NCBI GenBank assembly: GCA_020249265.1
Contig: JADCGA010000009.1
Span: 1-64,000 of the forward strand
Source: Roseomonas sp.
GTDB taxonomy: Bacteria > Pseudomonadota > Alphaproteobacteria > Acetobacterales > Acetobacteraceae
Direction of reading: 5' to 3'
Length of the DNA: 64,000 nucleotides
Shown here piece after piece: positions 1 through 64,000 of this stretch (position 1 is the first letter of the stretch; each line of letters starts with the position of its first letter). The notes under the pieces are model-generated. The model was not told the DNA's origin. It did not search any database and saw nothing but the letters and a program-made list of their open reading frames with translations. Position numbers and translations under genes: made by a program.

Positions 1-77
1 ACTATGCCTCACTGGATCAACCAGCCATGGCAGCATAACTTAAGCAAAACAGCCTCCGGCAAACCCGGGGCGGTTCA
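1..77. mobile_element. possible terminus of an IS3-family element
   Basis: Read from position 77 leftwards on the minus strand, the DNA begins TGAACCGCCCCGGGTTTGCC. From memory this is the style of terminal sequence carried by many IS3-family elements. It stops three bases before the IS5-family transposase start codon at 81, so one element may have inserted into, or next to, the other. No transposase of this first element lies in the window. Identification rests on recall of IS ends, so confidence is low. Confidence 0.3.
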
Positions 78-857
78 CCCATGGGAATTTTGGATCGCTT
101 GGTGTTGAGTGACGCTGCCTGGGAACGGATGGCGCCGCTCATTATTGGTCGGCCCGATCAAAAAGGATCGACCGGACGCGATAACCGTATGTTCGTCGAA
201 GGTGTTCTCTGGATCGTGCGTACCGGCTCGCCTTGGCGCGACCTGCCGGACACCTTTGGTGAATGGAACAGCGTGTTCCGCCGCTTTAGCCGCTGGAGCC
301 AGAAGGGCATTTGGCATCGTATTTTCGAGGCCATGTCTGACGATCCGGATTTTGAATATTTGATCGTCGACAGCACTATTATTCGCGCCCATCAGCACGC
401 TTCCGGCGCGAAAAAGGGGGGCCTGAAGATCAAGCCCTTGGCCGCTCGCGCGGTGGGTTGAGCACAAAAATCCATATGGCCGTGCGCGGCTTAGGCTCCC
501 CGGTACGATTTACTCTCACCGGCGGCCAGCGTGGAGATTGTCCCCAGGCCCATTGGCTGATTGACGGACTTGCTGCCGATGTTTTCATCGCAGATACCGC
601 CTACGATGCTGACCCCTTACGCGAAGCCATTGCAGAGAAAGACGCCATCGCTGTCATCCCAAACAACCCATCACGCGCGAAAAAGCATCCTTTTGACAAG
701 CACCTATACGCACAGCGTCACCTGATCGAATGCTGCTTCAGCAAGCTCAAGCAATTCAGGCGCGTCGCAACAAGGTATGAAAAAACAGCAAGAAACTATC
801 TCGCCGTCGTAACACTCGCCGCTACCACACTGTGGCTAAAGTAAATGTCCACACAAC
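78..857 (+). mobile_element. IS5-family (IS427-type) insertion sequence
   Basis: The element carries one transposase split over two frames. Its right edge lies at about 850-858, where the reading frame of a disrupted permease resumes. A left inverted repeat matching the right edge could not be found, and the left edge abuts other sequence at about 77, so the 5' end may be trimmed. Both halves of the catalytic domain are intact, so the coding part looks recent. Confidence 0.75.
81..844 (+). CDS. IS5-family transposase, made by -1 frameshift
   Basis: This is a DDE transposase that cuts and joins its own IS ends. The first frame (81-461) carries the DUF4096-like N-terminal domain and the first catalytic Asp in LIVDSTII. 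The second frame, reached by slipping at A5G6 (411-421), continues GRSRGGLSTKIHM and carries the second Asp (FIADTAYDAD) and the catalytic Glu (HLIECCFSKLKQF). In related elements the same joint reads GAKKGG followed by a Gln-Ala-Leu-Gly-Arg stretch, which the shifted frame restores here (PEDQALGRSRGG). The two frames together give about 250 residues, normal for IS427-type enzymes. The shift is therefore probably programmed and not a mutation. The start at 81 may not be the native one, because upstream sequence looks replaced. Confidence 0.85.
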
Positions 858-1256
858 CTAGGCGCTTTCACCATCCTGCTGGCCCATGCCGGGTTTGGGG
901 CGGCTTACGTGGCGGTGGTAGTGCAGGCCCGTCTGGCCGAAGCAGAGCGCAGCCTGGAAGAAGCCGCCATGGACCTGGGAGCCACGCCCTTTGTCGCCTT
1001 TCCCACCGTCACCCTGCCCTTGATCGCCCCTGCCCTATTGGTGGGCTGGTTGCTGGCCTTCACGCTCTCGCTCGATGATGTGGTGATCGCGTCCTTCGTC
1101 TAGGGACACGCCGGCACCACGTTGCCGATTGCGCTGTTTTCCATGCTGCGCCTTGGGCTGACGCCAGAGGTGAATGCTCTGGGTGCCCTGGTGGTGCTGG
1201 TGGCGGGCAGCGTACTGGCCCTGGCGCTTTGGCTGCTGGGCCGGCGACGGGCATGA
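858..1256 (+). pseudogene. truncated PotI/PotC-type ABC permease
   Basis: The frame encodes the C-terminal half of a spermidine/putrescine-type ABC transporter inner-membrane permease. It reads GAFTILLAHAGFGAAYVAVV, then the EAA loop (EEAAMDLGATPFVAFPTVTL), then the signature SLDDVVIASFV. The 5' half is missing because the IS5-family element ends at the join. In addition an in-frame TAG at 1101-1103 interrupts the gene exactly where family members usually carry Ser (SFV-S-G). After it the frame stays open (TTLPIALFSMLRLG) to the stop at 1254-1256. The partner ABC genes are not seen downstream, so the operon lies upstream of the window or was lost. Confidence 0.8.
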
Positions 1257-1300
1257 GGCGCCGCCATGATTCGGCCCTGGCTTTTGCACTATAAAGCCCC

Positions 1301-1666
1301 ATGCGCGTTTTGCCCCTCGCCCTTGCCGTGCTGCTGGCCGCCTGCGCTGAGCGCTGGGAAAAGCCCGGCGCGACAGAGGCCGACTCGGATGCCGCGCAAG
1401 CCACCTGCACCGCTCAGGCAGCCGAACAGATCAAACCCGCCATGGTGTGGATGCAGGTCCAGCCGGCCTATTGGGAGCCTGGCGAGACCCGCTGCTGGAC
1501 CAGTCCCAATGGGGTCACGAATTGCACCCGCCGCCCGCCGCGGCTCCGCCCGCCGATCTATGATTGGGTGGATGTGAATATCCCAATCAGGCAGGAGGCC
1601 CGCGCCAAGTGCCTGAATGAACAGGGCTTCACTTATAAGGGGCTGCGCCCGCTCAGGCTTTTTTGA
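1301..1666 (+). CDS. small putative lipoprotein
   Basis: The product has 121 residues. The N-terminus is a short hydrophobic signal ending in the lipobox LLAAC, so it should be cleaved and lipidated at Cys15. The mature part is rich in Cys, Trp and Pro (ETRCWTSPNG, NCTRRPPR) and has no catalytic motif that I recognise. It stands alone between the permease relic and the aminotransferase gene. An overlapping frame from 1266 is less likely because it lacks a signal and is dominated by Pro/Ser. Function unknown. Confidence 0.65.
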   Translation: MRVLPLALAVLLAACAERWEKPGATEADSDAAQATCTAQAAEQIKPAMVWMQVQPAYWEPGETRCWTSPNGVTNCTRRPPRLRPPIYDWVDVNIPIRQEARAKCLNEQGFTYKGLRPLRLF

Positions 1667-1703
1667 CGTTCCCCGGGTTGATGCTTCGGGGGTGCGGGAT
1701 TAG

Positions 1704-3379
<1,676 letters not shown>

Positions 3380-3429
3380 GCCGCAGGAGCGCCGTAATCT
3401 AACCCTTTCTTCAATAGGAATGCTTCTCG

Positions 3430-4632
3430 ATGCCCGCCCTTGCCGAACGTTTGAACCGCGTTTCCATCTCCGCTTCCGTGATCATGACGATCAAGGCGCG
3501 GGAATTGGCGGCGCAGGGCATCAAGGTGATCAGCCTGGCCTCTGGCGAGCCCGATTTTCCCTCACCACCGCATGCGATTGAAGCGGCGCATCAGGCGGCA
3601 CTCGCGGGTGATACCAAATACCCTCCGCAGGATGGCACCAAGCGGCTCAAGGAAGCGGTGCAGCGGAAGTTCAAGCGCGACAATAACCTCGACTACGCGC
3701 TTGATGAGATCATGGTCACCAATGGCGGCAAGCAAAGCATCTTCAACGCCTTCATGGCGACGATTGATCCGGGCGATGAGGTGCTGATCCCGGCCCCCTT
3801 CTGGGTTTCCTATGCCGAAATGGCGAAGGTTGCGGGCGGCGTGCCGGTCACCATCAATTGCCCGCAGAATAATGGCTTCAAGCTGCGGCCTGAGGATTTG
3901 GATGCCGCCATTACACCCAAGACCAAATGGGTGATGATCAATTTCCCGAATAATCCAACGGGTGCGGCATGTTCGCGCGCCGAAATGCAGGCGATTGCGG
4001 CGGTGCTGATGAAGCACCCGCATGTCTGGGTCATGACCGATGATATGTATGAACATCTGGTCTATGACGGGTTTGAATTCTGCACCATTGCCGATGTGGA
4101 ACCGCGCCTGAAGGACCGGACACTCACGGTGAATGGCGCGTCAAAAACCTATGCCATGACCGGCTGGCGCATCGGCTTTTGCGGCGGACCCAAGGCGCTG
4201 ATCAAGGGCATGATGAATATGCAGGGCCAGGCGACGGCGGGGGTTTCCACTATCTCCCAAGCTGCGGTTGCGGCTGCCTTGGATGGGCCGCAGGAATTGG
4301 TGCGCGAAAGGGCCGAAGAATATCGCCAGCGCCGCGATCTGGTGGTGGAGATGCTGAATGCCGCACCGGGTATTTCCTGCCACAAGCCGGAAGGGGCGTT
4401 TTACGTCTTCCCGAATATCGCCGGCTGCATCGGCAAAACCAGCAAGGGCGGGCGCAGGATCGAAACCGATACGGATTTCGCCATGGCGCTGTTGGAAGAA
4501 AAATATGTCGCAACCGTGCAGGGCACGGCCTATGGCATGTCGCCCTATTTGCGGATTTCCTACGCGACCAATACGGAGAACCTGCGTGAGGCCTGCGGCC
4601 GCATTCAGGAATTCTGCCGCGACTTGAGCTGA
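3430..4632 (+). CDS. aatA: aspartate/aromatic aminotransferase, class I (copy 2)
   Basis: A second 400-residue class I aminotransferase, of the same length and clearly homologous along its whole length to the product of 1737-2939. It carries NFPNNPTGAACSRAEM, the PLP lysine in [17 protein letters not shown] and the carboxylate-binding Arg in YLRISYATN. Differences between the copies are spread evenly, so the duplication is not recent. It is preceded by a short gap and followed after seven bases by a two-domain GNAT gene. The role may be aspartate or another dicarboxylic or aromatic amino acid; which one is not visible here. Confidence 0.92.
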   Translation: MPALAERLNRVSISASVIMTIKARELAAQGIKVISLASGEPDFPSPPHAIEAAHQAALAGDTKYPPQDGTKRLKEAVQRKFKRDNNLDYALDEIMVTNGGKQSIFNAFMATIDPGDEVLIPAPFWVSYAEMAKVAGGVPVTINCPQNNGFKLRPEDLDAAITPKTKWVMINFPNNPTGAACSRAEMQAIAAVLMKHPHVWVMTDDMYEHLVYDGFEFCTIADVEPRLKDRTLTVNGASKTYAMTGWRIGFCGGPKALIKGMMNMQGQATAGVSTISQAAVAAALDGPQELVRERAEEYRQRRDLVVEMLNAAPGISCHKPEGAFYVFPNIAGCIGKTSKGGRRIETDTDFAMALLEEKYVATVQGTAYGMSPYLRISYATNTENLREACGRIQEFCRDLS

Positions 4633-4639
4633 ACGCGCG

Positions 4640-5635
4640 ATGCTGCGCGCGGGGCGCGATTCGGACGCGGCGGGCTTCATTGCGCTGATCCGCGATTGCT
4701 GGGCGGAATATCCGGGCTGCGTCTTTGATCTGGATGGGGAATTGCCGGAACTCCGCGCGCTCGCCAGTTATTTTGCTGCACAAGATGGCGCGCTTTGGGT
4801 GGCCGAAGTTGCGGGCGCGGTGGTCGGCATGGCCGCCGCGCATCCTTTGCCTGGCACGCCGGATTGGGAAATTTGCCGCGTCTATGTTGCGGCCAGCCAG
4901 CGCGGCACGGGCCTGGCCGTGGCGCTGATGGAAGCAGCAGAAGCCCATGCGCGAGAAGCGGGGGCGGAGGTGATCCGGCTTTGGTCCGATACACGCTTCA
5001 CCCGCGCGCATAGATTCTACGCCAAGCTTGGCTATGTGCGGCAGGGGCCGATCCACGTTTGTAATGATCTTTCCAATTCGCTGAATTTTCCCTTCGTGAA
5101 GGCAGCGCGCGGCGTGGTTGTGCAAGCGCTGGATGCCTCGGCCGCCGAACATGCCGAACGGCCCTTGGCGGATATTCTGGTGGCTTGCGTTGCCGCCGGC
5201 GCTTCGGTTTCCTTCCTGCCGCCGCTGAGTGCTGAGGCTGCGCAGGGTTTCTGGCGGCGCAGCCTTGCCGATATCGCACTTGACCGGAAAGTCATCTGGG
5301 TCGCTTGGGCAGATGGCGTTTTGGTTGGCACCGTGACGCTTGATCTGGCAACGCCCCCCAATCAGCCACACCGCGCAGAAGTGGCGAAGCTTCTCGTGCA
5401 TCCGGCAGCGCGGCGGCGCGGCGTGGGACAGGCGCTGATGGCGGCTTTGGAAGCGGCAGCGGCGCAGCGCGGGCGGCGCTTGCTGACACTCGACACCCGC
5501 GCTGATGATGCTGGAGAGGCTTTGTATCGCGCGCTTGGCTGGCAGGAAGCCGGGCGCATTCCGGGCTTTGCGCTGAATGCAGATGGCAGCGCCTCGGCAA
5601 CCGTATTCTTCTACAAGCAGATAGGTGACGCATGA
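4640..5635 (+). CDS. tandem two-domain GNAT acetyltransferase
   Basis: The protein has 331 residues and contains two GNAT domains in tandem. The first has the acetyl-CoA loop VYVAASQRGTGLAVAL at about residues 88-103, the second LLVHPAARRRGVGQAL at about 250-265. Each is followed by its own C-terminal strand (RFYAKLGYVRQG and ALYRALGWQEAG). Both loops keep the residues needed to bind acetyl-CoA. It overlaps the DinB-like gene by ATGA, so the pair is probably co-translated. The substrate is unknown. Confidence 0.85.
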   Translation: MLRAGRDSDAAGFIALIRDCWAEYPGCVFDLDGELPELRALASYFAAQDGALWVAEVAGAVVGMAAAHPLPGTPDWEICRVYVAASQRGTGLAVALMEAAEAHAREAGAEVIRLWSDTRFTRAHRFYAKLGYVRQGPIHVCNDLSNSLNFPFVKAARGVVVQALDASAAEHAERPLADILVACVAAGASVSFLPPLSAEAAQGFWRRSLADIALDRKVIWVAWADGVLVGTVTLDLATPPNQPHRAEVAKLLVHPAARRRGVGQALMAALEAAAAQRGRRLLTLDTRADDAGEALYRALGWQEAGRIPGFALNADGSASATVFFYKQIGDA

Positions 5636-6153
5636 TTTCGGTGGATTGGTGCCGCATGATGGCGGCCTATAACAGCGAAATGAACCGCCGGCTTTACGCC
5701 GCTGCCGATGGGCTGGATGCAAGCGCGCGGCAAGCAGATGGCGGCGCCTTTTGGGGCAGCATCCAAGGCACGCTTAGCCATTTGCTGTGGGGCGATACCA
5801 CCTGGATGAGCCGCTTTGACGCTTGGGAAAAACCGAGCGTTGGCATGAAGCAAAGCCCTGTCATGATCACGGATTGGCTTGAGTTGAAATCCCGCCGCGC
5901 GGCCGCGGATGCGAAGATTGAAGCCTGGGCGGCGCGTTTGACGCCCGAAGCCCTGGCGGCGCCGCTGAGTTGGTATTCCGGCATTGCGGAGCGTGAGGTC
6001 AGCATGCCGCTTTGGATCACGGTCGGGCATTTTTTCAATCATCAGACGCATCATCGCGGCCAGGCGCATGCGCTGCTGACGCGCGCCGGGGCGGCCACGG
6101 GTGATACGGATTTGCCTTGGGTGCTGGATTTGCCGGCGCTTGGGCTCAACTGA
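5632..6153 (+). CDS. DinB/YfiT-like putative metalloenzyme
   Basis: A 173-residue four-helix-bundle protein of the DinB superfamily. Family members bind a divalent metal with three His residues; here candidates are His in GTLSHLLWGD (about residue 46) and the pair in HFFNHQTHHRGQAHALL near the C-terminus. Relatives include thiol-dependent transferases and enzymes of unknown substrate, so only the fold is asserted. It begins in a four-base overlap with the GNAT gene and ends a few bases into the convergent transporter gene. Confidence 0.85.
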   Translation: MISVDWCRMMAAYNSEMNRRLYAAADGLDASARQADGGAFWGSIQGTLSHLLWGDTTWMSRFDAWEKPSVGMKQSPVMITDWLELKSRRAAADAKIEAWAARLTPEALAAPLSWYSGIAEREVSMPLWITVGHFFNHQTHHRGQAHALLTRAGAATGDTDLPWVLDLPALGLN

Positions 6154-7099
6154 GTTTTGCGGTGGATTTTGCCGTCTGTGCCGATAGTGCCGCAAGAAAA
6201 GCCCCCAGGCTGATCGCGACAGCCCCCAGGATTTCAAACACACTCGGCACTTCACCCAGGATGAAAAAGGCCAGCAGGAAGCTTGCAACCGGCAGCAAGG
6301 CAAGGCTCATCGCCGCCGCCGGCGCGCCAAGCAGCATGGTCGAACGCCCAAGCGAGAAAATGGTCAAGGCACCCATCAGCACACCCTGATAGAAGCCCTG
6401 GAACAGCAGGTCGGAGACTGGGATTTGCGTGAGCTTGGATGCATCCCAAAAGAACCAGACGAAAACCGGCAAATAGATCAGCATGGAATAGACGCTGAGC
6501 AAGGCAGCACCTTGCAGCGCGGAAAGGCCGGAACGGCGCATGCGCAGCAGATAGACCGAGCCCAACATGCCCGCGCCAACAAACAGGATATCGCCCTTCC
6601 AGTAATCAAGATGGATGCTGGCCGCGCTGACACCACCAATGGAGAGCGCACCCAGCGTGATCAGTGCGAGGCCATATTTGCGCAGGCGAGAAATCGCTTC
6701 ACCCAGGAAATAAAAGCAGAGCAGGCTGGTGAATAGCGGCATGAGGCCAGTGGAAAGCGTGAGATGTCCCGCCGGTGCGAGGGCGAGCCCCTGCGCTGTC
6801 AACATGGCCAAGGGCGCACCTTGCAGCAGTGCGAACCAAAGCCCCTCAAGCCATGCATGGCGCGGCATGGAACCCGCAAGCCGGAGCAGCACCGGCAGCA
6901 GGATCAAGCCCCCGATGCCATAGCGCAGTAGGACAACATCCGCAGGTGTCACGGATTCAGTGACCGCCAGCCGCGTAAAGGCCGGCCAGGCTGACCAGAC
7001 AATGACCGTGAGCGCGGCCCATAAGGCGCCATGTAGCTTGGTGTTTGTCGTAACCTCGGCAACGGGGCCTTGGGCATGGGCCGACATGTGAGGCTTCAA
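6146..7099 (-). CDS. EamA/DMT-superfamily transporter
   Basis: This inner-membrane protein of 317 residues has about ten hydrophobic segments in two homologous EamA repeats, the usual build of drug/metabolite exporters (RhaT, YdcZ and others). The N-terminal 20 residues are hydrophilic, then WAALTVIVWSAWPAFTRLAV starts the first segment. The gene is convergent with the DinB-like gene and overlaps its 3' end by eight bases. Substrate unknown; many family members export amino acids or metabolites, which would fit the neighbouring aminotransferases but is not shown. Confidence 0.88.
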   Translation of the reverse strand: MKPHMSAHAQGPVAEVTTNTKLHGALWAALTVIVWSAWPAFTRLAVTESVTPADVVLLRYGIGGLILLPVLLRLAGSMPRHAWLEGLWFALLQGAPLAMLTAQGLALAPAGHLTLSTGLMPLFTSLLCFYFLGEAISRLRKYGLALITLGALSIGGVSAASIHLDYWKGDILFVGAGMLGSVYLLRMRRSGLSALQGAALLSVYSMLIYLPVFVWFFWDASKLTQIPVSDLLFQGFYQGVLMGALTIFSLGRSTMLLGAPAAAMSLALLPVASFLLAFFILGEVPSVFEILGAVAISLGAFLAALSAQTAKSTAKLS

Positions 7100-7129
7100 T
7101 CACGCCTGAGGAGCAGAAGGCGCAAGTCT

Positions 7130-9190
7130 TCAGCCCTTCGGCACGCCGGCCAATTCCAGACCGCGTGCATAACTATCGCGATCTTCCTGCCGGGCGAGGG
7201 GGTAGCTCGCGATGAAGCGTGCAATTGTGAAATGCGGTTCCAGTTGCAGGAGTTTTTGCACATAGGCAGCCGCTTCCTCACGCCGACCAAGATGGCCGAG
7301 TGCTGCGATGAGATGTTTGTAGCTATTCGAGAAATCCGGACAGGCACGCACAGCGCGCTTTCCAAAGCGATAAGCCGCTGCGTAATCACCCTTGAGAACA
7401 TAAGTTGTTGTGTAAATCGTATCACCGAAATACGCATTGGGATCAAAGCTGGAAAGCGCTGTATAGCGCTGAAGATGTTGAAGCGCAGCATCAGGATCGC
7501 CCGCATAATTATGGGTGGCCGCACTCATGGCCCACGTGAAGGTGATATTTGGGTTTAATCGAAGTGAGATGTTAAAGTAATACTGGGCTAGTTCGTAATC
7601 TTTCTCAAAGAAAGCACACATGTGTCCGCAAATAGCGAAAGCTTCGGCATTTTCAGGATCCGTTCGGATCGCCTGAGTCGCTAGCTCACGAGCTTTTTCG
7701 AGACTCTCGCAGGGATCGGTGGCCCATCCTTGGCCCGTGTGAAATCCATACCAGAACGCCTTCCAGGCTGCTGCCTTGGCATTTTGCGGATCAAGGCGTA
7801 GAGCTTGGTCGAGCAACTCGCCAGCCTTCTCGAAAGGCGCCCGCTGCATTGCAAAAAACATAGGCAAAGCCTGCACTACAAGTCTAGTAGCACTCGACCA
7901 GCGTGAGGTACTTTGCTGTCCTTCAATGAACAGGATCGCCGGATCAATACGTGCTACCACCGGCGCTACAACCCGGTCATGAAGCTGATCCATCATCGAA
8001 GTCGCAAGTTCAAACCGATCACTCCACACCGGCCGAATATCCTGGCCGATATCCAAAAGCCGGATGCTGATGCTGATCTTCTCCGCCCCGCTGATCAGAT
8101 TGCCTTCCACCGCGTAGTGCCAGCCCTTTGACCGAAGCATGGCTTCATCCCATTGCGCCGTCTGCGGCTGCGGCGTCAGTGCGGCGACCACATCAAACCA
8201 ACGGAACCTTGCGAGGGCTGAGGCGATTTCCTGGCTGAGCGAAAAGGCCAGTTGCGCATTATCCTCAGTGGTTGATTGGAAGGGAATGACCCCAATGCGC
8301 AGCCGCGACGCCGTTGGCGCCGAAACGGCAATGCTTGCGCGCGATTCATGATGCGCCGGGGGGCCAAGCCCAGTCTCAATCTTCGGGCGCGTCGGCGCGG
8401 AACGCAGCTTTTCGTAAAGCGCCCTGGTTTCGGCCGCGGGTTCAACCTCCAAGCGGCTCCGCATCGCCATGCGGCAGCGTTCAAACTCACGAAGCGCCTG
8501 CGCCTTTTCACCCAGTTCGGCCAGGGCGGCCATCAGAATACGGCTGGCGCCTTCATGGGTCGGCTCACAGGCAATGATGCGGCGCGCGAGGCCCGCGCGC
8601 CTTTCGGCTGGAACATCGGCCCGCGCGATCTGGTGCAATTCCTCATCAAAAACTGCGGTGATTTCGGTCGCGAAGCGGGCGCGTTCCAACAGAAGCCATT
8701 CGTCAAAGGCTTCCGAAATACCGTTCAAATCTTCCAGCAATTCACCTTCACAGAGCGCCGCGAGATCGGTCCTGAGCAGATTGGCGGGGTGCGGGCCGGC
8801 CAGGATGGCCGCACTATCCACCCAGCAGGCCCGCTGGTTCAGGCGGACCATTTCGGCATCGGTTTCAAGCACCTCATCCGCCAAGGGGCCGAAGGCCAAC
8901 AGCAATTCCCGCAGGGATTGCCGCAGGCTGGCGCGGGCCTGCTGGTCCGGCACACGATCCCAGAGCAGTGCGGCTATCTTGGCCCTGGGCACCCGCTGGC
9001 CGGCATGCAGACAAAGATAACCCAAAATGGCGCGGGCCTTGCGGCCGCGGGGCACCAGATCCTCACCCAGATAGCTGATGGCCCGAAGCGCACCGAGGAG
9101 GTGGATGCGAACAACCGCCTGCCGGGCGCCGACATCCAGCGCCACAAGGTTGTTCTGATTGGCATTTTGTTGCGCCAATGCCACCCCCAA
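7130..9190 (-). CDS. SARP/BTAD-type regulator with TPR C-terminus
   Basis: A 686-residue transcription factor-like protein. Residues about 25-105 form an OmpR/SARP-type winged helix (VRIHLLGALRAISYLG, GRKARAILGYLCLH, RLNQRACWVDSAAILAG). Residues about 115-260 are the helical bacterial transcriptional activator domain (ARRIIACEPTHEGASRILMA). Next comes a TolB/FlgO-like region (RIGVIPFQSTTEDNAQLAFS), and the last 250 residues are TPR-like helices. There is no transmembrane segment. The frame opens at a TTG (9190) and no ATG near the N-terminus fits; an in-frame GTG at 9184 is an alternative. It is divergent from the repeat-peptide gene, so that gene is its most obvious target. The signal sensed is unknown. 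Confidence 0.85.
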   Translation of the reverse strand: MGVALAQQNANQNNLVALDVGARQAVVRIHLLGALRAISYLGEDLVPRGRKARAILGYLCLHAGQRVPRAKIAALLWDRVPDQQARASLRQSLRELLLAFGPLADEVLETDAEMVRLNQRACWVDSAAILAGPHPANLLRTDLAALCEGELLEDLNGISEAFDEWLLLERARFATEITAVFDEELHQIARADVPAERRAGLARRIIACEPTHEGASRILMAALAELGEKAQALREFERCRMAMRSRLEVEPAAETRALYEKLRSAPTRPKIETGLGPPAHHESRASIAVSAPTASRLRIGVIPFQSTTEDNAQLAFSLSQEIASALARFRWFDVVAALTPQPQTAQWDEAMLRSKGWHYAVEGNLISGAEKISISIRLLDIGQDIRPVWSDRFELATSMMDQLHDRVVAPVVARIDPAILFIEGQQSTSRWSSATRLVVQALPMFFAMQRAPFEKAGELLDQALRLDPQNAKAAAWKAFWYGFHTGQGWATDPCESLEKARELATQAIRTDPENAEAFAICGHMCAFFEKDYELAQYYFNISLRLNPNITFTWAMSAATHNYAGDPDAALQHLQRYTALSSFDPNAYFGDTIYTTTYVLKGDYAAAYRFGKRAVRACPDFSNSYKHLIAALGHLGRREEAAAYVQKLLQLEPHFTIARFIASYPLARQEDRDSYARGLELAGVPKG

Positions 9191-9411
9191 TGATTGTCCT
9201 CAACGGACGCTATACTACCAAGCTATAACCTGCGGTTGTGTCATGCAAGCATTATTTCACGCCAAAATGCGTTTTTTTAACGCTGCCCTTATGCTGGCTT
9301 CACAGCCCTTTCACGCCCGGCCATCAAGCTACACCCTATCAACGCTTCGCAACCGCGCGGTTCAACTTCTGGTAGCATCCAGGTCGAGCCCCAAACACAG
9401 GAGATGGTAAA

Positions 9412-9756
9412 ATGAACGAGATGCACATGCAACAGCTTCCTTCCATGAAGCCGGTTTCCCTTGGTGGGGCCGCGATCGCCGATGCAGGCAAAGTCCGCTT
9501 CGGCGCCCTCGCACCAAGCCTGCCGCTGGTGCGCGCTTCTGCCGAAGCGGTGTCCGATGCAGGCAAGGTTCGCCTGGGCGGCTATGCGCCCAGCCTTCCG
9601 CCGGTGCGCGTTTCCGCCGAAGCCATTGCCGATAGCGACAAGGTTCGCCTGGGCGGCTATGCGCCCAGCCTTCCGCCGGTGCGCGTTTCCGCCGAAGCCA
9701 TTGCCGATGCAGGCAAGGTTCGCCTGGGTGGCTATGCGCCCAGCCTGCCGCGCTGA
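9412..9756 (+). CDS. four-repeat small protein, candidate peptide precursor
   Basis: The product has 114 residues: a short leader (MNEMHMQQLPSMKPVSLGG) followed by four units with consensus DAGKVRLGGYAPSLPPVRVS spaced every 25 residues, the last ending in YAPSLPR. There is no cysteine and no tryptophan, no signal peptide and no membrane segment. A good ribosome-binding site (AGGAG at about 9400) precedes the ATG. The layout of leader plus near-identical repeats is that of a multi-core precursor peptide, or alternatively of a low-complexity structural or binding-repeat protein. It lies between the divergent SARP-type regulator and a DUF6065-like gene. I do not recognise the family; the precursor idea is inference. 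Confidence 0.6.
   Translation: MNEMHMQQLPSMKPVSLGGAAIADAGKVRFGALAPSLPLVRASAEAVSDAGKVRLGGYAPSLPPVRVSAEAIADSDKVRLGGYAPSLPPVRVSAEAIADAGKVRLGGYAPSLPR
9481..9753 (+). repeat. tandem 75-bp coding repeats (3.6 copies)
   Basis: Units begin with GAT at 9481, 9556, 9631 and 9706, exactly 75 bases apart. Units 2 to 4 are almost identical at the base level, including third positions, while unit 1 is more diverged (VRFGALAPSLP against VRLGGYAPSLP). This indicates recent expansion of the 3' units by unequal exchange or slippage while keeping the frame. Confidence 0.9.
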
Positions 9757-9775
9757 AGCTTAGGCCCATGGCGTA

Positions 9776-9792
9776 GGGGGCAAGACGCCCCC
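9776..9792 (+). terminator. GC hairpin after the repeat-peptide gene
   Basis: GGGGGC and GCCCCC form a perfect 6-bp stem with loop AAGAC, 20 bases after the stop of the repeat-peptide gene. No run of T follows, so it may reduce or pause transcription into the next gene and not stop it fully. Confidence 0.45.
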
Positions 9793-9849
9793 GGATGGCA
9801 GTTTGGGGTGATTTGCGGAAGAGTTTCTCCTTCCTCATCCCCCAACAGC

Positions 9850-10647
9850 ATGACAGGGCAGAACTTGACTGAATCCCGCAAGGCGGAAGCGCCGCTTGCC
9901 ACCTTCTATCGCATGATCCCATCGGCGCGCCCGCCCCAGCGCGCCGATCGTGCGGCCGCCGGCACCTTGCCAACACGCGCTTTTCGTTTTTGTGAGGCAA
10001 TGACTACCGCTTCTTCCTTCGGCTGGTATGTTTTTCCACCCATCGGCTTCAAGCTGATGTGGGATGGTTCGGATGTGATCTGGACCTATGATGGTGTGGA
10101 GGATTGGTACCCCCTCACCAGCGCACAATTTCCGAACTTCGCGCCACATTTCGATGATGCGGCACCTGAAGACATCAAGGGCTATTCACCGCCCTTCCTA
10201 AGCAGCTTCATCGAACCTGGCCTGGTGCAGATCTGGAGCGGCCTTGCCATGCGTACTGCGCCAGGCTGGGCGGCACTTGTTCGCGCGCCGGCCAATTTTG
10301 TGCGCAACCGCGGATACGAATGCTATGAAGGCATTGTTGAAACCAGCAACTGGTTCGGCCCGCTTTTCATCAATGTGCGGCTGACACGCACGCATCACCC
10401 GATCGAATTTGATCCGAACTTCCCTTTTCTGCAGGTGCAACCTATCCCGCGGGAGGCCTATGGCGCGGCCGTGGAGAATTTCTCGATCATCGAAAATTTA
10501 TCAGACTTTGGTGAGGCTGAGTGGAATGATTTCCGCCATACCGTGGTACGCCCGAACAAGGACCCGCATCGCAAGCTTGGCGATTACGCGGTAGGCCTCC
10601 GCAAAACCCAGCGCGCCAAGGAACGTGACGATCCCGCGAAGGATTGA
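9850..10647 (+). CDS. DUF6065-like protein
   Basis: The product has 265 residues from the ATG at 9850; a GTG at 9808 would add 14 residues rich in Ser/Pro and seems less likely. Segments such as ASSFGWYVFPPIGFKLMWDG, followed by an aromatic, acidic stretch (WTYDGVEDWYPL) and a middle WFGPLFINVRLTRTH, resemble the DUF6065 family as I remember it. That assignment is tentative and the family has no known reaction. No signal peptide, membrane helix or metal-binding cluster is obvious. It follows the repeat-peptide gene by about 90 bases on the same strand, so it may act on or with that peptide. Confidence 0.5.
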   Translation: MTGQNLTESRKAEAPLATFYRMIPSARPPQRADRAAAGTLPTRAFRFCEAMTTASSFGWYVFPPIGFKLMWDGSDVIWTYDGVEDWYPLTSAQFPNFAPHFDDAAPEDIKGYSPPFLSSFIEPGLVQIWSGLAMRTAPGWAALVRAPANFVRNRGYECYEGIVETSNWFGPLFINVRLTRTHHPIEFDPNFPFLQVQPIPREAYGAAVENFSIIENLSDFGEAEWNDFRHTVVRPNKDPHRKLGDYAVGLRKTQRAKERDDPAKD

Positions 10648-10738
10648 TGCAAAAATTCCAATCAAGCCTTGATGCGTTTCTCGTGGCGCAAGCCTGTGCT
10701 GTCTTGTGGAAATCTGTCGGCCTTAATCAGAAAAAACC

Positions 10739-10785
10739 CTTGTGCCAACTGCGGAAACTTGTAAAAAAATGTTGTCTTGCACAAG
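10739..10785. promoter_or_regulatory. spaced inverted repeat before the 74-residue orphan
   Basis: CTTGTGC (10739-10745) and GCACAAG (10779-10785) are exact inverted copies 33 bases apart in an AT-richer stretch ahead of the gene at 10830. They could be an operator, for example for the XRE regulator encoded nearby. Short arms with long spacing can arise by chance, so this is weak. Confidence 0.25.
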
Positions 10786-10829
10786 ATTTCACCTAAAGTG
10801 ATCTTATTCCATGCAGAGGAAACAACGCC

Positions 10830-11054
10830 ATGCCACGTGACGGTGAAGACATCCTGGATGAAAAACTCGTTACGCCTGAGCTTGAATTGGCGATACTCCG
10901 GCTTTGGGCGGCGGCGATGCATATGGAACGCAGTTTCAGTCGCCAGGAAATTGAAGCCATTCCGGCCTTGTCGCGCACTATTGCGGAAGCCCAATTGTTA
11001 CCTGCAGCAATCGGTTGGGATGATGTCTTGCCGGAACACGTTGTCAGCATATAG
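10830..11054 (+). CDS. hypothetical 74-residue protein
   Basis: A small acidic helical protein that begins MPRDGEDILDEKLVTPELEL. It has a likely helix through ELAILRLWAAAMHMERSFS and ends QLLPAAIGWDDVLPEHVVSI. The ribosome-binding site AGAGGAAAC lies just upstream. I do not recognise it. It sits between the DUF6065-like gene and the convergent XRE regulator, with AT-rich sequence on both sides, and may belong to the same accessory block. Confidence 0.6.
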   Translation: MPRDGEDILDEKLVTPELELAILRLWAAAMHMERSFSRQEIEAIPALSRTIAEAQLLPAAIGWDDVLPEHVVSI

Positions 11055-11119
11055 GTCGCAAGGCTCTTCAGCCAAAATGCGAAGCAACGCAATTTTCGTT
11101 GTTTTTCCACAATGAACTG

Positions 11120-11572
11120 TCAATCGCTTGCACCTTCCGCCTGACGCGCAAGACTCTGCACCAGGGTCGTTATGGAACGCCTGATCTCAGGGTCCGAGAT
11201 CTGGGAAAAAGCCCGTCCGATACTATAGGCATCACGAGCAGTCTCCCGCAGTGCCAACTCATCCAAGGCCGCGTTCCCCTGGCTTTGGGAAAAGCCTTCC
11301 TCATCCAACAGGAAGGTGATTGGAACGCCAAGCGCGGTCGCCACCATCAATAATCTTCCGGCACCGATACGATTCTCGCCCCGCTCATATTTCTGCAGTT
11401 GCTGGAAGGTAACGCCAAGACTTCCCGCAAGCTTCTGCTGGCTCATGCCGATCATGGAACGGTACAGCCGAATGCGGTCCCCAACGAAACGGTCAACATC
11501 AGTGGTTTCCCGGCGCGCTGGTTTTCTCAAGGAGCAGAGAAGGTCCTGCTCGGTCCGCGTGACATCCGACAT
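11120..11572 (-). CDS. XRE-family helix-turn-helix regulator
   Basis: A 150-residue DNA-binding protein. Residues about 27-85 form the HTH_3 domain (VGDRIRLYRSMIGMSQQKLA, then GVTFQQLQKYERGENRI). The C-terminal half is a short helical extension. It resembles the single-domain alphaproteobacterial XRE regulators of about 140 residues. Its targets are unknown; the AT-rich spacer to the 10830 gene is a candidate. Confidence 0.85.
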   Translation of the reverse strand: MSDVTRTEQDLLCSLRKPARRETTDVDRFVGDRIRLYRSMIGMSQQKLAGSLGVTFQQLQKYERGENRIGAGRLLMVATALGVPITFLLDEEGFSQSQGNAALDELALRETARDAYSIGRAFSQISDPEIRRSITTLVQSLARQAEGASD

Positions 11573-11756
11573 GGCATCCCTTTCCGCGAAACGCCGCCCA
11601 GAAGGGCCGCGTGGATGAAAGATTATCTGTCATTACTATGCGAATACCCCTGTGTGCCTGGCGTGATATCAGCGGATGCTGGGCGTCAAATCGCGCAGCG
11701 CGCAGCGCAAAAAGGGGCGAATCGCCGTTAAGTTCGCGTGAAAACCGTGAAAAGGT

Positions 11757-12725
11757 TCAGTCCGCGGTCGCGCCAGAACTCCGCACCACTTCGGCCCAGA
11801 TCTGTGCCTCACGCCGCACGAAATCGGCTGCCGCCGTGCCGGCAAGGCCGGGATCGGTTAGTGAAAGCGTTGCAAGCCGCGCCTTCAATTCCGCATCCGC
11901 CATGGCGCGCGGCACTTCCGTAGCAAGCCGCGCCAAAGAATCGGATGACTGTCGCACCGGGGCGAAAAGCCCGAACCAAGTGGAAGCGGCAAAGCCCGGA
12001 AACCCTTGTTCGGCGACCGTCGGCACATCAGGCAGGGTTGGGTCACGCTCGGCCCCCGCAACCGCAATCGGGCGCACCCGGCCTTCACGGATCAGCGGCA
12101 AGGCGGGCGGCAGGCTGGTGCTGCCAATCGGCGCCTGATTGGCAAGCACCGCAGTCGCGGCCTGGGCAGGGCCGAAGGCAACTGGTGTGGCTTCCACCTT
12201 GGCCAGCGTGCGGAACAGCAGTTCCGCCCCCAGATGCGGCGTGGTGCCGGTTCCCGAATGGGCATAGGCCATGCCGGGATTGGCCCGCATATGGGCCAGC
12301 AACTCGGTCAGGTTGCGCGCCGGCACGGAAGGATGGACGAAAAACGCATTGGGCGCGGTCGCGACCACCGCGATGGTCGTGAAATCATCCAAACCATAAC
12401 CCGCTGCGCGATAAAGCGATGGGTTCACGCAAAAAGCCGTGCTGTGCATCAGCAGCGTATGGCCATCAGTGGCGCCCTTCACCGCCTGGGTGCCGATATT
12501 GCCCCCGGCGCCGCCACGGTTCTCTACCGGCACGGATTGGCCAAGCAGCGCCTCCAGCCGCGCCGCCAGCGCGCGCGCCACGACATCGGTGGAACTGCCG
12601 GGCGGAAAGGCCACGATGATGCGAATGGGCCGTTCCGGCCAAGCGGCGCGCGCCAGACGAGGCGCCGCCAAAATCGCTCCACCGGCAATCATGGCCGCGC
12701 GGCGGCCCCATAGGTGCTTGGTCAT
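11757..12725 (-). CDS. Bug/TctC-family substrate-binding protein
   Basis: A 322-residue periplasmic receptor of the tripartite tricarboxylate transporter receptor (Bug) family. The start at 12725 gives MTKHLWGRRAAMIAGGAILA, a Tat-like or Sec signal with twin Arg, followed by the mature start WPERPIRIIVAFPPGSSTD, which is diagnostic for the family. A further in-frame extension upstream has no signal and is rejected. No TctA or TctB membrane genes are adjacent, as is usual for the many orphan Bug proteins in this group. It is divergent from the coxMSL-type operon, and the ligand may be a substrate for that enzyme, which is inference. Confidence 0.88.
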   Translation of the reverse strand: MTKHLWGRRAAMIAGGAILAAPRLARAAWPERPIRIIVAFPPGSSTDVVARALAARLEALLGQSVPVENRGGAGGNIGTQAVKGATDGHTLLMHSTAFCVNPSLYRAAGYGLDDFTTIAVVATAPNAFFVHPSVPARNLTELLAHMRANPGMAYAHSGTGTTPHLGAELLFRTLAKVEATPVAFGPAQAATAVLANQAPIGSTSLPPALPLIREGRVRPIAVAGAERDPTLPDVPTVAEQGFPGFAASTWFGLFAPVRQSSDSLARLATEVPRAMADAELKARLATLSLTDPGLAGTAAADFVRREAQIWAEVVRSSGATAD

Positions 12726-12923
12726 GTTATCCCCCCTAACGCCAAGCATCTTGTAGCATGAACCGCACGGTAACGCCCGAAACGCCCGAATCACACCTGA
12801 ATATCCGCCGGGGGCTATGCCTATCTTGCGTGTCCCTATAGCCTTGTTCCACTCTAGCTGAATGAGGAAGCACGGCCCCCTCACCCAGGGTGTCACAGCA
12901 AGGCAAGGACGACAGGAACGCTC

Positions 12924-13793
12924 ATGACGGATACTCGATATTTGGCGCCGCAGACGCTCGATGAAGCGGTGAGCGCCTTCGCCGCGGCCCAGGGGGCTGC
13001 GCGGATTCTGGCCGGCGGGACGGATCTTCTGGTGCAGATGCGCGCCGGCGTCGCAAATCCCGGCCTGATCGTGGATATCAAGAAAATCGGGGAAATGACG
13101 CGCATCACGGAAAATGCCGATGGCAGTTTTACCGTGGGTGCGGCGGTATCCGCAGCATCACTCGCGGATCATCCCCGCTTCGGCAAGGTTTGGCCGGGTG
13201 TGCTGGAAGCGGTGAACCTGATTGGGTCAAAGCAGGTGCAGGGCCGCGCCTCCCCGGGTGGGAATCTCTGCAATGGCTCACCTGCCGGCGATAGCGTGCC
13301 CGCCATGGTTGCCGCCGGCGCGGTGGTCACCATCCAAGGGCCGAATGGCCGCCGGCAAATGCCGGTGGAAGCCTTCCCGGCCGGCCCGGGCAAGACCAAC
13401 CTCGCCCCCGGTGAAATCCTGGTGAGCTTCACCCTGCCCGCGCGCGCCGCTGGTTCGGGCGATGCCTATCTGCGCATGACCCCGCGCACGGAAATGGATA
13501 TCGCGGTTGTGTGCTGCGGTGTCAGCCTGACCATGAAGGATGGCGTTTGCACCGCCGCCCGTGTCGGCCTTGGCGCCGTGGCGCCAACCGTGATGCTGGT
13601 GGAAGACGCCGCCAAGGCGTTGATCGGCACAAAGCTCGATGCCGCCGCTGTTGCCGCCGCCGCTGCCGCTTGCAGCGCCGCCTGCCGCCCCATCAATGAC
13701 AAGCGCGGCACCATTGCCTATCGCACCAAGGTTGCCGGCGTGCTCTTGAAGCGCGCCGTTGCCATCGCCGCCGAACGCGCCAGCCGGAGCTGA
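12924..13793 (+). CDS. molybdenum hydroxylase FAD subunit (CoxM-like)
   Basis: A 289-residue FAD-binding subunit of a xanthine dehydrogenase/CO dehydrogenase-type enzyme. FAD contacts are seen in AARILAGGTDLLVQMRAG (residues about 30-47) and in GGNLCNGSPAGDSVPAMVA (about residue 112), the latter corresponding to the GGNxANASPxxD motif of the family. It passes electrons between the [2Fe-2S] subunit and the acceptor. The gene starts the three-gene operon, four bases before the next gene. Confidence 0.9.
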   Translation: MTDTRYLAPQTLDEAVSAFAAAQGAARILAGGTDLLVQMRAGVANPGLIVDIKKIGEMTRITENADGSFTVGAAVSAASLADHPRFGKVWPGVLEAVNLIGSKQVQGRASPGGNLCNGSPAGDSVPAMVAAGAVVTIQGPNGRRQMPVEAFPAGPGKTNLAPGEILVSFTLPARAAGSGDAYLRMTPRTEMDIAVVCCGVSLTMKDGVCTAARVGLGAVAPTVMLVEDAAKALIGTKLDAAAVAAAAAACSAACRPINDKRGTIAYRTKVAGVLLKRAVAIAAERASRS

Positions 13794-13796
13794 ACA

Positions 13797-14276
13797 ATGT
13801 CCAAGATGCATGTTTCGACCACCATTAACGGGGAACCGATGGAGTTCCTGTGTGAAGCGCATGACAGCATGCTGGATGCGCTGCGCGGCCCGCTTGCCCT
13901 GACCGGCGCCAAGGAAGGCTGCGGCACAGGCGATTGCGGTGCCTGTTCCATCACCGTGGATGGCCGCTTGGTTTGTGCCTGCCTGATGCTGGCGGTGGAA
14001 TCCGAAGGCAAGTCACTCGGCACCATTGAAGGCATGTCGCGGGGCGGTGATTTGCACCCGCTGCAACGCAAATTCCTGGAAATGGCAGCGCTGCAATGCG
14101 GCATCTGCACGCCGGGCGTTTTGATTGCGGCGAAATCGCTGCTGGAAAAGAACCCGAACCCGACCGAAACCGAAGTGCGCTTCGGCCTCGCGGGCAATTT
14201 GTGCCGCTGCACCGGTTACGACAAGATTGTTCGCGCGGTGATGGAAACCGCCGCTGAAATGAGGGGGGCCGCCTGA
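13797..14276 (+). CDS. molybdenum hydroxylase [2Fe-2S] subunit (CoxS-like)
   Basis: A 159-residue iron-sulfur subunit with two clusters. The plant-ferredoxin-type cluster uses CGTGDCGACS and a later Cys (RLVCACLM); the second, helical domain uses CGICTPG and CRCTGYDKIV. Length and cysteine spacing are normal. Its stop codon overlaps the start of the large subunit, so the subunits are translated together. Confidence 0.93.
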   Translation: MSKMHVSTTINGEPMEFLCEAHDSMLDALRGPLALTGAKEGCGTGDCGACSITVDGRLVCACLMLAVESEGKSLGTIEGMSRGGDLHPLQRKFLEMAALQCGICTPGVLIAAKSLLEKNPNPTETEVRFGLAGNLCRCTGYDKIVRAVMETAAEMRGAA

Positions 14277-16516
14277 TGAACGATATGTCCAACAAATGGA
14301 TCGGCAAAAACACGATCCGTCCTGATGGCGCGGAAAAGGTGACGGGCCGCGCTGCCTATGCCGCCGATACCAATATGCCCGGCATGATCTGGGGCAAGGT
14401 GCTGCGCAGCCCGCACCCGCATGCGCGCATCATTTCCATCAATACCGCGAAGGCGGAAGCGCATCCCGGCGTAAAGGCCGTGGTGACGCATAAGGATGTG
14501 GTGGATTTCCCGCTCGACAAATCCGTGATGCTGGGCATTCAGGATATGCGCTGGATGTGCCGCAACATCATGGCGCGCGAAAAGGCGCTGTTCCATGGCC
14601 ACCCGATTGCCGCTATCGCCGCGATTTCCGAAAAAGTCGCCGCCGAAGCGCTGCAACTGATCGAAGTGGAATATGAGGTTCTGCCTTGGGTGATTGACGC
14701 GGAAGACGCGATCAAGCCCGACGCGCCAATCCTGCATGATTTCATCAAGTTTGATGGCAAGCCTTCCAATATCGCGGGCAAGCTGGAACACAAGCTTGGC
14801 GATATTGATAAGGGCTTCGCCGAAGCCGAAGTGGTGGTGGAACGCAGCTTCCGCACCGCGCCTGTGCATCAGGGTTATATTGAAACCCATGCCTGCCTGG
14901 TGAGTGTTGCCGACGGCAAGGCAACGGTGTGGAGCTCCAGCCAGGGCCAATTCATGGTCCGTGCGATGTGTTCCTACCTGACCGGCCTGCCGCAAAGCGA
15001 TATCCGCGCCATTCCGGCGGAAATCGGCGGTGGCTTTGGCGGCAAGACGATTGTCTATCTGGAACCGGTGGCGCTGCTGCTGGCGAAGAAGTCTGGCCGC
15101 CCGGTGAAGATGGTGATGACGCGCGAAGAAGTGATGCGCGCCACCGGCCCCACTTCCGGTTCCTTCAGCACTGTGAAGATTGGCGCGAAGAAGGATGGCA
15201 CCATCGTCGCCGCGCAGGGCACTTTCTACCTGCAAGCCGGCGCGCTGCCTGGCTCACCCATTCGTGGTGCGGCGGGCTGCGCTTTCGCGCCCTATAACAT
15301 CGCGAATGTGCATTCGCTCGGCTTTGATGTGGTTTCCAACCGTTCCAAGGTCGCGGCCTATCGTGCGCCAGGGGCGCCGATTGGCGCCTACGGCGTGGAA
15401 TGCGTGCTGGATGAAGTGGCCGAAAAGCTTGGCATGGACCCGCTTGCGCTGCGCCTGAAAAACGCCGCGCAGGAAGGCACAAAAGCCGCGCATGGCCCGG
15501 TGTTTCCGCGTATTGGCTTCAAGGAAACCATTGAAGCCGCGATGGCGCATCCGCATTACAGCGCGCCGCTTGGTCCCAATCAGGGCCGCGGGGTTGCCAG
15601 CGGCTTCTGGTTCAATGCCGGTGGTGAATCTTCGGCGCAGGTGAACATCACGGAAGATGGCAATGTTGTCGTCACCACGGGGCACCCGGATATCGGTGGC
15701 TCGCGCGCTTCCATCGCCAATATCACCGCGGAATTGCTTGGCATTGATTACAAGCGCGTTTCCGTGCTGATCGGCGATACGGCGACGATTGGCTATTCCA
15801 ACCTGACCGGTGGCAGCCGCGTGCTGTTCGCTTCAGCGATGGTGGTGACGCAATCTTCGGAAAAGGTCATCACGCAGCTCAAGGAACGCGCGGCGAAGAT
15901 CTGGAAGATCGATCCCGAAGCGGTGATTTGGGACAATGGCGAAGCGCGTCCCGCGGGCGCCAATGCGGGGCAATTCCCGCCGCTCAGCCTGAAGGAAATC
16001 GCTGCCAAGGCAACAGAAACCGGCGGGCCGATTGGGGCTGGCGTACAGTTGAACACAACCGGCGCCGAAGGCGGGTTCGCCACCCATATCTGCGATGTGG
16101 AAGTGGACCCGGAACTCGGTACCGTGAAGGTGCTGCGCTATACGTCCTTCCAGGATGTCGGGCGCGCGGTGCATCCGGCCTATGTTGAAGGCCAGATGCA
16201 GGGCGGTGCGGCGCAGGGCATCGGCTGGGCGTTGAACGAAGAATATATCTATAACGCCAAGGGCCAGGTGGATAACCCCGCCTTCCTTGATTACCGCATG
16301 CCGGTCTGCTCCGACTTGCCGATGCTGGATGCGGTGATGCTGGAAATCCCGAACCCCAAGCACCCGCAAGGCGTGCGTGGCGTGGGTGAAGTGCCGCTGG
16401 TGCCGCCACTGGGTGCGATTTCCAACGCCATGTATCGCGCGACGCATAAGCGCTTCTACGCGCTACCGATGTCTCCGCCGCGCGTTCTGGAAAAGCTGGA
16501 TCAGGCGGCCGAATAA
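14276..16516 (+). CDS. molybdenum hydroxylase catalytic subunit (CoxL-like)
   Basis: The 746-residue molybdopterin-binding subunit. The N-terminal aldehyde oxidase a/b hammerhead domain (residues about 20-130) is followed by the Mo-pterin domain with EIGGGFGGKT and the catalytic Glu in GVGEVPLVPP near the C-terminus. The active-site loop reads AYRAPGAPIGAYG. It lacks the AYXCSFR motif that marks true form I CO dehydrogenase, so CO is not the expected substrate; an aldehyde, purine or heteroaromatic compound is more likely. The gene is followed by a strong terminator. Confidence 0.9.
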   Translation: MNDMSNKWIGKNTIRPDGAEKVTGRAAYAADTNMPGMIWGKVLRSPHPHARIISINTAKAEAHPGVKAVVTHKDVVDFPLDKSVMLGIQDMRWMCRNIMAREKALFHGHPIAAIAAISEKVAAEALQLIEVEYEVLPWVIDAEDAIKPDAPILHDFIKFDGKPSNIAGKLEHKLGDIDKGFAEAEVVVERSFRTAPVHQGYIETHACLVSVADGKATVWSSSQGQFMVRAMCSYLTGLPQSDIRAIPAEIGGGFGGKTIVYLEPVALLLAKKSGRPVKMVMTREEVMRATGPTSGSFSTVKIGAKKDGTIVAAQGTFYLQAGALPGSPIRGAAGCAFAPYNIANVHSLGFDVVSNRSKVAAYRAPGAPIGAYGVECVLDEVAEKLGMDPLALRLKNAAQEGTKAAHGPVFPRIGFKETIEAAMAHPHYSAPLGPNQGRGVASGFWFNAGGESSAQVNITEDGNVVVTTGHPDIGGSRASIANITAELLGIDYKRVSVLIGDTATIGYSNLTGGSRVLFASAMVVTQSSEKVITQLKERAAKIWKIDPEAVIWDNGEARPAGANAGQFPPLSLKEIAAKATETGGPIGAGVQLNTTGAEGGFATHICDVEVDPELGTVKVLRYTSFQDVGRAVHPAYVEGQMQGGAAQGIGWALNEEYIYNAKGQVDNPAFLDYRMPVCSDLPMLDAVMLEIPNPKHPQGVRGVGEVPLVPPLGAISNAMYRATHKRFYALPMSPPRVLEKLDQAAE

Positions 16517-16540
16517 GCCGCCTTTCCGCGAAGCCTATCA

Positions 16541-16576
16541 GGCCCGGGGGCGCAAGCCTCCGGGCCTTGCTTTTTG
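16541..16576 (+). terminator. rho-independent terminator of the molybdenum hydroxylase operon
   Basis: An 11-bp stem (GGCCCGGGGGC with GCCTCCGGGCC, one G-T wobble) closed by a GCAA tetraloop is followed by TTGCTTTTT. It lies 25 bases after the catalytic-subunit stop. Confidence 0.85.
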
Positions 16577-16620
16577 GCACGTAGCGCTTCAGGGAAGCCG
16601 CATCACGACAGGAGAAGAGC

Positions 16621-16953
16621 ATGATCGACACGAAACTCGGCACCGGGGCCGAAGCCACACCTGGGCAGCACATCACGGTGCATTACACGGGCTGGCTGTT
16701 TGATGCCGCCGCGCCGGAGAACAAGGGCCGCAGATTCGATAGTTCTCGCGACCGTGCTGAGCCTTTCTCCTTCATGCTTGGTGCCGGCCATGTGATTGGC
16801 GGCTGGGATCAGGGCTTTGCCGGCATGAAGGTCGGCGGGCAGCGCACGCTGATCATCCCGCCCGAGCTTGGCTATGGCGCGCGCGGCGCGGGTGGTGTCA
16901 TTCCGCCCAATGCGACGTTGCTCTTTGAAGTTGAGTTACTCGGCGTTGAGTGA
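16621..16953 (+). CDS. FKBP-type peptidyl-prolyl isomerase
   Basis: A 110-residue single-domain FKBP that catalyses cis-trans isomerisation of prolyl bonds. Family landmarks are [49 protein letters not shown] and [24 protein letters not shown]. No signal peptide, so it should be cytoplasmic. A purine-rich ribosome-binding site (GACAGGAGAAG) precedes the ATG. Confidence 0.94.
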
Positions 16954-16987
16954 GGATTTACGTGTTCATGTGATCCGCTGCGGCGGA

Positions 16988-17836
16988 TCACAACCCAACG
17001 CTTCCTAACGCGAGTAACGGATGCGGATCAGCGGCAGTTTTCACTTCGACCCCGCCTTCGAGCTCATCAGGCGCTGCCTCACTTGGTAAACAGATCAGAT
17101 TGAAGGCAGCAATGCCTGGAAAGACATTCTCGCTATCGCCGGCGAGATTTCCCGGATTATACAGCCAAGGCTGATGCCACCACATGCGGTAATCAAGATC
17201 CAAAAGGGTCGCAATCAACTCAGCATGCTTGTCGATCCGATCATTCTTGACATACAGATAAGGACGGAAGCGCGTAATTGTCTGGCGCGCGCCATCCAGT
17301 ACCTGCTTTTCCATACCTTCAACGTCAATTTTCATCATGTGGCAGGCGGGTAGCATAAGGTTATCAATGGCGATCATTTCGACCACATCGCCATCATCCC
17401 CACCAAGCGCAACGCCACCAAAATTATTGTCGCCGCGATAATCCAGGCGCGGCACCACGATCTCCCCAGGGGCGGCGCCCACCGCCAGGCATTTGGCATC
17501 GGTATTTTCAATGCCATTCAGCGCCAGATTGGCGCAAAGCATCTGAAAGATCACCCGTTGCGCTTCAAAGGCGACAACCCCGCCATTTTCACCAACCAGT
17601 TTGGCAAGGTGAACTGTATGCGCCCCGATATTCGCGCCGATCTCCAAAACCAGCATACCAGGTTTGATCAGGCCGGAGAAAAGCTGCGACTCAAGTTCGT
17701 AAAACTCGCCATAGCGATCAAGCGAACCCCCAACATACTTGTCGCGGGCGCTATAGAGCATAACCCCATGGCGGCAATGCTTGATCCGCAAATGCGGGCT
17801 TGGCAGGGAAATGCTTGACAATTTTTCGATCATCAA
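16988..17836 (-). CDS. FkbM-family methyltransferase
   Basis: A 282-residue SAM-dependent methyltransferase. The SAM-binding motif is LVLEIGANIGAHTVHLAKLV (about residue 65), and the family-typical acidic motif KIDVEGMEKQVLDGA lies at about residue 175. FkbM enzymes often O-methylate sugars or polyketides. Lower GC than its neighbours suggests it may be acquired. It stands alone, convergent with the FKBP gene and divergent from tlyA; the substrate cannot be predicted. Met2 is an equally good start. Confidence 0.88.
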   Translation of the reverse strand: MMIEKLSSISLPSPHLRIKHCRHGVMLYSARDKYVGGSLDRYGEFYELESQLFSGLIKPGMLVLEIGANIGAHTVHLAKLVGENGGVVAFEAQRVIFQMLCANLALNGIENTDAKCLAVGAAPGEIVVPRLDYRGDNNFGGVALGGDDGDVVEMIAIDNLMLPACHMMKIDVEGMEKQVLDGARQTITRFRPYLYVKNDRIDKHAELIATLLDLDYRMWWHQPWLYNPGNLAGDSENVFPGIAAFNLICLPSEAAPDELEGGVEVKTAADPHPLLALGSVGL

Positions 17837-17934
17837 CTCTGGCTTCCGAATCGCGACAGGGTTTCAAGCTATCAGCCATTAGCGCCCTGTGCCAATCTAT
17901 TCCTTTCAACTGCCCCCCAAGGACCGCTGATCTG

Positions 17935-18684
17935 ATGACCCGCCCGCCAAAGCAGCGCGCCGACCTGCTGCTGGTAGCGCTTGGCTTGGCTGAAAGCCGC
18001 GCCAGGGCGCAGGCGCTGATCCTGGCCGGCAAGGTATTCAGCGATACCAAGCGGGTGGAGAAGGCCGGCGATCTGCTGGCTGATGGCGCGCCGCTTGAAG
18101 TCCGCGGGCAGGATCATCCCTGGGTATCCCGCGGGGGGCTTAAGCTGGCCCATGCGCTCACGCATTTCGGGCTCAGCCCGGAAGGCCGGGCTTGTCTTGA
18201 TCTGGGCGCCTCCACCGGGGGCTTCACCGATGTCCTGCTGCAACATGGCGCGGCCAGGGTCTATGCGGTGGATGTCGGCCATGGCCAATTGGCCTGGAAG
18301 CTGCGCCAGGACCCGCGTGTGGTGGTGCTGGAAAAGACCAATGCACGCTATTTGGACAGCACAACCATCCCTGAACCCATCGGCGCCCTGGTCTGCGATG
18401 CCTCCTTCATTGGGCTGCGGACCATCCTACCCGCGCCGCTCGCGCTTTGTGCGCCGGGCGCCTTTGCGGTGGCATTGATAAAGCCGCAATTCGAAGCCGG
18501 GCCAGGCCAAGTCGGGAAGGGCGGCGTGGTGCGCGACCCAGCGCTCCATCGCAGCATCTGCGCCATGATCGCCGATTGGTGGGCAGCGCTACCCGGCTGG
18601 CAGGTGCTTGGCATCACTGAAAGCCCCATCACGGGGCCTGAGGGGAATAAGGAATTCCTCATCGCCGCGCGCCGCGAAACATAG
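17935..18684 (+). CDS. tlyA: TlyA-family rRNA 2'-O-methyltransferase
   Basis: A 249-residue protein with an N-terminal S4 RNA-binding domain ([20 protein letters not shown]) and a C-terminal FtsJ/RrmJ-like methyltransferase domain ([23 protein letters not shown] then [32 protein letters not shown]). TlyA proteins methylate ribose in 16S/23S rRNA; some also have haemolysin-like annotations. The ATG at 17935, with AAGGA just upstream, gives the normal family start; the frame is open 45 codons further upstream but without homology. Confidence 0.92.
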
Positions 18685-18757
18685 GCGGGGCTTGCGCAAG
18701 CGGCCCATCCCGCCTATCCGCCCCGTTCCGTTTCCAGACATTCAGGGGTTTGCCATC

Positions 18758-19180
18758 ATGGCCATCGAACACACCTTCAGCATCATTAAGCCGGACGCAA
18801 CGCGCCGGAATCTTACCGGCAAGATCAATGCGGTGTTCGAAGACGCGGGGCTGCGCATCGTTGCACAAAAGCGCATCCACATGACCCAGGCGCAGGCTGA
18901 AACCTTCTATGGCGTGCATCGTGAACGGCCCTTTTTCAAGGATCTGGTGTCCTTCATGATCTCCGGCCCCGTGGTGGTGCAGGTGCTGGAAGGCGAGAAC
19001 GCGGTCGCCCGCAACCGCGAATTGATGGGGGCGACCAACCCCGCCAATGCCGCGCCCGGCACCATCCGCAAGCTTTTCGCCGAAAGCATTGAAGCCAATT
19101 CCGTGCATGGTTCGGACAGCGCCGAAAACGCCGCCATCGAAATCGCCTATTTCTTCGCCGGCAGCGAAATCGTCGGCTGA
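18758..19180 (+). CDS. ndk: nucleoside diphosphate kinase
   Basis: A 140-residue kinase that balances NTP and dNTP pools by phosphate transfer through a phospho-His. The N-terminus [17 protein letters not shown] and the segment [20 protein letters not shown] are standard. The active-site His is in [20 protein letters not shown]. The length matches bacterial Ndk. Start at 18758 is set by homology; the frame is open 50 codons upstream with no family similarity. Confidence 0.97.
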
Positions 19181-19237
19181 ACCGGCTTCGCTTCCCACGC
19201 GGCTGGTAACCAGCCCGTAAGCAGTTCCGGTGTTTAA

Positions 19238-19263
19238 TGCGCCCTCAAGCGATTGAGGGCGCA
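19238..19263 (+). promoter_or_regulatory. 11-bp hairpin just ahead of the EAL gene
   Basis: TGCGCCCTCAA and TTGAGGGCGCA are exact inverted arms around a GCGA loop, ending three bases before the ATG at 19267. The 3' arm contains GAGGGCGCA, the only purine-rich stretch that could serve as ribosome-binding site. It could be the ndk terminator (though no T-run follows) or a structure that limits translation of the EAL gene. Confidence 0.5.
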
Positions 19264-19266
19264 GGC

Positions 19267-20088
19267 ATGAGCGACGGGTTTGGCAGTCAGGGCGATCGGG
19301 CGGCGGCGGGGCTGGAGCTGGCCCATTCGCCGGCAGAACTCCGCCAGGGCATCGCCGAGGCTTTGGCCAATAACGGCGCCGGCCTCAGGCTTGATCTGCA
19401 ACCTGTCTGCAGCGCCAATGGCCTGGAAACCGTGGGGTATGAGGCGCTGCTGCGCTGGGTCCACCCTGATCTTGGCCCGATCCTGGCCATGGAAACGGTC
19501 AATGCCGCGACCCAGGCCGGCATGGCGGGCGCGTTGGATGCCTGGGTTTTCCACGAAGCCTGCCGGATCCGGGCACGCTGGCCACGTTCCGCCCCCTATA
19601 TTTCGGTCAATATCACTGCCGAGGCGTTTCTGCGGGGCGATGGAACCGCTTTGATGCGTCGTGCCCTTCATGAAGCAGATACGGACCCGCGCGGCCTGGC
19701 GGTGGAAATGCCGGCCAATGCGGTTTCTCTTTGGCATGATGCAGCGGCGAACTTGGCCGCGGGGCTTCGTGGTCTTGGGGTTGTGGCGGCCTTGGATGAT
19801 TTCGGCGTGGCGCGCGGGACCATCCTGGCCTTGCGCGCAATCCCCTTCCCCATGGTGAAGCTGCATCCAAGCCTTTGCGCCGGGCTGGATGGGGAAAACC
19901 TCTCGGCACGGCGGGCCTTGGCGCTCACCACCGGTCAGGTGGAAACCGCCCATGCGCTGGGGACCATTGTGGTCGCGAAAAGCGTGGAAACGCTGGCGCA
20001 GCTTCGTGCCCTTGAAAAAGCCGGCTGCGACGCGATGCAAGGCTGGCTGCTGGGCCGGCCCGGCAAGGTGCCGAACCTGACCGAGTAG
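19267..20088 (+). CDS. degenerate EAL-domain protein
   Basis: A 273-residue stand-alone EAL-type domain with no sensor, GGDEF or membrane part. The signature EAL is present (VGYEALLRW, residues 59-61), as are Asn115 and the DDFG core (LDDFG, 177-180). Other catalytic positions have changed: the usual AEGVET reads AKSVET (Lys238 for Glu), the usual K-x-D reads KLHPS (no Asp after Lys198) and DDFGTG reads DDFGVA. A cyclic-di-GMP receptor or protein-interaction role therefore seems more likely than phosphodiesterase activity. An ATG at 19237 is an alternative start. Confidence 0.8.
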   Translation: MSDGFGSQGDRAAAGLELAHSPAELRQGIAEALANNGAGLRLDLQPVCSANGLETVGYEALLRWVHPDLGPILAMETVNAATQAGMAGALDAWVFHEACRIRARWPRSAPYISVNITAEAFLRGDGTALMRRALHEADTDPRGLAVEMPANAVSLWHDAAANLAAGLRGLGVVAALDDFGVARGTILALRAIPFPMVKLHPSLCAGLDGENLSARRALALTTGQVETAHALGTIVVAKSVETLAQLRALEKAGCDAMQGWLLGRPGKVPNLTE

Positions 20089-20092
20089 CCTT

Positions 20093-20117
20093 TGAAGGGC
20101 TGCGTTTCAGCCCTTCA
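20093..20117. terminator. bidirectional terminator between EAL and oligopeptide permease genes
   Basis: TGAAGGGCTG and CAGCCCTTCA form a perfect 10-bp stem with loop CGTTT, spanning the 3' ends of two convergent genes. The minus-strand permease stop codon lies inside it. Confidence 0.7.
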
Positions 20118-21021
20118 CATCCATCGCCTGCCGCAGCCCATCACTCACCAGATTGAAGCAGATGGAAGTCACGAAAATGCAAATCCCCGGCAGGATCGCA
20201 ATCCAGGGCTGCACGTAAATCGCGGTCCGCAGCGTATTCAGCATCAGCCCCCATTCGGGTTCCGGTGGCTTGGTGCCAAGCCCCAGGAAGGAAAGGCCCG
20301 AGGCCAAGATCATCGAAACGCTGATCAGCGATGTGGCGTAGACAAAAATCGGCCCCAGCACATTGCCCAGCACATGCACGCGCACAATGGTAAAGGCATT
20401 GGCGCCCGATGCGCGCGCCGCATCCACGAAATCCAGATTGCGCACGCCTGTCGTCACCGTTTCCGCCACGCGAATAATGGGCGGGATGAAGACCAGCGTC
20501 AGCGCCAGAATTGCATTGATAATCCCCGCGCCAAGCGCACCTGAAATCGCTACCGCCAGCAGCACGGATGGGAAGGCGTAGAACACATCAGTGATGCGCA
20601 TGATGGCCATATTGGTCTTGCCGCCGGCATAGCCCGCCAGCACACCCAGTACCGTCCCAATCACGAAGGCCAGTGCGACAGGCGTAATCCCCATGAACCA
20701 GGAAAGCCGCCCGCCATACAGCAGGCGCGTCAGCATATCGCGCCCAAGCTCATCCGTACCCAGAATGTAATTCGGCGTGCCGATGGGCCGCAGGCGCCGG
20801 ATCATGCTGCCCTGATAGGGATCATGCGGCGCGATCCAGGAAGCGAAAACGATGGCCAGCAGCATCAGCAACAAGACCGATGCACAGAAGATCGTCACCG
20901 GGTCGCGCCGCACGCGCTTCCAGACACCAGCCCAATAACCGGTGGAGCGTTGCGGCGCCTGCCGCGCCTGGACCGCGAGTTCAGCTTCCGCCGCCGATGG
21001 GGTGGTTGCGCTATTGGACAT
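20107..21021 (-). CDS. DppC/OppC-type ABC permease
   Basis: A 304-residue inner-membrane permease of the peptide/opine/nickel uptake class. The N-terminal OppC leader is followed by RRDPVTIFCASVLLLMLLAI (first membrane helix) and about five more. The EAA-loop equivalent reads NLDFVDAARASGANAFTIVR. It is the last gene of a run substrate-binding protein - DppB - DppC on the minus strand and starts four bases after the DppB stop. Confidence 0.92.
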   Translation of the reverse strand: MSNSATTPSAAEAELAVQARQAPQRSTGYWAGVWKRVRRDPVTIFCASVLLLMLLAIVFASWIAPHDPYQGSMIRRLRPIGTPNYILGTDELGRDMLTRLLYGGRLSWFMGITPVALAFVIGTVLGVLAGYAGGKTNMAIMRITDVFYAFPSVLLAVAISGALGAGIINAILALTLVFIPPIIRVAETVTTGVRNLDFVDAARASGANAFTIVRVHVLGNVLGPIFVYATSLISVSMILASGLSFLGLGTKPPEPEWGLMLNTLRTAIYVQPWIAILPGICIFVTSICFNLVSDGLRQAMDVKG

Positions 21022-21025
21022 TGCC

Positions 21026-21979
21026 TCAGCCCCGCTTGATGCGCGGATCGAGCGCGGTCTGCATCAGATCCACCAGAAGATTGAGAGCGACGAAGAACAT
21101 GGCCAGCACCAGAATAGTGCCTTGCAGCACCGGCAAATCGCGCTGGAAGATGGCGTTGTTCAGCAAAAGCCCGGTGCCTGGCCAGGAGAATACGGTTTCC
21201 ACCAGAATGGACCCGCCCATCAGATAGCCAAGCTGCAAGCCCATCACCGCAAGCGCCGTCGGGGCGGCATTCTTCACCACATGCAGGAAGACGCCGCTGC
21301 GCGTGAGGCCCTTGCCGCGCAGCGCGGTGACAAATTCCTGGTTCATGATTTCAGCGATGATGCCGCGCACCGTGCGGGTCACGATCCCCATGGGAATGAC
21401 GCAGAGTGTCACAGTTGGCAGGATCAGGTGCTTTACATGCTCCCAATCCCAGGCCCAATCGGCAGAACCGCCCGGCCCCGCGCCCATGGCGGGCAGCCAA
21501 TTCAACTGCACCGAGAAGATCACCACCATCACCATGCCAAGCCAGTAATGCGGCACGGAAACGCCACCGACGGCAATCGTCACCGCCACGCGATCCAACC
21601 AGGAACCACGGAAAGTGCCGGCAAGCCCACCCAGCACGCAGCCAAGAATAAAGCCCAGCAGTGAAGCCGACGCCGCAAGCATCAGCGTATTGCCGATGGC
21701 GCTTGAAAGATCAGACCAAACCGGCCGGCCGGAAGCGAGTGACCGGCCCAAATCCCCCTGCACCACCTTCATCAGCCAAAGCCCGAATTGCACGGGCAGT
21801 GGCTTATCTAGCCCGTAATCGCGCCGCACCTGTTCCACCACATCGCCCGGCGCATCGGGCGGCACGATGGCGTTGATGGGATCGCCTGGGGCGATCTGCA
21901 CCAGCATGAAGCAGACAAACCCGACCGCAAGCGCGATGGGGATGGCGTAGACGATTCGGCGGATCAGGTAGAAGAACAT
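21026..21979 (-). CDS. DppB/OppB-type ABC permease
   Basis: A 317-residue inner-membrane permease starting MFFYLIRRIVYAIPIALAVG, the typical DppB start with a membrane helix at the N-terminus. The EAA-like loop reads NQEFVTALRGKGLTRSGVF. The ATG at 21979 is preceded by GGGAGCAAC, a good ribosome-binding site, so an upstream ATG at 21994 is less likely. It forms the channel with the DppC partner. No ATPase genes of the DppD/DppF type are in the window. Confidence 0.92.
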   Translation of the reverse strand: MFFYLIRRIVYAIPIALAVGFVCFMLVQIAPGDPINAIVPPDAPGDVVEQVRRDYGLDKPLPVQFGLWLMKVVQGDLGRSLASGRPVWSDLSSAIGNTLMLAASASLLGFILGCVLGGLAGTFRGSWLDRVAVTIAVGGVSVPHYWLGMVMVVIFSVQLNWLPAMGAGPGGSADWAWDWEHVKHLILPTVTLCVIPMGIVTRTVRGIIAEIMNQEFVTALRGKGLTRSGVFLHVVKNAAPTALAVMGLQLGYLMGGSILVETVFSWPGTGLLLNNAIFQRDLPVLQGTILVLAMFFVALNLLVDLMQTALDPRIKRG

Positions 21980-21994
21980 TGTTGCTCCCGGCAA

Positions 21995-22024
21995 TCGCCG
22001 GGCGGTTTCCGTGCCGCCCGGCGA
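21995..22024 (-). promoter_or_regulatory. intercistronic hairpin after the substrate-binding protein gene
   Basis: TCGCCGGGCGG and CCGCCCGGCGA form a perfect 11-bp stem with an 8-base loop in the 52-bp gap between the binding-protein stop and DppB start. Without a T-run it more likely stabilises the upstream mRNA and lowers permease expression, as is common in binding-protein operons. Confidence 0.6.
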
Positions 22025-22031
22025 TCAAGTG

Positions 22032-23648
22032 TTACTGGATGAAAGGCAGACGCAAATCCACAAACCAGCTTTGCGGCTGCACGTAACCGCGCACACGCGG
22101 GCTCATGGCACGCGGCGACACGTCATGTGCAATCCAGATGAACAGCGCCTCATCCACACCAGCCGCATGCAAGCGGGCAAGTGCGGCATCACGCGCGGCC
22201 GGTTCGAAGGCGTTGCGCGCTTCGGCAATCATCGCGTCAAAGCGCGGATTGTTCCAGAAGCCCCAATTGTTGGAAACCGGCGGCGCCATTTTCGAATCCC
22301 AGAAGCGCACCATGGCAAAGAAGGGATCCATGGCAGCGAAGGACACGTTGGTCATATGCGCACCGCGCGCCGAAGCATCGCGGCAGCCCTGGCGCCAGGA
22401 AGCAAACAGCGCATTCCATTCAAGAACATCGAATTCGACATTCACGCCAACCTGCTTCAGATCCTGTTGCAGGAACTCATTCATCGGCAGCGGTTGCATC
22501 TGGCCAGAACCGGAAGCCGAGATCTGCACCTTCAAATTCAAAGGACGTTGCGGCCCATAGCCCGCTTCCGCGAGCAGGCGGCGCGCTTCGGCCTTATCGG
22601 TCCGGATATTGAAGCTTGGGTTGCCGAACCAGGGATGGCCGCGCGGCACAGTGCCGACGGGAATGGACATCATGCCCCCCAACAGCGTGCGCAGCCCTTC
22701 ACGATCAATCGCAAGGTTCAGCGCGCGGCGGACGCGCACATCAGCCATGGGCGAGCCTTCGGTAAAGCAGGGCTGCCAGGGCCAGACATGCGGTTGGGCA
22801 TTGCTGGTGATCACCATGCCGCGTTGGCGAAGCTGCGGAATGGTATCGGGTGACGGCGCTTCAATCCAATCCACCTGATTGGATAGCAGCGCTGCCGTGC
22901 GCGCATTGGCTTCTGGAATCGGCAGCAGGATCACGCGATCAAGCTTGGCCTTATCCGTCCAATAAGCATCATTGCGCGCATATTCCACACGTTCACGCGC
23001 AACAAAGCGGGTCAGGCGGAAGGGGCCGGTGCCGGAAGGATCACGCGCAAAGGCAAGCCAAGCCGCTTCGGCATTCGCGCTGGTTGCGCGCATCTTGTCC
23101 CATTGGGCCGGGCTCGCCATGAAAAGATTGGTCAGGTTGATCGGCAGCAGGCTATCCGGTTCAGAGGTGAACAGCGCCACCGTGTAATCATCAATCTTTT
23201 CCGCCCGCCGCAGCGTTGGCATGCGGGTCGCCGTGACGCCCACCTGGCGCGGGTCATAATGCGGCGCTTCGCGATCAAGGATCTTGCGCACATTCCACAC
23301 CACGGCATCGGCATTGAATTCCGACCCGTCATGGAATTTCACGCCACGACGCAGGCGAAACACCCAGCGCGTCTTGTCATTAGCATCCACCGCCCATTCG
23401 GTCGCAAGACCGGGGATCACCACGGAAGGCCTATCGGCCGCCGACAGATCCCACATCGTGAGGCTGTCAAACAGCGGAATGCCGGTGAAGCGGTTGCCTT
23501 CAAAGCCCTGGTCGGGCTGGCCATTGGTCAGCGGAATATCCGCCGCCGTCATACCGATGCGCAGCGTGCCCTGAGCCTGCGCGACAGACGCGCCCAGCAC
23601 CGGCAGCGCCACGAGGCAGGCTGTCATCAAGAATTTCTTCATTCGCAT
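22032..23648 (-). CDS. ABC transporter substrate-binding protein, family 5
   Basis: A 538-residue periplasmic solute receptor (SBP_bac_5, DppA/OppA type). A Sec signal (MKKFLMTACLVALPVLGASVAQA) is followed by the mature domain with LATEWAVDANDKTRWVFRLR and GVKFHDGSEFNADAVVWNVR, the conserved start of the family, and VRRALNLAIDREGLRTLLGG. It delivers peptides or other nitrogenous compounds to the two permeases encoded next. Ligand unknown. It starts a three-gene operon with no ATPase. Confidence 0.93.
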   Translation of the reverse strand: MRMKKFLMTACLVALPVLGASVAQAQGTLRIGMTAADIPLTNGQPDQGFEGNRFTGIPLFDSLTMWDLSAADRPSVVIPGLATEWAVDANDKTRWVFRLRRGVKFHDGSEFNADAVVWNVRKILDREAPHYDPRQVGVTATRMPTLRRAEKIDDYTVALFTSEPDSLLPINLTNLFMASPAQWDKMRATSANAEAAWLAFARDPSGTGPFRLTRFVARERVEYARNDAYWTDKAKLDRVILLPIPEANARTAALLSNQVDWIEAPSPDTIPQLRQRGMVITSNAQPHVWPWQPCFTEGSPMADVRVRRALNLAIDREGLRTLLGGMMSIPVGTVPRGHPWFGNPSFNIRTDKAEARRLLAEAGYGPQRPLNLKVQISASGSGQMQPLPMNEFLQQDLKQVGVNVEFDVLEWNALFASWRQGCRDASARGAHMTNVSFAAMDPFFAMVRFWDSKMAPPVSNNWGFWNNPRFDAMIAEARNAFEPAARDAALARLHAAGVDEALFIWIAHDVSPRAMSPRVRGYVQPQSWFVDLRLPFIQ

Positions 23649-23927
23649 TGCGTCACTCTCCCTTCGACGTGTTTGGGCAGTTTCGGGGGAAACTGCCGCC
23701 TAAACTTGGTTGCCGCGCTTGCCCCCTGGGCCGAGGCCCGGACGACAAGCCAATGTTTGAAGGCAGCAAAGCCTGTGCCACCCCCCAGCCTTGGGCCGGC
23801 GGTCCGGGATATTCATTCCTGCCTAAATTATCAGCAGCACTGCCCGACCATGCGGCGCCGCGCGCTCGGGCGCAACAAGAAATTAACTGGGCTTGCCAGC
23901 CAAGCCGAGCCAAGGCCAGAAACACCC

Positions 23928-24683
23928 ATGCGCATCCTGCTTCTGAACGGCAATACCGACCCCACCATTACCGCCCTGATCGCTGCCCGCGCGCAGGAAG
24001 CCCTGCCCCGGCTTGGCCTGCCCGCTTGCGATCTGGTGCCCGCGACCGCCCCCTTCGGCGCACGCTACATCGCGACGCGCGCGGCAGTCGCTATTGCCGG
24101 CCATGCGGTGCTGGCGGGGCTTGCTCAGCATATCGGCCCGCATAATCCGCAAGGCTTTGGCGCCGCCATCATCGCCTGTTTTGGCGAACCCGCCATTGAA
24201 GCCGCGCGCGAATTGCTGCCCATTCCGGTGGTTGGCATGGCGGAGGCTTCAATGACGCTGGCCCTGGAAAAGGCGCCGCGCATTGCGCTGCTGACCGGCG
24301 GCACTGCCTGGGTGCCGATGCTGGAAGAATTCGCCCTGATCCGTGGCCATGGGCGGGACCGCGTGCAGGTCCGCAGCGTGCCCCCCACCGGCGACATGAT
24401 CGCCCGCGAACCCGAAAAGGCGCTTGGGCTGATCGCTGAAGAAGCGCGCCAAGCCGTGGCGGATGGCGCCGGCGTGGTAGTGCTGGGCGGGGCGGGGCTG
24501 GTTGGCCTGGCGCCAAAGCTTGCCGCGATGCTGCCCGTGCCGGTGCTGGATAGCCTTGATTGCGCGTTGGTCATGGCCTGCCGGGCCGGCACAGCGCCAG
24601 GGCGCGTGGCGCAGGCACCGCAAAACGGGCTTGAACCGCAGCTTGCCGCCTTCATGCAAGGCGAAATGCAAAAAACTACGTAA
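23928..24683 (+). CDS. Asp/Glu/hydantoin racemase-family protein
   Basis: A 251-residue protein of the aspartate/glutamate racemase superfamily. The N-terminus MRILLLNGNTDPTITALI and the two cysteine positions GAAIIACFGEPAIEAAREL and (at the second site) GGAGLVGLAPKLA are seen. The first active-site Cys (ACFGE) is present, but the second site, usually Cys in GC-G/A, reads GGAG. Loss of one of the two catalytic Cys argues against true racemase and toward a hydantoin racemase-like or maleate isomerase-like relative. The 280 bp upstream hold no gene that I can support, and a longer open frame from 23103 is rejected. Confidence 0.8.
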   Translation: MRILLLNGNTDPTITALIAARAQEALPRLGLPACDLVPATAPFGARYIATRAAVAIAGHAVLAGLAQHIGPHNPQGFGAAIIACFGEPAIEAARELLPIPVVGMAEASMTLALEKAPRIALLTGGTAWVPMLEEFALIRGHGRDRVQVRSVPPTGDMIAREPEKALGLIAEEARQAVADGAGVVVLGGAGLVGLAPKLAAMLPVPVLDSLDCALVMACRAGTAPGRVAQAPQNGLEPQLAAFMQGEMQKTT

Positions 24684-24695
24684 GGACTACTTACC

Positions 24696-24731
24696 TTTTC
24701 TTGCGCGCTGCGCTAAGCTGGCGCAAGAAAA
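24696..24731. promoter_or_regulatory. perfect 11-bp inverted repeat before ilvE
   Basis: TTTTCTTGCGC and GCGCAAGAAAA are exact inverted arms with a 14-base spacer, between the racemase-family stop and the ilvE start at 24754. On the minus strand it would read like a terminator; on the plus strand it has no T-run, so an operator is also possible. Confidence 0.55.
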
Positions 24732-24753
24732 TGCCAAATGAGGATACGCAGCC

Positions 24754-25827
24754 ATGGCTTCCTTCCCGATCACCCGCACCACCACCCCCAGGGTGAAGCC
24801 CGCCGATGATGAGCTTTCCTTCGGCAAGGTGCTGACCGATCACATGTTCCTGATGGATTATCAGGAAGAAAAGGGCTGGCATTCGCCGCGTATCGTGCCC
24901 TATGGGCCACTCAGCCTCGATCCCGCGACATCCGTGCTGCATTACGGCCAGGCGATTTTTGATGGACTCAAGGCGTTTCGCGGCGATGACGACCAAATCC
25001 GCCTGTTCCGCCCGGATCGCCATGCGGAACGCTTCAATCGCTCCGGCCAGATCATGTGCATGCCGGAATTGCCGGTGGATATCATTCGCCAGAGCTTTGA
25101 TGCGCTGGTTGGGCTTGAACATGAATGGGTGCCGCGCAAACCCGGCACCGCGCTTTATCTGCGCCCCACCATTATCGCGACCGATGTGATGCTGGGCGTG
25201 CATCCGGCGCATAACTACATCTATTTCCTGATCCTGTCGCCCGTTGGTTCCTATTACAAGGAAGGCGTGAAGCCAGTGAAAATCCTGGCATCCGACACGC
25301 ATGTACGCGCGGTCAAGGGCGGCACCGGTGAAGCGAAGACCGCCGGCAATTACGCGGCGAGCCTGGCCGGCCAGCGCGATGCCGCCAATGCCGGCTATTC
25401 GCAGGTGCTGTATCTGGATGGCGTGAACCGCAAATACCTTGATGAAGTCGGCACGATGAATATCATGCTGAGGATCGGTGATGAGGTGATCACGCCGCCG
25501 CTGACGGGCACGATTCTGGATGGCGTGACCCGCGCCAGCACCATGCAATTGATGCGCGATTGGGGGCTGAAGATCACCGAACGCCAGATTGCGATTGAGG
25601 AAGTCATGGCCGCTGGCCGCGATGGCAGCCTCAAGGAAATGTGGGGCACGGGGACGGCGGCGGTGGTCTCACCGGTCGGGACGCTTGGCTATAAGGGCGA
25701 GGATGTGCTGATCAATGGTGGTGAGATCGGCGATGTCACGCGCCGGCTTTATGATGCCATCACCGGCCTGCAATATGGCCGCAGCAATGACCCGCATGGC
25801 TGGACAAGTATCGTTCCCAAAGGGTGA
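24754..25827 (+). CDS. ilvE: branched-chain amino acid aminotransferase
   Basis: A 357-residue fold-type IV PLP enzyme that interconverts Leu, Ile and Val with their 2-oxo acids, using 2-oxoglutarate. Landmarks are LHYGQAIFDGLKAFRGDD, the PLP lysine in GGTGEAKTAGNYAAS, and the phosphate-binding EMWGTGTAAVVSPVG. Length is that of the longer BCAT group (bacterial and eukaryotic BCAT2-like). The start ATG follows a GAGGA box. It is followed immediately by a small Rossmann-fold gene. Confidence 0.95.
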   Translation: MASFPITRTTTPRVKPADDELSFGKVLTDHMFLMDYQEEKGWHSPRIVPYGPLSLDPATSVLHYGQAIFDGLKAFRGDDDQIRLFRPDRHAERFNRSGQIMCMPELPVDIIRQSFDALVGLEHEWVPRKPGTALYLRPTIIATDVMLGVHPAHNYIYFLILSPVGSYYKEGVKPVKILASDTHVRAVKGGTGEAKTAGNYAASLAGQRDAANAGYSQVLYLDGVNRKYLDEVGTMNIMLRIGDEVITPPLTGTILDGVTRASTMQLMRDWGLKITERQIAIEEVMAAGRDGSLKEMWGTGTAAVVSPVGTLGYKGEDVLINGGEIGDVTRRLYDAITGLQYGRSNDPHGWTSIVPKG

Positions 25828-25829
25828 GG

Positions 25830-26468
25830 ATGAAGCTCCTCGTCCTTGGTGGCACGGGCCGCATAGGGCGTGAGATTGTCGCGCAGGGCGCGGCGCGCGG
25901 GCATGGCATCACCGCGCAAAGCCGGAGCGCCGCGCCAGGTAGCCTGCCGGCCTCGGTCGCGGTGGTGCAGGCCAACCCGCATGACCAGGCTATGCTTGCC
26001 GCAGCGTTGATTGGGCAGGATGCGGTGATTTACGCGCTTGGCTTTCGCGGGCGTGGAGAGGTTTCGTTTTTCTCGGACACCACCAGGGCGTTGATTGCGG
26101 CCATGCAAACCGGCGGGCCGCAGCGCCTGATTGCCATCACCGGCGTTGGGGCAGGCGATACCAAGGGGCATGGCGGTTTTTTCTACGACTACCTGATCTA
26201 TCCGCTGTTCACAAAAAACCTTTACGCCGACAAGGACAGGCAGGAGGCGCTGATCCGCGCGAGCCGCCTTGATTGGACCATCCTGCGCCCGGCGCCCTTC
26301 ACATCAAGGCCAGGGAATGAGCCCTTTCACATCCTGACCGCCCCCGCCCCCGGCACGCGTTTATCGAGCGTCACGCCCGCAGAAGTCGCAAGGCTCGCTC
26401 TTGATTGCGCAGAAGGCGGGCTGCATCGGCATGAGGCTGTATTCTTCGGCCATGGCGTTGCGGCTTAG
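25830..26468 (+). CDS. NAD(P)-binding NmrA/SDR-like protein
   Basis: A 212-residue atypical short-chain dehydrogenase. The dinucleotide motif GGTGRIGREIV lies at the N-terminus and DWTILRPAPFTS in the C-terminal half, as in the flavin reductase (BLVRB-like) and NmrA groups. The ATG at 25830 lies three bases after the ilvE stop; a GTG at 25824 overlapping that stop would add two residues. Substrate unknown. Confidence 0.85.
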   Translation: MKLLVLGGTGRIGREIVAQGAARGHGITAQSRSAAPGSLPASVAVVQANPHDQAMLAAALIGQDAVIYALGFRGRGEVSFFSDTTRALIAAMQTGGPQRLIAITGVGAGDTKGHGGFFYDYLIYPLFTKNLYADKDRQEALIRASRLDWTILRPAPFTSRPGNEPFHILTAPAPGTRLSSVTPAEVARLALDCAEGGLHRHEAVFFGHGVAA

Positions 26469-26484
26469 GCCCTGCGGGCAGTGC

Positions 26485-26661
26485 CTAGTCTTCTTTCTTC
26501 GCCCCATCAATCACCGCACGCAGCTTGGCCTTTTCGGACGCAAGCCGCACGCGTTCGGCCTTGGTCTGCCCATATTTGGCACGGTTTTCGGCGGCCTTGG
26601 TTTCGGCGGCGTCGCGCGCTTTGGCCTTACGGGCGCGATTGAGGTTGACGATTTCAGCCAT
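26485..26661 (-). CDS. DUF4169-family small protein
   Basis: A 58-residue basic protein with the conserved start MAEIVNLNRARKAKARDAAE and an almost uninterrupted helix through NRAKYGQTKAERVRLASEKA. It matches the alphaproteobacterial DUF4169 family in length and sequence. No function is known. It is convergent with the Rossmann-fold gene and divergent from the hydrolase gene. Confidence 0.88.
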   Translation of the reverse strand: MAEIVNLNRARKAKARDAAETKAAENRAKYGQTKAERVRLASEKAKLRAVIDGAKKED

Positions 26662-26702
26662 GCACGCAGGATAGTCCCATCTCTTTTCGAAGGAAAACGC
26701 CC

Positions 26703-27368
26703 ATGCCCTTGATCTCCCTTACCGCAGCTGATGGTTTTCGGCTGCAAGCCTATCGCACCGGCCCACAAGATGCAGACCGCGCCTTGGTGGTGACGCAGGA
26801 AATTTTTGGCGTGAACCGCCATATCCGCAAGCTCTGCGATGATTTTGCCGCCGCTGGCTATGCCGTGATCGCGCCGCAGCTTTTTGACCGCGCCGAGCGC
26901 AATGCGGAGCTTGGCTATGACGCCGCCGACCTGGCGCGCGGGCGCGAATTGCGCGGCAAGATTGATGCCGGCAAGACCGTTTTGGATGTGCTGGCCGCCG
27001 CTGCTGCCCTGCCGCGCCAGGCCAAGCGCGGCATTGTTGGCTATTGCTGGGGCGGCACTGTCGCCTGGCATGGCGCAACCCGCACCAGCGCCTTTTCCGC
27101 TTCTGTTGGCTGGTATGGCGGCGGTGTCGCCGCGGCGAAGGATGAGGTGCCGAATTGCCCGACACAGCTCCATTTCGGCGAAACCGACGCCTCAATCCCG
27201 ATGAGCGATGTGGAAGCAATTCGCGCTGCGCGGAAGGAAGTGGAAATCTTCGTCTATATGGGCGCCGGCCACGGTTTTGGCTGTGATGAACGCGGTTCTT
27301 ACGTGGCGAAGGATGCCGCGCTGGCGCAGGAACGCACCCTGGCGTTTTTCGCCAAGCATCTCGGCTGA
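26703..27368 (+). CDS. dienelactone hydrolase-family protein
   Basis: A 221-residue alpha/beta hydrolase. The triad is Cys in GIVGYCWGGTVAW (about residue 117), Asp in HFGETDASIP and His in MGAGHGFGC. A Cys nucleophile and this length fit the dienelactone/carboxymethylenebutenolidase group, which opens lactone rings in aromatic breakdown; many members have other ester substrates. The first 22 residues lead into the strand ALVVTQEIFGVN of the core fold. Confidence 0.9.
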   Translation: MPLISLTAADGFRLQAYRTGPQDADRALVVTQEIFGVNRHIRKLCDDFAAAGYAVIAPQLFDRAERNAELGYDAADLARGRELRGKIDAGKTVLDVLAAAAALPRQAKRGIVGYCWGGTVAWHGATRTSAFSASVGWYGGGVAAAKDEVPNCPTQLHFGETDASIPMSDVEAIRAARKEVEIFVYMGAGHGFGCDERGSYVAKDAALAQERTLAFFAKHLG

Positions 27369-27375
27369 GAATAGC

Positions 27376-27398
27376 GGCGCGGGGGATGCCCCCGCGCC
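27376..27398. terminator. palindromic terminator (REP-like) between hydrolase and phasin genes
   Basis: GGCGCGGGGG and CCCCCGCGCC form a perfect 10-bp stem with loop ATG between two convergent genes. Closely similar sequence recurs at 30353-30376 next to the YbjN stop, including the flanking CAA(A/G)CG. Confidence 0.7.
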
Positions 27399-27405
27399 AA
27401 ACGCA

Positions 27406-27840
27406 TCACGCCTTCTTGTCGGTGGAGAGGTTCTTGACCTCCTCCATCGCTTCGGAAAAGCGCTTATGCAGGACTGAAAGCGCCTCGCCGCTCGATCTTT
27501 GGATCAGATCGGCCAGTTCCTGCATCTGCCCAACGGCGCGCTCATAAGTGGCCTTGGCCATTTCCGCACGCTTCGCGGCCTGTTCCTGAATATCGCCCGG
27601 GCTTGCCATACTGCGCATGGCATCCTGCATTTCGGCGACCGATTGTTGGACGATTTCCATATGTCGTTCCGCGACTGCGCGCGCACCTTCCAGCGCCACC
27701 TTATTGGCTGCCGTAATCGCTTCCAGGTTTTTCTGCTGCGCCTTGGCGAGTTCTGTCATATCCGGCATGGCGGGCAGGCGGAATTCCGCCATTATCTTCG
27801 TGATGTCGAGGTTGGGCTTGAAGCTGAAGGGGTCGGTCAT
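27406..27840 (-). CDS. phaP: phasin-family protein
   Basis: A 144-residue protein made almost wholly of amphipathic helix, with heptad-like Ala/Glu/Lys repeats (AVAERHMEIVQQSVAEMQDA) and a Phe-Lys-Pro start (SFKPNLDITKIMAEFRLPAM). This matches the phasin family that coats polyhydroxyalkanoate granules. No PHA synthase is in this window. The symbol is suggested by family only. Confidence 0.85.
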   Translation of the reverse strand: MTDPFSFKPNLDITKIMAEFRLPAMPDMTELAKAQQKNLEAITAANKVALEGARAVAERHMEIVQQSVAEMQDAMRSMASPGDIQEQAAKRAEMAKATYERAVGQMQELADLIQRSSGEALSVLHKRFSEAMEEVKNLSTDKKA

Positions 27841-27889
27841 GGGGGGCCTCCGGTGATGGAGCGCTATCTATAGCCCCTCGCGCCCCAGG

Positions 27890-28507
27890 TCACGAAGTTT
27901 CCGCTGATTCAGCAGAAGTTGGCGGCGGTGTTTCGCCCCGCAGCAGGCCGAGCGGGCGGGCGATCCGTTCCGCCCGATCCAGCGCCGAATCCAAGGCCGC
28001 CATGGTGGCGCCCATATCGGGGCTGTCATCACGCGCCCAAGCACGGATGGTGGCAAGCCATACGCCGGCAAGGCCAAGCGCCAGCAACCTAGCCTCACAG
28101 CTTTTTGCCTCGACCTCGGCGGCTTCCAGCATCCAGCGCATGGCAATGCCGATATGCGGCGCCAAAGCCAGCGCAAGGGCAGGGTCGCGGCGCATGTCTT
28201 CAAACAGGCGGAGAATGCCTTCACGGTGTGGCTGCATGGCATCCACCCGGCGCATCAGCACATCAAACACGCGGTCCCGCGCCGAACCGCCCTGGCCCGG
28301 AATGGTGCCGGCCAGCACGGCATGGTCCATGACCCGCCCATGCAGGAGCAGCAAATCAAGCCGCGTCGGAAAGCGCGCCCGTAGCGCGGCGGTATCGGTG
28401 CCCGCTTCAGCGGCCAGGCGGCGCATGGTCAGCCCAGGCCAGCCATGCGTGGCAATCACGCGCCAGAGCGCGGAGATCAGGGTTTCGTCAGTGGCGGTTT
28501 CGGTCAT
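27890..28507 (-). CDS. TetR-family transcriptional regulator
   Basis: A 205-residue regulator. The N-terminal helix-turn-helix reads TLISALWRVIATHGWPGLTMRRLAAEAGTD, then a helical C-terminal ligand domain of the type seen in TetR regulators of fatty-acid or small-molecule genes. It lies between the phasin and the radical SAM genes; targets unknown. A link to the phasin is possible but unproven. Confidence 0.8.
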   Translation of the reverse strand: MTETATDETLISALWRVIATHGWPGLTMRRLAAEAGTDTAALRARFPTRLDLLLLHGRVMDHAVLAGTIPGQGGSARDRVFDVLMRRVDAMQPHREGILRLFEDMRRDPALALALAPHIGIAMRWMLEAAEVEAKSCEARLLALGLAGVWLATIRAWARDDSPDMGATMAALDSALDRAERIARPLGLLRGETPPPTSAESAETS

Positions 28508-28530
28508 GATACGGATATGGCGCCCAAGGC

Positions 28531-29502
28531 CTATTTCACCAGGGTAGGTGCTGAGGCTTCAGTCGGTAGCACATGCTCCCGCCAAGCCCGGTCAAAGACA
28601 GCGGTGGCATGAGGTTCCTGCAGGAAGGCAGCGGTGCAGGTATCACAGGGCTTCCTTTTTTCCTGAGCTCCCACCAATTCGCGGCGCCAGCCGGCTGCCC
28701 TTTGGCTCGCGAAGGCCTGGAAGATACTGCCGTAATCCTTCAAATTGCCGATCAGATAATCTTCATGCTCTGGCCGGTCGCTGCGGATATGGCAGCAGGG
28801 CACGATATTGCCCGAAAAGCCGATGATGAAATGGGCGAAAGGAAAGAAGCAGGGTGCGGTGCGCTTCGCCGCTGGCGTGATGTCTGGCAGCAACCCGCCG
28901 CGATCTGTCCCATTGCGCATGAAATTGATGGCGCGGGTTTCAATTTCCAGGCGCGGATGCGGCATCTTGGCAATGATGTATTCATTGGACCGCACGGTCG
29001 CGATGCGCGCCGCTATCCCCGCGCGCACGGAAATCTCCAGCATCCGGTTGATGGCATAGATGTCCGAGTATTGGTCATCCTTGCGCATATGAATCGAGAT
29101 ATGCATGTAATTCAGGCCGGCTTCTGCCAGGGCTTCGATATAGTCCGGGTCAAGATAATCGCCATTCGTGTAGATCATCAGCCTGGCATTGGGCATTGCT
29201 TCACGCGCTTCCCGGATGCGATCCAGAATGGCGCGATCCGCCAATGGTTCATTGTAGCTGTTCATCACAAAATTATGCCGGAAGCCGATTTCGGCCAGGT
29301 TATCCAGCACCATCCGCCAGACGGGTTCTTCCATGCGCACATTATCGCCCAAGCGATCGCCGACCACATTGGGGCAATAGGAACAGCGGCGATTGCAATA
29401 GGAATGCGTTTCGACTTCTACGCGCCCAACCGCGCTGGCGAAATAGCGCTTCGCCACTTCGCGGTCTGCGATGGGGATGAAGGCAGCCCGGCCCAGTTGC
29501 AT
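28531..29502 (-). CDS. radical SAM protein with SPASM-like C-terminus
   Basis: A 323-residue iron-sulfur radical enzyme. The cluster motif CxxxCxxC is C36-C40-C43 (HSYCNRRCSYCPN). The C-terminus adds CFFPF, NIVPCCHIRSD and CDTC spacing, like a SPASM auxiliary cluster. Such enzymes modify peptides or small molecules. It starts 13 bases after the proC stop, so it is probably co-transcribed with proC. The ATG at 29502 is chosen; upstream in-frame ATG at 29586 lies inside proC. Substrate unknown. Confidence 0.85.
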   Translation of the reverse strand: MQLGRAAFIPIADREVAKRYFASAVGRVEVETHSYCNRRCSYCPNVVGDRLGDNVRMEEPVWRMVLDNLAEIGFRHNFVMNSYNEPLADRAILDRIREAREAMPNARLMIYTNGDYLDPDYIEALAEAGLNYMHISIHMRKDDQYSDIYAINRMLEISVRAGIAARIATVRSNEYIIAKMPHPRLEIETRAINFMRNGTDRGGLLPDITPAAKRTAPCFFPFAHFIIGFSGNIVPCCHIRSDRPEHEDYLIGNLKDYGSIFQAFASQRAAGWRRELVGAQEKRKPCDTCTAAFLQEPHATAVFDRAWREHVLPTEASAPTLVK

Positions 29503-29515
29503 CCGCTTGAATTCC

Positions 29516-30328
29516 CTATCCCGCCAATTCCCGCGCCCGATCCGTCGCCGCCTGAATGGCGCGCGCCATGGATTTGGGCCAGGCATCCGGTTCCATCAGC
29601 ACCGCCAAAGCGCGTTCCGTAGTGCCCTTGGGACTGGTAACGGCGCGGCGGAGGTCAGCGGCGTCCTGTTCACTTGCCCCCAGCAGCGCGCCTGACCCCG
29701 CGACCGTGGCCCGCGCCATGCGCCGCGCCAGATCGCGTGGCAGGCCCTGTTCCACGGCAGCGGCTTCCAATACCTCGGCCAGCAGAAACACATAGGCCGG
29801 GCCTCCGCCCGATACCGCCGTCACGGGATTGATGTGATCTTGCTGATCCACCCAAGCCACTTCGCCAATCGCCGCCAGCAGCGCATCGGCCAGCGCCTTT
29901 TGAGCACCCGTGACGCCCGGCCCAGCGAAGGCCGCCGTAAAGCCCTGGCGGATGGCGGCAGGCGTATTCGGCATGGCGCGCACCACCGCCGTGCCCGCGC
30001 CAAGCGCTGCCTGCATGGAAGCAATCGAACGCCCCGCCATGATGGAAAGGAACAAGGCCCCCTGCGCGGCAAACCGCGTATAGGCAGGCAAGCTGCTTGG
30101 CGCTTCCTGCGGTTTGATGGCGGCCACCACCGCCGCGGGGCGGAAATCGGCCGGGATGGCAGCGGCATCCGCCACCACGCGCACACGCCCGGCAAAGGCG
30201 GCCACTGCCTGCGCATGGGGTTCAACCACCACAGCGTCAGCAAGGCCCTGTTCCAGCCAGCCAGACAGCATGGCGCCGCCCATCTTGCCGCAGCCAATAA
30301 GAAGGATCGGGGGGAGTTTTTCGCTCAT
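29516..30328 (-). CDS. proC: pyrroline-5-carboxylate reductase
   Basis: A 270-residue NADPH-dependent reductase of the last step of proline synthesis. The Rossmann motif is LIGCGKMGGAMLSGWLEQGL, then VVRAMPNTPAAIRQGF and the conserved SGGGPAYVFLLAEVLEAAAV of the family. Length is normal. It precedes the radical SAM gene and follows the YbjN gene on the same strand. Confidence 0.95.
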   Translation of the reverse strand: MSEKLPPILLIGCGKMGGAMLSGWLEQGLADAVVVEPHAQAVAAFAGRVRVVADAAAIPADFRPAAVVAAIKPQEAPSSLPAYTRFAAQGALFLSIMAGRSIASMQAALGAGTAVVRAMPNTPAAIRQGFTAAFAGPGVTGAQKALADALLAAIGEVAWVDQQDHINPVTAVSGGGPAYVFLLAEVLEAAAVEQGLPRDLARRMARATVAGSGALLGASEQDAADLRRAVTSPKGTTERALAVLMEPDAWPKSMARAIQAATDRARELAG

Positions 30329-30352
30329 GCCCCCAGACTGCCTTTGAAATCA

Positions 30353-30376
30353 GGCGCGGGCAATGACCCCCGCGCC
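30353..30376. terminator. REP-like palindrome between YbjN and proC genes
   Basis: GGCGCGGG and CCCGCGCC form an 8-bp stem with loop CAATGACC. It lies just after the YbjN stop on the minus strand. Its right flank (CCCCCGCGCCAAGCG) matches that of the palindrome at 27376-27398. Confidence 0.6.
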
Positions 30377-30383
30377 AAGCGTG

Positions 30384-30887
30384 TCATGCCTCGCCAATGC
30401 AATCCAGCATTGCCGCGGCCAGCGCGTCATTCGGGCTTTTCCCTCCCCACAGCACAAATTGAAAAGCCGGGAAGAAGCGTTCGCATTCGGTCAGCGCGAT
30501 ATCCACCATATCTTCCAGGCTTTCCGCCGAGGCACCAGGCGCGCCCCGCAGCAGCACGGAATGGCGAAACACAGGCACGCCATCCTCAGCTTCAATGCCG
30601 AAATGCCCAATCCAAAGCCGGTCATTCGCCAGCGCCAGCAATTCATAAAGCTTGTCGCGCCGCGCTGCCGGCACCTTCAAATCAAAGGCGCAGGTAAATG
30701 CCATGGCGCTCATCTCAGAGGACCAGGAGAAATGCAGCCCGTAATCGCACCATTTCCCGGGCGCCTCGGCGGCCATTTCCTCATCGGAGCGGCGTTCAAA
30801 GACCCATTCATTGCCGGCGATAATCTGTTCCAGCACGTCCAATGGATTGATAACGCGATCAATTTCAGTATGCAGAGAGGCGGACAT
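30384..30887 (-). CDS. YbjN-domain protein
   Basis: A 167-residue protein of the YbjN/bacterial sensory transduction regulator family (SWSSEMSAMAFTCAFDLKVP; PAARRDKLYELLALANDRLW). Family members adopt a type III secretion chaperone-like fold. In alphaproteobacteria the gene often sits with UbiK, proC and lgt, as here. No signal peptide. Function is unclear. Confidence 0.82.
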   Translation of the reverse strand: MSASLHTEIDRVINPLDVLEQIIAGNEWVFERRSDEEMAAEAPGKWCDYGLHFSWSSEMSAMAFTCAFDLKVPAARRDKLYELLALANDRLWIGHFGIEAEDGVPVFRHSVLLRGAPGASAESLEDMVDIALTECERFFPAFQFVLWGGKSPNDALAAAMLDCIGEA

Positions 30888-31020
30888 CGGAAACTCCCCC
30901 TTTCCGATCAGCCGGCCTGCACCCCAACATCTGGTGTGCGAATCGGGCCGGCGACCACTAGCCGGAGATTACGCAGGTGCGGAATCCCGCCGCAAGGGCG
31001 AATAGGTTACAATCCTGTCT

Positions 31021-31371
31021 TCACGTAGTGGATGAGGATTTGCCGCCCGATTTCGGAACCGGCTTCGATTGTTTTGTCGCATTTTCCGAGTCGCCAAGTG
31101 TTTCCACTTGGCTTGAAAATGCTTTGGCTTCCAGCGCTTCCACCCGGGCAGCCAGGTCTTCCGCCTGTTCCCGGGCACGACGCGCGACATCCATGGCAGC
31201 GTCCAATTCTTCCCGCCGGACCAAATCCAGCCGGCGGATCATGGCTTCCGCCTGGGCCTTGGCGATGGCCTCAATCTCCGCACGGATGCCGGTCAGTACC
31301 GAAAACGCGCCGCCGGCCACGCCAGCCAGGTCGTCCATCATGCGGGCTCGCCCGCCACCCTGATCCTTCAT
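31021..31371 (-). CDS. ubiK: UbiK/BMFP-family accessory factor
   Basis: A 116-residue protein: a first segment MMDDLAGVAGGAFSVLTGIR, a long helix (EIEAIAKAQAEAMIRRLDLV), a coiled coil through AREQAEDLAARVEALEAKAF, and a Lys-rich tail. This pattern fits the membrane-fusogenic/ubiquinone-biosynthesis factor UbiK. An upstream ATG at 31443 would add 24 Arg/Gly-rich residues; I prefer Met at 31371. It is divergent from the epimerase gene. Confidence 0.8.
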   Translation of the reverse strand: MKDQGGGRARMMDDLAGVAGGAFSVLTGIRAEIEAIAKAQAEAMIRRLDLVRREELDAAMDVARRAREQAEDLAARVEALEAKAFSSQVETLGDSENATKQSKPVPKSGGKSSSTT

Positions 31372-31466
31372 CGCCTTGCCCTTTCGGCCCTTGCTTGCCG
31401 GTCCATCCACCCTCGGCCTATACGCTTGAGACCGTTCGCTCAAGGCCGAGGTTGCAGAGACCGCCC

Positions 31467-32450
31467 ATGCATATTGTCACTGGCGGGGCCGGTTTCATCG
31501 GCTCCAACCTTGTTGCCGCACTTTGCGCCCGAGGGGCGGAGGTGATGGTGGTCGACCGCCTGCGCCAAGGGGTGAAGTGGCGGAACCTGGCAAAGCACCC
31601 CATCGCCGGCGTGATCCCGCCCGAGGCGTTATGGGATTTCCTGGCCGCCGGCGCGCCGGTGGAAGCGGTATTCCATATGGGCGCCATCAGCGCCACCACG
31701 GAGTCCGATGGGGATCTGGTGGCGGCGGTGAATATCACCCTGTCACAGCGCTTGTGGGATTGGTGCGCCAAGCGCGGCGTGCCCTTCATCTATGCGTCTT
31801 CCGCCGCGACTTATGGCGATGGGGCGCTTGGGTTTGATGATGACGCATCCGAAGCGGCGCTTGCCAAATTGCGGCCTTTGAATCTGTATGGCTGGTCCAA
31901 GCTCGCCTTCGATCGGCGCGTGGCGCAGATGCTGACGCGCGGGCGGGCCAGGCCGCCGCAATGGGCGGGGCTACGCTTCTTCAATGTCTATGGCCCGAAT
32001 GAACATCATAAGGGCCGCATGGCGAGTGTGGTGCTGCATAAATTCCGCCAGATCATGGCGGGTGAGGCGGCCACCCTTTTCGCCTCGGACCGCGAAGGTG
32101 TCGCGGATGGGGAACAGATGCGCGATTTTGTGCATGTGGATGATTGTGTGGCCGCGATGCTGTGGCTGCATGACAATCCCAGCACCTCGGGCCTGTTCAA
32201 TATCGGCAGCGGCACGGCACGCAGTTTCCTTGACCTGACGCGGGCGATTTACGCGGCCTTGGATCGTGCGCCCGATATCCGTTTTCTGCCCATGCCGGAT
32301 GATCTGAAGGGCAATTACCAGTATTTCACCGAAGCCCGCATGGAACGCCTGCGCGCGGCTGGCTTTCGCAAGAACGCGACTACGCTGGAAGCCGGTGTCG
32401 CTTCCTATGTGCGTGATGTGCTGCTGCGCACCGAGGATCCCTTCGCCTGA
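31467..32450 (+). CDS. rfaD: ADP-heptose 6-epimerase (RfaD-like)
   Basis: A 327-residue extended SDR. The dinucleotide motif is MHIVTGGAGFIGSNL at the N-terminus; the catalytic Tyr-xxx-Lys is NLYGWSKLAF; the RfaD-type FFNVYGPNEHHKGRMASVV follows. It makes ADP-L-glycero-D-manno-heptose for the LPS inner core. The start at 31467 is set by the dinucleotide motif; the frame is open over 140 codons upstream without homology. It overlaps lgt by one base. Confidence 0.87.
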   Translation: MHIVTGGAGFIGSNLVAALCARGAEVMVVDRLRQGVKWRNLAKHPIAGVIPPEALWDFLAAGAPVEAVFHMGAISATTESDGDLVAAVNITLSQRLWDWCAKRGVPFIYASSAATYGDGALGFDDDASEAALAKLRPLNLYGWSKLAFDRRVAQMLTRGRARPPQWAGLRFFNVYGPNEHHKGRMASVVLHKFRQIMAGEAATLFASDREGVADGEQMRDFVHVDDCVAAMLWLHDNPSTSGLFNIGSGTARSFLDLTRAIYAALDRAPDIRFLPMPDDLKGNYQYFTEARMERLRAAGFRKNATTLEAGVASYVRDVLLRTEDPFA

Positions 32451-33247
32451 TGTTCTTCGCCCTGCCCTTTCCGATGATTGATCCCGTGCTGGTGCAAATC
32501 GGGCCCTTTGCCATTCGCTGGTATGCGCTGGCCTATATTACCGGGATTGTACTGGGCTGGCGGCTCGCGCGGCGCCTGGTGGTGCTGGGGCCAAAGGTAG
32601 CGACGCCCGAACAGGTGGATGATTTCGTCACCTGGGTCACGCTTGGCATTATTCTGGGCGGGCGGTTTGGCTATGTGATTTTCTATCGTCCTGACATTTT
32701 CTTGAGAGCGCCTTGGGAGATTCTATACCTATGGCAGGGCGGCATGTCCTTCCATGGCGGGGCGCTTGGTGTGATTGTCGCGCTGTATTTCTTCACGCGG
32801 CGCCAGGGGCTGGATTGGGTGGCGTTTTCCGATCGCGTGGTTTGCGTGGTGCCGATTGGGATTTTCCTGGGGCGGCTTGCGAATTTCATCAATGGCGAAT
32901 TATGGGGCCGGGTGGCTGATGTGCCCTGGGCCATGGTGTTTCCCGGCGCGGGGCCTGATCCGCGCCACCCGTCGCAGCTATATCAGGCGGGGCTTGAGGG
33001 GATGTGCCTTTTCATCCTGCTGATGGTGCTGGTTTACCGCCCTTCAGTGCGGGCGCGTGCCGGCGTGCTTTCGGGCGTGTTCCTGGCCGGCTATGGCGTT
33101 GCGCGCTTCATTGGCGAATTTTTCCGCCAGCCCGATGCGCATTTGGGGTTTCTGTTTGCGGGGGCGACCATGGGGCAATTGCTGTCGCTGCCGATGATGG
33201 CGGTGGGGGCTTGGTTGGTGGTGCGGGGGGTAAGGCGCGGGATTTAG
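32450..33247 (+). CDS. lgt: prolipoprotein diacylglyceryl transferase
   Basis: A 265-residue inner-membrane enzyme that transfers diacylglyceryl to the Cys of lipoproteins. The signature GRLANFINGELWGR (about residue 141) and the conserved FHGGALGVIVAL and FIGEFFRQPD are seen, with seven hydrophobic segments. It starts on the last base of the epimerase stop (TGATG). It can process lipoproteins such as the product of 1301-1666. Confidence 0.95.
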   Translation: MFFALPFPMIDPVLVQIGPFAIRWYALAYITGIVLGWRLARRLVVLGPKVATPEQVDDFVTWVTLGIILGGRFGYVIFYRPDIFLRAPWEILYLWQGGMSFHGGALGVIVALYFFTRRQGLDWVAFSDRVVCVVPIGIFLGRLANFINGELWGRVADVPWAMVFPGAGPDPRHPSQLYQAGLEGMCLFILLMVLVYRPSVRARAGVLSGVFLAGYGVARFIGEFFRQPDAHLGFLFAGATMGQLLSLPMMAVGAWLVVRGVRRGI

Positions 33248-33270
33248 ACAGGTATGAGAGACGGAGGCCT

Positions 33271-33306
33271 TTTGTCTATCAAAAACGGCAAAAATTGATA
33301 GACAAA
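33271..33306. promoter_or_regulatory. perfect 12-bp inverted repeat upstream of fic
   Basis: TTTGTCTATCAA (33271-33282) and TTGATAGACAAA (33295-33306) are exact inverted arms around a 12-base spacer. It ends 68 bases before the fic ATG and is AT-rich. The product of that gene carries a C-terminal winged-helix-like domain, so this may be its own operator. Confidence 0.7.
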
Positions 33307-33374
33307 CAACTTTGCCTACCTTAAGTGAGAGTCAAATACGCTTGTTTCTCATTTCAAGGAAATTCCAAGAGACA

Positions 33375-34520
33375 ATGACAGCCCCCCACCCATTAGCAGG
33401 CTTCGACCACAGCGGCGCAGTTCAATACCATTATGGGAAATTTCCGCCGCACATTCCCGACATGTCAAGGCTGCTGAAGCCGGTTTCACAAGCATCGGCG
33501 GCATTGGCGCGCTACGACCAAATGCTGAAAAGCATGCACAATAGTGATTTCTTCCTCGCCCCGCTGCGCTACCAGGAGGCTGTTGTTTCCTCTCGCATGG
33601 AAGGAACGGTCAGTACGCTTGATGAAGTCTTGAGAGTGGAAGCCGAGCAGGAGGAAGAAGACGATTTTGCCTCGCGCACTACCCGTAGCGAGGCAATTGA
33701 GGTTCTTCTCTACAGCCGCGCCATGAAGTGGGCGCAGGCCAGCATCCAGAATGGTCAGCCGATTTCGCCATGGCTGATAAGGTCTTCGCACAAGACGCTT
33801 TTAGGCTTTGGCAGGGGCGCCCAATTGTCACCGGGCGAATTCAAAACCGAACAGAACTACCTTGTTGATAAAATCCGGAAGAAAATTCTGTTTGTGCCGA
33901 TACGGCCGACAGCGCTGAACGATGGCCTGGAAATTCTCTTTGAATTCATCGAGAAAAACGACCTGGAAACATTGGTGAAGACGGCCGTAGTGCATCTTGA
34001 ATTTGAGGCGTTACATCCGTTCAAGGACGGCAACGGCCGCATTGGCAGGATGATCATTCCACTACTGCTCTGGAAAGCCGGCGCAATATCGCAGCCAAAT
34101 TTCTACATCAGTGCCTATTTCGAAAAACACAAGGATGAATACATTGATCGCATGAGAGCGGTTTCCGCTTCCGAAGCATGGTTGGAATGGATTACGTTCT
34201 TCCTTTCCGCGCTGGAGGCGCAGGCAAATCAAAATCTGCAGAAAGCCGAGGAAATAGAGAACCTTTATCAGGAGATGAAGCAAAATTTCATTGATCTATT
34301 GTCATCCAAATGGGCAATCAATGCCTTGGATTTTGTGTTCACGAGACCTGTCTTCAAAAACAGCCAATTCACGACAACGGCCCAGATCCCAGCGGCGAAT
34401 GCCCATAAGATAACCCGAAAATTGGCGGAAGCGGGCATATTGCGGACACTGCATCCGGCAGCAGGTCGACGCCCCGCAGTATTTGCCTTTGAACCACTGC
34501 TTGCACTGGTACGTTCCTGA
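33375..34520 (+). CDS. Fic-family AMP transferase
   Basis: A 381-residue Fic protein that is expected to AMPylate (or otherwise modify) a hydroxyl side chain. It has a Fic_N-type N-terminal domain, the inhibitory-helix motif SSRMEGT (residues 72-78, S/TxxxE-G/N) and the catalytic HPFKDGNGRIGR (His204). The intact inhibitory Glu76 indicates a class II, self-restrained enzyme. The C-terminal 70 residues are a winged-helix-like domain (ITRKLAEAGILRTLHPAAGR). GC content is below that of the flanking genes. ATG 33375 is chosen; TTG 33312 is an alternative. It lies beside tRNA-Thr. Confidence 0.92.
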   Translation: MTAPHPLAGFDHSGAVQYHYGKFPPHIPDMSRLLKPVSQASAALARYDQMLKSMHNSDFFLAPLRYQEAVVSSRMEGTVSTLDEVLRVEAEQEEEDDFASRTTRSEAIEVLLYSRAMKWAQASIQNGQPISPWLIRSSHKTLLGFGRGAQLSPGEFKTEQNYLVDKIRKKILFVPIRPTALNDGLEILFEFIEKNDLETLVKTAVVHLEFEALHPFKDGNGRIGRMIIPLLLWKAGAISQPNFYISAYFEKHKDEYIDRMRAVSASEAWLEWITFFLSALEAQANQNLQKAEEIENLYQEMKQNFIDLLSSKWAINALDFVFTRPVFKNSQFTTTAQIPAANAHKITRKLAEAGILRTLHPAAGRRPAVFAFEPLLALVRS

Positions 34521-34724
34521 CCGGCCCGTACTGTCAGAAGCTTTGCCCATCGCGCTACTTCACGCGGCAGGCAGCCCCTTTTAATGATCCTTTGGCGCCA
34601 AGTCAGCCTTCGCACGGCGTTTGGTGTGTCAGAAACGTGCCGCAGTTCCACACCTGTTCACGCGCTTTGATGCTTTTCTGTTCCACTTCGCGGCGGCGAT
34701 ACCAGCGCTAAGCCATTGAAATCA

Positions 34725-34799
<75 letters not shown>

Positions 34800-34892
34800 C
34801 AAGGCCCTAGCGGACGCGCATCCTCTAGCCCCAGCCTGGGGCGTCCCGCAACCCCTTGATGCAGGCAGAATGCGCTGCCAATTCATGCCCGC

Positions 34893-35057
34893 ATGGAAAA
34901 GCACGGCAAAACCCCGCCCAAGCCCGCATCGTCCCGCGAAAAACGGCTGGCCGCGGCGCTTCGGGAGAATCTGCGCCGGCGCAAGGCCAAGGCGCGGGCG
35001 CTTGATGCAGCGGCAGCGCCCCCCAAGCCAGACAGCCCAGAAAAACCCAGGGAATAA
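34893..35057 (+). CDS. small basic protein upstream of accD
   Basis: A 54-residue Lys/Arg/Ala/Pro-rich protein, MEKHGKTPPKPASSREKRLA then a helix ALRENLRRRKAKARALDAAA and a proline-rich tail. I recall similar small genes with the core ALRENLRRRKAQ in alphaproteobacterial genomes near accD, murA or trpA, without known function. No Shine-Dalgarno stands out. It could bind nucleic acid because of its charge, which is guesswork. Confidence 0.55.
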   Translation: MEKHGKTPPKPASSREKRLAAALRENLRRRKAKARALDAAAAPPKPDSPEKPRE

Positions 35058-35134
35058 AGCCGGGTTTCCCCCGGCGGGGCAAGTGCGCTATTTCCCACCC
35101 CCAAGGGGCTCCGGCCCAAGCTTAAGGATGTGCC

Positions 35135-36028
35135 ATGAACTGGATCAGCGATTGGGCCCTGCCGAAGATCCAGGGCCTCTTCAAGCGGGAAGCGCCGGAA
35201 AACCTCTGGCATAATTGCCCTGCCTGCCAGCAGATGATTTTTCATCGAGACCTGGAAAAGGCCCTGCGCGTTTGCTCCCATTGCGGCCACCATATGCGCC
35301 TGGGTGCCGTGCAGCGGCTGGAAGCCACCTTGGACCCTGGCTTTTCGCGCATTGAATTGCCCAAGGCACCGGCTGATCCGCTGCGCTTTCGTGACCAGCG
35401 CCGCTATGCGGACCGGCTGCGCGAAAGCCAAACCAAGACAAGCATGGATGATGCAGTGGCCGTGGCGCATGGCACCATCAATGGGCGCCGCGCGGTTGTC
35501 GCCGCCTTCGAATTCGCCTTCATGGGTGGGTCCATGGGCGCTGGCGTGGGTGAGGCGATTGTCACCGCCGCCAAGCTTGCCGTGCTACAAAATGCGCCGT
35601 TGATCGTCTTTACCGCCTCGGGCGGGGCGCGCATGCAGGAAGGCGCGGTCAGCCTGATGCAAATGCCGCGCACGGTGATTGCAACGCGCATGGTGAAGGA
35701 AGCCGGCCTGCCCTTCATTACCGTGTTGTGCGACCCAACCACGGGCGGTGTCACGGCCAGCTTTGCCATGCTGGGCGATATCCAAATCGCTGAACCTGGC
35801 GCCCTGATCGGCTTCGCCGGCGCGCGCGTGATTGAACAGACCGTGCGCGAGAAATTGCCGGAAGGTTTTCAGCGCGCCGAATACCTGCTGGAACACGGCA
35901 TTCTGGATATGGTCGTGAAGCGTGGCGAAATGCGCGAAACCTTGGCGCGCGTCATTTCCCTACTGCGAGAGCCCTTGCTTGAACGCAGTGACGAAGAAGC
36001 CGAAGCCGCCACCGCACCCGCCGAATAA
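35135..36028 (+). CDS. accD: acetyl-CoA carboxylase beta subunit
   Basis: A 297-residue carboxyltransferase beta subunit. The zinc ribbon is CPACQQMIFHR with CSHCGHHMR (Cys about residues 27, 30, 46 and 49). The crotonase-fold core has GGSMGAGVGEAIVTAA, SGGARMQEGAVSLMQ and FITVLCDPTTGGVTASFAM. With AccA it makes malonyl-CoA for fatty-acid synthesis. folC follows after five bases, an order common in alphaproteobacteria. Confidence 0.96.
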   Translation: MNWISDWALPKIQGLFKREAPENLWHNCPACQQMIFHRDLEKALRVCSHCGHHMRLGAVQRLEATLDPGFSRIELPKAPADPLRFRDQRRYADRLRESQTKTSMDDAVAVAHGTINGRRAVVAAFEFAFMGGSMGAGVGEAIVTAAKLAVLQNAPLIVFTASGGARMQEGAVSLMQMPRTVIATRMVKEAGLPFITVLCDPTTGGVTASFAMLGDIQIAEPGALIGFAGARVIEQTVREKLPEGFQRAEYLLEHGILDMVVKRGEMRETLARVISLLREPLLERSDEEAEAATAPAE

Positions 36029-36033
36029 ATCCC

Positions 36034-37305
36034 GTGTCACGCGCTGAAGCGATTGTGGAGCGTCTGCACACGCTCCACCCCAAGCTTATTGATCTGAGCC
36101 TGGGCCGGATGGAGGCTTTGCTCGCTAAGCTCGGCCATCCGGAACGGCGCCTGCCGCCCGTGATCCATGTGGCGGGGACCAATGGCAAGGGCTCCACCTG
36201 CGCTTTTTTGCGCGCCATCGGTGAAGCGGCGGGCCAGCGCGTCCATGTCTATACCTCGCCCCATCTGGTGCATTTTCACGAACGCATTCGGCTGGCCGGT
36301 GACTACGTGACGGATGAGGCACTGACCGCAACTTTGGAAGAAGTGGAAGCGGTGAATGCCGGCGCGCCGATCACGGTGTTTGAAGTGACCACGGCTGCCG
36401 CCTTTGTGCTGTTCAGCCGCGTGCCGGCTGATTTGCTGGTGCTGGAAGTGGGATTGGGCGGACGGCTGGATGCGACGAATGTCGTGCCACGCCCGGCGGC
36501 ATCGGCCATTACCTCCATTTCCATGGATCACATGGATTTCCTGGGCGATACGCTCGGCAAAATCGCGGATGAGAAAGCTGGGATCATGCGCGCTGGCGTG
36601 CCTTGCGCCACGGGGGCGCAGGCCGCAGCAGCGCTGGAAGTGATCAGCGCCACGGCTGCCGAACGTGGCGCACCGCTGTTACGACGTGGACGGGATTGGT
36701 TCTGTGAGGCTACGTCAGAAGGCCTACACTACCGCGATGCCGCTGGCGTACTGGCGCTGCCGCCGCCGGGGCTGATCGGCCCGCATCAGGCGGATAATGC
36801 CGGCATTGCCATTACTGCCATGCGCGCTGCTGGCTTGCCCTGGCTGAATGATGCGGTGATTGCTGAGGGCATCGCCAATGCCTCCTGGCCCGCGCGGTTG
36901 CAGCGCCTTTCGGGCCGGCTTTCTGCGCTGCTGCCAATAGGTTTTTCGCTCTGGCTGGATGGCGGGCATAATGCCGGGGCGGGGCAGGCGCTCGCCCAGC
37001 ATTTCACGCAATGGCGCGATCAGCCTTTGCATCTTGTGATCGGCATGAAGCAGGGCAAGGCGAGTGCGGAATTCCTCCGCCCGCTGCTGCCCTTCGCCAC
37101 TACCATTCATGCGGTGGCTGAACCCGGCCAGCATCTGGCGATGAGTGTCGCGGACATCATCACTGCCAGCGGTGGTATTGCCGAAGCAGGGCCGACCGTT
37201 ACCGAAGCGCTGGGCAAAATCGCCGACCGCGCAAAGCCGGGCCGCGTCTTGATTGCGGGCAGTCTCTATCTGGCGGGGGAAGTGTTGAAAGCCGATCTTG
37301 GTTAG
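36034..37305 (+). CDS. folC: folylpolyglutamate/dihydrofolate synthase
   Basis: A 423-residue Mur-ligase-fold enzyme that adds glutamate to dihydropteroate and tetrahydrofolate. The ATP loop VAGTNGKGSTCAFLRAIGE lies near residue 49; LSLGRMEALLAKLGHPERRL precedes it; VYTSPHLVHFHERIRLAGDY and GLDGGHN-type LWLDGGHNAGAGQAL follow. It starts with GTG 36034, five bases after the accD stop. Confidence 0.95.
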   Translation: MSRAEAIVERLHTLHPKLIDLSLGRMEALLAKLGHPERRLPPVIHVAGTNGKGSTCAFLRAIGEAAGQRVHVYTSPHLVHFHERIRLAGDYVTDEALTATLEEVEAVNAGAPITVFEVTTAAAFVLFSRVPADLLVLEVGLGGRLDATNVVPRPAASAITSISMDHMDFLGDTLGKIADEKAGIMRAGVPCATGAQAAAALEVISATAAERGAPLLRRGRDWFCEATSEGLHYRDAAGVLALPPPGLIGPHQADNAGIAITAMRAAGLPWLNDAVIAEGIANASWPARLQRLSGRLSALLPIGFSLWLDGGHNAGAGQALAQHFTQWRDQPLHLVIGMKQGKASAEFLRPLLPFATTIHAVAEPGQHLAMSVADIITASGGIAEAGPTVTEALGKIADRAKPGRVLIAGSLYLAGEVLKADLG

Positions 37306-37348
37306 AGATCAGCCAATCAAACTTCTGCCAGTTTGGATATTTGGCTTC

Positions 37349-38359
37349 CTATTGCGTCCGGCGTGACAGCGAAACAGCGTAGGAAGATGCGCGCGCTTGC
37401 AGGGTTGGATCATCGCTCATTTCAATCCCCGGCGCCTGATCAAGGATCATGAAGCTGATCGGATCACATGGCCCACCGGGGCCGGCGGAAACCTCGGTCA
37501 CCGTCAGTCGGCCCACAATGGCGCGCGGGCGATCATCCGGCCAGGCGATTGTTGGGTTCAGTAAATCATCACCCTGCCCGGGGAATTGCAGCACCATGTC
37601 GAATTCCACAGGCGCGGTGCCAATCCGCCGACGCAGATCATCGGCCAGATAATTATTGCCAAGGCTTTGCATCTGCTCCGCTGTCAGCCGTTCCACCCCT
37701 GCGCGCGGTTCAAACACCCAGCGCGCCGGGCGCACCTGGCCATCCTGCCCGCGAAACATGAAGGTATTCACCCCCCAATAGGGCGTGGTGGCGAAGCTCG
37801 CCGGCGGCGCATTGGCGGCAAGGTAGCGGGCCTGATTGCCGACCGAAGGATTGGCGGCAACGAAGGCCGCAAAGGCCGCGGCACGTTCAGGATTGGGTCT
37901 GCCTGTCGCCGGATCATTCGCGCGCGCTAGCAGCCCATCCACCAGCGCCTGTGGCGTGGGCGAACCAAAAACCGGCGTTGAGATATTCGCCATTTCAAAC
38001 AAATCGCCAGAAGGCGCTTCGAAGCGGATGGAAAGGCTGCGCGTGCCACGCGCGGTATCCGATGCATTTGGATTGGCGCCCGCAACACCGAAACGGATCA
38101 GCGCCGCATTGCGCTGGCCGCTGAAGACGGGCGCCACGGAAAGCCTGGTGCCTTCAGCGGTCGCCACGAAATGTCCGGCTGAACAAACGCCCTTGGGATG
38201 GCTCGGGCGATGGGTGCGCACCGGCCCAAGCACCGCTTCAAAGGCGTCCACAATCGCTTCAGGGCTTGGCTGCGCGGAAGCCGAACCCGATGATACAAGC
38301 AGTACCGAAATGGCAGCACCAGCGAAGATGGCAAGGCGGCTCGGGAGTGTGGCGGACAT
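37349..38359 (-). CDS. secreted catalase-family peroxidase (SrpA-like)
   Basis: A 336-residue haem protein of the small catalase family. A Sec signal (MSATLPSRLAIFAGAAISVL to ASA) is followed by RTHRPSHPKGVCSAGHFVATAEG, whose His and Gly match the distal haem site, and later by DPTL/ARASSYAV near the end. Full-size catalases are longer, so this belongs to the SrpA/KatA-like short group, which acts as a peroxidase. It faces the IS graveyard. Confidence 0.85.
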   Translation of the reverse strand: MSATLPSRLAIFAGAAISVLLVSSGSASAQPSPEAIVDAFEAVLGPVRTHRPSHPKGVCSAGHFVATAEGTRLSVAPVFSGQRNAALIRFGVAGANPNASDTARGTRSLSIRFEAPSGDLFEMANISTPVFGSPTPQALVDGLLARANDPATGRPNPERAAAFAAFVAANPSVGNQARYLAANAPPASFATTPYWGVNTFMFRGQDGQVRPARWVFEPRAGVERLTAEQMQSLGNNYLADDLRRRIGTAPVEFDMVLQFPGQGDDLLNPTIAWPDDRPRAIVGRLTVTEVSAGPGGPCDPISFMILDQAPGIEMSDDPTLQARASSYAVSLSRRTQ

Positions 38360-38494
38360 GATGTTTTACTCCCAGGCGCGTGATGGATCGAACCAATCTC
38401 AGGGGGCGCCTTTGCGGCGCTTTAGCCTCGCCCCGTTTCGATGATCATCCGATTCTCGTTTGCGAGAGTCAAGAAATTTCGTCTTTTTCCAACT
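38360..38494. other. upstream spacer of the catalase-like gene
   Basis: This 135-bp stretch holds the presumed minus-strand promoter of the catalase-like gene and no gene that I can support. A short CTCTCGCAAA-like sequence recurs within it (inverted arms TCTCGTTTGCGAGA at about 38453-38467), which might be an operator; the arms are 6-7 bases. Confidence 0.3.
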
Positions 38495-38562
38495 CCCATT
38501 GATTACTACCCACGCACCCATTTCCGCAGCCCGATGGGCCTCATGCGCCTTGCTTGGCTGGT
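38495..38562 (-). mobile_element. inverted IS630-family 3'-end relic
   Basis: This stretch is the reverse complement of the end of the IS630-type transposase at 39535-39603, matching at about 57 of 68 aligned positions by eye. On the minus strand it encodes SQARRMRPIGLRKWVRG and a stop, parallel to SQAWRIMSIGLRHWVCG there. Thus a second, older copy in opposite orientation once stood here. Confidence 0.75.
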
Positions 38563-38816
38563 GGGGTGTCCGGCGCGGCGCTTGAACCCGTGGCGCGACC
38601 GCGCCCTACCAAGGAACTCCCTTGACCAGGCGTAGTGCAGGCCCTCGGCGATGGCTTCGCGGCGGCATGGGGGAGCGATGCTTTCCGCGCCGCGCGCTTC
38701 ATTTGTCTGTTGCGTCGGCGAATAAACTACCCCCCGCTGCCTCCGCCTTCCCCCTGAGCCTTTTCAAGCCAAGTGGCATCGCTTGGCGGCTCGGAAAATG
38801 CGACCAAGAAAATGCT
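38563..38816. other. unassigned sequence between IS relics
   Basis: No gene or RNA can be supported in these 254 bp. It lies between the inverted IS630 relic and the EmrA-like fragment and probably holds decayed sequence left by several insertions. Confidence 0.4.
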
Positions 38817-39080
38817 TCAGGGGATTCTCGCCGCGTGCTCACGCGGTGAGGAGGCTCTGAACAAATCAAAAAACCCCGTCACCACATCCGCAATACTCCG
38901 CCCGCGCCCGGTATCAATCGAAACCGTCGCGGTCACGCCGGCGCGCAGCGGTGGTTCCCCCACATGGGGTTCAAGGCGGATGCGCACCGGCAGGCGCTGC
39001 ACCAGCTTCACCCAATGGCCAGAGGCATTTTGCGGCGGCAAAATCGCAAATTCCGCCCCCGTGGCAGGGCTGCGAAGCCG
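38817..39080 (-). pseudogene. C-terminal fragment of an EmrA/HlyD-type membrane fusion protein
   Basis: On the minus strand the segment encodes SPATGAEFAILPPQNASGHW and VKLVQRLPVRIRLEP, then PPLRAGVTATVSIDTGRGRS. This matches the C-terminal beta-barrel end of EmrA-type adaptors of multidrug efflux pumps. Homology starts abruptly at about 39080, where the IS630-type transposase homology begins on the other strand. The N-terminal two thirds are missing. The frame stays open from there to its stop at 38817. Confidence 0.8.
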
Positions 39081-39083
39081 ATG

Positions 39084-39592
39084 CAGTAAAGGTTTGGTTC
39101 GCCGACGAAGTCCGCTTCGGGCAGAAGAATGGCACCACCCGCCGCTGGGCGCGGCGCGGCACCCGGCCTTCAGCACCGCAGGACCAGCGCTACGCCTCGC
39201 CCTATATCTTCGGCGCTGTCTGTCCGCAGGACGGCAAGGACGCTGCGCTGGTGCTGCCCTTTTGCACTACCGCAGCGATGAACCTGCATTTGGCTGAAAT
39301 CAGCAGCATGGTCAGCCCCGGCAAGCACGCGGTGCTGCTGCTTGATCAGGCCGGATGGCACCTCTCGGCTGGGGTCAATGTGCCCGCCAATATCATCTTG
39401 CTGCCGCCGAAATGCCCTGAGCTGAACGTGATCGAGAATATCTGGCAATTCATGCGGGATAATTGGCTATCCAATCGGGTGTTTCGCGATCACGATGACA
39501 TCGTTGATCATTGCTGTCATGCATGGAACAGGCTGATCAGCCAAGCATGGCGCATCATGTCCATCGGGCTGCGGCATTGGGTATGTGGGTAA
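39084..39592 (+). pseudogene. truncated IS630-family transposase
   Basis: About 170 residues with the DDE domain: first Asp in VWFADEVRFGQKNG, second in LLLDQAGWHLSAG, Glu in CPELNVIENIWQFMRDNWLS. Full IS630 enzymes have a helix-turn-helix N-terminal part of about 150-170 residues, which is missing here because the sequence before 39084 belongs to an EmrA-like fragment. No start codon fits the homology, so it is not expected to be expressed as an active enzyme. Confidence 0.85.
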
Positions 39593-39717
39593 TGATCAAT
39601 GGGCGTTGGTGTTATGCCCCGCAGTTCCAGACCCAATAACGCGCGATGTCCTGAAGAATCTCGATTCGTTGCCGGCCTGGGCAAAAACGCATCAGCCTGA
39701 TTCGGCAGCACTCCATA

Positions 39718-40734
39718 TCACTCAAGATAAAGCGGTCGCGTCACGGCGGTCGCGCCTTCCATCCCAAGCAATTCCAGCCGGCCACTGGCCGGGCACATCA
39801 TGGCGGCCATGCGTGAACCCTCATTCGCGATTGGCGGCGTGAGCCAGGCGAATTCATGTGGTACCGGCCCGGCCAGCAGCTTGGTCATGGCGGCGTGGCG
39901 TTCGGCGCTGTAGCGCCAGCGTGGCGCGCCAGGATTGGCGATGCATTGCCAGCCATTCGCGGCAACGGCATTGGGCGTGGCTTCGATCACGGCGTGCGAT
40001 GCCTCGGCCCTTTCAATCACCGCGGCCTCGCCCGGCCGTGTGCCGGCCAGCGAAAAGATCGCGCCCGCCGCCAGGGGCGTATCGCGCAGCATGGCAAGTG
40101 CCGTGGCGTAATCCGGCGCGGAATCGCAAACCAAGCGCATCAGATGCGCCGGCGGCAGGCCACGGTGGCGCCAGCGTGCTGGCCGCGCCGCCAGCCAATC
40201 CACGGCACGGCCCAGAAAATCGGCGCCTGCCTGGCGCGCCAGGCGGGCGACGGCGCGTTGTGGCAAGGGTGGCTGATTGATCGAAAGGCAAAAGCGCCCC
40301 GGCGCCAAAGCGGTGATCACCCCAACAAAGCCCGGCCAGCCGAGATTGAGCCATTCCCCCGCCGGACCCGCCTGGCGAAACACGCAAAGGCGCTCTCCCA
40401 GCCCTTCCAGGGGCCAATCCAGCACGCGGAGCATGAAGGGCGCCTCCGCCGCGCCAAGCCCCACCGTGCAGCCCCATTCGAAGGAAAGATTGAGCGCATA
40501 GGCGCCCGGTCCCGGCAGGGCTGCTGCGACGGCGTCTATTTCAGCGCATAGCGGGTTATCATTGCGGCGCAGCCATCGGCGCGAAAGCTTATCGGCAAAT
40601 GCCAGGCCCGCCGGGGTGTAATGGCCGCGCGCCCAAAGCCAAAGCGCTTGCGCGCGCACCGGCGCCGCGCGCATGGCGGCAAGCGATGGCCGGGATTCAG
40701 CGCGCAGATCGAAAACAGGAATGGCGGGTAGCAA
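39718..40734 (-). CDS. acid-ceramidase-like NTN hydrolase
   Basis: A 338-residue protein of the choloylglycine/acid-ceramidase-type N-terminal nucleophile superfamily. The likely nucleophile is Cys89 in FEWGCTVGLG, where the chain would cut itself; MLRVLDWPLEGLG and WPGFVGVITALAPGRFCLSI follow as in ceramidase/NAAA-like enzymes. No signal peptide is seen, whereas animal and many bacterial relatives are secreted. The expected reaction is hydrolysis or transfer of an amide-linked acyl group; the substrate is unknown. It sits alone beside an O-antigen-ligase-like gene. Confidence 0.72.
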   Translation of the reverse strand: MLPAIPVFDLRAESRPSLAAMRAAPVRAQALWLWARGHYTPAGLAFADKLSRRWLRRNDNPLCAEIDAVAAALPGPGAYALNLSFEWGCTVGLGAAEAPFMLRVLDWPLEGLGERLCVFRQAGPAGEWLNLGWPGFVGVITALAPGRFCLSINQPPLPQRAVARLARQAGADFLGRAVDWLAARPARWRHRGLPPAHLMRLVCDSAPDYATALAMLRDTPLAAGAIFSLAGTRPGEAAVIERAEASHAVIEATPNAVAANGWQCIANPGAPRWRYSAERHAAMTKLLAGPVPHEFAWLTPPIANEGSRMAAMMCPASGRLELLGMEGATAVTRPLYLE

Positions 40735-40872
40735 GCTTATCGACTCCTCGCGGTCTATGTAGCGATGTTGAAGCCGTCTGTCTGGTGCCGCGCGCGAGAA
40801 AATCTGCGGCGCGCTGTCGGACTGGCCAAGTCACGGTTCCAACCCGTGCCGTTCTGGCCTAATGCGCCAGTC

Positions 40873-42054
40873 ATGACGCATCCCGGCCTGCCGCTTGCCA
40901 TCGCCCTGATCGCCGCGCCCTTTGTCGCGGTGTTGCAATCCAAGGCCATGGCGCCGCTTGCCTTGATCCCCATGGCGATCACCCTTGGCCTTGGCTGGCG
41001 CGCCGGCTGGCGGCCAGGCTTGCCGCAAGGCCCCGTGCTGCTGCTGGGGCTGATGCTGGCGGGCTCTGCGGGCATTACGGCGCTTTGGGCGCCCGAGCCG
41101 GGACGCGCCGCGCTGCTGGCCGTGACCTTGGCCGCGATGATGCTGCTGGCGCATGGCGCGGCGGGCGCGGCGCAAGGGGCGCGGCTGATGCCCTGGCTTG
41201 GCTTTGGGCTGGTGCTGGGCCTGGCGGCGGCCTTTGCTGATTGGCAAAGCGGCAATGCGCTGCGCGCCGCTGTACGTGGCCTCAAGGAAGTGCCGGCAAG
41301 CCTGGTATTTGGGCTGAAGCCTGCGGCATCCCTCATGGCGCTTTTGCTGCCCATGGCCTTTGCGCTGCCCTGGCCCTGGGTCGCGCGGGGGGCGCTATTG
41401 GTATTGGGGGCGGGCGTGCTGATCGCCCTGCCGGGGGAAACCGCGCGGCTGGCAACGATTGCCGGGCTTGGCGCGGCGGCATTCAGCCTTGCTGCGCCTC
41501 GGTTGGGGCCAAGGCTGGTTGGGGCCGTGGTGGCTTTGGCCATTTTGGCCATGCCGCTGCTGGTGGTTCTTGTTCCGCAAATCCCCTCGGCCAGCCTGCC
41601 GCCATCCGCCGTGCATCGGCTGGTGATCTGGGATTTTGCGGCCCAGCGCATTGCCGAAAAGCCGATCACGGGCTGGGGCCTGGAAGCCAGCCGCGCCATG
41701 CCGGGTGGGCGCGCGCAGCCCGATGCCGCGACGCTTGATCGGCTGAACATCAGGGCGCCGGCGCTGCGCGATTTTGTCACCCAACCGCATGCGGAATTGA
41801 TGCCGCTGCATCCGCATAACGGGGCCTTGCAACTGTGGCTGGAATTGGGCGTCATTGGCGCCCTGATCGGCGCGGCACTGATGCTGGCGCTGGGCGTTGC
41901 GGCATCCCGCAGCGCTGCACCGGCGGCAGGCGCGGGCATGCTTGCCTCAGCCGCCGTCACGGGCATGCTTTCCTTCGGGCTTTGGCAGGCTTGGTGGGTG
42001 GCCAGCCTGTTATTGGCGATGGTGGCTTTGGCGCTGGTGCCGCGACGGGTGTGA
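40873..42054 (+). CDS. O-antigen ligase-like membrane protein
   Basis: A 393-residue inner-membrane protein with about ten to twelve hydrophobic segments and a periplasmic loop that contains HPHNGALQLWLELGVIGALI, the conserved Wzy_C/WaaL loop motif (HxHN). EKPITGWGLEASRAMPGGRA precedes it. Such enzymes join polysaccharide to lipid A core or protein. ATG 40873 gives a good hydrophobic start; an upstream ATG at 40765 lacks support. No other polysaccharide genes adjoin. Confidence 0.82.
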   Translation: MTHPGLPLAIALIAAPFVAVLQSKAMAPLALIPMAITLGLGWRAGWRPGLPQGPVLLLGLMLAGSAGITALWAPEPGRAALLAVTLAAMMLLAHGAAGAAQGARLMPWLGFGLVLGLAAAFADWQSGNALRAAVRGLKEVPASLVFGLKPAASLMALLLPMAFALPWPWVARGALLVLGAGVLIALPGETARLATIAGLGAAAFSLAAPRLGPRLVGAVVALAILAMPLLVVLVPQIPSASLPPSAVHRLVIWDFAAQRIAEKPITGWGLEASRAMPGGRAQPDAATLDRLNIRAPALRDFVTQPHAELMPLHPHNGALQLWLELGVIGALIGAALMLALGVAASRSAAPAAGAGMLASAAVTGMLSFGLWQAWWVASLLLAMVALALVPRRV

Positions 42055-42058
42055 GATT

Positions 42059-43084
42059 CTACCGCGCCCGATCAATGCAGAACCGCACCACTTCCACCAT
42101 GGCACGGCGTTCGGTGCTGTCGGGGAAAACATCCAGCGCGGCGATGGCCTTTTCGCCATAGCGCCGGGCACGGGCAATCGTCTCATTGATCGTGTCGTAT
42201 TTCGTCATCAGCCCCATGGCGGTGGCAAGATCGGCGTCCTGCTGATCGCCTTCTTCCAGCACGCGGCGCCAGAAGTCGCGTTCTTCGTCCGAACCCCGCG
42301 CGAAGGCGAGAAGAACGGGCAAGGTGATCTTCCCCTCTCGGAAATCATCGCCAACGGTCTTGCCAAGTGCGGCCTGATCGGCGGCGTAATCCAAAGCGTC
42401 ATCCACAAGCTGGAAGGCGATGCCGAGTGCGCCGCCGTAATCGCAAAGCGCCGCCTGTTCGGTGCGGGGCCGATCCGCGATCACGGCACCCACTTCGGTG
42501 GCGGCGGCGAAAAGCGCGGCGGTCTTGCCTTCGATCACCGCCAGATACTGATCTTCCGTGGTGGCGGTATCATTCTGCGTCATCAATTGCAGCACTTCGC
42601 CCTCAGCGATGGTGGCCGCGGCGGTGGAGAGGATGCGCAGCACCTCAAGCGATCCATCCGCCACCATCAATTGAAAGGCGCGCGCAAAAAGGAAATCGCC
42701 CACCAGCACGGAAGCCTTATTGCCAAACAGCGCATTGGCGCTGGCCTGGCCGCGCCTGAGCGCGCTTTCATCCACCACATCATCATGCAAAAGCGTCGCG
42801 GTATGAATGAATTCCACACAAGCTGCCAAGGAGACATGCCTCTCGCCCTGGTAGCCGCAAAGCTTCGCGGCAGCCAAAGTGAGCAAGGGCCTGAGCCTTT
42901 TCCCCCCGGCGGCGACCAGATGCGCGGCCAATTGCGGGATCAGCGCCACCGGGCTTTGCATCCGTTCCACGATCAGGCGGTTGCAGGCTTCAAGATCCGC
43001 CTGGACAAGCGCCGTCAGCGCGGTCAGGGCATCTTCCCCCCGACCCCGATCCTCGCCAGGCATGTGCTGCGGCGCCAAATCCAC
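42059..43084 (-). CDS. polyprenyl diphosphate synthase
   Basis: A 341-residue trans-prenyltransferase that builds a long isoprenoid chain, most likely the ubiquinone side chain. The first Asp-rich motif is HDDVVDESALRRG (Asp101, 102, 105), the second FQLVDDALDYAAD (Asp228, 229, 232). Both match the family. Chain length (octa- or decaprenyl) cannot be read safely. Convergent with the O-antigen-ligase-like gene and divergent from DUF2007. Confidence 0.92.
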   Translation of the reverse strand: MDLAPQHMPGEDRGRGEDALTALTALVQADLEACNRLIVERMQSPVALIPQLAAHLVAAGGKRLRPLLTLAAAKLCGYQGERHVSLAACVEFIHTATLLHDDVVDESALRRGQASANALFGNKASVLVGDFLFARAFQLMVADGSLEVLRILSTAAATIAEGEVLQLMTQNDTATTEDQYLAVIEGKTAALFAAATEVGAVIADRPRTEQAALCDYGGALGIAFQLVDDALDYAADQAALGKTVGDDFREGKITLPVLLAFARGSDEERDFWRRVLEEGDQQDADLATAMGLMTKYDTINETIARARRYGEKAIAALDVFPDSTERRAMVEVVRFCIDRAR

Positions 43085-43168
43085 TCTTGCTCACCTTTGA
43101 ATGCGCGGCGCACCTTAGGCGCCACATGCCGGACCGGCAAGCGAAAGGGCCGGTGGAGAGGCTTTCCG

Positions 43169-43384
43169 ATGCGTGTTCTGCTTCGCAGCAATAACCCGAT
43201 CCGGCTTGGCTTCCTGCAAGCCTTGCTCAAGGATGCAGGTATCGAAGCCGTGCTGCTTGATCAGCATATCAGCGCGGTTGAAGGCAGCATTGGCGCTTTT
43301 CCGCGCCGCTTGGCCGTGCGTGATGAAGATGCCGCAGCAGCCGAGCGCATCCTGCGTGATGCGGGCGAGGATGATGGCCTGTGA
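43169..43384 (+). CDS. DUF2007-family protein
   Basis: A 71-residue protein, MRVLLRSNNPIRLGFLQALL, with the DUF2007 pattern of a short ACT-like or signalling fold (LKDAGIEAVLLDQHISAVEG). Its stop overlaps the GTG start of the methyltransferase gene, so the two are coupled. The role is unknown. Confidence 0.82.
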   Translation: MRVLLRSNNPIRLGFLQALLKDAGIEAVLLDQHISAVEGSIGAFPRRLAVRDEDAAAAERILRDAGEDDGL

Positions 43385-44124
43385 CCGGAGAGGCTCAGGA
43401 TTTCACCGAAGATCACCTGCTGAATGGCCGCGTGGCGCTCCGCCAACCGCGCCAGGGCTTTCGTGCCGGGCTGGATGCGGTGCTGCTGGCCGCCTTTGTC
43501 CCAGCGAGGCCGGGAGAGACCGTGTTGGAAGCCGGCCCTGGCAGTGGCGCGGTGTTTTTATGCCTAGCCGCCCGCGTGCCGGGGCTTGCGATTCGCGCGG
43601 TGGAGCGTGAGCCCGCCATGGCGGATTTGGCGCGGGGGAATGCTGCGCGGGCTGGCCTTATGGCGCAGATCGAAACCGGGGATGTTGCGGATTTGGCGCT
43701 GGCGCGCGGGCTTGGCCCCGTGGCGCATGGCTTTGCCAATCCGCCCTATTGGCCGGGCGGCACGCCGCCGCCTCGCACCATCCGCCGTGCCGCCACGCAT
43801 GAAGCAGGGCCGGGTCTGGGCGATTGGGTTGGGTTTCTGGCAGCCGCGATTGCACCACGCGGCAGCCTGAGCCTTATCCTGCCCGCCGCGCGGTTTGACG
43901 CAGCGGTGGCGGCGATGCGCGACGCGGGCTTTGGTGCCATGGAAATGCTGCCGCTTTGGCCACGCGCCGGGATGGCGGCCAAGCGCGTTCTTCTGCGCGC
44001 GCGCAAGGGGGCACGCGGCCCGGCAAGGATCCTGCCTGGGCTTCTACTGCACGAAGCCGATGGCCGCTTCAGCAAGGCCGCGGAGGCAATCCTGCGCGAT
44101 GCGGCGCCGCTTAACTCAAACTAG
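43381..44124 (+). CDS. TrmN6-like tRNA adenine methyltransferase
   Basis: A 247-residue SAM-dependent methyltransferase. The N-terminal DHLLNGRVALRQPRQGFRAG is typical of the group; VLEAGPGSGAVFLCLAARVP is the SAM motif; GFANPPYWPGGTPPP is the NPPY motif of N6-adenine enzymes. In bacteria TrmN6 methylates A37 of tRNA-Val. It starts with GTG overlapping the DUF2007 stop. Confidence 0.85.
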   Translation: MTGEAQDFTEDHLLNGRVALRQPRQGFRAGLDAVLLAAFVPARPGETVLEAGPGSGAVFLCLAARVPGLAIRAVEREPAMADLARGNAARAGLMAQIETGDVADLALARGLGPVAHGFANPPYWPGGTPPPRTIRRAATHEAGPGLGDWVGFLAAAIAPRGSLSLILPAARFDAAVAAMRDAGFGAMEMLPLWPRAGMAAKRVLLRARKGARGPARILPGLLLHEADGRFSKAAEAILRDAAPLNSN

Positions 44125-44402
44125 CTCTCCCGCGCTTCCGGGTGGCGCAGCAGCCAGAGCCTTTCATGCGCGGCGACCAGGCTTTCGATGCTCTTGCGGC
44201 GATTGCTGTCCGAGCCGGAAGAAGGCCGTTTCAGCATTTTTTCCAGAATAACCAGCAGATCATTCGCCACTTCGAAATCGGACTGGTCGCAGGCGTGGTG
44301 AAAGGCGATCAAAATCTTGTCCGATAATCTTCTGGTATGCCTGGGGGTTCCGGCGGCGCCACGTTCGGCACTGCCTTCCCGCTCACTCAAGTCGTTTTCC
44401 AT
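44121..44402 (-). CDS. conserved hypothetical protein
   Basis: A 93-residue protein with an acidic start (MENDLSEREGSAERG) and a helical core RRLSDKILIAFHHACDQSDF then EVANDLLVILEKMLKRP, ending SLVAAHERLWLLRHPEA. I recall similar proteins in Rhodospirillales but know no function. It overlaps the methyltransferase stop by four bases in convergent orientation. Confidence 0.65.
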   Translation of the reverse strand: MENDLSEREGSAERGAAGTPRHTRRLSDKILIAFHHACDQSDFEVANDLLVILEKMLKRPSSGSDSNRRKSIESLVAAHERLWLLRHPEARES

Positions 44403-44498
44403 CCAGCATTCCTTATTTGCTTCCGAATTTTTTTCGGCTCGACGGTTACGGAGGTCTAGCAGAAGAATTTTCGCTTTGAAAGTTGGGGCGCGGCGGGC

Positions 44499-45173
44499 CT
44501 AAAGCTGGCGCAACTGCCCCCTGATGGCCGCGGCGATGGTCTCGGGCGGCGTATTCGGGCGGAAAAGCTGGCGGACCCGCCCATCCGGGCCAACCAGGTA
44601 GATGAAGGATGAATGGTCCATCAGGTAATCGCTCGCCGTTGGCGGATTGACCTTGCGGTAATAGACGCGAAAGGCCCGCGCGGCGGTGGCGATTTCCGCA
44701 TCCGTACCGGTTAAACCGATTAGGGCAGGATGAAAGCGGGAAACATAATCGGCCAGTGCCGCTTGCGTATCGCGCGCTGGGTCTATGGTTATCAGCACCG
44801 GCAGTACCCGCGCCGCATCGGGCCCCAGCAGATCAAGCGCGGATGCCATCAGCCCCAATTCCGTCGGGCAGACATCCGGGCAATAGGTGAAGCCGAAATA
44901 GATCAGGCCAAGCCTGCCGGCAAAGGCGCGTTCCGTCACGCGCTGGCCGTTATGGTCCTGCAAGCTGAAGGCGCCGCCAAGCGCAATCCCCTGTGGCAAT
45001 TGCACGCCGCCCGCTGATGGCGCGGGCATATCCGCCCCGCCAAACTGCGCCAATTGCCTGAGGAAGGCATCGCCCATCGCCTCCCCCGGTGCGCGCAGAT
45101 ACCAGGCGAGCCCCCAAAGCCCGCCAAGAATGGCCAGCAGCAGAAAGGCGAAAATGCGGATCAGCTTGAGCAT
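44499..45173 (-). CDS. SCO1/SenC-family protein
   Basis: A 224-residue membrane-anchored thioredoxin-fold protein. One N-terminal membrane helix (RIFAFLLLAILGGLWGLAW) is followed by the periplasmic domain with the copper motif FTYCPDVCPTELG and a later His in MDHSSFIYLVGP. SCO proteins help copper insertion into cytochrome oxidase. Met at 45173 is chosen so that the helix is N-terminal; the frame is open 19 codons upstream. No oxidase genes lie nearby. Confidence 0.9.
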   Translation of the reverse strand: MLKLIRIFAFLLLAILGGLWGLAWYLRAPGEAMGDAFLRQLAQFGGADMPAPSAGGVQLPQGIALGGAFSLQDHNGQRVTERAFAGRLGLIYFGFTYCPDVCPTELGLMASALDLLGPDAARVLPVLITIDPARDTQAALADYVSRFHPALIGLTGTDAEIATAARAFRVYYRKVNPPTASDYLMDHSSFIYLVGPDGRVRQLFRPNTPPETIAAAIRGQLRQL

Positions 45174-45230
45174 GGTATTTCCAAATGGGGATAGCGGCGG
45201 GGCGCCTGCAAGGTGCCTTGCATGCGCCAC

Positions 45231-46250
45231 TCACGCTGCGGAAGGGACGCCCTTGCTGGTGGAATATTCGAAATGCAGCGCTGTATCTGGGAAAACGCGC
45301 GGATGGATCGCATGCGCGGCCATGGCTGCCTCAGAAAATCCTTGCAGGATTAGCTTCAGCTTGCCCGGATAGGTTGCGATATCGCCAATGGCGTAGACGC
45401 CGGGGATATTCGTCTCGCAAGTTGAGGGGGTGACGCTGACATGGCTGCGTTCCAGGCCAAGGCCCCAATCGGCGATTGGGCCTAAATCCATGGAAAGGCC
45501 GAAAAAGGCCAGCAGATGGTCCGCCGGGATATCGCGGGTTTCGCCTTGTAGCGTCGCCAATTCCACCGCTTCCAACCTGGCGCCATCACCCTTCAGGCCA
45601 TGAAGCTGATAGGGGATGGCCATTTCCACCTCTCCCCGTGCGGCGGCGGCTTCCAATTGCGCGGCGGTTTCAGGTGCTGCGCGGAATTTTGGGCGGCGAT
45701 GCACCACCACCACCTTGGCCGCAATGTCCTTGAGCGACAGCGCCCAATCCACCGCGGAATCCCCACCGCCCGCAATCACCACGCGCTTGCCGCGAAATTC
45801 TTCCCGCTTCGCAACCATGTAGCGCACCGCGCCCGAGGCTTCGTACCCGGCAAGCCCGACCAAGGGCGGGCGATTGGGGCCAAAGGCGCCGGCACCAGCG
45901 GCCAGGATCACTGCCTTGGCGCGAATGGTATCGCCGGTGGAGGTGCCGAGCATCAGTGTGCTGCCTTCCTGGCGCAAGCTCTCAACACGCCGGCCGAAAA
46001 GATACTGCGGCGCGAAGGGGGCCGCCTGTTCTTCCAGCTTGCCAATCAGATCAGCGGCGGCGATTTGCGGATGGGCGGGAATGTCGAATATCGGCTTTTC
46101 CGGATAAAGCGCCGTGCATTGCCCGCCAATCGCTTCCAGCGCATCAATCACCACGGATTTCATGCGCAGCATGCCGCATTCAAACACCGCGAAAAGCCCG
46201 ACAGGGCCCGCGCCAATAATCGCGACATCGGTTTCAATCTCGGCCGGCAT
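45231..46250 (-). CDS. ferredoxin/flavodoxin-NADP+ reductase (TrxR-like)
   Basis: A 339-residue FAD- and NADPH-binding oxidoreductase of the thioredoxin-reductase-like ferredoxin NADP reductase group (YumC-like). FAD motif IIGAGPVGLFAVFECGM near the start, NADPH motif VVIAGGGDSAVDWALSL in the middle and GVYAIGDIATYPGKLKLIL near the end. There is no CxxC redox pair, so it is not a true thioredoxin reductase. Met at 46250 follows by homology. It is divergent from tsaE with little space between. Confidence 0.9.
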   Translation of the reverse strand: MPAEIETDVAIIGAGPVGLFAVFECGMLRMKSVVIDALEAIGGQCTALYPEKPIFDIPAHPQIAAADLIGKLEEQAAPFAPQYLFGRRVESLRQEGSTLMLGTSTGDTIRAKAVILAAGAGAFGPNRPPLVGLAGYEASGAVRYMVAKREEFRGKRVVIAGGGDSAVDWALSLKDIAAKVVVVHRRPKFRAAPETAAQLEAAAARGEVEMAIPYQLHGLKGDGARLEAVELATLQGETRDIPADHLLAFFGLSMDLGPIADWGLGLERSHVSVTPSTCETNIPGVYAIGDIATYPGKLKLILQGFSEAAMAAHAIHPRVFPDTALHFEYSTSKGVPSAA

Positions 46251-46335
46251 GGGCTCTCCCCCGAATCCAGGGGGGCGTGATAGAGCAGACTTGGTTTTGA
46301 TCAAAGCTTCGACGGGCAGGGAGGATCAGGCGCCG

Positions 46336-46788
46336 GTGGAGATTGCCTTGGATCTGCCCGATCTGGCGGCGACGGAAGCACTCGCGGCGCGGCTTGCGCC
46401 CTTGCTCCGCCCCGGTGATGCGGTGCTGCTGGAAGGCCCACTCGGTGCCGGCAAAAGCGCCTTTGCCCGCGCGCTGCTGCGTGCCGCAACCGGCGATCCT
46501 GCACTTGAAGTGCCAAGCCCCACCTTCACCCTGGTACAGAGCTACGACCTGCCAGGCGGCCCCGCGCATCACTTCGACCTGTATCGCCTGTCTGGCCCCG
46601 CGGGCCTTGCCGAATTGGGCTGGGATGAAGCGCGGGAGGGGATAGTGCTGGTGGAATGGCCCGAACGGCTTGGGCCACTTGCGCCGCCCGATGCGCTCCG
46701 CATCCATCTGAAGCCCGGCGCCGCCGAGGAAGCGCGGCATGTGGTGCTGAGCGGTTGGGATGCCAGGCTTGAGGCGTTGCGCCCATGA
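46336..46788 (+). CDS. tsaE: tRNA threonylcarbamoyladenosine ATPase TsaE
   Basis: A 150-residue P-loop ATPase needed for the t6A37 modification of tRNA with TsaB, TsaC and TsaD. Walker A is EGPLGAGKSAFARALLR; SPTFTLVQSYDLPGGPAHHF and the C-terminal VLVEWPERLG are family motifs. Start chosen as GTG 46336 with AGGGAGG upstream, giving VEIALDLPDLAATEALAARL, the usual N-terminus; in-frame ATG 46249 would overlap the divergent gene. The next gene starts in its stop codon. Confidence 0.9.
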   Translation: MEIALDLPDLAATEALAARLAPLLRPGDAVLLEGPLGAGKSAFARALLRAATGDPALEVPSPTFTLVQSYDLPGGPAHHFDLYRLSGPAGLAELGWDEAREGIVLVEWPERLGPLAPPDALRIHLKPGAAEEARHVVLSGWDARLEALRP

Positions 46789-47768
46789 GCATGGCCTTCT
46801 TGCAGGGCGTCGGTTTTGGTGCGGCACGGTTGGACCCGCTGCCGTCTGATGCCTCCGCTCGGCGCTATACGCGACTGCTGGGCGGGCCGCGCCCGGCGCT
46901 GCTGATGGAAGCACCGCCACCGGAAAACACCCGCCCCTTCATCGCGATTGCCCGGCATATCTTGGGGCTAGGGCTTTCCGCGCCCGAGATCATCGCCGCC
47001 GATCCCGATCAAGGCCTGGTGCTGCTGGAGGATTTCGGCGATGCCACCCATGCGGCTTTGCTGGATGGCGGGGCGGATGCGCCGATGCTTTACGCCGAGG
47101 CCGCCGAAACCCTCGCGGCGCTGCATGAAGCGCCGCCACCGCCTGGCCTGCCCGCCTGGGATGCCGCTTCCATGGCGCGGGCGACGGCGGCGACGTTTCT
47201 TGATTGGTGGTGGCCCGCAATGATGGGCACCGCGCCCGGGGACGATCTGCGTGCCGGGCTTGATGCAGCGTTGCGCGCCATGCTCGCGCCTTTCGCCGCT
47301 ACGCAAGGTTTTGTGCATCGCGATTACTTCCCGGCCAATCTCATGCGGCTTGATGCGCGGGCGGGCGCGCGGCGCACCGGCTTGCTCGATTTCCAGGATG
47401 CCGGGCTTGGGCATCCGGCTTATGATCTGGTGTCACTGGTGCAAGATGCGCGGCGTGATGTGGCGCCGGAAGCCCGCGATGCCGCGATTGCGTGCTACTT
47501 CGCCGCGCGACCCGGCCTGGTGCGTGATGACTTCACCGCCGCCATGGCCGCGTGTGCCGCGCAGCGCCATTTGCGCGTGGCGGCGCTTTGGGTGCGGCTG
47601 TCGCGACGCGATAACAAGCACCATTACCTTGTCCATGGGCCGCGCTGCTGGCGGCTTTTGGCAGAAGCGCTGGAACACCCCGCCACCGCACCGCTGCGCC
47701 TATGGTTGGATGACGCCCTGCCGCGCCACTTGCGCCGCAACCCCGATGCGGCGAAGGAGCCTGCATGA
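46785..47768 (+). CDS. amgK: cell-wall sugar kinase AmgK
   Basis: A 327-residue aminoglycoside-phosphotransferase-fold kinase that phosphorylates N-acetylmuramate and GlcNAc at C1 in peptidoglycan recycling. The catalytic loop is GFVHRDYFPANLMRLDARAG and the metal-binding loop LDFQDAGLGHPAYDLVSLVQ. It overlaps tsaE and murU by four bases each, the usual alphaproteobacterial order, and its product is the substrate of MurU. Confidence 0.9.
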   Translation: MSMAFLQGVGFGAARLDPLPSDASARRYTRLLGGPRPALLMEAPPPENTRPFIAIARHILGLGLSAPEIIAADPDQGLVLLEDFGDATHAALLDGGADAPMLYAEAAETLAALHEAPPPPGLPAWDAASMARATAATFLDWWWPAMMGTAPGDDLRAGLDAALRAMLAPFAATQGFVHRDYFPANLMRLDARAGARRTGLLDFQDAGLGHPAYDLVSLVQDARRDVAPEARDAAIACYFAARPGLVRDDFTAAMAACAAQRHLRVAALWVRLSRRDNKHHYLVHGPRCWRLLAEALEHPATAPLRLWLDDALPRHLRRNPDAAKEPA

Positions 47769-48493
47769 TCACCCTCTCCCACGCCATGGTTCTGGCGGCC
47801 GGCCTTGGCACGCGCATGCGCCCGTTGTCGGAAGCGATGCCAAAGCCCCTTTTATCCTTGGCGGGGCGGAGCCTGCTTGACCACGCGCTGGATCGGCTGA
47901 CTGATGCGGGGGTGGCGGATGCGGTGGTGAATGCGCATTGGCTGGCGGATCAAGTGGCGGCCTGTGTCGCAGCCCGCAGCGCGCCACGCATCATGCTGCA
48001 GCGCGAGGAAACCCTGCTGGAGACCGGCGGCGGTGTGGCGCGTGCCTTGCCCGCGCTTGGTGATGCGCCCTTTGCAGTTGTGAATGGCGATGCGTTTTGG
48101 CTGGATGGCCCGCATCCGGCATTGAAGCGCCTGGCGGCGGCCTTCGATCCTGATCGCATGGATGGGCTTTTGCTGCTGATCCGCACTGCGCAAATCGCGG
48201 GTGAAGTGGGGCGCGGGGATTTCATGCTTGATCCGCTTGGCTTGCTACGCCGACCGGAAGAAGGCGAGATTTCGCCCTATCTTTTCGGTGGCGTGCAAAT
48301 CCTCTCACCCGCGTTGTTTGCTGATGCACCAAGCGGCGCCTTCAGCCTGAACCGGTTGTATAATCGCGCCATCGAAGCCGGGCGGCTTTATGGGCTGGTG
48401 CATGATGGGGTGTGGTTTCACCTTTCCACCCCCGATGATCTGGAACATGCCGAAGATGTTTTGCGCAGCGGCGTGACCCGCGCGCTGTTCTGA
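47765..48493 (+). CDS. murU: N-acetylmuramate-1-phosphate uridylyltransferase
   Basis: A 242-residue nucleotidyltransferase that converts MurNAc-1-phosphate to UDP-MurNAc. The nucleotide loop MVLAAGLGTRMRPLSEAMPK and the conserved PLLSLAGRSLLDHALDRL lie at the N-terminus; FAVVNGDAFWLDG holds the metal Asp. With AmgK it bypasses the fosfomycin-sensitive MurA step. Overlaps amgK by four bases. Confidence 0.93.
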   Translation: MITLSHAMVLAAGLGTRMRPLSEAMPKPLLSLAGRSLLDHALDRLTDAGVADAVVNAHWLADQVAACVAARSAPRIMLQREETLLETGGGVARALPALGDAPFAVVNGDAFWLDGPHPALKRLAAAFDPDRMDGLLLLIRTAQIAGEVGRGDFMLDPLGLLRRPEEGEISPYLFGGVQILSPALFADAPSGAFSLNRLYNRAIEAGRLYGLVHDGVWFHLSTPDDLEHAEDVLRSGVTRALF

Positions 48494-48503
48494 AGCGGCG
48501 CCC

Positions 48504-51500
48504 TTGCGCGTTTTCCTGATCCCCGCGCATCAGCGCTTCCTGCCCGCGCTGGCCGAGGGATTGCTCGCGCAAGTGCCTGCCGATGATCCCGCAGCACTCG
48601 CCACCTATACGCTGCTGCTGCCAACACGCCGCGCCGCGCGCGCCTTGCGCGAAGCTTTTCTGACCGCAGCCGGTGGCCGCGCGCTATTGCTGCCGCGCAT
48701 GCGCGCCTTGCCCGGGCTTTCGGTGGAAGAGGCGGATGAATTGGCGCTGCCCGCCTTGCTTGATCTGCCGCCGGCGGTGCCCCCCCTCACACGGCAAGCG
48801 GTGCTGTCGCGTATCGTGCTTGGCATTCCGCGCCGCTATGGCGGGCCGCTGGGCGCCGAACAGGCTTGGTTATTGGCCGGGGAGCTTGCGACACTTTTTG
48901 ATGAAATAGCCTTTGAAGAAGCCGATCTTGACCTGATCGAAACCGCTGACCCAGCGGATTTCGCGGCCAGCTGGCTCGCGCGGCTGGATGGCCTGGTGCC
49001 GGATAAGTTGGCAGTGCATTGGCAGATCACGACACGGCTTTTGCAGGCGGTAGTGCACGATTGGAACCAATGGCTGCAAGCGCAGCGCCTGATGGATTTG
49101 GGCCTGGCGCGCGTGCGTGCGCTGATTGCGCAGCGCCGCGCCTTGGAAGCCGCACCGCCGCGCGAAAAACTGATCGCCGCCGGCATTGGCGCGGGCGGCA
49201 CCATCCCGGCTGCCACCGCTTTGCTCCGCTGCATCGCCAGCCTGCCAAATGGCGCGCTGGTGCTGCAAGGAATGGCAGAGCCCATCACGCCAAGCCTGGC
49301 TGACGCCATTCGCCGCGCACCGAGCCATCCCTTTGCCGGGCAGTTGAAACTGCTTTCCGATCTTGGCGTGGAGCCCAATGCGCTGCGCCCCTGGACAGCC
49401 GCGGATCATCACGTAGCGCCGGCGGATCGCGCGGTCATGCTCGCGCGCAGCTTGCGCCCCGCTGAGGGCTTGGCGCTTTGGGCGGAACGCGATGCGCCGC
49501 GCTGGCAGGCGGCCCTTGCCGGCATTACCAGGCTGACAGCCGCCGATGCGCAGCAAGAAGCCGCTGCCATTGCGCTTTTGCTGCGCGAAGCGGTGGAGCT
49601 GCCGGGCAAGCGCGCCGCGCTGATCACGCCGGATCGCGATTTGGCGCGGCGCGTATCGGCCGAACTCGCACGCCACGGGATCACCGCGGATGATAGCGCC
49701 GGCGCGCCTTTGGCCGATGCGCCGGCAGCGGCGTTTCTGAGCCTGATCGTGCGCATGATTGCCGATGGTTTTGCGCCTGCGGCGTTGCTCGCGGTTTTGA
49801 AGCATCCGCTGTGCACGGCCGGGATGGAGCGTGGTGTTTGGCTTGATGCTGTGCGCGGCCTTGAACGGAAGTGTCTGCGCGGCCCGCGACCGGCGGCGGG
49901 GCTTCCAGCGCTGCGTGCTGCTTTGCCTGCGGGCGATACCGTACTGGTCGGGCTGGTGGATGCCTTGCAGGCAGCACTTGGTGATTTCACGGAATTGCCG
50001 CCAAGCCCATCACGCCCGCCCGCTGCTTTATTGGCGCTGCATCTGGCGGCGGCGGAAGCGCTTGCCGCAACGCCTGAACTCCCTGGCGGAATCAGGCTTT
50101 ACGTCGGTGAAGAAGGGGAGGCGTTGGCGCGGCATTTGGCCTCACTCGGCGAAGCGCTGGCAGAAATGCCGCCCATAGGTCCCGCATCATGGCCTGGTGC
50201 TTTTGATGCCATGCTGGCCGGGCCGATTGCGCCACCTTTTCGCGCGCAGCGTGATACGGCGGCGCATCCGCGCATTGCGATCCTCGGTCTTCTGGAAGCG
50301 CGGTTGCAGAGTTTCGATCGTGTGGTCCTGGGCGCGCTTGAGGAAAACATCTGGCCGCAGGCAACCGAACCCGGCCCCTGGATGAGCCGACCGATGCGCG
50401 CGCGTTTTGGCTTGCCCGCGCCGGAAGCGCGCATTGGCCGTGTGGCGGCGGATTTCTTTCATGCCGCGGCAAGCGCTTCGGAATTGGTGCTTTCCACCGC
50501 ACGCAAACGCGGCGGCGCGCCAAGCGTGCCGACACGCTGGCTGACGCGCCTGGAAACTTTCCTGAAGGGGCAGGGCGAGATTGCGATTCCTACCAGCGCA
50601 GCAGCGCGCTGGGCCGCCGCATTGGATCAACCCGAAGACGGCGCCAGGCCTTGGGGCCGCCCGGCGCCGCGCCCGCCGATAGAAGTACGCCCGCGCCGCT
50701 TGAGCGTTTCAGACGCGACGCAATTAATCGCCGACCCTTATGCCTTTTATGCCGCGCGCATCCTGCGCCTGCGTCCGCTTGATGAGCTGGATGCGGATAT
50801 CGGCGCGCGGGAATATGGCACGCTGGTGCATCACGCCATGCGGTTTTTCCTGACCGGGCTTGGCACGGGCTGGCCAGGCACCGAGGCAGCGCGCGCTTTG
50901 TGGGACCTGGCCTGCAAGGAGGCGTTGCAGAAAGAAGCGGTGCATCCCGGCGTCCTTGCTTTCTGGGGGCCGCGCATGGCGCGCATGGGCGAATTCGTGA
51001 TTGCCGAAGAAGAAAAACTCCGCGCACAAAACGGGTTGCTGCGCTGCCTGACGGAACATGAAGGTCGCGTCCTGCTGACGCTTGCTGGGGGAGAGGTGGA
51101 AATCCTCGCCAAGGCAGATCGGCTGGATGAAGTTTCGGGCGGCGGCTGGCGCATCCTGGATTACAAGACCGGGCAGGTGCCGGGTGCTACCCAGGTTGTT
51201 GCAGGCGCCGCGCCGCAATTGGCGCTGGAGGCGATGATTCTGGAAGCCGGCGGCTATCCAACCATCAGCGCGGACGCCAAGGCCGCCGCGCTGGTCTATT
51301 GGAAATTGAGCGGCGGGGAAAAGCCGGGCGAAGAAAAAAACCTCGGTGCCAGCGCTGATGATGGCACGCTTTATGCCGATCTGGCGCGCACGCGGATTGT
51401 GGACTTGGCACAGCGCATGTTGCTGGGTGATGCGCCCTTTGAAAGCCGCCCGCACCCCGCTCGTGGTACGCCCGGCGATGATTATGATCATCTGGCGCGG

Positions 51501-51539
51501 GTGGATGAATGGGCCTCAGGCGATGGGGACGGGATATGA
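48504..51539 (+). CDS. addB: AddB, double-strand break repair protein
   Basis: A 1011-residue partner of AddA in end resection before recombination. The N-terminal RVFLIPAHQRFLPALAEGLL is the family start; the helicase-like middle is inactive-looking; the C-terminal nuclease motif is GGWRILDYKTGQVPG, followed by QLALEAMIL. No cluster of cysteines follows the nuclease motif, so the iron-sulfur staple of the Bacillus protein is absent. It starts with TTG 48504 and its stop overlaps the addA start. Confidence 0.92.
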   Translation: MRVFLIPAHQRFLPALAEGLLAQVPADDPAALATYTLLLPTRRAARALREAFLTAAGGRALLLPRMRALPGLSVEEADELALPALLDLPPAVPPLTRQAVLSRIVLGIPRRYGGPLGAEQAWLLAGELATLFDEIAFEEADLDLIETADPADFAASWLARLDGLVPDKLAVHWQITTRLLQAVVHDWNQWLQAQRLMDLGLARVRALIAQRRALEAAPPREKLIAAGIGAGGTIPAATALLRCIASLPNGALVLQGMAEPITPSLADAIRRAPSHPFAGQLKLLSDLGVEPNALRPWTAADHHVAPADRAVMLARSLRPAEGLALWAERDAPRWQAALAGITRLTAADAQQEAAAIALLLREAVELPGKRAALITPDRDLARRVSAELARHGITADDSAGAPLADAPAAAFLSLIVRMIADGFAPAALLAVLKHPLCTAGMERGVWLDAVRGLERKCLRGPRPAAGLPALRAALPAGDTVLVGLVDALQAALGDFTELPPSPSRPPAALLALHLAAAEALAATPELPGGIRLYVGEEGEALARHLASLGEALAEMPPIGPASWPGAFDAMLAGPIAPPFRAQRDTAAHPRIAILGLLEARLQSFDRVVLGALEENIWPQATEPGPWMSRPMRARFGLPAPEARIGRVAADFFHAAASASELVLSTARKRGGAPSVPTRWLTRLETFLKGQGEIAIPTSAAARWAAALDQPEDGARPWGRPAPRPPIEVRPRRLSVSDATQLIADPYAFYAARILRLRPLDELDADIGAREYGTLVHHAMRFFLTGLGTGWPGTEAARALWDLACKEALQKEAVHPGVLAFWGPRMARMGEFVIAEEEKLRAQNGLLRCLTEHEGRVLLTLAGGEVEILAKADRLDEVSGGGWRILDYKTGQVPGATQVVAGAAPQLALEAMILEAGGYPTISADAKAAALVYWKLSGGEKPGEEKNLGASADDGTLYADLARTRIVDLAQRMLLGDAPFESRPHPARGTPGDDYDHLARVDEWASGDGDGI

Positions 51540-54500
51540 GCGAGGCTCGGCAACGCGCTGAAGCCGCGCAAACCCGCGCTGCCAATCCTGCCATTTCTGC
51601 CTGGGTGGAGGCTTCCGCTGGTTCGGGAAAAACCAAGCTGCTGACGGATAGGTTGCTGAGATTATTGCTGGCGGGTGTGCCGCCGGGGCGCATCCTGTGC
51701 CTGACCTTTACGAAGGCCGCGGCGGCAGAAATGGCAACGCGGTTGGCGCTGCGGCTTGGGGAATGGGTGGTCGCGGATGATGCCAAGCTTGCGGAGATAT
51801 TGCAGAAGCTGATCGGCCATGCGCCCGGGCGCGAAGGGTTGGCGGCGGCGCGCCAGCTTTTTGCCGATGTGCTGGAACAGCCGGGCGGCATGCGGATTTC
51901 GACGCTGCATGGTTTTTCGCAATCCTTGCTGCGCGCCTTTCCACTGGAAGCGGGCTTGGCGCCGCAATTCGCGGTGATGCAGGAACAGGATGGAAGGGCA
52001 CTGCTGGCGCGCGAACGCGATGCGCTGCTGGCGGGCGGGGCGGATCGCACGGCCTTGGGGGTTTTGGCGAAATACCAGGCGCCGACAAAGTTTTCCGAAG
52101 TGATCGGCACCATGGCCGGGGGCAGCGGCAAGCTGTTGGAGGCCGTGCAAAAGCGCCAAGGCATGGCGGGGATGCGCGCTGCGCTGGCGCGAAAGCTTGG
52201 GCTTGCACCAGGCCGCATGGATGCGGCGGAGATACTCGCGGAAATCGCCGCGCCGGATCAGGAATCCGCGCTTCGTCAGGCGGCCGAGACGCTGAAGGGC
52301 GGCAGCATCACGGACCAAAAACTCGCGACTGCCATGGCAGAATGGTTGGCGTTGAGTATCACCGGGCGCGCGGAATCTTATGCGTGTTGGCGCGGCATTT
52401 TCATCATCGACAAGGGCACTATCCGCAAGAGCTTCGCGACGAAATCCATCCCTGCCGCAAGGCAGGCCGAAATCCAGCAATTGATGGAAGACGAAGCCGC
52501 GCGGCTGCAAGGACTTGATCAGGATCACGCCGCCGCGCGTGTCCTCGCCGCCAGCATGGCGCTTTTCGCGATTGGTGAGCCCGTGCTGCGCCGCTACCAA
52601 GCCGCGAAGGAAAATGCTGGCTTGCTCGATTATGATGATTTGATCGCGGGCGCGCGCAAATTGCTCGATGATCCCGGCAGCGCCTGGGTTTTGTTCAAGC
52701 TGGATGACGGGTTGGACCACATCCTGCTGGATGAGGCGCAGGATTCCAACTCCGAACAATGGGCCATTGTGCGCGCATTGACCGGGGAATTTTTCGCGGG
52801 CCTCGGTGCGCGGGATGAACAGCGCAGCATCTTCGCGGTTGGTGACCAGAAGCAATCCATCTATGCCTTCCAGGGCGCGGATGCGGCTGGCTTTGTGCGC
52901 GAGAAGCGCCATTACGAAAGCGTGGTTCACGGCGCTCAACAAGAATTTCAAGCCGTTCCTTTGGATGTTTCCTTCCGTTCCACCGAACCCGTACTTGCGC
53001 TGGTGGATGCGGTTTTCGCGGAAGCGCCGGCGCGCGAGGGTGTTTCACCCGATGCCAAGCTGCAACATTATGCAGACCGCGCCGGCCATGCTGGCAGCGT
53101 GGAGCTTTGGCCGATTCTGCAAACCGCGAAGGCCGACGCGCCGCCCGATTGGGCGCCACCGGAACAAGCCGTGGATGCGGAAGGCGCCGCACCTCGCCTG
53201 GCTGCCGCCATCGCGCGGCGCATCGCGCAGATGATCAAGCACGAAACCCTTCCGGCGCGTGTGGAACAAGGCAAGGAAGCAACGCAACCCGCAGGCCGCC
53301 CCATTCGCCCGGGTGATATTCTGGTGTTGCTGCGGGCGCGCAAGCGTGGCGGTTTTGCGCCGGCGCTGGTGCGGGAATTGAAGAACCTTTCCATCCCCGT
53401 CGGCGGCATTGATCGCATGGTCCTGGCTGATCAATTGCCGGTGCAGGATATGCTGGCGCTCGCGGAATGGCTGCTGCTGCCCGATGATGATCTGACCCTC
53501 GCCGCATTGCTGAAATCCCCACTGATCGGGCTGGATGAGAAGCAGCTGTTCACGCTGGCGCAGCCGCGCCAGGGCAGCCTGCATGCGGCGCTGATGGCAC
53601 ATCGCGGCAGTGCCTCGGATTTCGGGCGTGTCGCGGATTGGTTGGTGGCGCAAGCGGCACAACTTGATTTCATCACGCCCCATGGCCTGTTTGCCGATGT
53701 ACTTGGTGCGCCAGGTCCGATCGATCCCCGCGCGGGGCGCGCGCGTATTCTGGCGCGGCTTGGGCCTGATGCGGGCGATCCGCTCGATGAATTGCTCAAT
53801 GCCGCTTTGGAACATGAAAAGCTCAACCCGCCATCCTTGCAGGGCTTTGTGCATTGGCTCCGCCAGGGTGGCGCCGAGGTAAAGCGCGAAGCGGAAGCCG
53901 CCGGCGATGTGGTGCGCATCATGACCGTGCATGGTTCCAAGGGCTTGCAGGCGCCCATCGTCATTTTGCCCGACACAACAGGCAAGGCGCAGGACCGCAA
54001 GACGCTGCGCTGGTTTGAAGATGGCAGCGAAGCGCTGCCCGTTTGGGCGCCGCAGGTGAAGGGGTTTGAGGCGCCAGCGCTGACCGCGCAGCGCCAGGCG
54101 GATCAGGCGCGCGAGGCCGAGGAAGAACATCGGCTGCTATATGTTGCGCTGACGCGCGCAGAAGATCGGCTGATCATTTGCGGCTGGAATGGCGCGCAGA
54201 AGCTGCCCGAAGGTTGCTGGTATGATCTGGTAGCGCAAGGATTTGCGCGCCTGCCGGGCCTTGAGGAATGCGCCTTCGACGCTGGCGCTTTCGGCGCCGC
54301 GCCGGAGGGTTTTGGTGCTGAGCCGAAACTGCTCCGCCTGAGCACGCCGCAAAGGGCGGCGCCGCGCGTGGAAAGCGCGGGCTTGGCCACCGATGCGCAA
54401 ACCCGCCCGCCGGCCTGGGCTTGGCAAAAGGCAACGGAGGAAGCGCCTGCCGGTAGTCTGGCACCCTCCGCGCTGCCGGGCGAACAGGAAACGCCCGCCG

Positions 54501-55045
54501 CCGCACCGCGCCCGGCGGGCGATCCTTTGGGGCTGCGCTTTCGGCGCGGGCGCCTAGTGCATGCGCTATTGCAGAGCCTGCCGGAACATCCCGCAAGCGT
54601 GTGGGAGGAGCTGACGCGCCGCTTCCTCGCGCGCCGCGCGCCCGGACTTTCGGCGGCGGAACAGGAAGCGACGTTGCAGGAGGTGCTGGCCCTGCTTGGA
54701 GAGTCTTGGATGCAGGCCGCTCTTGGCCCCGGAAGCCTTGCGGAAGCGCCCTTGGCCGGGGAGGTGAATGGCCGGCTGATTGCGGGCCAGGTGGACCGAT
54801 TGAAGGTTGAGCCCGACCGCGTGCTGGTGCTGGATTACAAGACCAATCGCCCGCCGCCGGAAAATGTGGATCAGGTAGCGCCGCTTTATCTGCGGCAGAT
54901 GGCCGCCTATCGCGCGCTGCTGCGCGCGGCATTTCCGGGGCGCGTTGTTGAGTGCGCATTGGTCTGGACTTACGGCGCGCGGTTTATGGCCTTGCCGGAT
55001 GCCGTGCTTGATCCGCATGCGCCGGGGGGCGGGGCTGGGGCGTAA
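51536..55045 (+). CDS. addA: AddA, helicase-nuclease
   Basis: A 1169-residue UvrD-type helicase with a C-terminal nuclease. Walker A is EASAGSGKTKLLTDR; the DEAQ box is ILLDEAQDSNSEQW; GDQKQSIYAFQGADAAGF, VMTVHGSKGLQAPIVILPDT-like and LLYVALTRAEDRLIICGWNG are further helicase motifs. The nuclease motif is VLVLDYKTNRPPP. ATG 51536 overlaps the addB stop. Downstream, where trxA is often found in relatives, lies AT-rich sequence with an unrelated gene. Confidence 0.94.
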   Translation: MSEARQRAEAAQTRAANPAISAWVEASAGSGKTKLLTDRLLRLLLAGVPPGRILCLTFTKAAAAEMATRLALRLGEWVVADDAKLAEILQKLIGHAPGREGLAAARQLFADVLEQPGGMRISTLHGFSQSLLRAFPLEAGLAPQFAVMQEQDGRALLARERDALLAGGADRTALGVLAKYQAPTKFSEVIGTMAGGSGKLLEAVQKRQGMAGMRAALARKLGLAPGRMDAAEILAEIAAPDQESALRQAAETLKGGSITDQKLATAMAEWLALSITGRAESYACWRGIFIIDKGTIRKSFATKSIPAARQAEIQQLMEDEAARLQGLDQDHAAARVLAASMALFAIGEPVLRRYQAAKENAGLLDYDDLIAGARKLLDDPGSAWVLFKLDDGLDHILLDEAQDSNSEQWAIVRALTGEFFAGLGARDEQRSIFAVGDQKQSIYAFQGADAAGFVREKRHYESVVHGAQQEFQAVPLDVSFRSTEPVLALVDAVFAEAPAREGVSPDAKLQHYADRAGHAGSVELWPILQTAKADAPPDWAPPEQAVDAEGAAPRLAAAIARRIAQMIKHETLPARVEQGKEATQPAGRPIRPGDILVLLRARKRGGFAPALVRELKNLSIPVGGIDRMVLADQLPVQDMLALAEWLLLPDDDLTLAALLKSPLIGLDEKQLFTLAQPRQGSLHAALMAHRGSASDFGRVADWLVAQAAQLDFITPHGLFADVLGAPGPIDPRAGRARILARLGPDAGDPLDELLNAALEHEKLNPPSLQGFVHWLRQGGAEVKREAEAAGDVVRIMTVHGSKGLQAPIVILPDTTGKAQDRKTLRWFEDGSEALPVWAPQVKGFEAPALTAQRQADQAREAEEEHRLLYVALTRAEDRLIICGWNGAQKLPEGCWYDLVAQGFARLPGLEECAFDAGAFGAAPEGFGAEPKLLRLSTPQRAAPRVESAGLATDAQTRPPAWAWQKATEEAPAGSLAPSALPGEQETPAAAPRPAGDPLGLRFRRGRLVHALLQSLPEHPASVWEELTRRFLARRAPGLSAAEQEATLQEVLALLGESWMQAALGPGSLAEAPLAGEVNGRLIAGQVDRLKVEPDRVLVLDYKTNRPPPENVDQVAPLYLRQMAAYRALLRAAFPGRVVECALVWTYGARFMALPDAVLDPHAPGGGAGA

Positions 55046-55205
55046 GAGTTGTTGGTGGATTGAATTCTTGCTGTCACGAGACCAGCCCAAAGGAGGGTGT
55101 TATCGAGCTCAGTTCCGTTTTGGAAAATTACAATGATTCTCTTAGCGAACTAGATTAAATAAAACGGAAGATTTTTATTAATAAAAAATAACAAAAATAC
55201 CCCTC

Positions 55206-55655
55206 TCATACCCATGGATTCTCGAAAAGGACTTCCGCAACTATACTGATTGCCCTTTGCGCCTCTTTCTCGTGTATTGCGCGATTTGAGTAATGGTCAT
55301 CGACCGATAAAATGGGGTGGTTACGCGTGTTCCAGTGAACAAGGGAGTTTCGTCGTTGTCGTAGCCATTCAAGTTCTATGCCGAAAGCTGAAACCGCAAA
55401 CGCCGCCTTCATCCCTCCACCAAAATTCTCGTCAAGCTCGGTTTCTCGCAAATGAGCGTCTATGACGGCACATGAGATGATAAGAACTGACACAAACGCG
55501 CCAGCACAGTAGATGGCTTGAAGATCCACCAGTAGTGCTGTGGCATGCTCCCCCAAAATGAAAGCTCCTCCGCGAGCCTCAGTGTCGAATTTATGTTCGA
55601 ACCACTCGCGCCGCGTTTCCCAAATTTCCCGGGTTGGAAATTCAATTTGATCCAT
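55206..55655 (-). CDS. hypothetical protein, possible HEPN-like
   Basis: A 149-residue protein of mostly helical prediction. A hydrophobic segment (LVDLQAIYCAGAFVSVLIIS) is followed by ETELDENFGGGMKAAFAVSA and the motif RQRRNSLVHWNTRNHP, in which R102-N-S-L-V-H107 fits the R-x4-6-H pattern of HEPN ribonuclease domains. The gene is low in GC and sits in AT-rich flanks, so it is likely acquired. No partner nucleotidyltransferase (MNT) gene lies beside it. The HEPN reading is a motif match only. Confidence 0.5.
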   Translation of the reverse strand: MDQIEFPTREIWETRREWFEHKFDTEARGGAFILGEHATALLVDLQAIYCAGAFVSVLIISCAVIDAHLRETELDENFGGGMKAAFAVSAFGIELEWLRQRRNSLVHWNTRNHPILSVDDHYSNRAIHEKEAQRAISIVAEVLFENPWV

Positions 55656-55800
55656 TTTCTTGATAAGAACTAAGACGTCATCGAAATTTCAGGGCAATCA
55701 ACCCATCCGCGCCTGTTGCACAGCTGTACGACCTCATCGCGGAAACGACCGCTGAGAGTTTTATGTTTTCCGCCTCACTACGCTTCACTCACGCCCCCCT

Positions 55801-58257
55801 CTAATCCCGCGGCCCAGGCGCCAACACTTCCCGCTTACCCACATGATTCGCCGCGCCCACCACGCCATCCTTTTCCATCTGCTCAATCAACTTCGCCGCG
55901 CGATTATACCCAATGTTCAAATGCCGCTGCACGAAGCTGGTACTCGCCTTGCCTTCGCGCGTTACCAGCGCCACCGCCTGATCATACAGCGATGCATCAC
56001 CATCCGTATTGCCGCCGAGCATGCCGAGCATGGCAACGGAATCACCCTCATCCTCCGTTTCGGTTACTTCATCAACATAGGCGGGCTCACCCTGGGCGCG
56101 GAGGAATTCAACAATCCGCTCCACCTCAGTATCTGACACAAAGGGTCCATGCACGCGCGCAATGCGCCCGCCGCCCGGCATATGCAGCATGTCACCCTGG
56201 CCGAGCAGCTGTTCCGCGCCCTGTTCGCCAAGAATGGTGCGGCTATCTATCTTGGATGTGACCTGGAAGGAAATGCGTGTCGGGAAATTCGCCTTGATCG
56301 TGCCAGTGATGACATCCACCGAAGGCCGTTGCGTTGCCATGATCACATGAATACCCGCGGCACGCGCCATTTGCGCGAGGCGCTGCACGGCGGCTTCAAT
56401 TTCCTTGCCGGCCACGATCATCAGATCGGCCATTTCATCAATCACCACCACAATCATGGGCAGCGCTTCCAGCGCCAGCGGCTGGTCTTCAAAAACGGGC
56501 TTATTGGTTTCAGGATCAAAGCCGGTTTGTACGCGCCTGGTCAGAGTCTCATTGCGCTGGCGCGCTGCCGTCACTTTTTCGTTGTAGCCCGCGATATTGC
56601 GCACGCCCAATTGGCTCATGGCGCGGTATCGGCGCTCCATTTCCCGCACGGTCCATTTAAGCGCGCCAATCGCCTTGGGTGGTTCCGTCACCACCGGGGC
56701 CAGCAGATGCGGAATCCGGTCATACACCGACAATTCCAGCATCTTGGGGTCAATCATGATGAAGCGGCATTCATCCGGGCTGAAGCGATATAGCAGGCTC
56801 AGGATCATGGTATTGATCCCAACCGATTTGCCAGAACCTGTGGTGCCGGCAATCAGCAAATGCGGCATGCGCGCCAAATCGGCGATCACCGGCGCGCCGC
56901 TGATATCCTTACCCAGCGCCAAAGGCAGCTTGCCGGGATGGCGATGCCAGCTTTCATCGCCGAACATTTCGGAAAGGAACACAGTCTCCCGCTTGGCATT
57001 GGGCATTTCAATGCCGATCACGTTGCGGCCCGGCACGGTTGCGATGCGCACCGCAATCAGGCTCATGGACCGCGCGATATCATCAGCCAGGCCAATCACG
57101 CGCGCGGATTTGGTGCCGGGCGCGGGTTCCAATTCATACAGAGTCACCACCGGGCCGGGGCGGATTTCCACAATGCGCCCGCGCACGCCGTAATCTTCCA
57201 ACACGCTTTCCAGTAGCCGCGCATTGGCTTGAAGCGATTCCTCGGAAGGCCGGCCCACACGCTGCGTGGGGGCGGCGGTCAGCAGATCAAGCGGCGGCAG
57301 CGCCCAGGCGCCATCTCCAAGATCAAGTGCGGGTTGCTGCGCGGGGCGGCGCGCGGGTTCCGGCTGCTTGCGAGGGCGCACTGGCGGGGGATCTGGCGCT
57401 TCGGGGCGGATCGGCATGGCCTCGGCCGCCGCATCGGCGGCGCGCAGCATGGGGCCGAGCGGGATTTCGGGTTCCTGGCGACGGAATAGCCGCCCGGTGC
57501 CGGTTTTGAAGCGCGCACCAAGGCGGGCGAAAAAGCCGGGTTTCTTCGCTGGCGCTTCCTCAACCGGGCGGAAGCGTTCCGCCCCGGCCCGCGCCGCATC
57601 CAAAGCGGCCTGGCTGGCGCCAAGGGCCGCACGGCCAGCCCTGCGCCATTCGCCGAAGGTCAGGCCGCAGGCAATGAAGCCGGCGCCGACCGCGCCAAGA
57701 ACCAAGCCCGCCTTGGCCAGCAGCGCGCCATAGGGGCCGAAATTGCCCGAAAGCCAGGAAATCACACCATCCGCCAAAAACGGCCCCACGGCACCGCCTG
57801 CACCGGCCAGGCCGGGCGCTTCTGGTGGCAGGGGGGCCAAGCTTAAGGCAGCCGCACCCAAGGGCAGGCCAAGGGCCAGGCCGAAAAGCCGGAGCGGGAT
57901 GAAGCCAAGGCCGCGTTGCGTCGCCAACCGAAACGCCCAGGCGAGCAGCGCCAGCACCGGCAGCGCCGCCGCATAGCCAAAGCCCTGCAAAAGGATATCC
58001 GCCACAACCGCCCCCACCGGCCCGGCAAGGTTACTCACAGGCCGCGCGGTTGCCGTATTCAACGAAGGATCGGCGGGGTCATAGCTCAGCAGCGCCGCAG
58101 CCAGCCCAAGTGCCGCAATTGCAGCCAGCAGGCCGCATAATTCCATCAGCCGCCGGCGCAACAGCGCACGCAGATCGGCCGAGGCAAAGCGCCGCCTGAC
58201 GGCGCCTGGTTCGGCAGAGGGCCTGGAATCGGCCGGGATAAAAAGGCGAGGCATCAA
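55801..58257 (-). CDS. ftsK: DNA translocase FtsK
   Basis: An 818-residue septal translocase that moves chromosome ends. The N-terminal part has about four to five hydrophobic segments, then a Pro-rich linker ([17 protein letters not shown]), then the RecA-type motor with Walker [20 protein letters not shown] and Walker [16 protein letters not shown], and the C-terminal winged-helix gamma domain ([20 protein letters not shown]). Its length is typical for alphaproteobacteria. Divergent from the RTX gene. Confidence 0.96.
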
Positions 58258-58515
58258 GGCAGCACTTCACAGTGATTCCGAACTCTATGCTGGAACCCGT
58301 TCTTTGCCCAGGTTTTTCTTGTCTACATTGAGGGTGGATTCAAAGCGACTCGTTGCTGTGGCGACAGAGTCACATTGTCAGTTGAGCGCGAGCCCAGGCA
58401 AGCACGTACAGATCGGAAATGCCCCCTGTTTTTTCGATATCAGCGATTTTTCGGATTGCATTATTGAGCCTAAAATTTAACCTATGGTTGTGTTTCATCA
58501 GAAAGAAGATTCAAA
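58258..58515. other. divergent upstream region of ftsK and the RTX gene
   Basis: A 258-bp spacer, lower in GC near 58440-58510, that must carry the promoters for two divergent genes. I see no clear operator. Confidence 0.4.
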
Positions 58516-59400
58516 ATGACGAGTTGGCGCGGTACCACACGGGCTGATTTCTGGACCGGGACTTCCTTCGCGGATTGGGCGAATGGTGATCTGGGGAATG
58601 ACTACCTGAGCGGCGGCGGCGGTGATGATTGGCTTTATGGCGATTTGGGAAATGACGTGCTTTTCGGTGAAGCCGGCAACGATAGGTTGCAAGGGGATTC
58701 CGGTAATGACCGCCTTTTTGGGGGTGATGGCAATGATTGGCTGACCGGCGATGGCAATTCCGTTTCCTGGGGTCAGAATGACTTTCTGGATGGCGGGGCC
58801 GGCAATGATTCTTTCCTCGGCGGCGGCGGGTTCGACACACTCAACGGCGGTGATGGCCGCGATGAGCTTTACGCCGATGACGGCAATGACCGCGTGGAGG
58901 GTGGTGCGGGGAATGATTATGTCTCCGGCTGGGATGGCGCGGATTTGATCTATGGCGATGATCTATCCGGGCTGCTGACGGGTGATGATTACCTCCGCGG
59001 TGACAAGGGGGCTGATACGATTTTTGGCGGTGCTGGCGCTGATAGCATCGTGGGGGGTGCTGATTCGGATCGGCTCACCGGCGGTGCGGGGCGCGACCAC
59101 TTCATGTATTCCACCGATGACATGGCGACGCCCAGCGCGATGGATGTCATTCTGGATTTTCAGCAGTCTTCAGACATTTTGGTGTTCAGTTCGATAGACA
59201 CCAATGCGTCACTGGCTGGTGATCAGGCTTTTACCTTTCGTGATAGTCTGAGTTTCAGTGCCAGCGGTATCGCAGAAATTCGCTGGTATCAATCCGGCGG
59301 CAATACCTTTGTGCAAGCTGATACGGGCGACGGTGTTGCTGACATTACGCTGCAGATCCAGGGGTTGGTGAATTTACTGCCGCAGGATTTCACCTTGTGA
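58516..59400 (+). CDS. RTX-repeat protein of 294 residues
   Basis: A calcium-binding repeat protein. From residue about 22 to 200 it consists of GGxGxDxLx nonapeptides (GGGGDDWLYGDLGND, GGDGNDWLTG, GGAGRDHFMYS), then a serralysin-like C-terminal module (DVILDFQQSSDILVFSSID) that ends in a hydrophobic, uncharged tail, as in type I secretion signals. No enzyme domain is present and the start has no Sec signal. Secretion through a TolC-type ABC exporter is expected, but no exporter genes are near. A strong terminator follows. Confidence 0.88.
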   Translation: MTSWRGTTRADFWTGTSFADWANGDLGNDYLSGGGGDDWLYGDLGNDVLFGEAGNDRLQGDSGNDRLFGGDGNDWLTGDGNSVSWGQNDFLDGGAGNDSFLGGGGFDTLNGGDGRDELYADDGNDRVEGGAGNDYVSGWDGADLIYGDDLSGLLTGDDYLRGDKGADTIFGGAGADSIVGGADSDRLTGGAGRDHFMYSTDDMATPSAMDVILDFQQSSDILVFSSIDTNASLAGDQAFTFRDSLSFSASGIAEIRWYQSGGNTFVQADTGDGVADITLQIQGLVNLLPQDFTL

Positions 59401-59408
59401 AGCTGGCG

Positions 59409-59442
59409 ATCATCGCCGGGGAGATTTCTCCCCGGCGATGAT
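59409..59442 (+). terminator. 15-bp stem terminator after the RTX gene
   Basis: ATCATCGCCGGGGAG and CTCCCCGGCGATGAT form a perfect 15-bp stem with loop ATTT, nine bases after the stop codon. A modest T content (GCTTGTT) follows. Confidence 0.8.
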
Positions 59443-59497
59443 GCTTGTTAGGTTCAGGAGTAAACGCCGCTAGCAAGCGAAAGCGACGCTATATTCA

Positions 59498-60028
59498 TCA
59501 GAGTGTTGGTGTCACTCGCGTTTCAAGATCCTGCAGGCCAGCCTTGGAAATTTCTAATCCTTTGCGCTGAAAATCAATATACTTCTCAGGCCCGCCAAAC
59601 ACTTCCCAATTATTGTGACTTTCGAAGCGCGCACCATCAAGGCTGAAAGCAACTGCCTCCCCCGTTTCATCATAAACGCGCAGCGCTTCTGAAATCGCCC
59701 AGACCTGCCGCTTGGCAATGTCAATCATCTCGGCGATCATTTTCTTGTCCCAATCGGGCTCAGCCATGGTGCGACCGCCCCAATCCGGTGCGCCAGCGGC
59801 GCCTTGGGCCTGATCTGCAAGCAGGGCAATCTCCGCCGAGCGTTCCGCCGCGCGCGGGTCAATCGCCACCACCACTGCCGGGCCACGATCCGCCCGCGCC
59901 GCAATGCCGGCGGCCGGGGCCTGCCGCTGCATGCTCGCCTTCAGCGCAAGCGCCGTGAGCTGCCCGGCATCAAAGCCACCACCAAAACCCGGCATCTTTG
60001 GGCCGGTACCCAGAAAACCAATCGCCAT
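59498..60028 (-). CDS. hypothetical protein
   Basis: A 176-residue protein that I do not recognise. The ATG at 60028 starts MAIGFLGTGPKMPGFGGG; a middle stretch reads ADRGPAVVVAIDPRAAERSA, and the C-terminal half has a helix (WDKKMIAEMIDIAKRQVWAI). The frame is open upstream to 60238 but that part is AT-rich and unlike a protein N-terminus. The 210 bp upstream are AT-rich and hold no gene I can support. Function unknown. Confidence 0.6.
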   Translation of the reverse strand: MAIGFLGTGPKMPGFGGGFDAGQLTALALKASMQRQAPAAGIAARADRGPAVVVAIDPRAAERSAEIALLADQAQGAAGAPDWGGRTMAEPDWDKKMIAEMIDIAKRQVWAISEALRVYDETGEAVAFSLDGARFESHNNWEVFGGPEKYIDFQRKGLEISKAGLQDLETRVTPTL

Positions 60029-60273
60029 GGGTTTTTTCCCGTTCTGCAAGGTCGTTCTTGACCAAACTTCATTAAACAGGCGATAGATGAATAAAAGGTT
60101 AATGCCTTCGTTTTTTTCGTGCTGAAAACAAGAAAATAGATGGTTAAGCGCCTGGCTTTTAACCTCGATGAGATGCCCTTTCTTCCGCCATAAGCTTTGG
60201 ACCCTGCCACCCCCCATCGCGGCCTCCACCCGCTTCATGCCATGTTGCGCACCACATCAAGGGGGAATGTCCC

Positions 60274-61161
60274 ATGCCAGACAACGGCGCCCAAAAACAC
60301 TCACGCAGCTACCTGCTGGCGGTGGAGGATCAGGAATTCCTGCTCCGCGACGAAATGCGCCCTTTCCGCTTCGGCATGGAATACGCCAAGGCGGAATATG
60401 AGCTGCGCGATTGGGGGGTGCGTTCCACCATTGTGGTTTTCGGTTCTGCCCGAACGCCAAGTGCGGAGGAAGCCGCCACCCAGGCGAAGAAAGCGCGCGG
60501 CGCGGCGGAAAAGCGCGCCGCGCAAAAGGCCCTGGACCGATCCCGGTTTTATGAGGATGCGCGCGCCTTCGCCCGCATTGTCTCCATGCGTGGCGGCGCC
60601 TTGGCCGCTTCCGGCGCAACGCGGGATAATGTAATTGCCACAGGTGGTGGACCGGGGATCATGGAAGCGGCCAATCGTGGCGCGTCAGAATGCGGCGCGC
60701 CTTCCATCGGCTTCAACATCACCCTGCCGCATGAACAGGCGCCCAATCCCTGGTCCACGCCGGCGCTGACCTTTCGCTTCCATTACTTCGCCATGCGCAA
60801 GATGCATTTGGCCATGCGCGCCAATGCACTCGCGGTTTTTCCAGGTGGCTTCGGGACTTTTGATGAATTATTTGAAGTGCTGACGCTGGTACAATCGAAA
60901 AAAATGCGCCCGGTGCCGATTGTGCTTTTTGGGCGCGATTACTGGACCAAGGTGGTGAATTTTGCGGCCCTCGCCGAAGAAGGCATGATCAGCGAGGCGG
61001 ATTTGAAGCTGTTTGAAATTGTGGACAATCCCGAAGAAGGCTGGGCGAGCCTGATCCGGCGCGGGCTATCGCCGGAAGCGCCGCCGCCCTTGAAGCTCAG
61101 CCTGCCGCCGGTGGCAGGCAGGAAGCGGACAGCAACGCGAAAGCCGCGGCGCGATGGCTGA
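60274..61161 (+). CDS. LOG-family / TIGR00730-like Rossmann protein
   Basis: A 295-residue protein with the nucleotide-binding motifs of cytokinin-activating LOG proteins: [20 protein letters not shown] and [20 protein letters not shown]. The PGGxGTxxE motif is intact. LOG enzymes cut the ribose phosphate from nucleoside monophosphates; bacterial relatives were long annotated as lysine decarboxylase-like. An N-terminal extension of about 60 residues precedes the domain. Its 3' end overlaps the convergent rdgB by 65 bases. Confidence 0.88.
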
Positions 61162-61720
61162 TGCGGTGCTTCTCCACCGGGTCCATTTCGCCGAAGGTTT
61201 CGTGCAAGCCTGAAGGCACAAACATCGGGTCATAGCCAAAGCCATGCGCGCCGCGTGGCGGCCAGACCCATGCGCCTTCTGCCTTGCCCTCAAAGCCTTC
61301 TTCATGCCCATCGGGCCAGGCGAGCACCAAAGCGCAGGTGAACCAGGCCGCGCGGTCAGGCGCATCCTTGGCCAGATCATGCACCTTGCCCATGGCAAGC
61401 GCGTAATCCCGCCCACCTTCCGGGCGCATGGCCCAATCGGCGGTGTAGACGCCCGGCGCGCCATCAAGCGCCGCAACGGAAAAGCCTGAATCATCGGAAA
61501 GCGCCGGCAGGCCCGAAGCGCGCGCCGCCGCATGGGCTTTGATGCGCGCATTGCCGAGGAAGCTGGTTTCGCTTTCCTCCGGTTCCGGCAGGCCAAGCGC
61601 GCCGGCGCTGGTCACTTCAATGCCATGCGGCGCCAGCAATGCCGCCACTTCGCGAAGCTTCCCGGCATTGTGGGAGGCGATGACAATCTTCTCGCCGCGC
61701 GAGAGGCGACGATGCGCCAT
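61097..61720 (-). CDS. rdgB: non-canonical purine NTP pyrophosphatase
   Basis: A 207-residue HAM1/RdgB protein that removes dITP, XTP and similar. Motifs are [20 protein letters not shown] at the N-terminus, [37 protein letters not shown] and [23 protein letters not shown] 61720 overlaps the rph stop; a GTG at 61723 is an alternative. The 3' end overlaps the convergent LOG gene. Confidence 0.95.
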
Positions 61721-62439
61721 CACTTATCCACCGCAAGGCGCTGCTTGGCGAAAAGCGCTGCCGTGCCTTCCCGCGCATGGCCCATCAGCGCATTCAAATC
61801 CGCTTCAGTGAAGGGCGCGCCTTCCGCCGTGCCCTGAATTTCCACAATGCCGCCAGACGCTGTCAGCACAAAATTCGCATCCGCATCGGCCTTGCTGTCC
61901 TCATCATAATCAAGGTCGAGCACGGGCACGCCCTGATAAATGCCGCAGGAAATCGCTGCCACCTGATCCTTGAGCGGATTGCGCGTGATGATGTTCATAC
62001 GCTTGCAATGTTCAAACGCCAGATGCAGCGCCACCCAGGCGCCGGTGATGGAAGCGCAGCGCGTGCCGCCATCGGCGGTCAGCACATCGCAATCCAGTGT
62101 GATGGTCATTTCCCCCATCGCCTTCAAATCCGTGACGGCGCGCAGGCTTCGCCCAATCAGGCGTTGGATTTCTTGCGTGCGGCCAGATTGCTTGCCGCGC
62201 GCGGCTTCGCGGTCCCCGCGCGTATGCGTGGCACGCGGCAGCATGCCGTATTCGGCGGTCACCCAGCCCTGGCCCTGGCCTCGCAGGAAGGGCGGGACCT
62301 TGCCTTCAACGCTTGCGGTGCACAGCACCTCGGTCAGCCCCATGCGAATAACGCAGGAGCCTTCCGCATGGCGGGCGACGCCTGGCTGGATGGAAACGGT
62401 GCGAAGCGCCCCGGGGGCGCGGCCTGAGGGTCTGTTCAT
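61720..62439 (-). CDS. rph: ribonuclease PH
   Basis: A 239-residue phosphate-dependent 3' exonuclease that trims tRNA precursors. The N-terminus [20 protein letters not shown], the basic loop [20 protein letters not shown] and the catalytic [20 protein letters not shown] match the family. rdgB follows with a four-base overlap, the usual arrangement. Confidence 0.96.
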
Positions 62440-62449
62440 GGACGCGCGG

Positions 62450-62476
62450 TTAGCACAAGCGCTGGGGTCGCGCTAA
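62450..62476. promoter_or_regulatory. degenerate CIRCE-like operator
   Basis: TTAGCACAA and TCGCGCTAA stand nine bases apart, the spacing of the CIRCE element (TTAGCACTC-N9-GAGTGCTAA), matching 7 of 9 and 6 of 9 bases. It lies in the 98-bp gap between rph and hrcA, 61 bases before the hrcA start. HrcA is the known CIRCE repressor, so autoregulation is likely; binding is not shown. Confidence 0.65.
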
Positions 62477-62537
62477 CCCGTTGACGCGCCCGGCCCAGGC
62501 CCCATACTCGGCCCATGACAAATCGGGACCACAACCC

Positions 62538-63608
62538 GTGACCCATACGCCCGCGATGCTGACGCCGGGGCTGCCCTCCGCTGCCGGGCTGGATAGCCGT
62601 TCGGCGCAGATCCTCCGCGAATTGGTGGAAACCTATGTCGCGACTGGCGAACCCGTGGGGTCGCGCACCCTGTCCCGCCGGCTGCCGCTGGGGCTTTCGC
62701 CTGCCACCATCCGCAACGCCATGGCGGATCTGGAAGATGCGGGCCTGCTTTACGCGCCGCATACCTCGGCGGGGCGCCTGCCCACCGAAAGGGGGCTTCG
62801 GCTTTTCGTGGATGGGCTGCTGGAATTTGGCGCTTTGGGTGAGGAAGACCGGGATGCGATTGCAGCGCGCTGCGCGGCATCCGGGCGGTCCTTGGAGGAA
62901 ACGCTGGCCGAGGCCGGGCTGATGCTCTCGGGTCTTGCGGGTGCTGCTGGGCTGGTGGTGGCGCCGAAAACAGAAAACCCAGTGCGCCATATTGAATTTG
63001 TGGCACTTGGACCGGGCCGGGCTTTGGTGGTGCTAGTGCATGAAGGCGGCCAGGTGGAAAACCGCGTCATAGAAGTGCCGGCGGGGCTGCCGCCTTCCGC
63101 GCTGACCCAAGCCTCGAATTACCTGAATGCGCGACTTGCGGGTCGTACTTTGGAAGAAACCCGCACCAAGGTGTCCGAGGAAATCGCCGCGGATCGCACA
63201 GCCTTGGATGCGCTGACGCAGCAAGTGATCTCAGCGGGGCTGGCCACCTGGGCGGGTGGCGGGGGTGGGTCGCTTATTCTGCGCGGCCAATCGCGGCTTT
63301 TGCAGAACCTTGATCAGGCGGCGCAGGTGCAGGAAATCCAGCGATTATTCGAAAGGCTGGAAGCGCAGGAAACCATGCTGCGCCTGTTGGAATTGGCGCA
63401 GCGCGGTGAAGGCGTGCAGATTTTTATCGGCGCCGAAAGCGGTTTGTTCGATAGCGCGGGACTTTCCGTGGTGGTCGCACCCTTCCGCAATGGGCAGGAA
63501 AAGATTGTCGGCGCCATTGGTGTGATCGGGCCGACGCGCATCAATTACGGGCGCGTGATCCCGGTGGTGGATTACACGGCGCGCGTGATTGGAAGATTGC
63601 TCGGCTGA
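62538..63608 (+). CDS. hrcA: heat-shock repressor HrcA
   Basis: A 356-residue repressor of class I heat-shock genes. The N-terminal winged helix reads QILRELVETYVATGEPVGSR, then RLPLGLSPATIRNAMADLED and HTSAGRLPTERGLRLFVDG, both highly conserved. The C-terminal GAF-like domain ends IGPTRINYGRVIPVVDYTAR. GTG 62538 is chosen; ATG 62556 is an alternative. GroEL normally supports HrcA. No groESL or dnaK is in the window, and the next gene is not grpE. Confidence 0.95.
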   Translation: MTHTPAMLTPGLPSAAGLDSRSAQILRELVETYVATGEPVGSRTLSRRLPLGLSPATIRNAMADLEDAGLLYAPHTSAGRLPTERGLRLFVDGLLEFGALGEEDRDAIAARCAASGRSLEETLAEAGLMLSGLAGAAGLVVAPKTENPVRHIEFVALGPGRALVVLVHEGGQVENRVIEVPAGLPPSALTQASNYLNARLAGRTLEETRTKVSEEIAADRTALDALTQQVISAGLATWAGGGGGSLILRGQSRLLQNLDQAAQVQEIQRLFERLEAQETMLRLLELAQRGEGVQIFIGAESGLFDSAGLSVVVAPFRNGQEKIVGAIGVIGPTRINYGRVIPVVDYTARVIGRLLG

Positions 63609-63649
63609 TCGCCTCAGCCGGTTTTGTTTTCTCAAGCCAGGAACTCAAC

Positions 63650-64000
63650 ATGCGTATCGCTTCCATTCGCCAGGGTGTTGTGCCCATCAGCAGCGCCATC
63701 GCCAATGCCTATATTGATTTTTCGAAAATGACGGCGAGTGTGGTTGCCATCACGGTGGAAGATGGCGCCGGCAAAAAGGCGACGGGCTATGGCTTCAATT
63801 CCAATGGCCGGTACGCGCAGCCCGGTTTGCTTGCGGAACGCTTCATCCCAAGGCTGCAAGCGGCGACCGAGGCGGAACTGTCGCGGGGCGAAGGCGGGTT
63901 GAGCCCTGCCGGCGCCTGGGCTGCGATGATGCGCAACGAAAAGCCGGGCGGGCATGGGGATCGTTCAGTCGCGGTTGGCGTTTTGGATATGGCGCTTTGG
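63650..64000 (+). CDS. enolase-superfamily (MR/MLE) enzyme, 5' part
   Basis: The first 117 residues of a mandelate racemase/muconate lactonizing-type enzyme, cut by the window end. The start MRIASIRQGVVPISSAIANA is followed by a fragment NAYIDFSKMTASVVAITVED and GYGFNSNGRYAQPGL, all of the N-terminal capping domain. Catalytic residues lie beyond the window. It follows hrcA by 41 bases on the same strand and could be co-transcribed, which is unusual because grpE often stands there. Confidence 0.8.
   Translation, partial: MRIASIRQGVVPISSAIANAYIDFSKMTASVVAITVEDGAGKKATGYGFNSNGRYAQPGLLAERFIPRLQAATEAELSRGEGGLSPAGAWAAMMRNEKPGGHGDRSVAVGVLDMALW

Follow-up and report, generated by a model that had tools for sequence, protein, structure and literature searches.

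The four-unit repeat gene at 9412..9756 (+) of the window, i.e., the 64,000-nucleotide stretch of Roseomonas sp. DNA analyzed here, is part of an undescribed gene cassette and not an isolated oddity, a module that is well supported by sequence comparison. It comprises a BTAD/TPR regulator, the repeat peptide and a DUF6065 protein of predicted dUTPase-like fold, joined in some lineages by an exporter of the EamA or MFS type. The pairing of the repeat gene with DUF6065, the homogenized repeats, the association with the regulator, the joint absence of the genes, and the match between unit type and DUF6065 type are all seen in the sequences compared. The evidence best fits a chain that would present copies of a short core to its cognate DUF6065 protein, and we hold, at slightly less than even confidence, that the gene encodes a multi-copy substrate peptide of the cassette. 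No description of the cassette was found in family scans (Pfam, NCBIfam) or literature searches; it is present in numerous Acetobacteraceae and in a small number of other Proteobacteria, and its short repeat ORF, which disrupts draft assemblies, can cause ordinary annotation to overlook it.

The repeat gene and its partner in the window

The gene starts at an ATG located 8 nt after a likely ribosome-binding site (AGGAG, 9399..9403, +, read on the sequence) and encodes 114 amino acids with four 25-residue units, as assigned from the ORF translation and homologs. Cores begin at residues 27, 52, 77, and 102 (translation count). Read on the sequence and its translation, the core of unit 1 (KVRFGALAPSLP, 9490..9525, +) is divergent, whereas units 2-4 carry an identical 12-residue core, KVRLGGYAPSLP, at 9565..9600, 9640..9675, and, at the C-terminus, 9715..9750 (all +); one unit reads DAGKVRLGGYAPSLPPV. 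TRF reports an array with a 75-nt period, 3.7 copies, 86% matches, and a score of 385 at 9478-9751, the strongest tandem repeat of the window (the second best scores 54), and a repeat search gave spacings of 75 and 75 within the gene. Translation, TRF, and these spacings bear out the 114-residue ORF with four units at a strict 25-residue period described in the first-pass annotation. Its further description of a leader followed by identical repeats holds for the short N-terminal part and the homogenized units, but not for the divergent unit 1 or for the leader, which bears a degenerate half-unit (VSLGGAAIADAG); the clearly non-repeat part amounts to only about 12 residues. The protein contains neither Cys nor Trp, and no signal peptide or membrane helix was recognized in it, judged by eye only.

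The repeat protein had no match in Pfam at E <= 0.01, and its sole match in NCBIfam (E 0.65, 9 bits) was taken as chance. Seven repeat proteins compared with NCBIfam gave low-score matches only, apart from a J25-lasso model reaching its 23-bit cut-off on a 9-residue stretch, which was rejected as a compositional artifact of a repetitive protein. At the nucleotide level, an Rfam scan of 9100-10900 returned nothing at gathering score, and a promoter scan of 9100-9900 returned one weak minus-strand site and no terminator. The 93-nt gap between the repeat gene and DUF6065 (9757..9849, +) holds two candidate hairpins common to most of 13 clade members, with both-sided change in 3/16 consensus pairs and a covariation term that is not favorable.

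The constant partner, a DUF6065-like protein (9850..10647, +, ATG start chosen by eye), was missed in the first-pass annotation although it begins 93 nt downstream, as were the regulator and the exporter described below; a small, genetically encoded, precursor-like gene thus lies next to a conserved partner protein. The full partner protein scores 57.2 bits against PF19541 (cut-off 26.6), aligning over positions 79-191 of 236, which places it above the Pfam gathering score with partial coverage of the profile. PF19541 was found in 57/146 relatives and in 35/289 genomes of the class at E <= 1e-4. Two kinds of DUF6065 can be distinguished: classic proteins, the majority of which exceed 290 bits (a pair of partial or odd members score 135 and 195), and a subfamily at about 24-65 bits that includes the window protein. 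Although the window protein exceeds the same Pfam cut-off, classic members score far higher and carry no repeat gene upstream (one motif in 1/34), and none of their neighbor families occurs in more than 2/11 loci. Most of the 34 classic members (L138-L148, L230-L252) end in a conserved tail of the form W-Q-K-x-Y ... H-x-T-K-L-R-L-K-P-F. Subfamily genes with one internal stop codon, possibly decaying copies, were observed in G012:C32, G912:C404, and G938:C96.

The fold of the DUF6065 protein is predicted to be that of a trimeric dUTPase (beta-clip), which would relate it to the trimeric dUTPase/dCTP deaminase superfamily, and its segment EGIVETD-WFG loosely resembles, by eye, dUTPase motif III. 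Unlike that superfamily, window-type DUF6065 has a conserved Trp/Arg/Gln set, pairs with a repeat peptide, and is about 100 residues longer than most hits; a sequence search of solved structures (PDB) with profile A2 returned one chance match (E 0.75) and no dUTPase. In a viral fold library, DUF6065 matched uncharacterized phage proteins and dUTPases without yielding a lead. The DUF6065 protein had no match in phage records and three in plasmid records, where DNA gave none. Literature searches found no papers on DUF6065 or PF19541 and nothing on a dUTPase fold combined with a domain of unknown function and a peptide, and among the records listed on dUTPase and RiPPs nothing was relevant by title and opening of the abstract.

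Pairing with DUF6065 and variation of the units

Among 99 genomes, its own included, the repeat protein had a match in 61/99 at E <= 1 and in 22/99 at E <= 1e-3. Every match below E 1e-20 lay in the same genus; those between E 4e-17 and 7e-4 fell mostly in other genera, and some as weak as E 0.004-0.02 proved real through an adjoining DUF6065. A tblastn search with twelve window proteins identified a DUF6065 relative in 23 of the 32 fetched loci, in several of which (e.g., L049, L050, L053, L056) it was the only shared neighbor; of the nine loci without a DUF6065 match, eight are contigs ending in or beside the repeat, and one, L064, has neither.

A strict motif, D-x-[GSAR]-x-[VIL]-[RSH]-x-[GA]-[AGNS], was searched for in the 1300 nt preceding the DUF6065 gene of each of 146 subfamily loci. 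Of these, 66 came from fetched genomes and 80 were the best of 309 profile A1 relatives; some are the same contig under two identifiers and were absorbed by grouping at 80% identity. The motif was found in 111 of the 128 countable loci, i.e., those with at least 400 nt upstream, compared with 25/429 control ORFs of the same loci, and two or more motifs were found in 83/128 and 1/429, respectively. By group, the motif was present in 46/58 with at least 400 nt upstream; groups 35-37 of the 60 are the window's own clade, split off as the DUF6065 frames were cut, and the corrected counts are 57 groups, with the motif in 43/55 and the regulator in 40/57. Upstream of classic DUF6065, two motifs were found in 0/34.

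Twelve groups lack the strict motif; in 8 of them inspection by eye revealed a variant repeat or unit, including GTMSPAF and GDMSPAF in L163 and L167, VEVGNGAIAPK in L187/L199, KQTRQFGDGG in L137, variants upstream of DUF6065 in L210 and L208, and a single unit in L095. No repeat was visible by eye upstream of DUF6065 in the remaining four (L109, L165, L197/L204, L223) or in L164, though its group-mate L163 has one, and L224 was counted as a strict hit, yet shows no clear unit. L137, the second copy of genome G007, encodes a DUF6065 at 38% identity and has a second KQTRQFGDGG-type array before the repeat ORF. Among named strains, the pair occurs on plasmids of Rhizobium sp. WSM4643 and SRDI969, where a three-unit hypothetical protein (DDGKVHIANKSPAFDIADFV type) is followed by DUF6065 and then by an MFS gene overlapping its end; these units have only the skeleton D-x-G-K-V-...-S-P-A-F in common with the others. 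The MFS gene is broken in WSM4643 (L253:6717-7858) and intact in SRDI969.

The best 80 of the 309 subfamily relatives in GTDB contigs (profile A1) come mainly from Acetobacteraceae-type genera (Roseomonas, Rhodopila, Elioraea, Siccirubricoccus, and others), further ones coming from Reyranella and from records labeled Betaproteobacteria; the genera are taken from record titles, in which metagenome-bin labels may be wrong. Because profile A2 matched 68/299 genomes of the order at E <= 1e-8 (one of them, G105, partially) and 3/398 in the phylum sample (the genome of the window and two weak matches, one of which, G157, belongs to the classic kind), the system is largely one of this order, with scattered outliers.

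The common skeleton of the units, derived from 44 group consensus units, is D-A-G-[KR]-[VI]-R-L-G-[GA]-x-[AS]-[PR]-x-L, in which conservation of R and G arises by construction (regex) and that of D partly so (filter), the regex having been written after the repeats had been seen. L060, L215, L163, L165, L209, L228, L210, L133, L099, and L202 were excluded from the unit tables, all but L202 as false regex hits whose true unit, where present, lies elsewhere. In the window's clade the commonest strict-motif spacing is 25, with 22 also occurring; in other groups it is 17, 18, 19, 20, 23, 24, or 26; looser spacings of 44-50 occur in three two-unit groups, and L217 has a variant unit, KVKLGMMSPAFGKA, with a period of about 13. 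Across loci, the unit period is about 13 to 26 residues. In 86 uncut loci, strict-motif copies number 0 (one locus, L208, with a variant), 1 (20 loci), and up to 18, and several one-motif loci hold further variant units by eye. A true single unit was seen by eye in nine groups (L095, L102, L107, L110, L114, L119, L130, L133, and L218 with its group). Copy numbers from draft assemblies are unsafe because repeats sit at contig ends in many of them: 28/80 loci have a contig end within 1200 nt on the upstream side, compared with 5/80 on the downstream side, and 21 of those 28 ends fall inside an open repeat ORF. As repeat arrays break draft assemblies, the window count of four units could itself be a collapsed assembly.

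Within the window's clade (59 units from 14 loci, window included), the positions K, V, R, G, G, A, P, S, L, and P are almost invariant; R is followed by F/I/L/V/M, and GG by N/Y/C/L/H/F/M. Between loci, amino acids differ in 0.87 of pairs at the codon after GG and in 0.81 at the codon after R, compared with 0 to 0.16 at the other ten core codons, at which synonymous differences reach 0.59; this pattern is descriptive and not a selection test, since units sharing an array are not independent and the variable position draws on a limited residue set. Between the DUF6065 protein of the window and those of six loci, 0.08-0.16 of the amino acids differ. Translation of the window repeat gene is supported by these codons, because ten of the twelve core amino acids are kept while synonymous codons vary. 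The Tyr position, proposed in the first-pass annotation as a conserved modification site, turned out to be the most variable core position, with Cys, His, Asn, Leu, Met, or Phe in orthologs. The emphasis placed there on a Cys- and Trp-free composition describes the window protein correctly but loses its significance in the family, in which orthologs carry Cys at that very position. The N-terminal part is conserved in the window's clade (QQLPSM-like), and N-termini of other lineages differ by eye.

Regulator, exporters, and co-occurrence

Divergently from the repeat gene, the window encodes a transcriptional regulator with BTAD, TolB_N, and TPR regions (7130..9190, -, Pfam; BTAD domain at 49.7 bits), the only such gene of its genome at E <= 1e-10. 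Of the 60 groups, 42 have a BTAD/TPR regulator within about 6 kb, divergent upstream in 26, downstream in 15, and upstream on the same strand in 1; it was not found near 18 groups, some of which are on short contigs. SARP-like BTAD regulators are a family known from Streptomyces, which the window regulator resembles in its BTAD domain and its position adjacent to the genes it presumably controls, and from which it differs in its TolB_N and TPR C-terminal part and in having no known biosynthetic cluster beside it. An EamA-family exporter gene (6146..7099, -, Pfam) follows directly after the regulator on its strand and is not beside the pair, the exporter lying beyond the regulator in the window's clade. 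In groups 4, 45, and 52, EamA genes directly follow DUF6065, so that, together with the Rhizobium MFS gene, an exporter adjoins the pair in four lineages besides the window's. Compared with the window's genome, the group 4 EamA protein matched the window EamA best (E 4.6e-44), the only other match being at 5.4e-9. Neighbor clustering of the 146 loci, in which not every neighbor was family-scanned, revealed only DUF6065 and the BTAD regulator as widely recurring, and no recognized maturase, leader peptidase, or peptide importer recurring near the pair.

In five same-genus genomes without DUF6065, the regulator was absent in 5/5 and the EamA ortholog in 4/5; both genes are present in three genomes that carry DUF6065. 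Of the five, three are less than 92% complete, so that absence is firm mainly for G025 and G029. G025 retains about 110 residues of an EamA gene, split over two frames close to the start of a contig (L287:320-651, G025:C12), and the other eleven window proteins have no match within 6 kb of this remnant. On a DUF6065 tree (quick maximum likelihood, 77 proteins), unit type changes 20 times compared with a mean of 43.5 in shuffles, 0/200 of which were as low, although near-copies inflate this clustering; the two large unit types, GGxAP and GAG, are separated by one change. The stronger point is that unit type follows the DUF6065 copy and not the host, because in 10 of the 11 same-genus genomes with two subfamily copies one of each type is present, G007 being the exception.

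Possible function of the repeat units

According to the first-pass annotation, the gene is a candidate multi-core precursor, testable by repeat-number variation and conserved neighbors. Both were found (1 to 18 copies; DUF6065 and the regulator), and the single-unit homologs lack the known structural role that was to count against it. The precursor layout thus stands together with the number variation and the neighbors, while the Tyr site and the stress on missing Cys do not. Like multi-core RiPP precursors, of which the multi-core microviridins are an example (PMC5934393), the cassette has a short coding gene beside a partner, and tandem near-identical units in variable number. Unlike them, it has no recognized maturase, leader, or cognate protease, its units can be single, and its partner has a predicted dUTPase fold; we could place the parts in no known RiPP class. 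A literature search on Roseomonas and precursor peptides found nothing.

In the substrate reading that we prefer, the DUF6065 protein would bind each DxG(K/R)(V/I)RxG(G/A) core directly and modify or split it, perhaps with a nucleotide as co-substrate given the predicted fold; a general protease would free the piece, and EamA or MFS would export the small product. Many units per chain would yield many product copies per translation, and the identity of the product may depend on the variable residue that follows GG/GA. Exporters in five lineages (the window's counted), homogenized arrays resembling precursor cores, and one freely varying residue speak for this reading, and the differing period and single-unit forms suit a peptide carrier. 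Against it stand the lack of a known modifying or cleaving enzyme or of an independently recurring protease gene, the minority of lineages with exporters beside the pair, the apparent lack of a leader conserved between lineages, and the four groups without a visible repeat; more than two freely variable core positions might also be expected of product units. To our knowledge, DUF6065 resembles no known peptide-modifying enzyme, and we know of no dUTPase fold in peptide maturation. That a dUTPase-fold protein acts on tandem DxGKVRxGG cores, through nucleotide-based modification leading to an exported compound or through trans completion of its active site by a detached and multiplied arm, would amount to a new class of peptide-based system and is somewhat less likely than not. 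In either case, the uncharacterized Pfam family DUF6065 gains a partner and with it a candidate substrate or ligand: processed units would represent a class of peptide products with an unfamiliar maturation fold, and ligand units a novel mode of control over a dUTPase-like protein.

In a dUTPase, the site of one subunit is closed by the C-terminal arm (motif V) of its neighbor, and unprocessed cores might similarly dock in trans in the DUF6065 pocket, gathering or switching on several trimers. The predicted fold, the tight pairing, and the lack of a known modifying or cleaving enzyme agree with such a polyvalent ligand, the foremost rival reading, which we nevertheless consider rather unlikely, as it leaves the exporters and very high copy numbers unexplained and a related idea failed. 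That idea, prompted by the HRTKLRLKPF-like tail of classic DUF6065 resembling KVRLGGF, was that the units are detached tails of the classic proteins. A PSSM built from the 44 group consensus units and run on the 34 classic proteins does not pick the tail, which was the best window in 5, 3, and 3 of 34 proteins with 18, 12, and 9 positions, respectively; 25, 7, and 0 of 200 shuffles reached the observed tail mean, the 9-position result being weak on its own, since the tails are relatives of one another.

TPR receptors of peptide signals exist, and the proximity of a peptide gene to a TPR regulator, an adjacency read from sequence, recalls RRNPP-type signaling, in which case freed units would be pheromones sensed by the TPR part of the regulator, with DUF6065 as a maturation protein. 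The regulator near 42/60 groups, divergent upstream in 26 of them, and the one core residue that is highly variable between orthologs fit this proposal; the 18 groups without it and the lack of a recurring peptide importer make it improbable. We give still less credence to a structural repeat protein, e.g., a solenoid or surface fiber: the period is regular within most loci, which hold up to 18 units, but neither a constant period nor a minimal repeat number was found, the period varying between loci and taking two values, 25 and 22, inside the window's group itself, with single units in nine groups and a unit type that tracks DUF6065. It is the varying period and the single units that make a solenoid unlikely. 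A neutral satellite or assembly artifact, which the repeats at contig ends might suggest, is barely credible, since it is contradicted by the conserved pairing, by a codon pattern of a protein under constraint, and by the same arrangement in complete Rhizobium plasmid records and many long contigs.

Some further genes accompany the pair in certain groups. In 7 DUF6065 groups (13 loci, e.g., L179:3547-5001), the repeat gene is preceded on its own strand by a gene for a TldD metallopeptidase; TldD/TldE process some RiPPs, and this adjacency is probably ancestral synteny within one clade. Following DUF6065 in the window's clade are a 74-residue ORF without a Pfam or NCBIfam match (10830-11054 of the window) and an HTH_3 regulator (11120-11572), and in several group 12 loci a gene for a secreted-looking GDSL-like hydrolase (e.g., L166:6806-7594).
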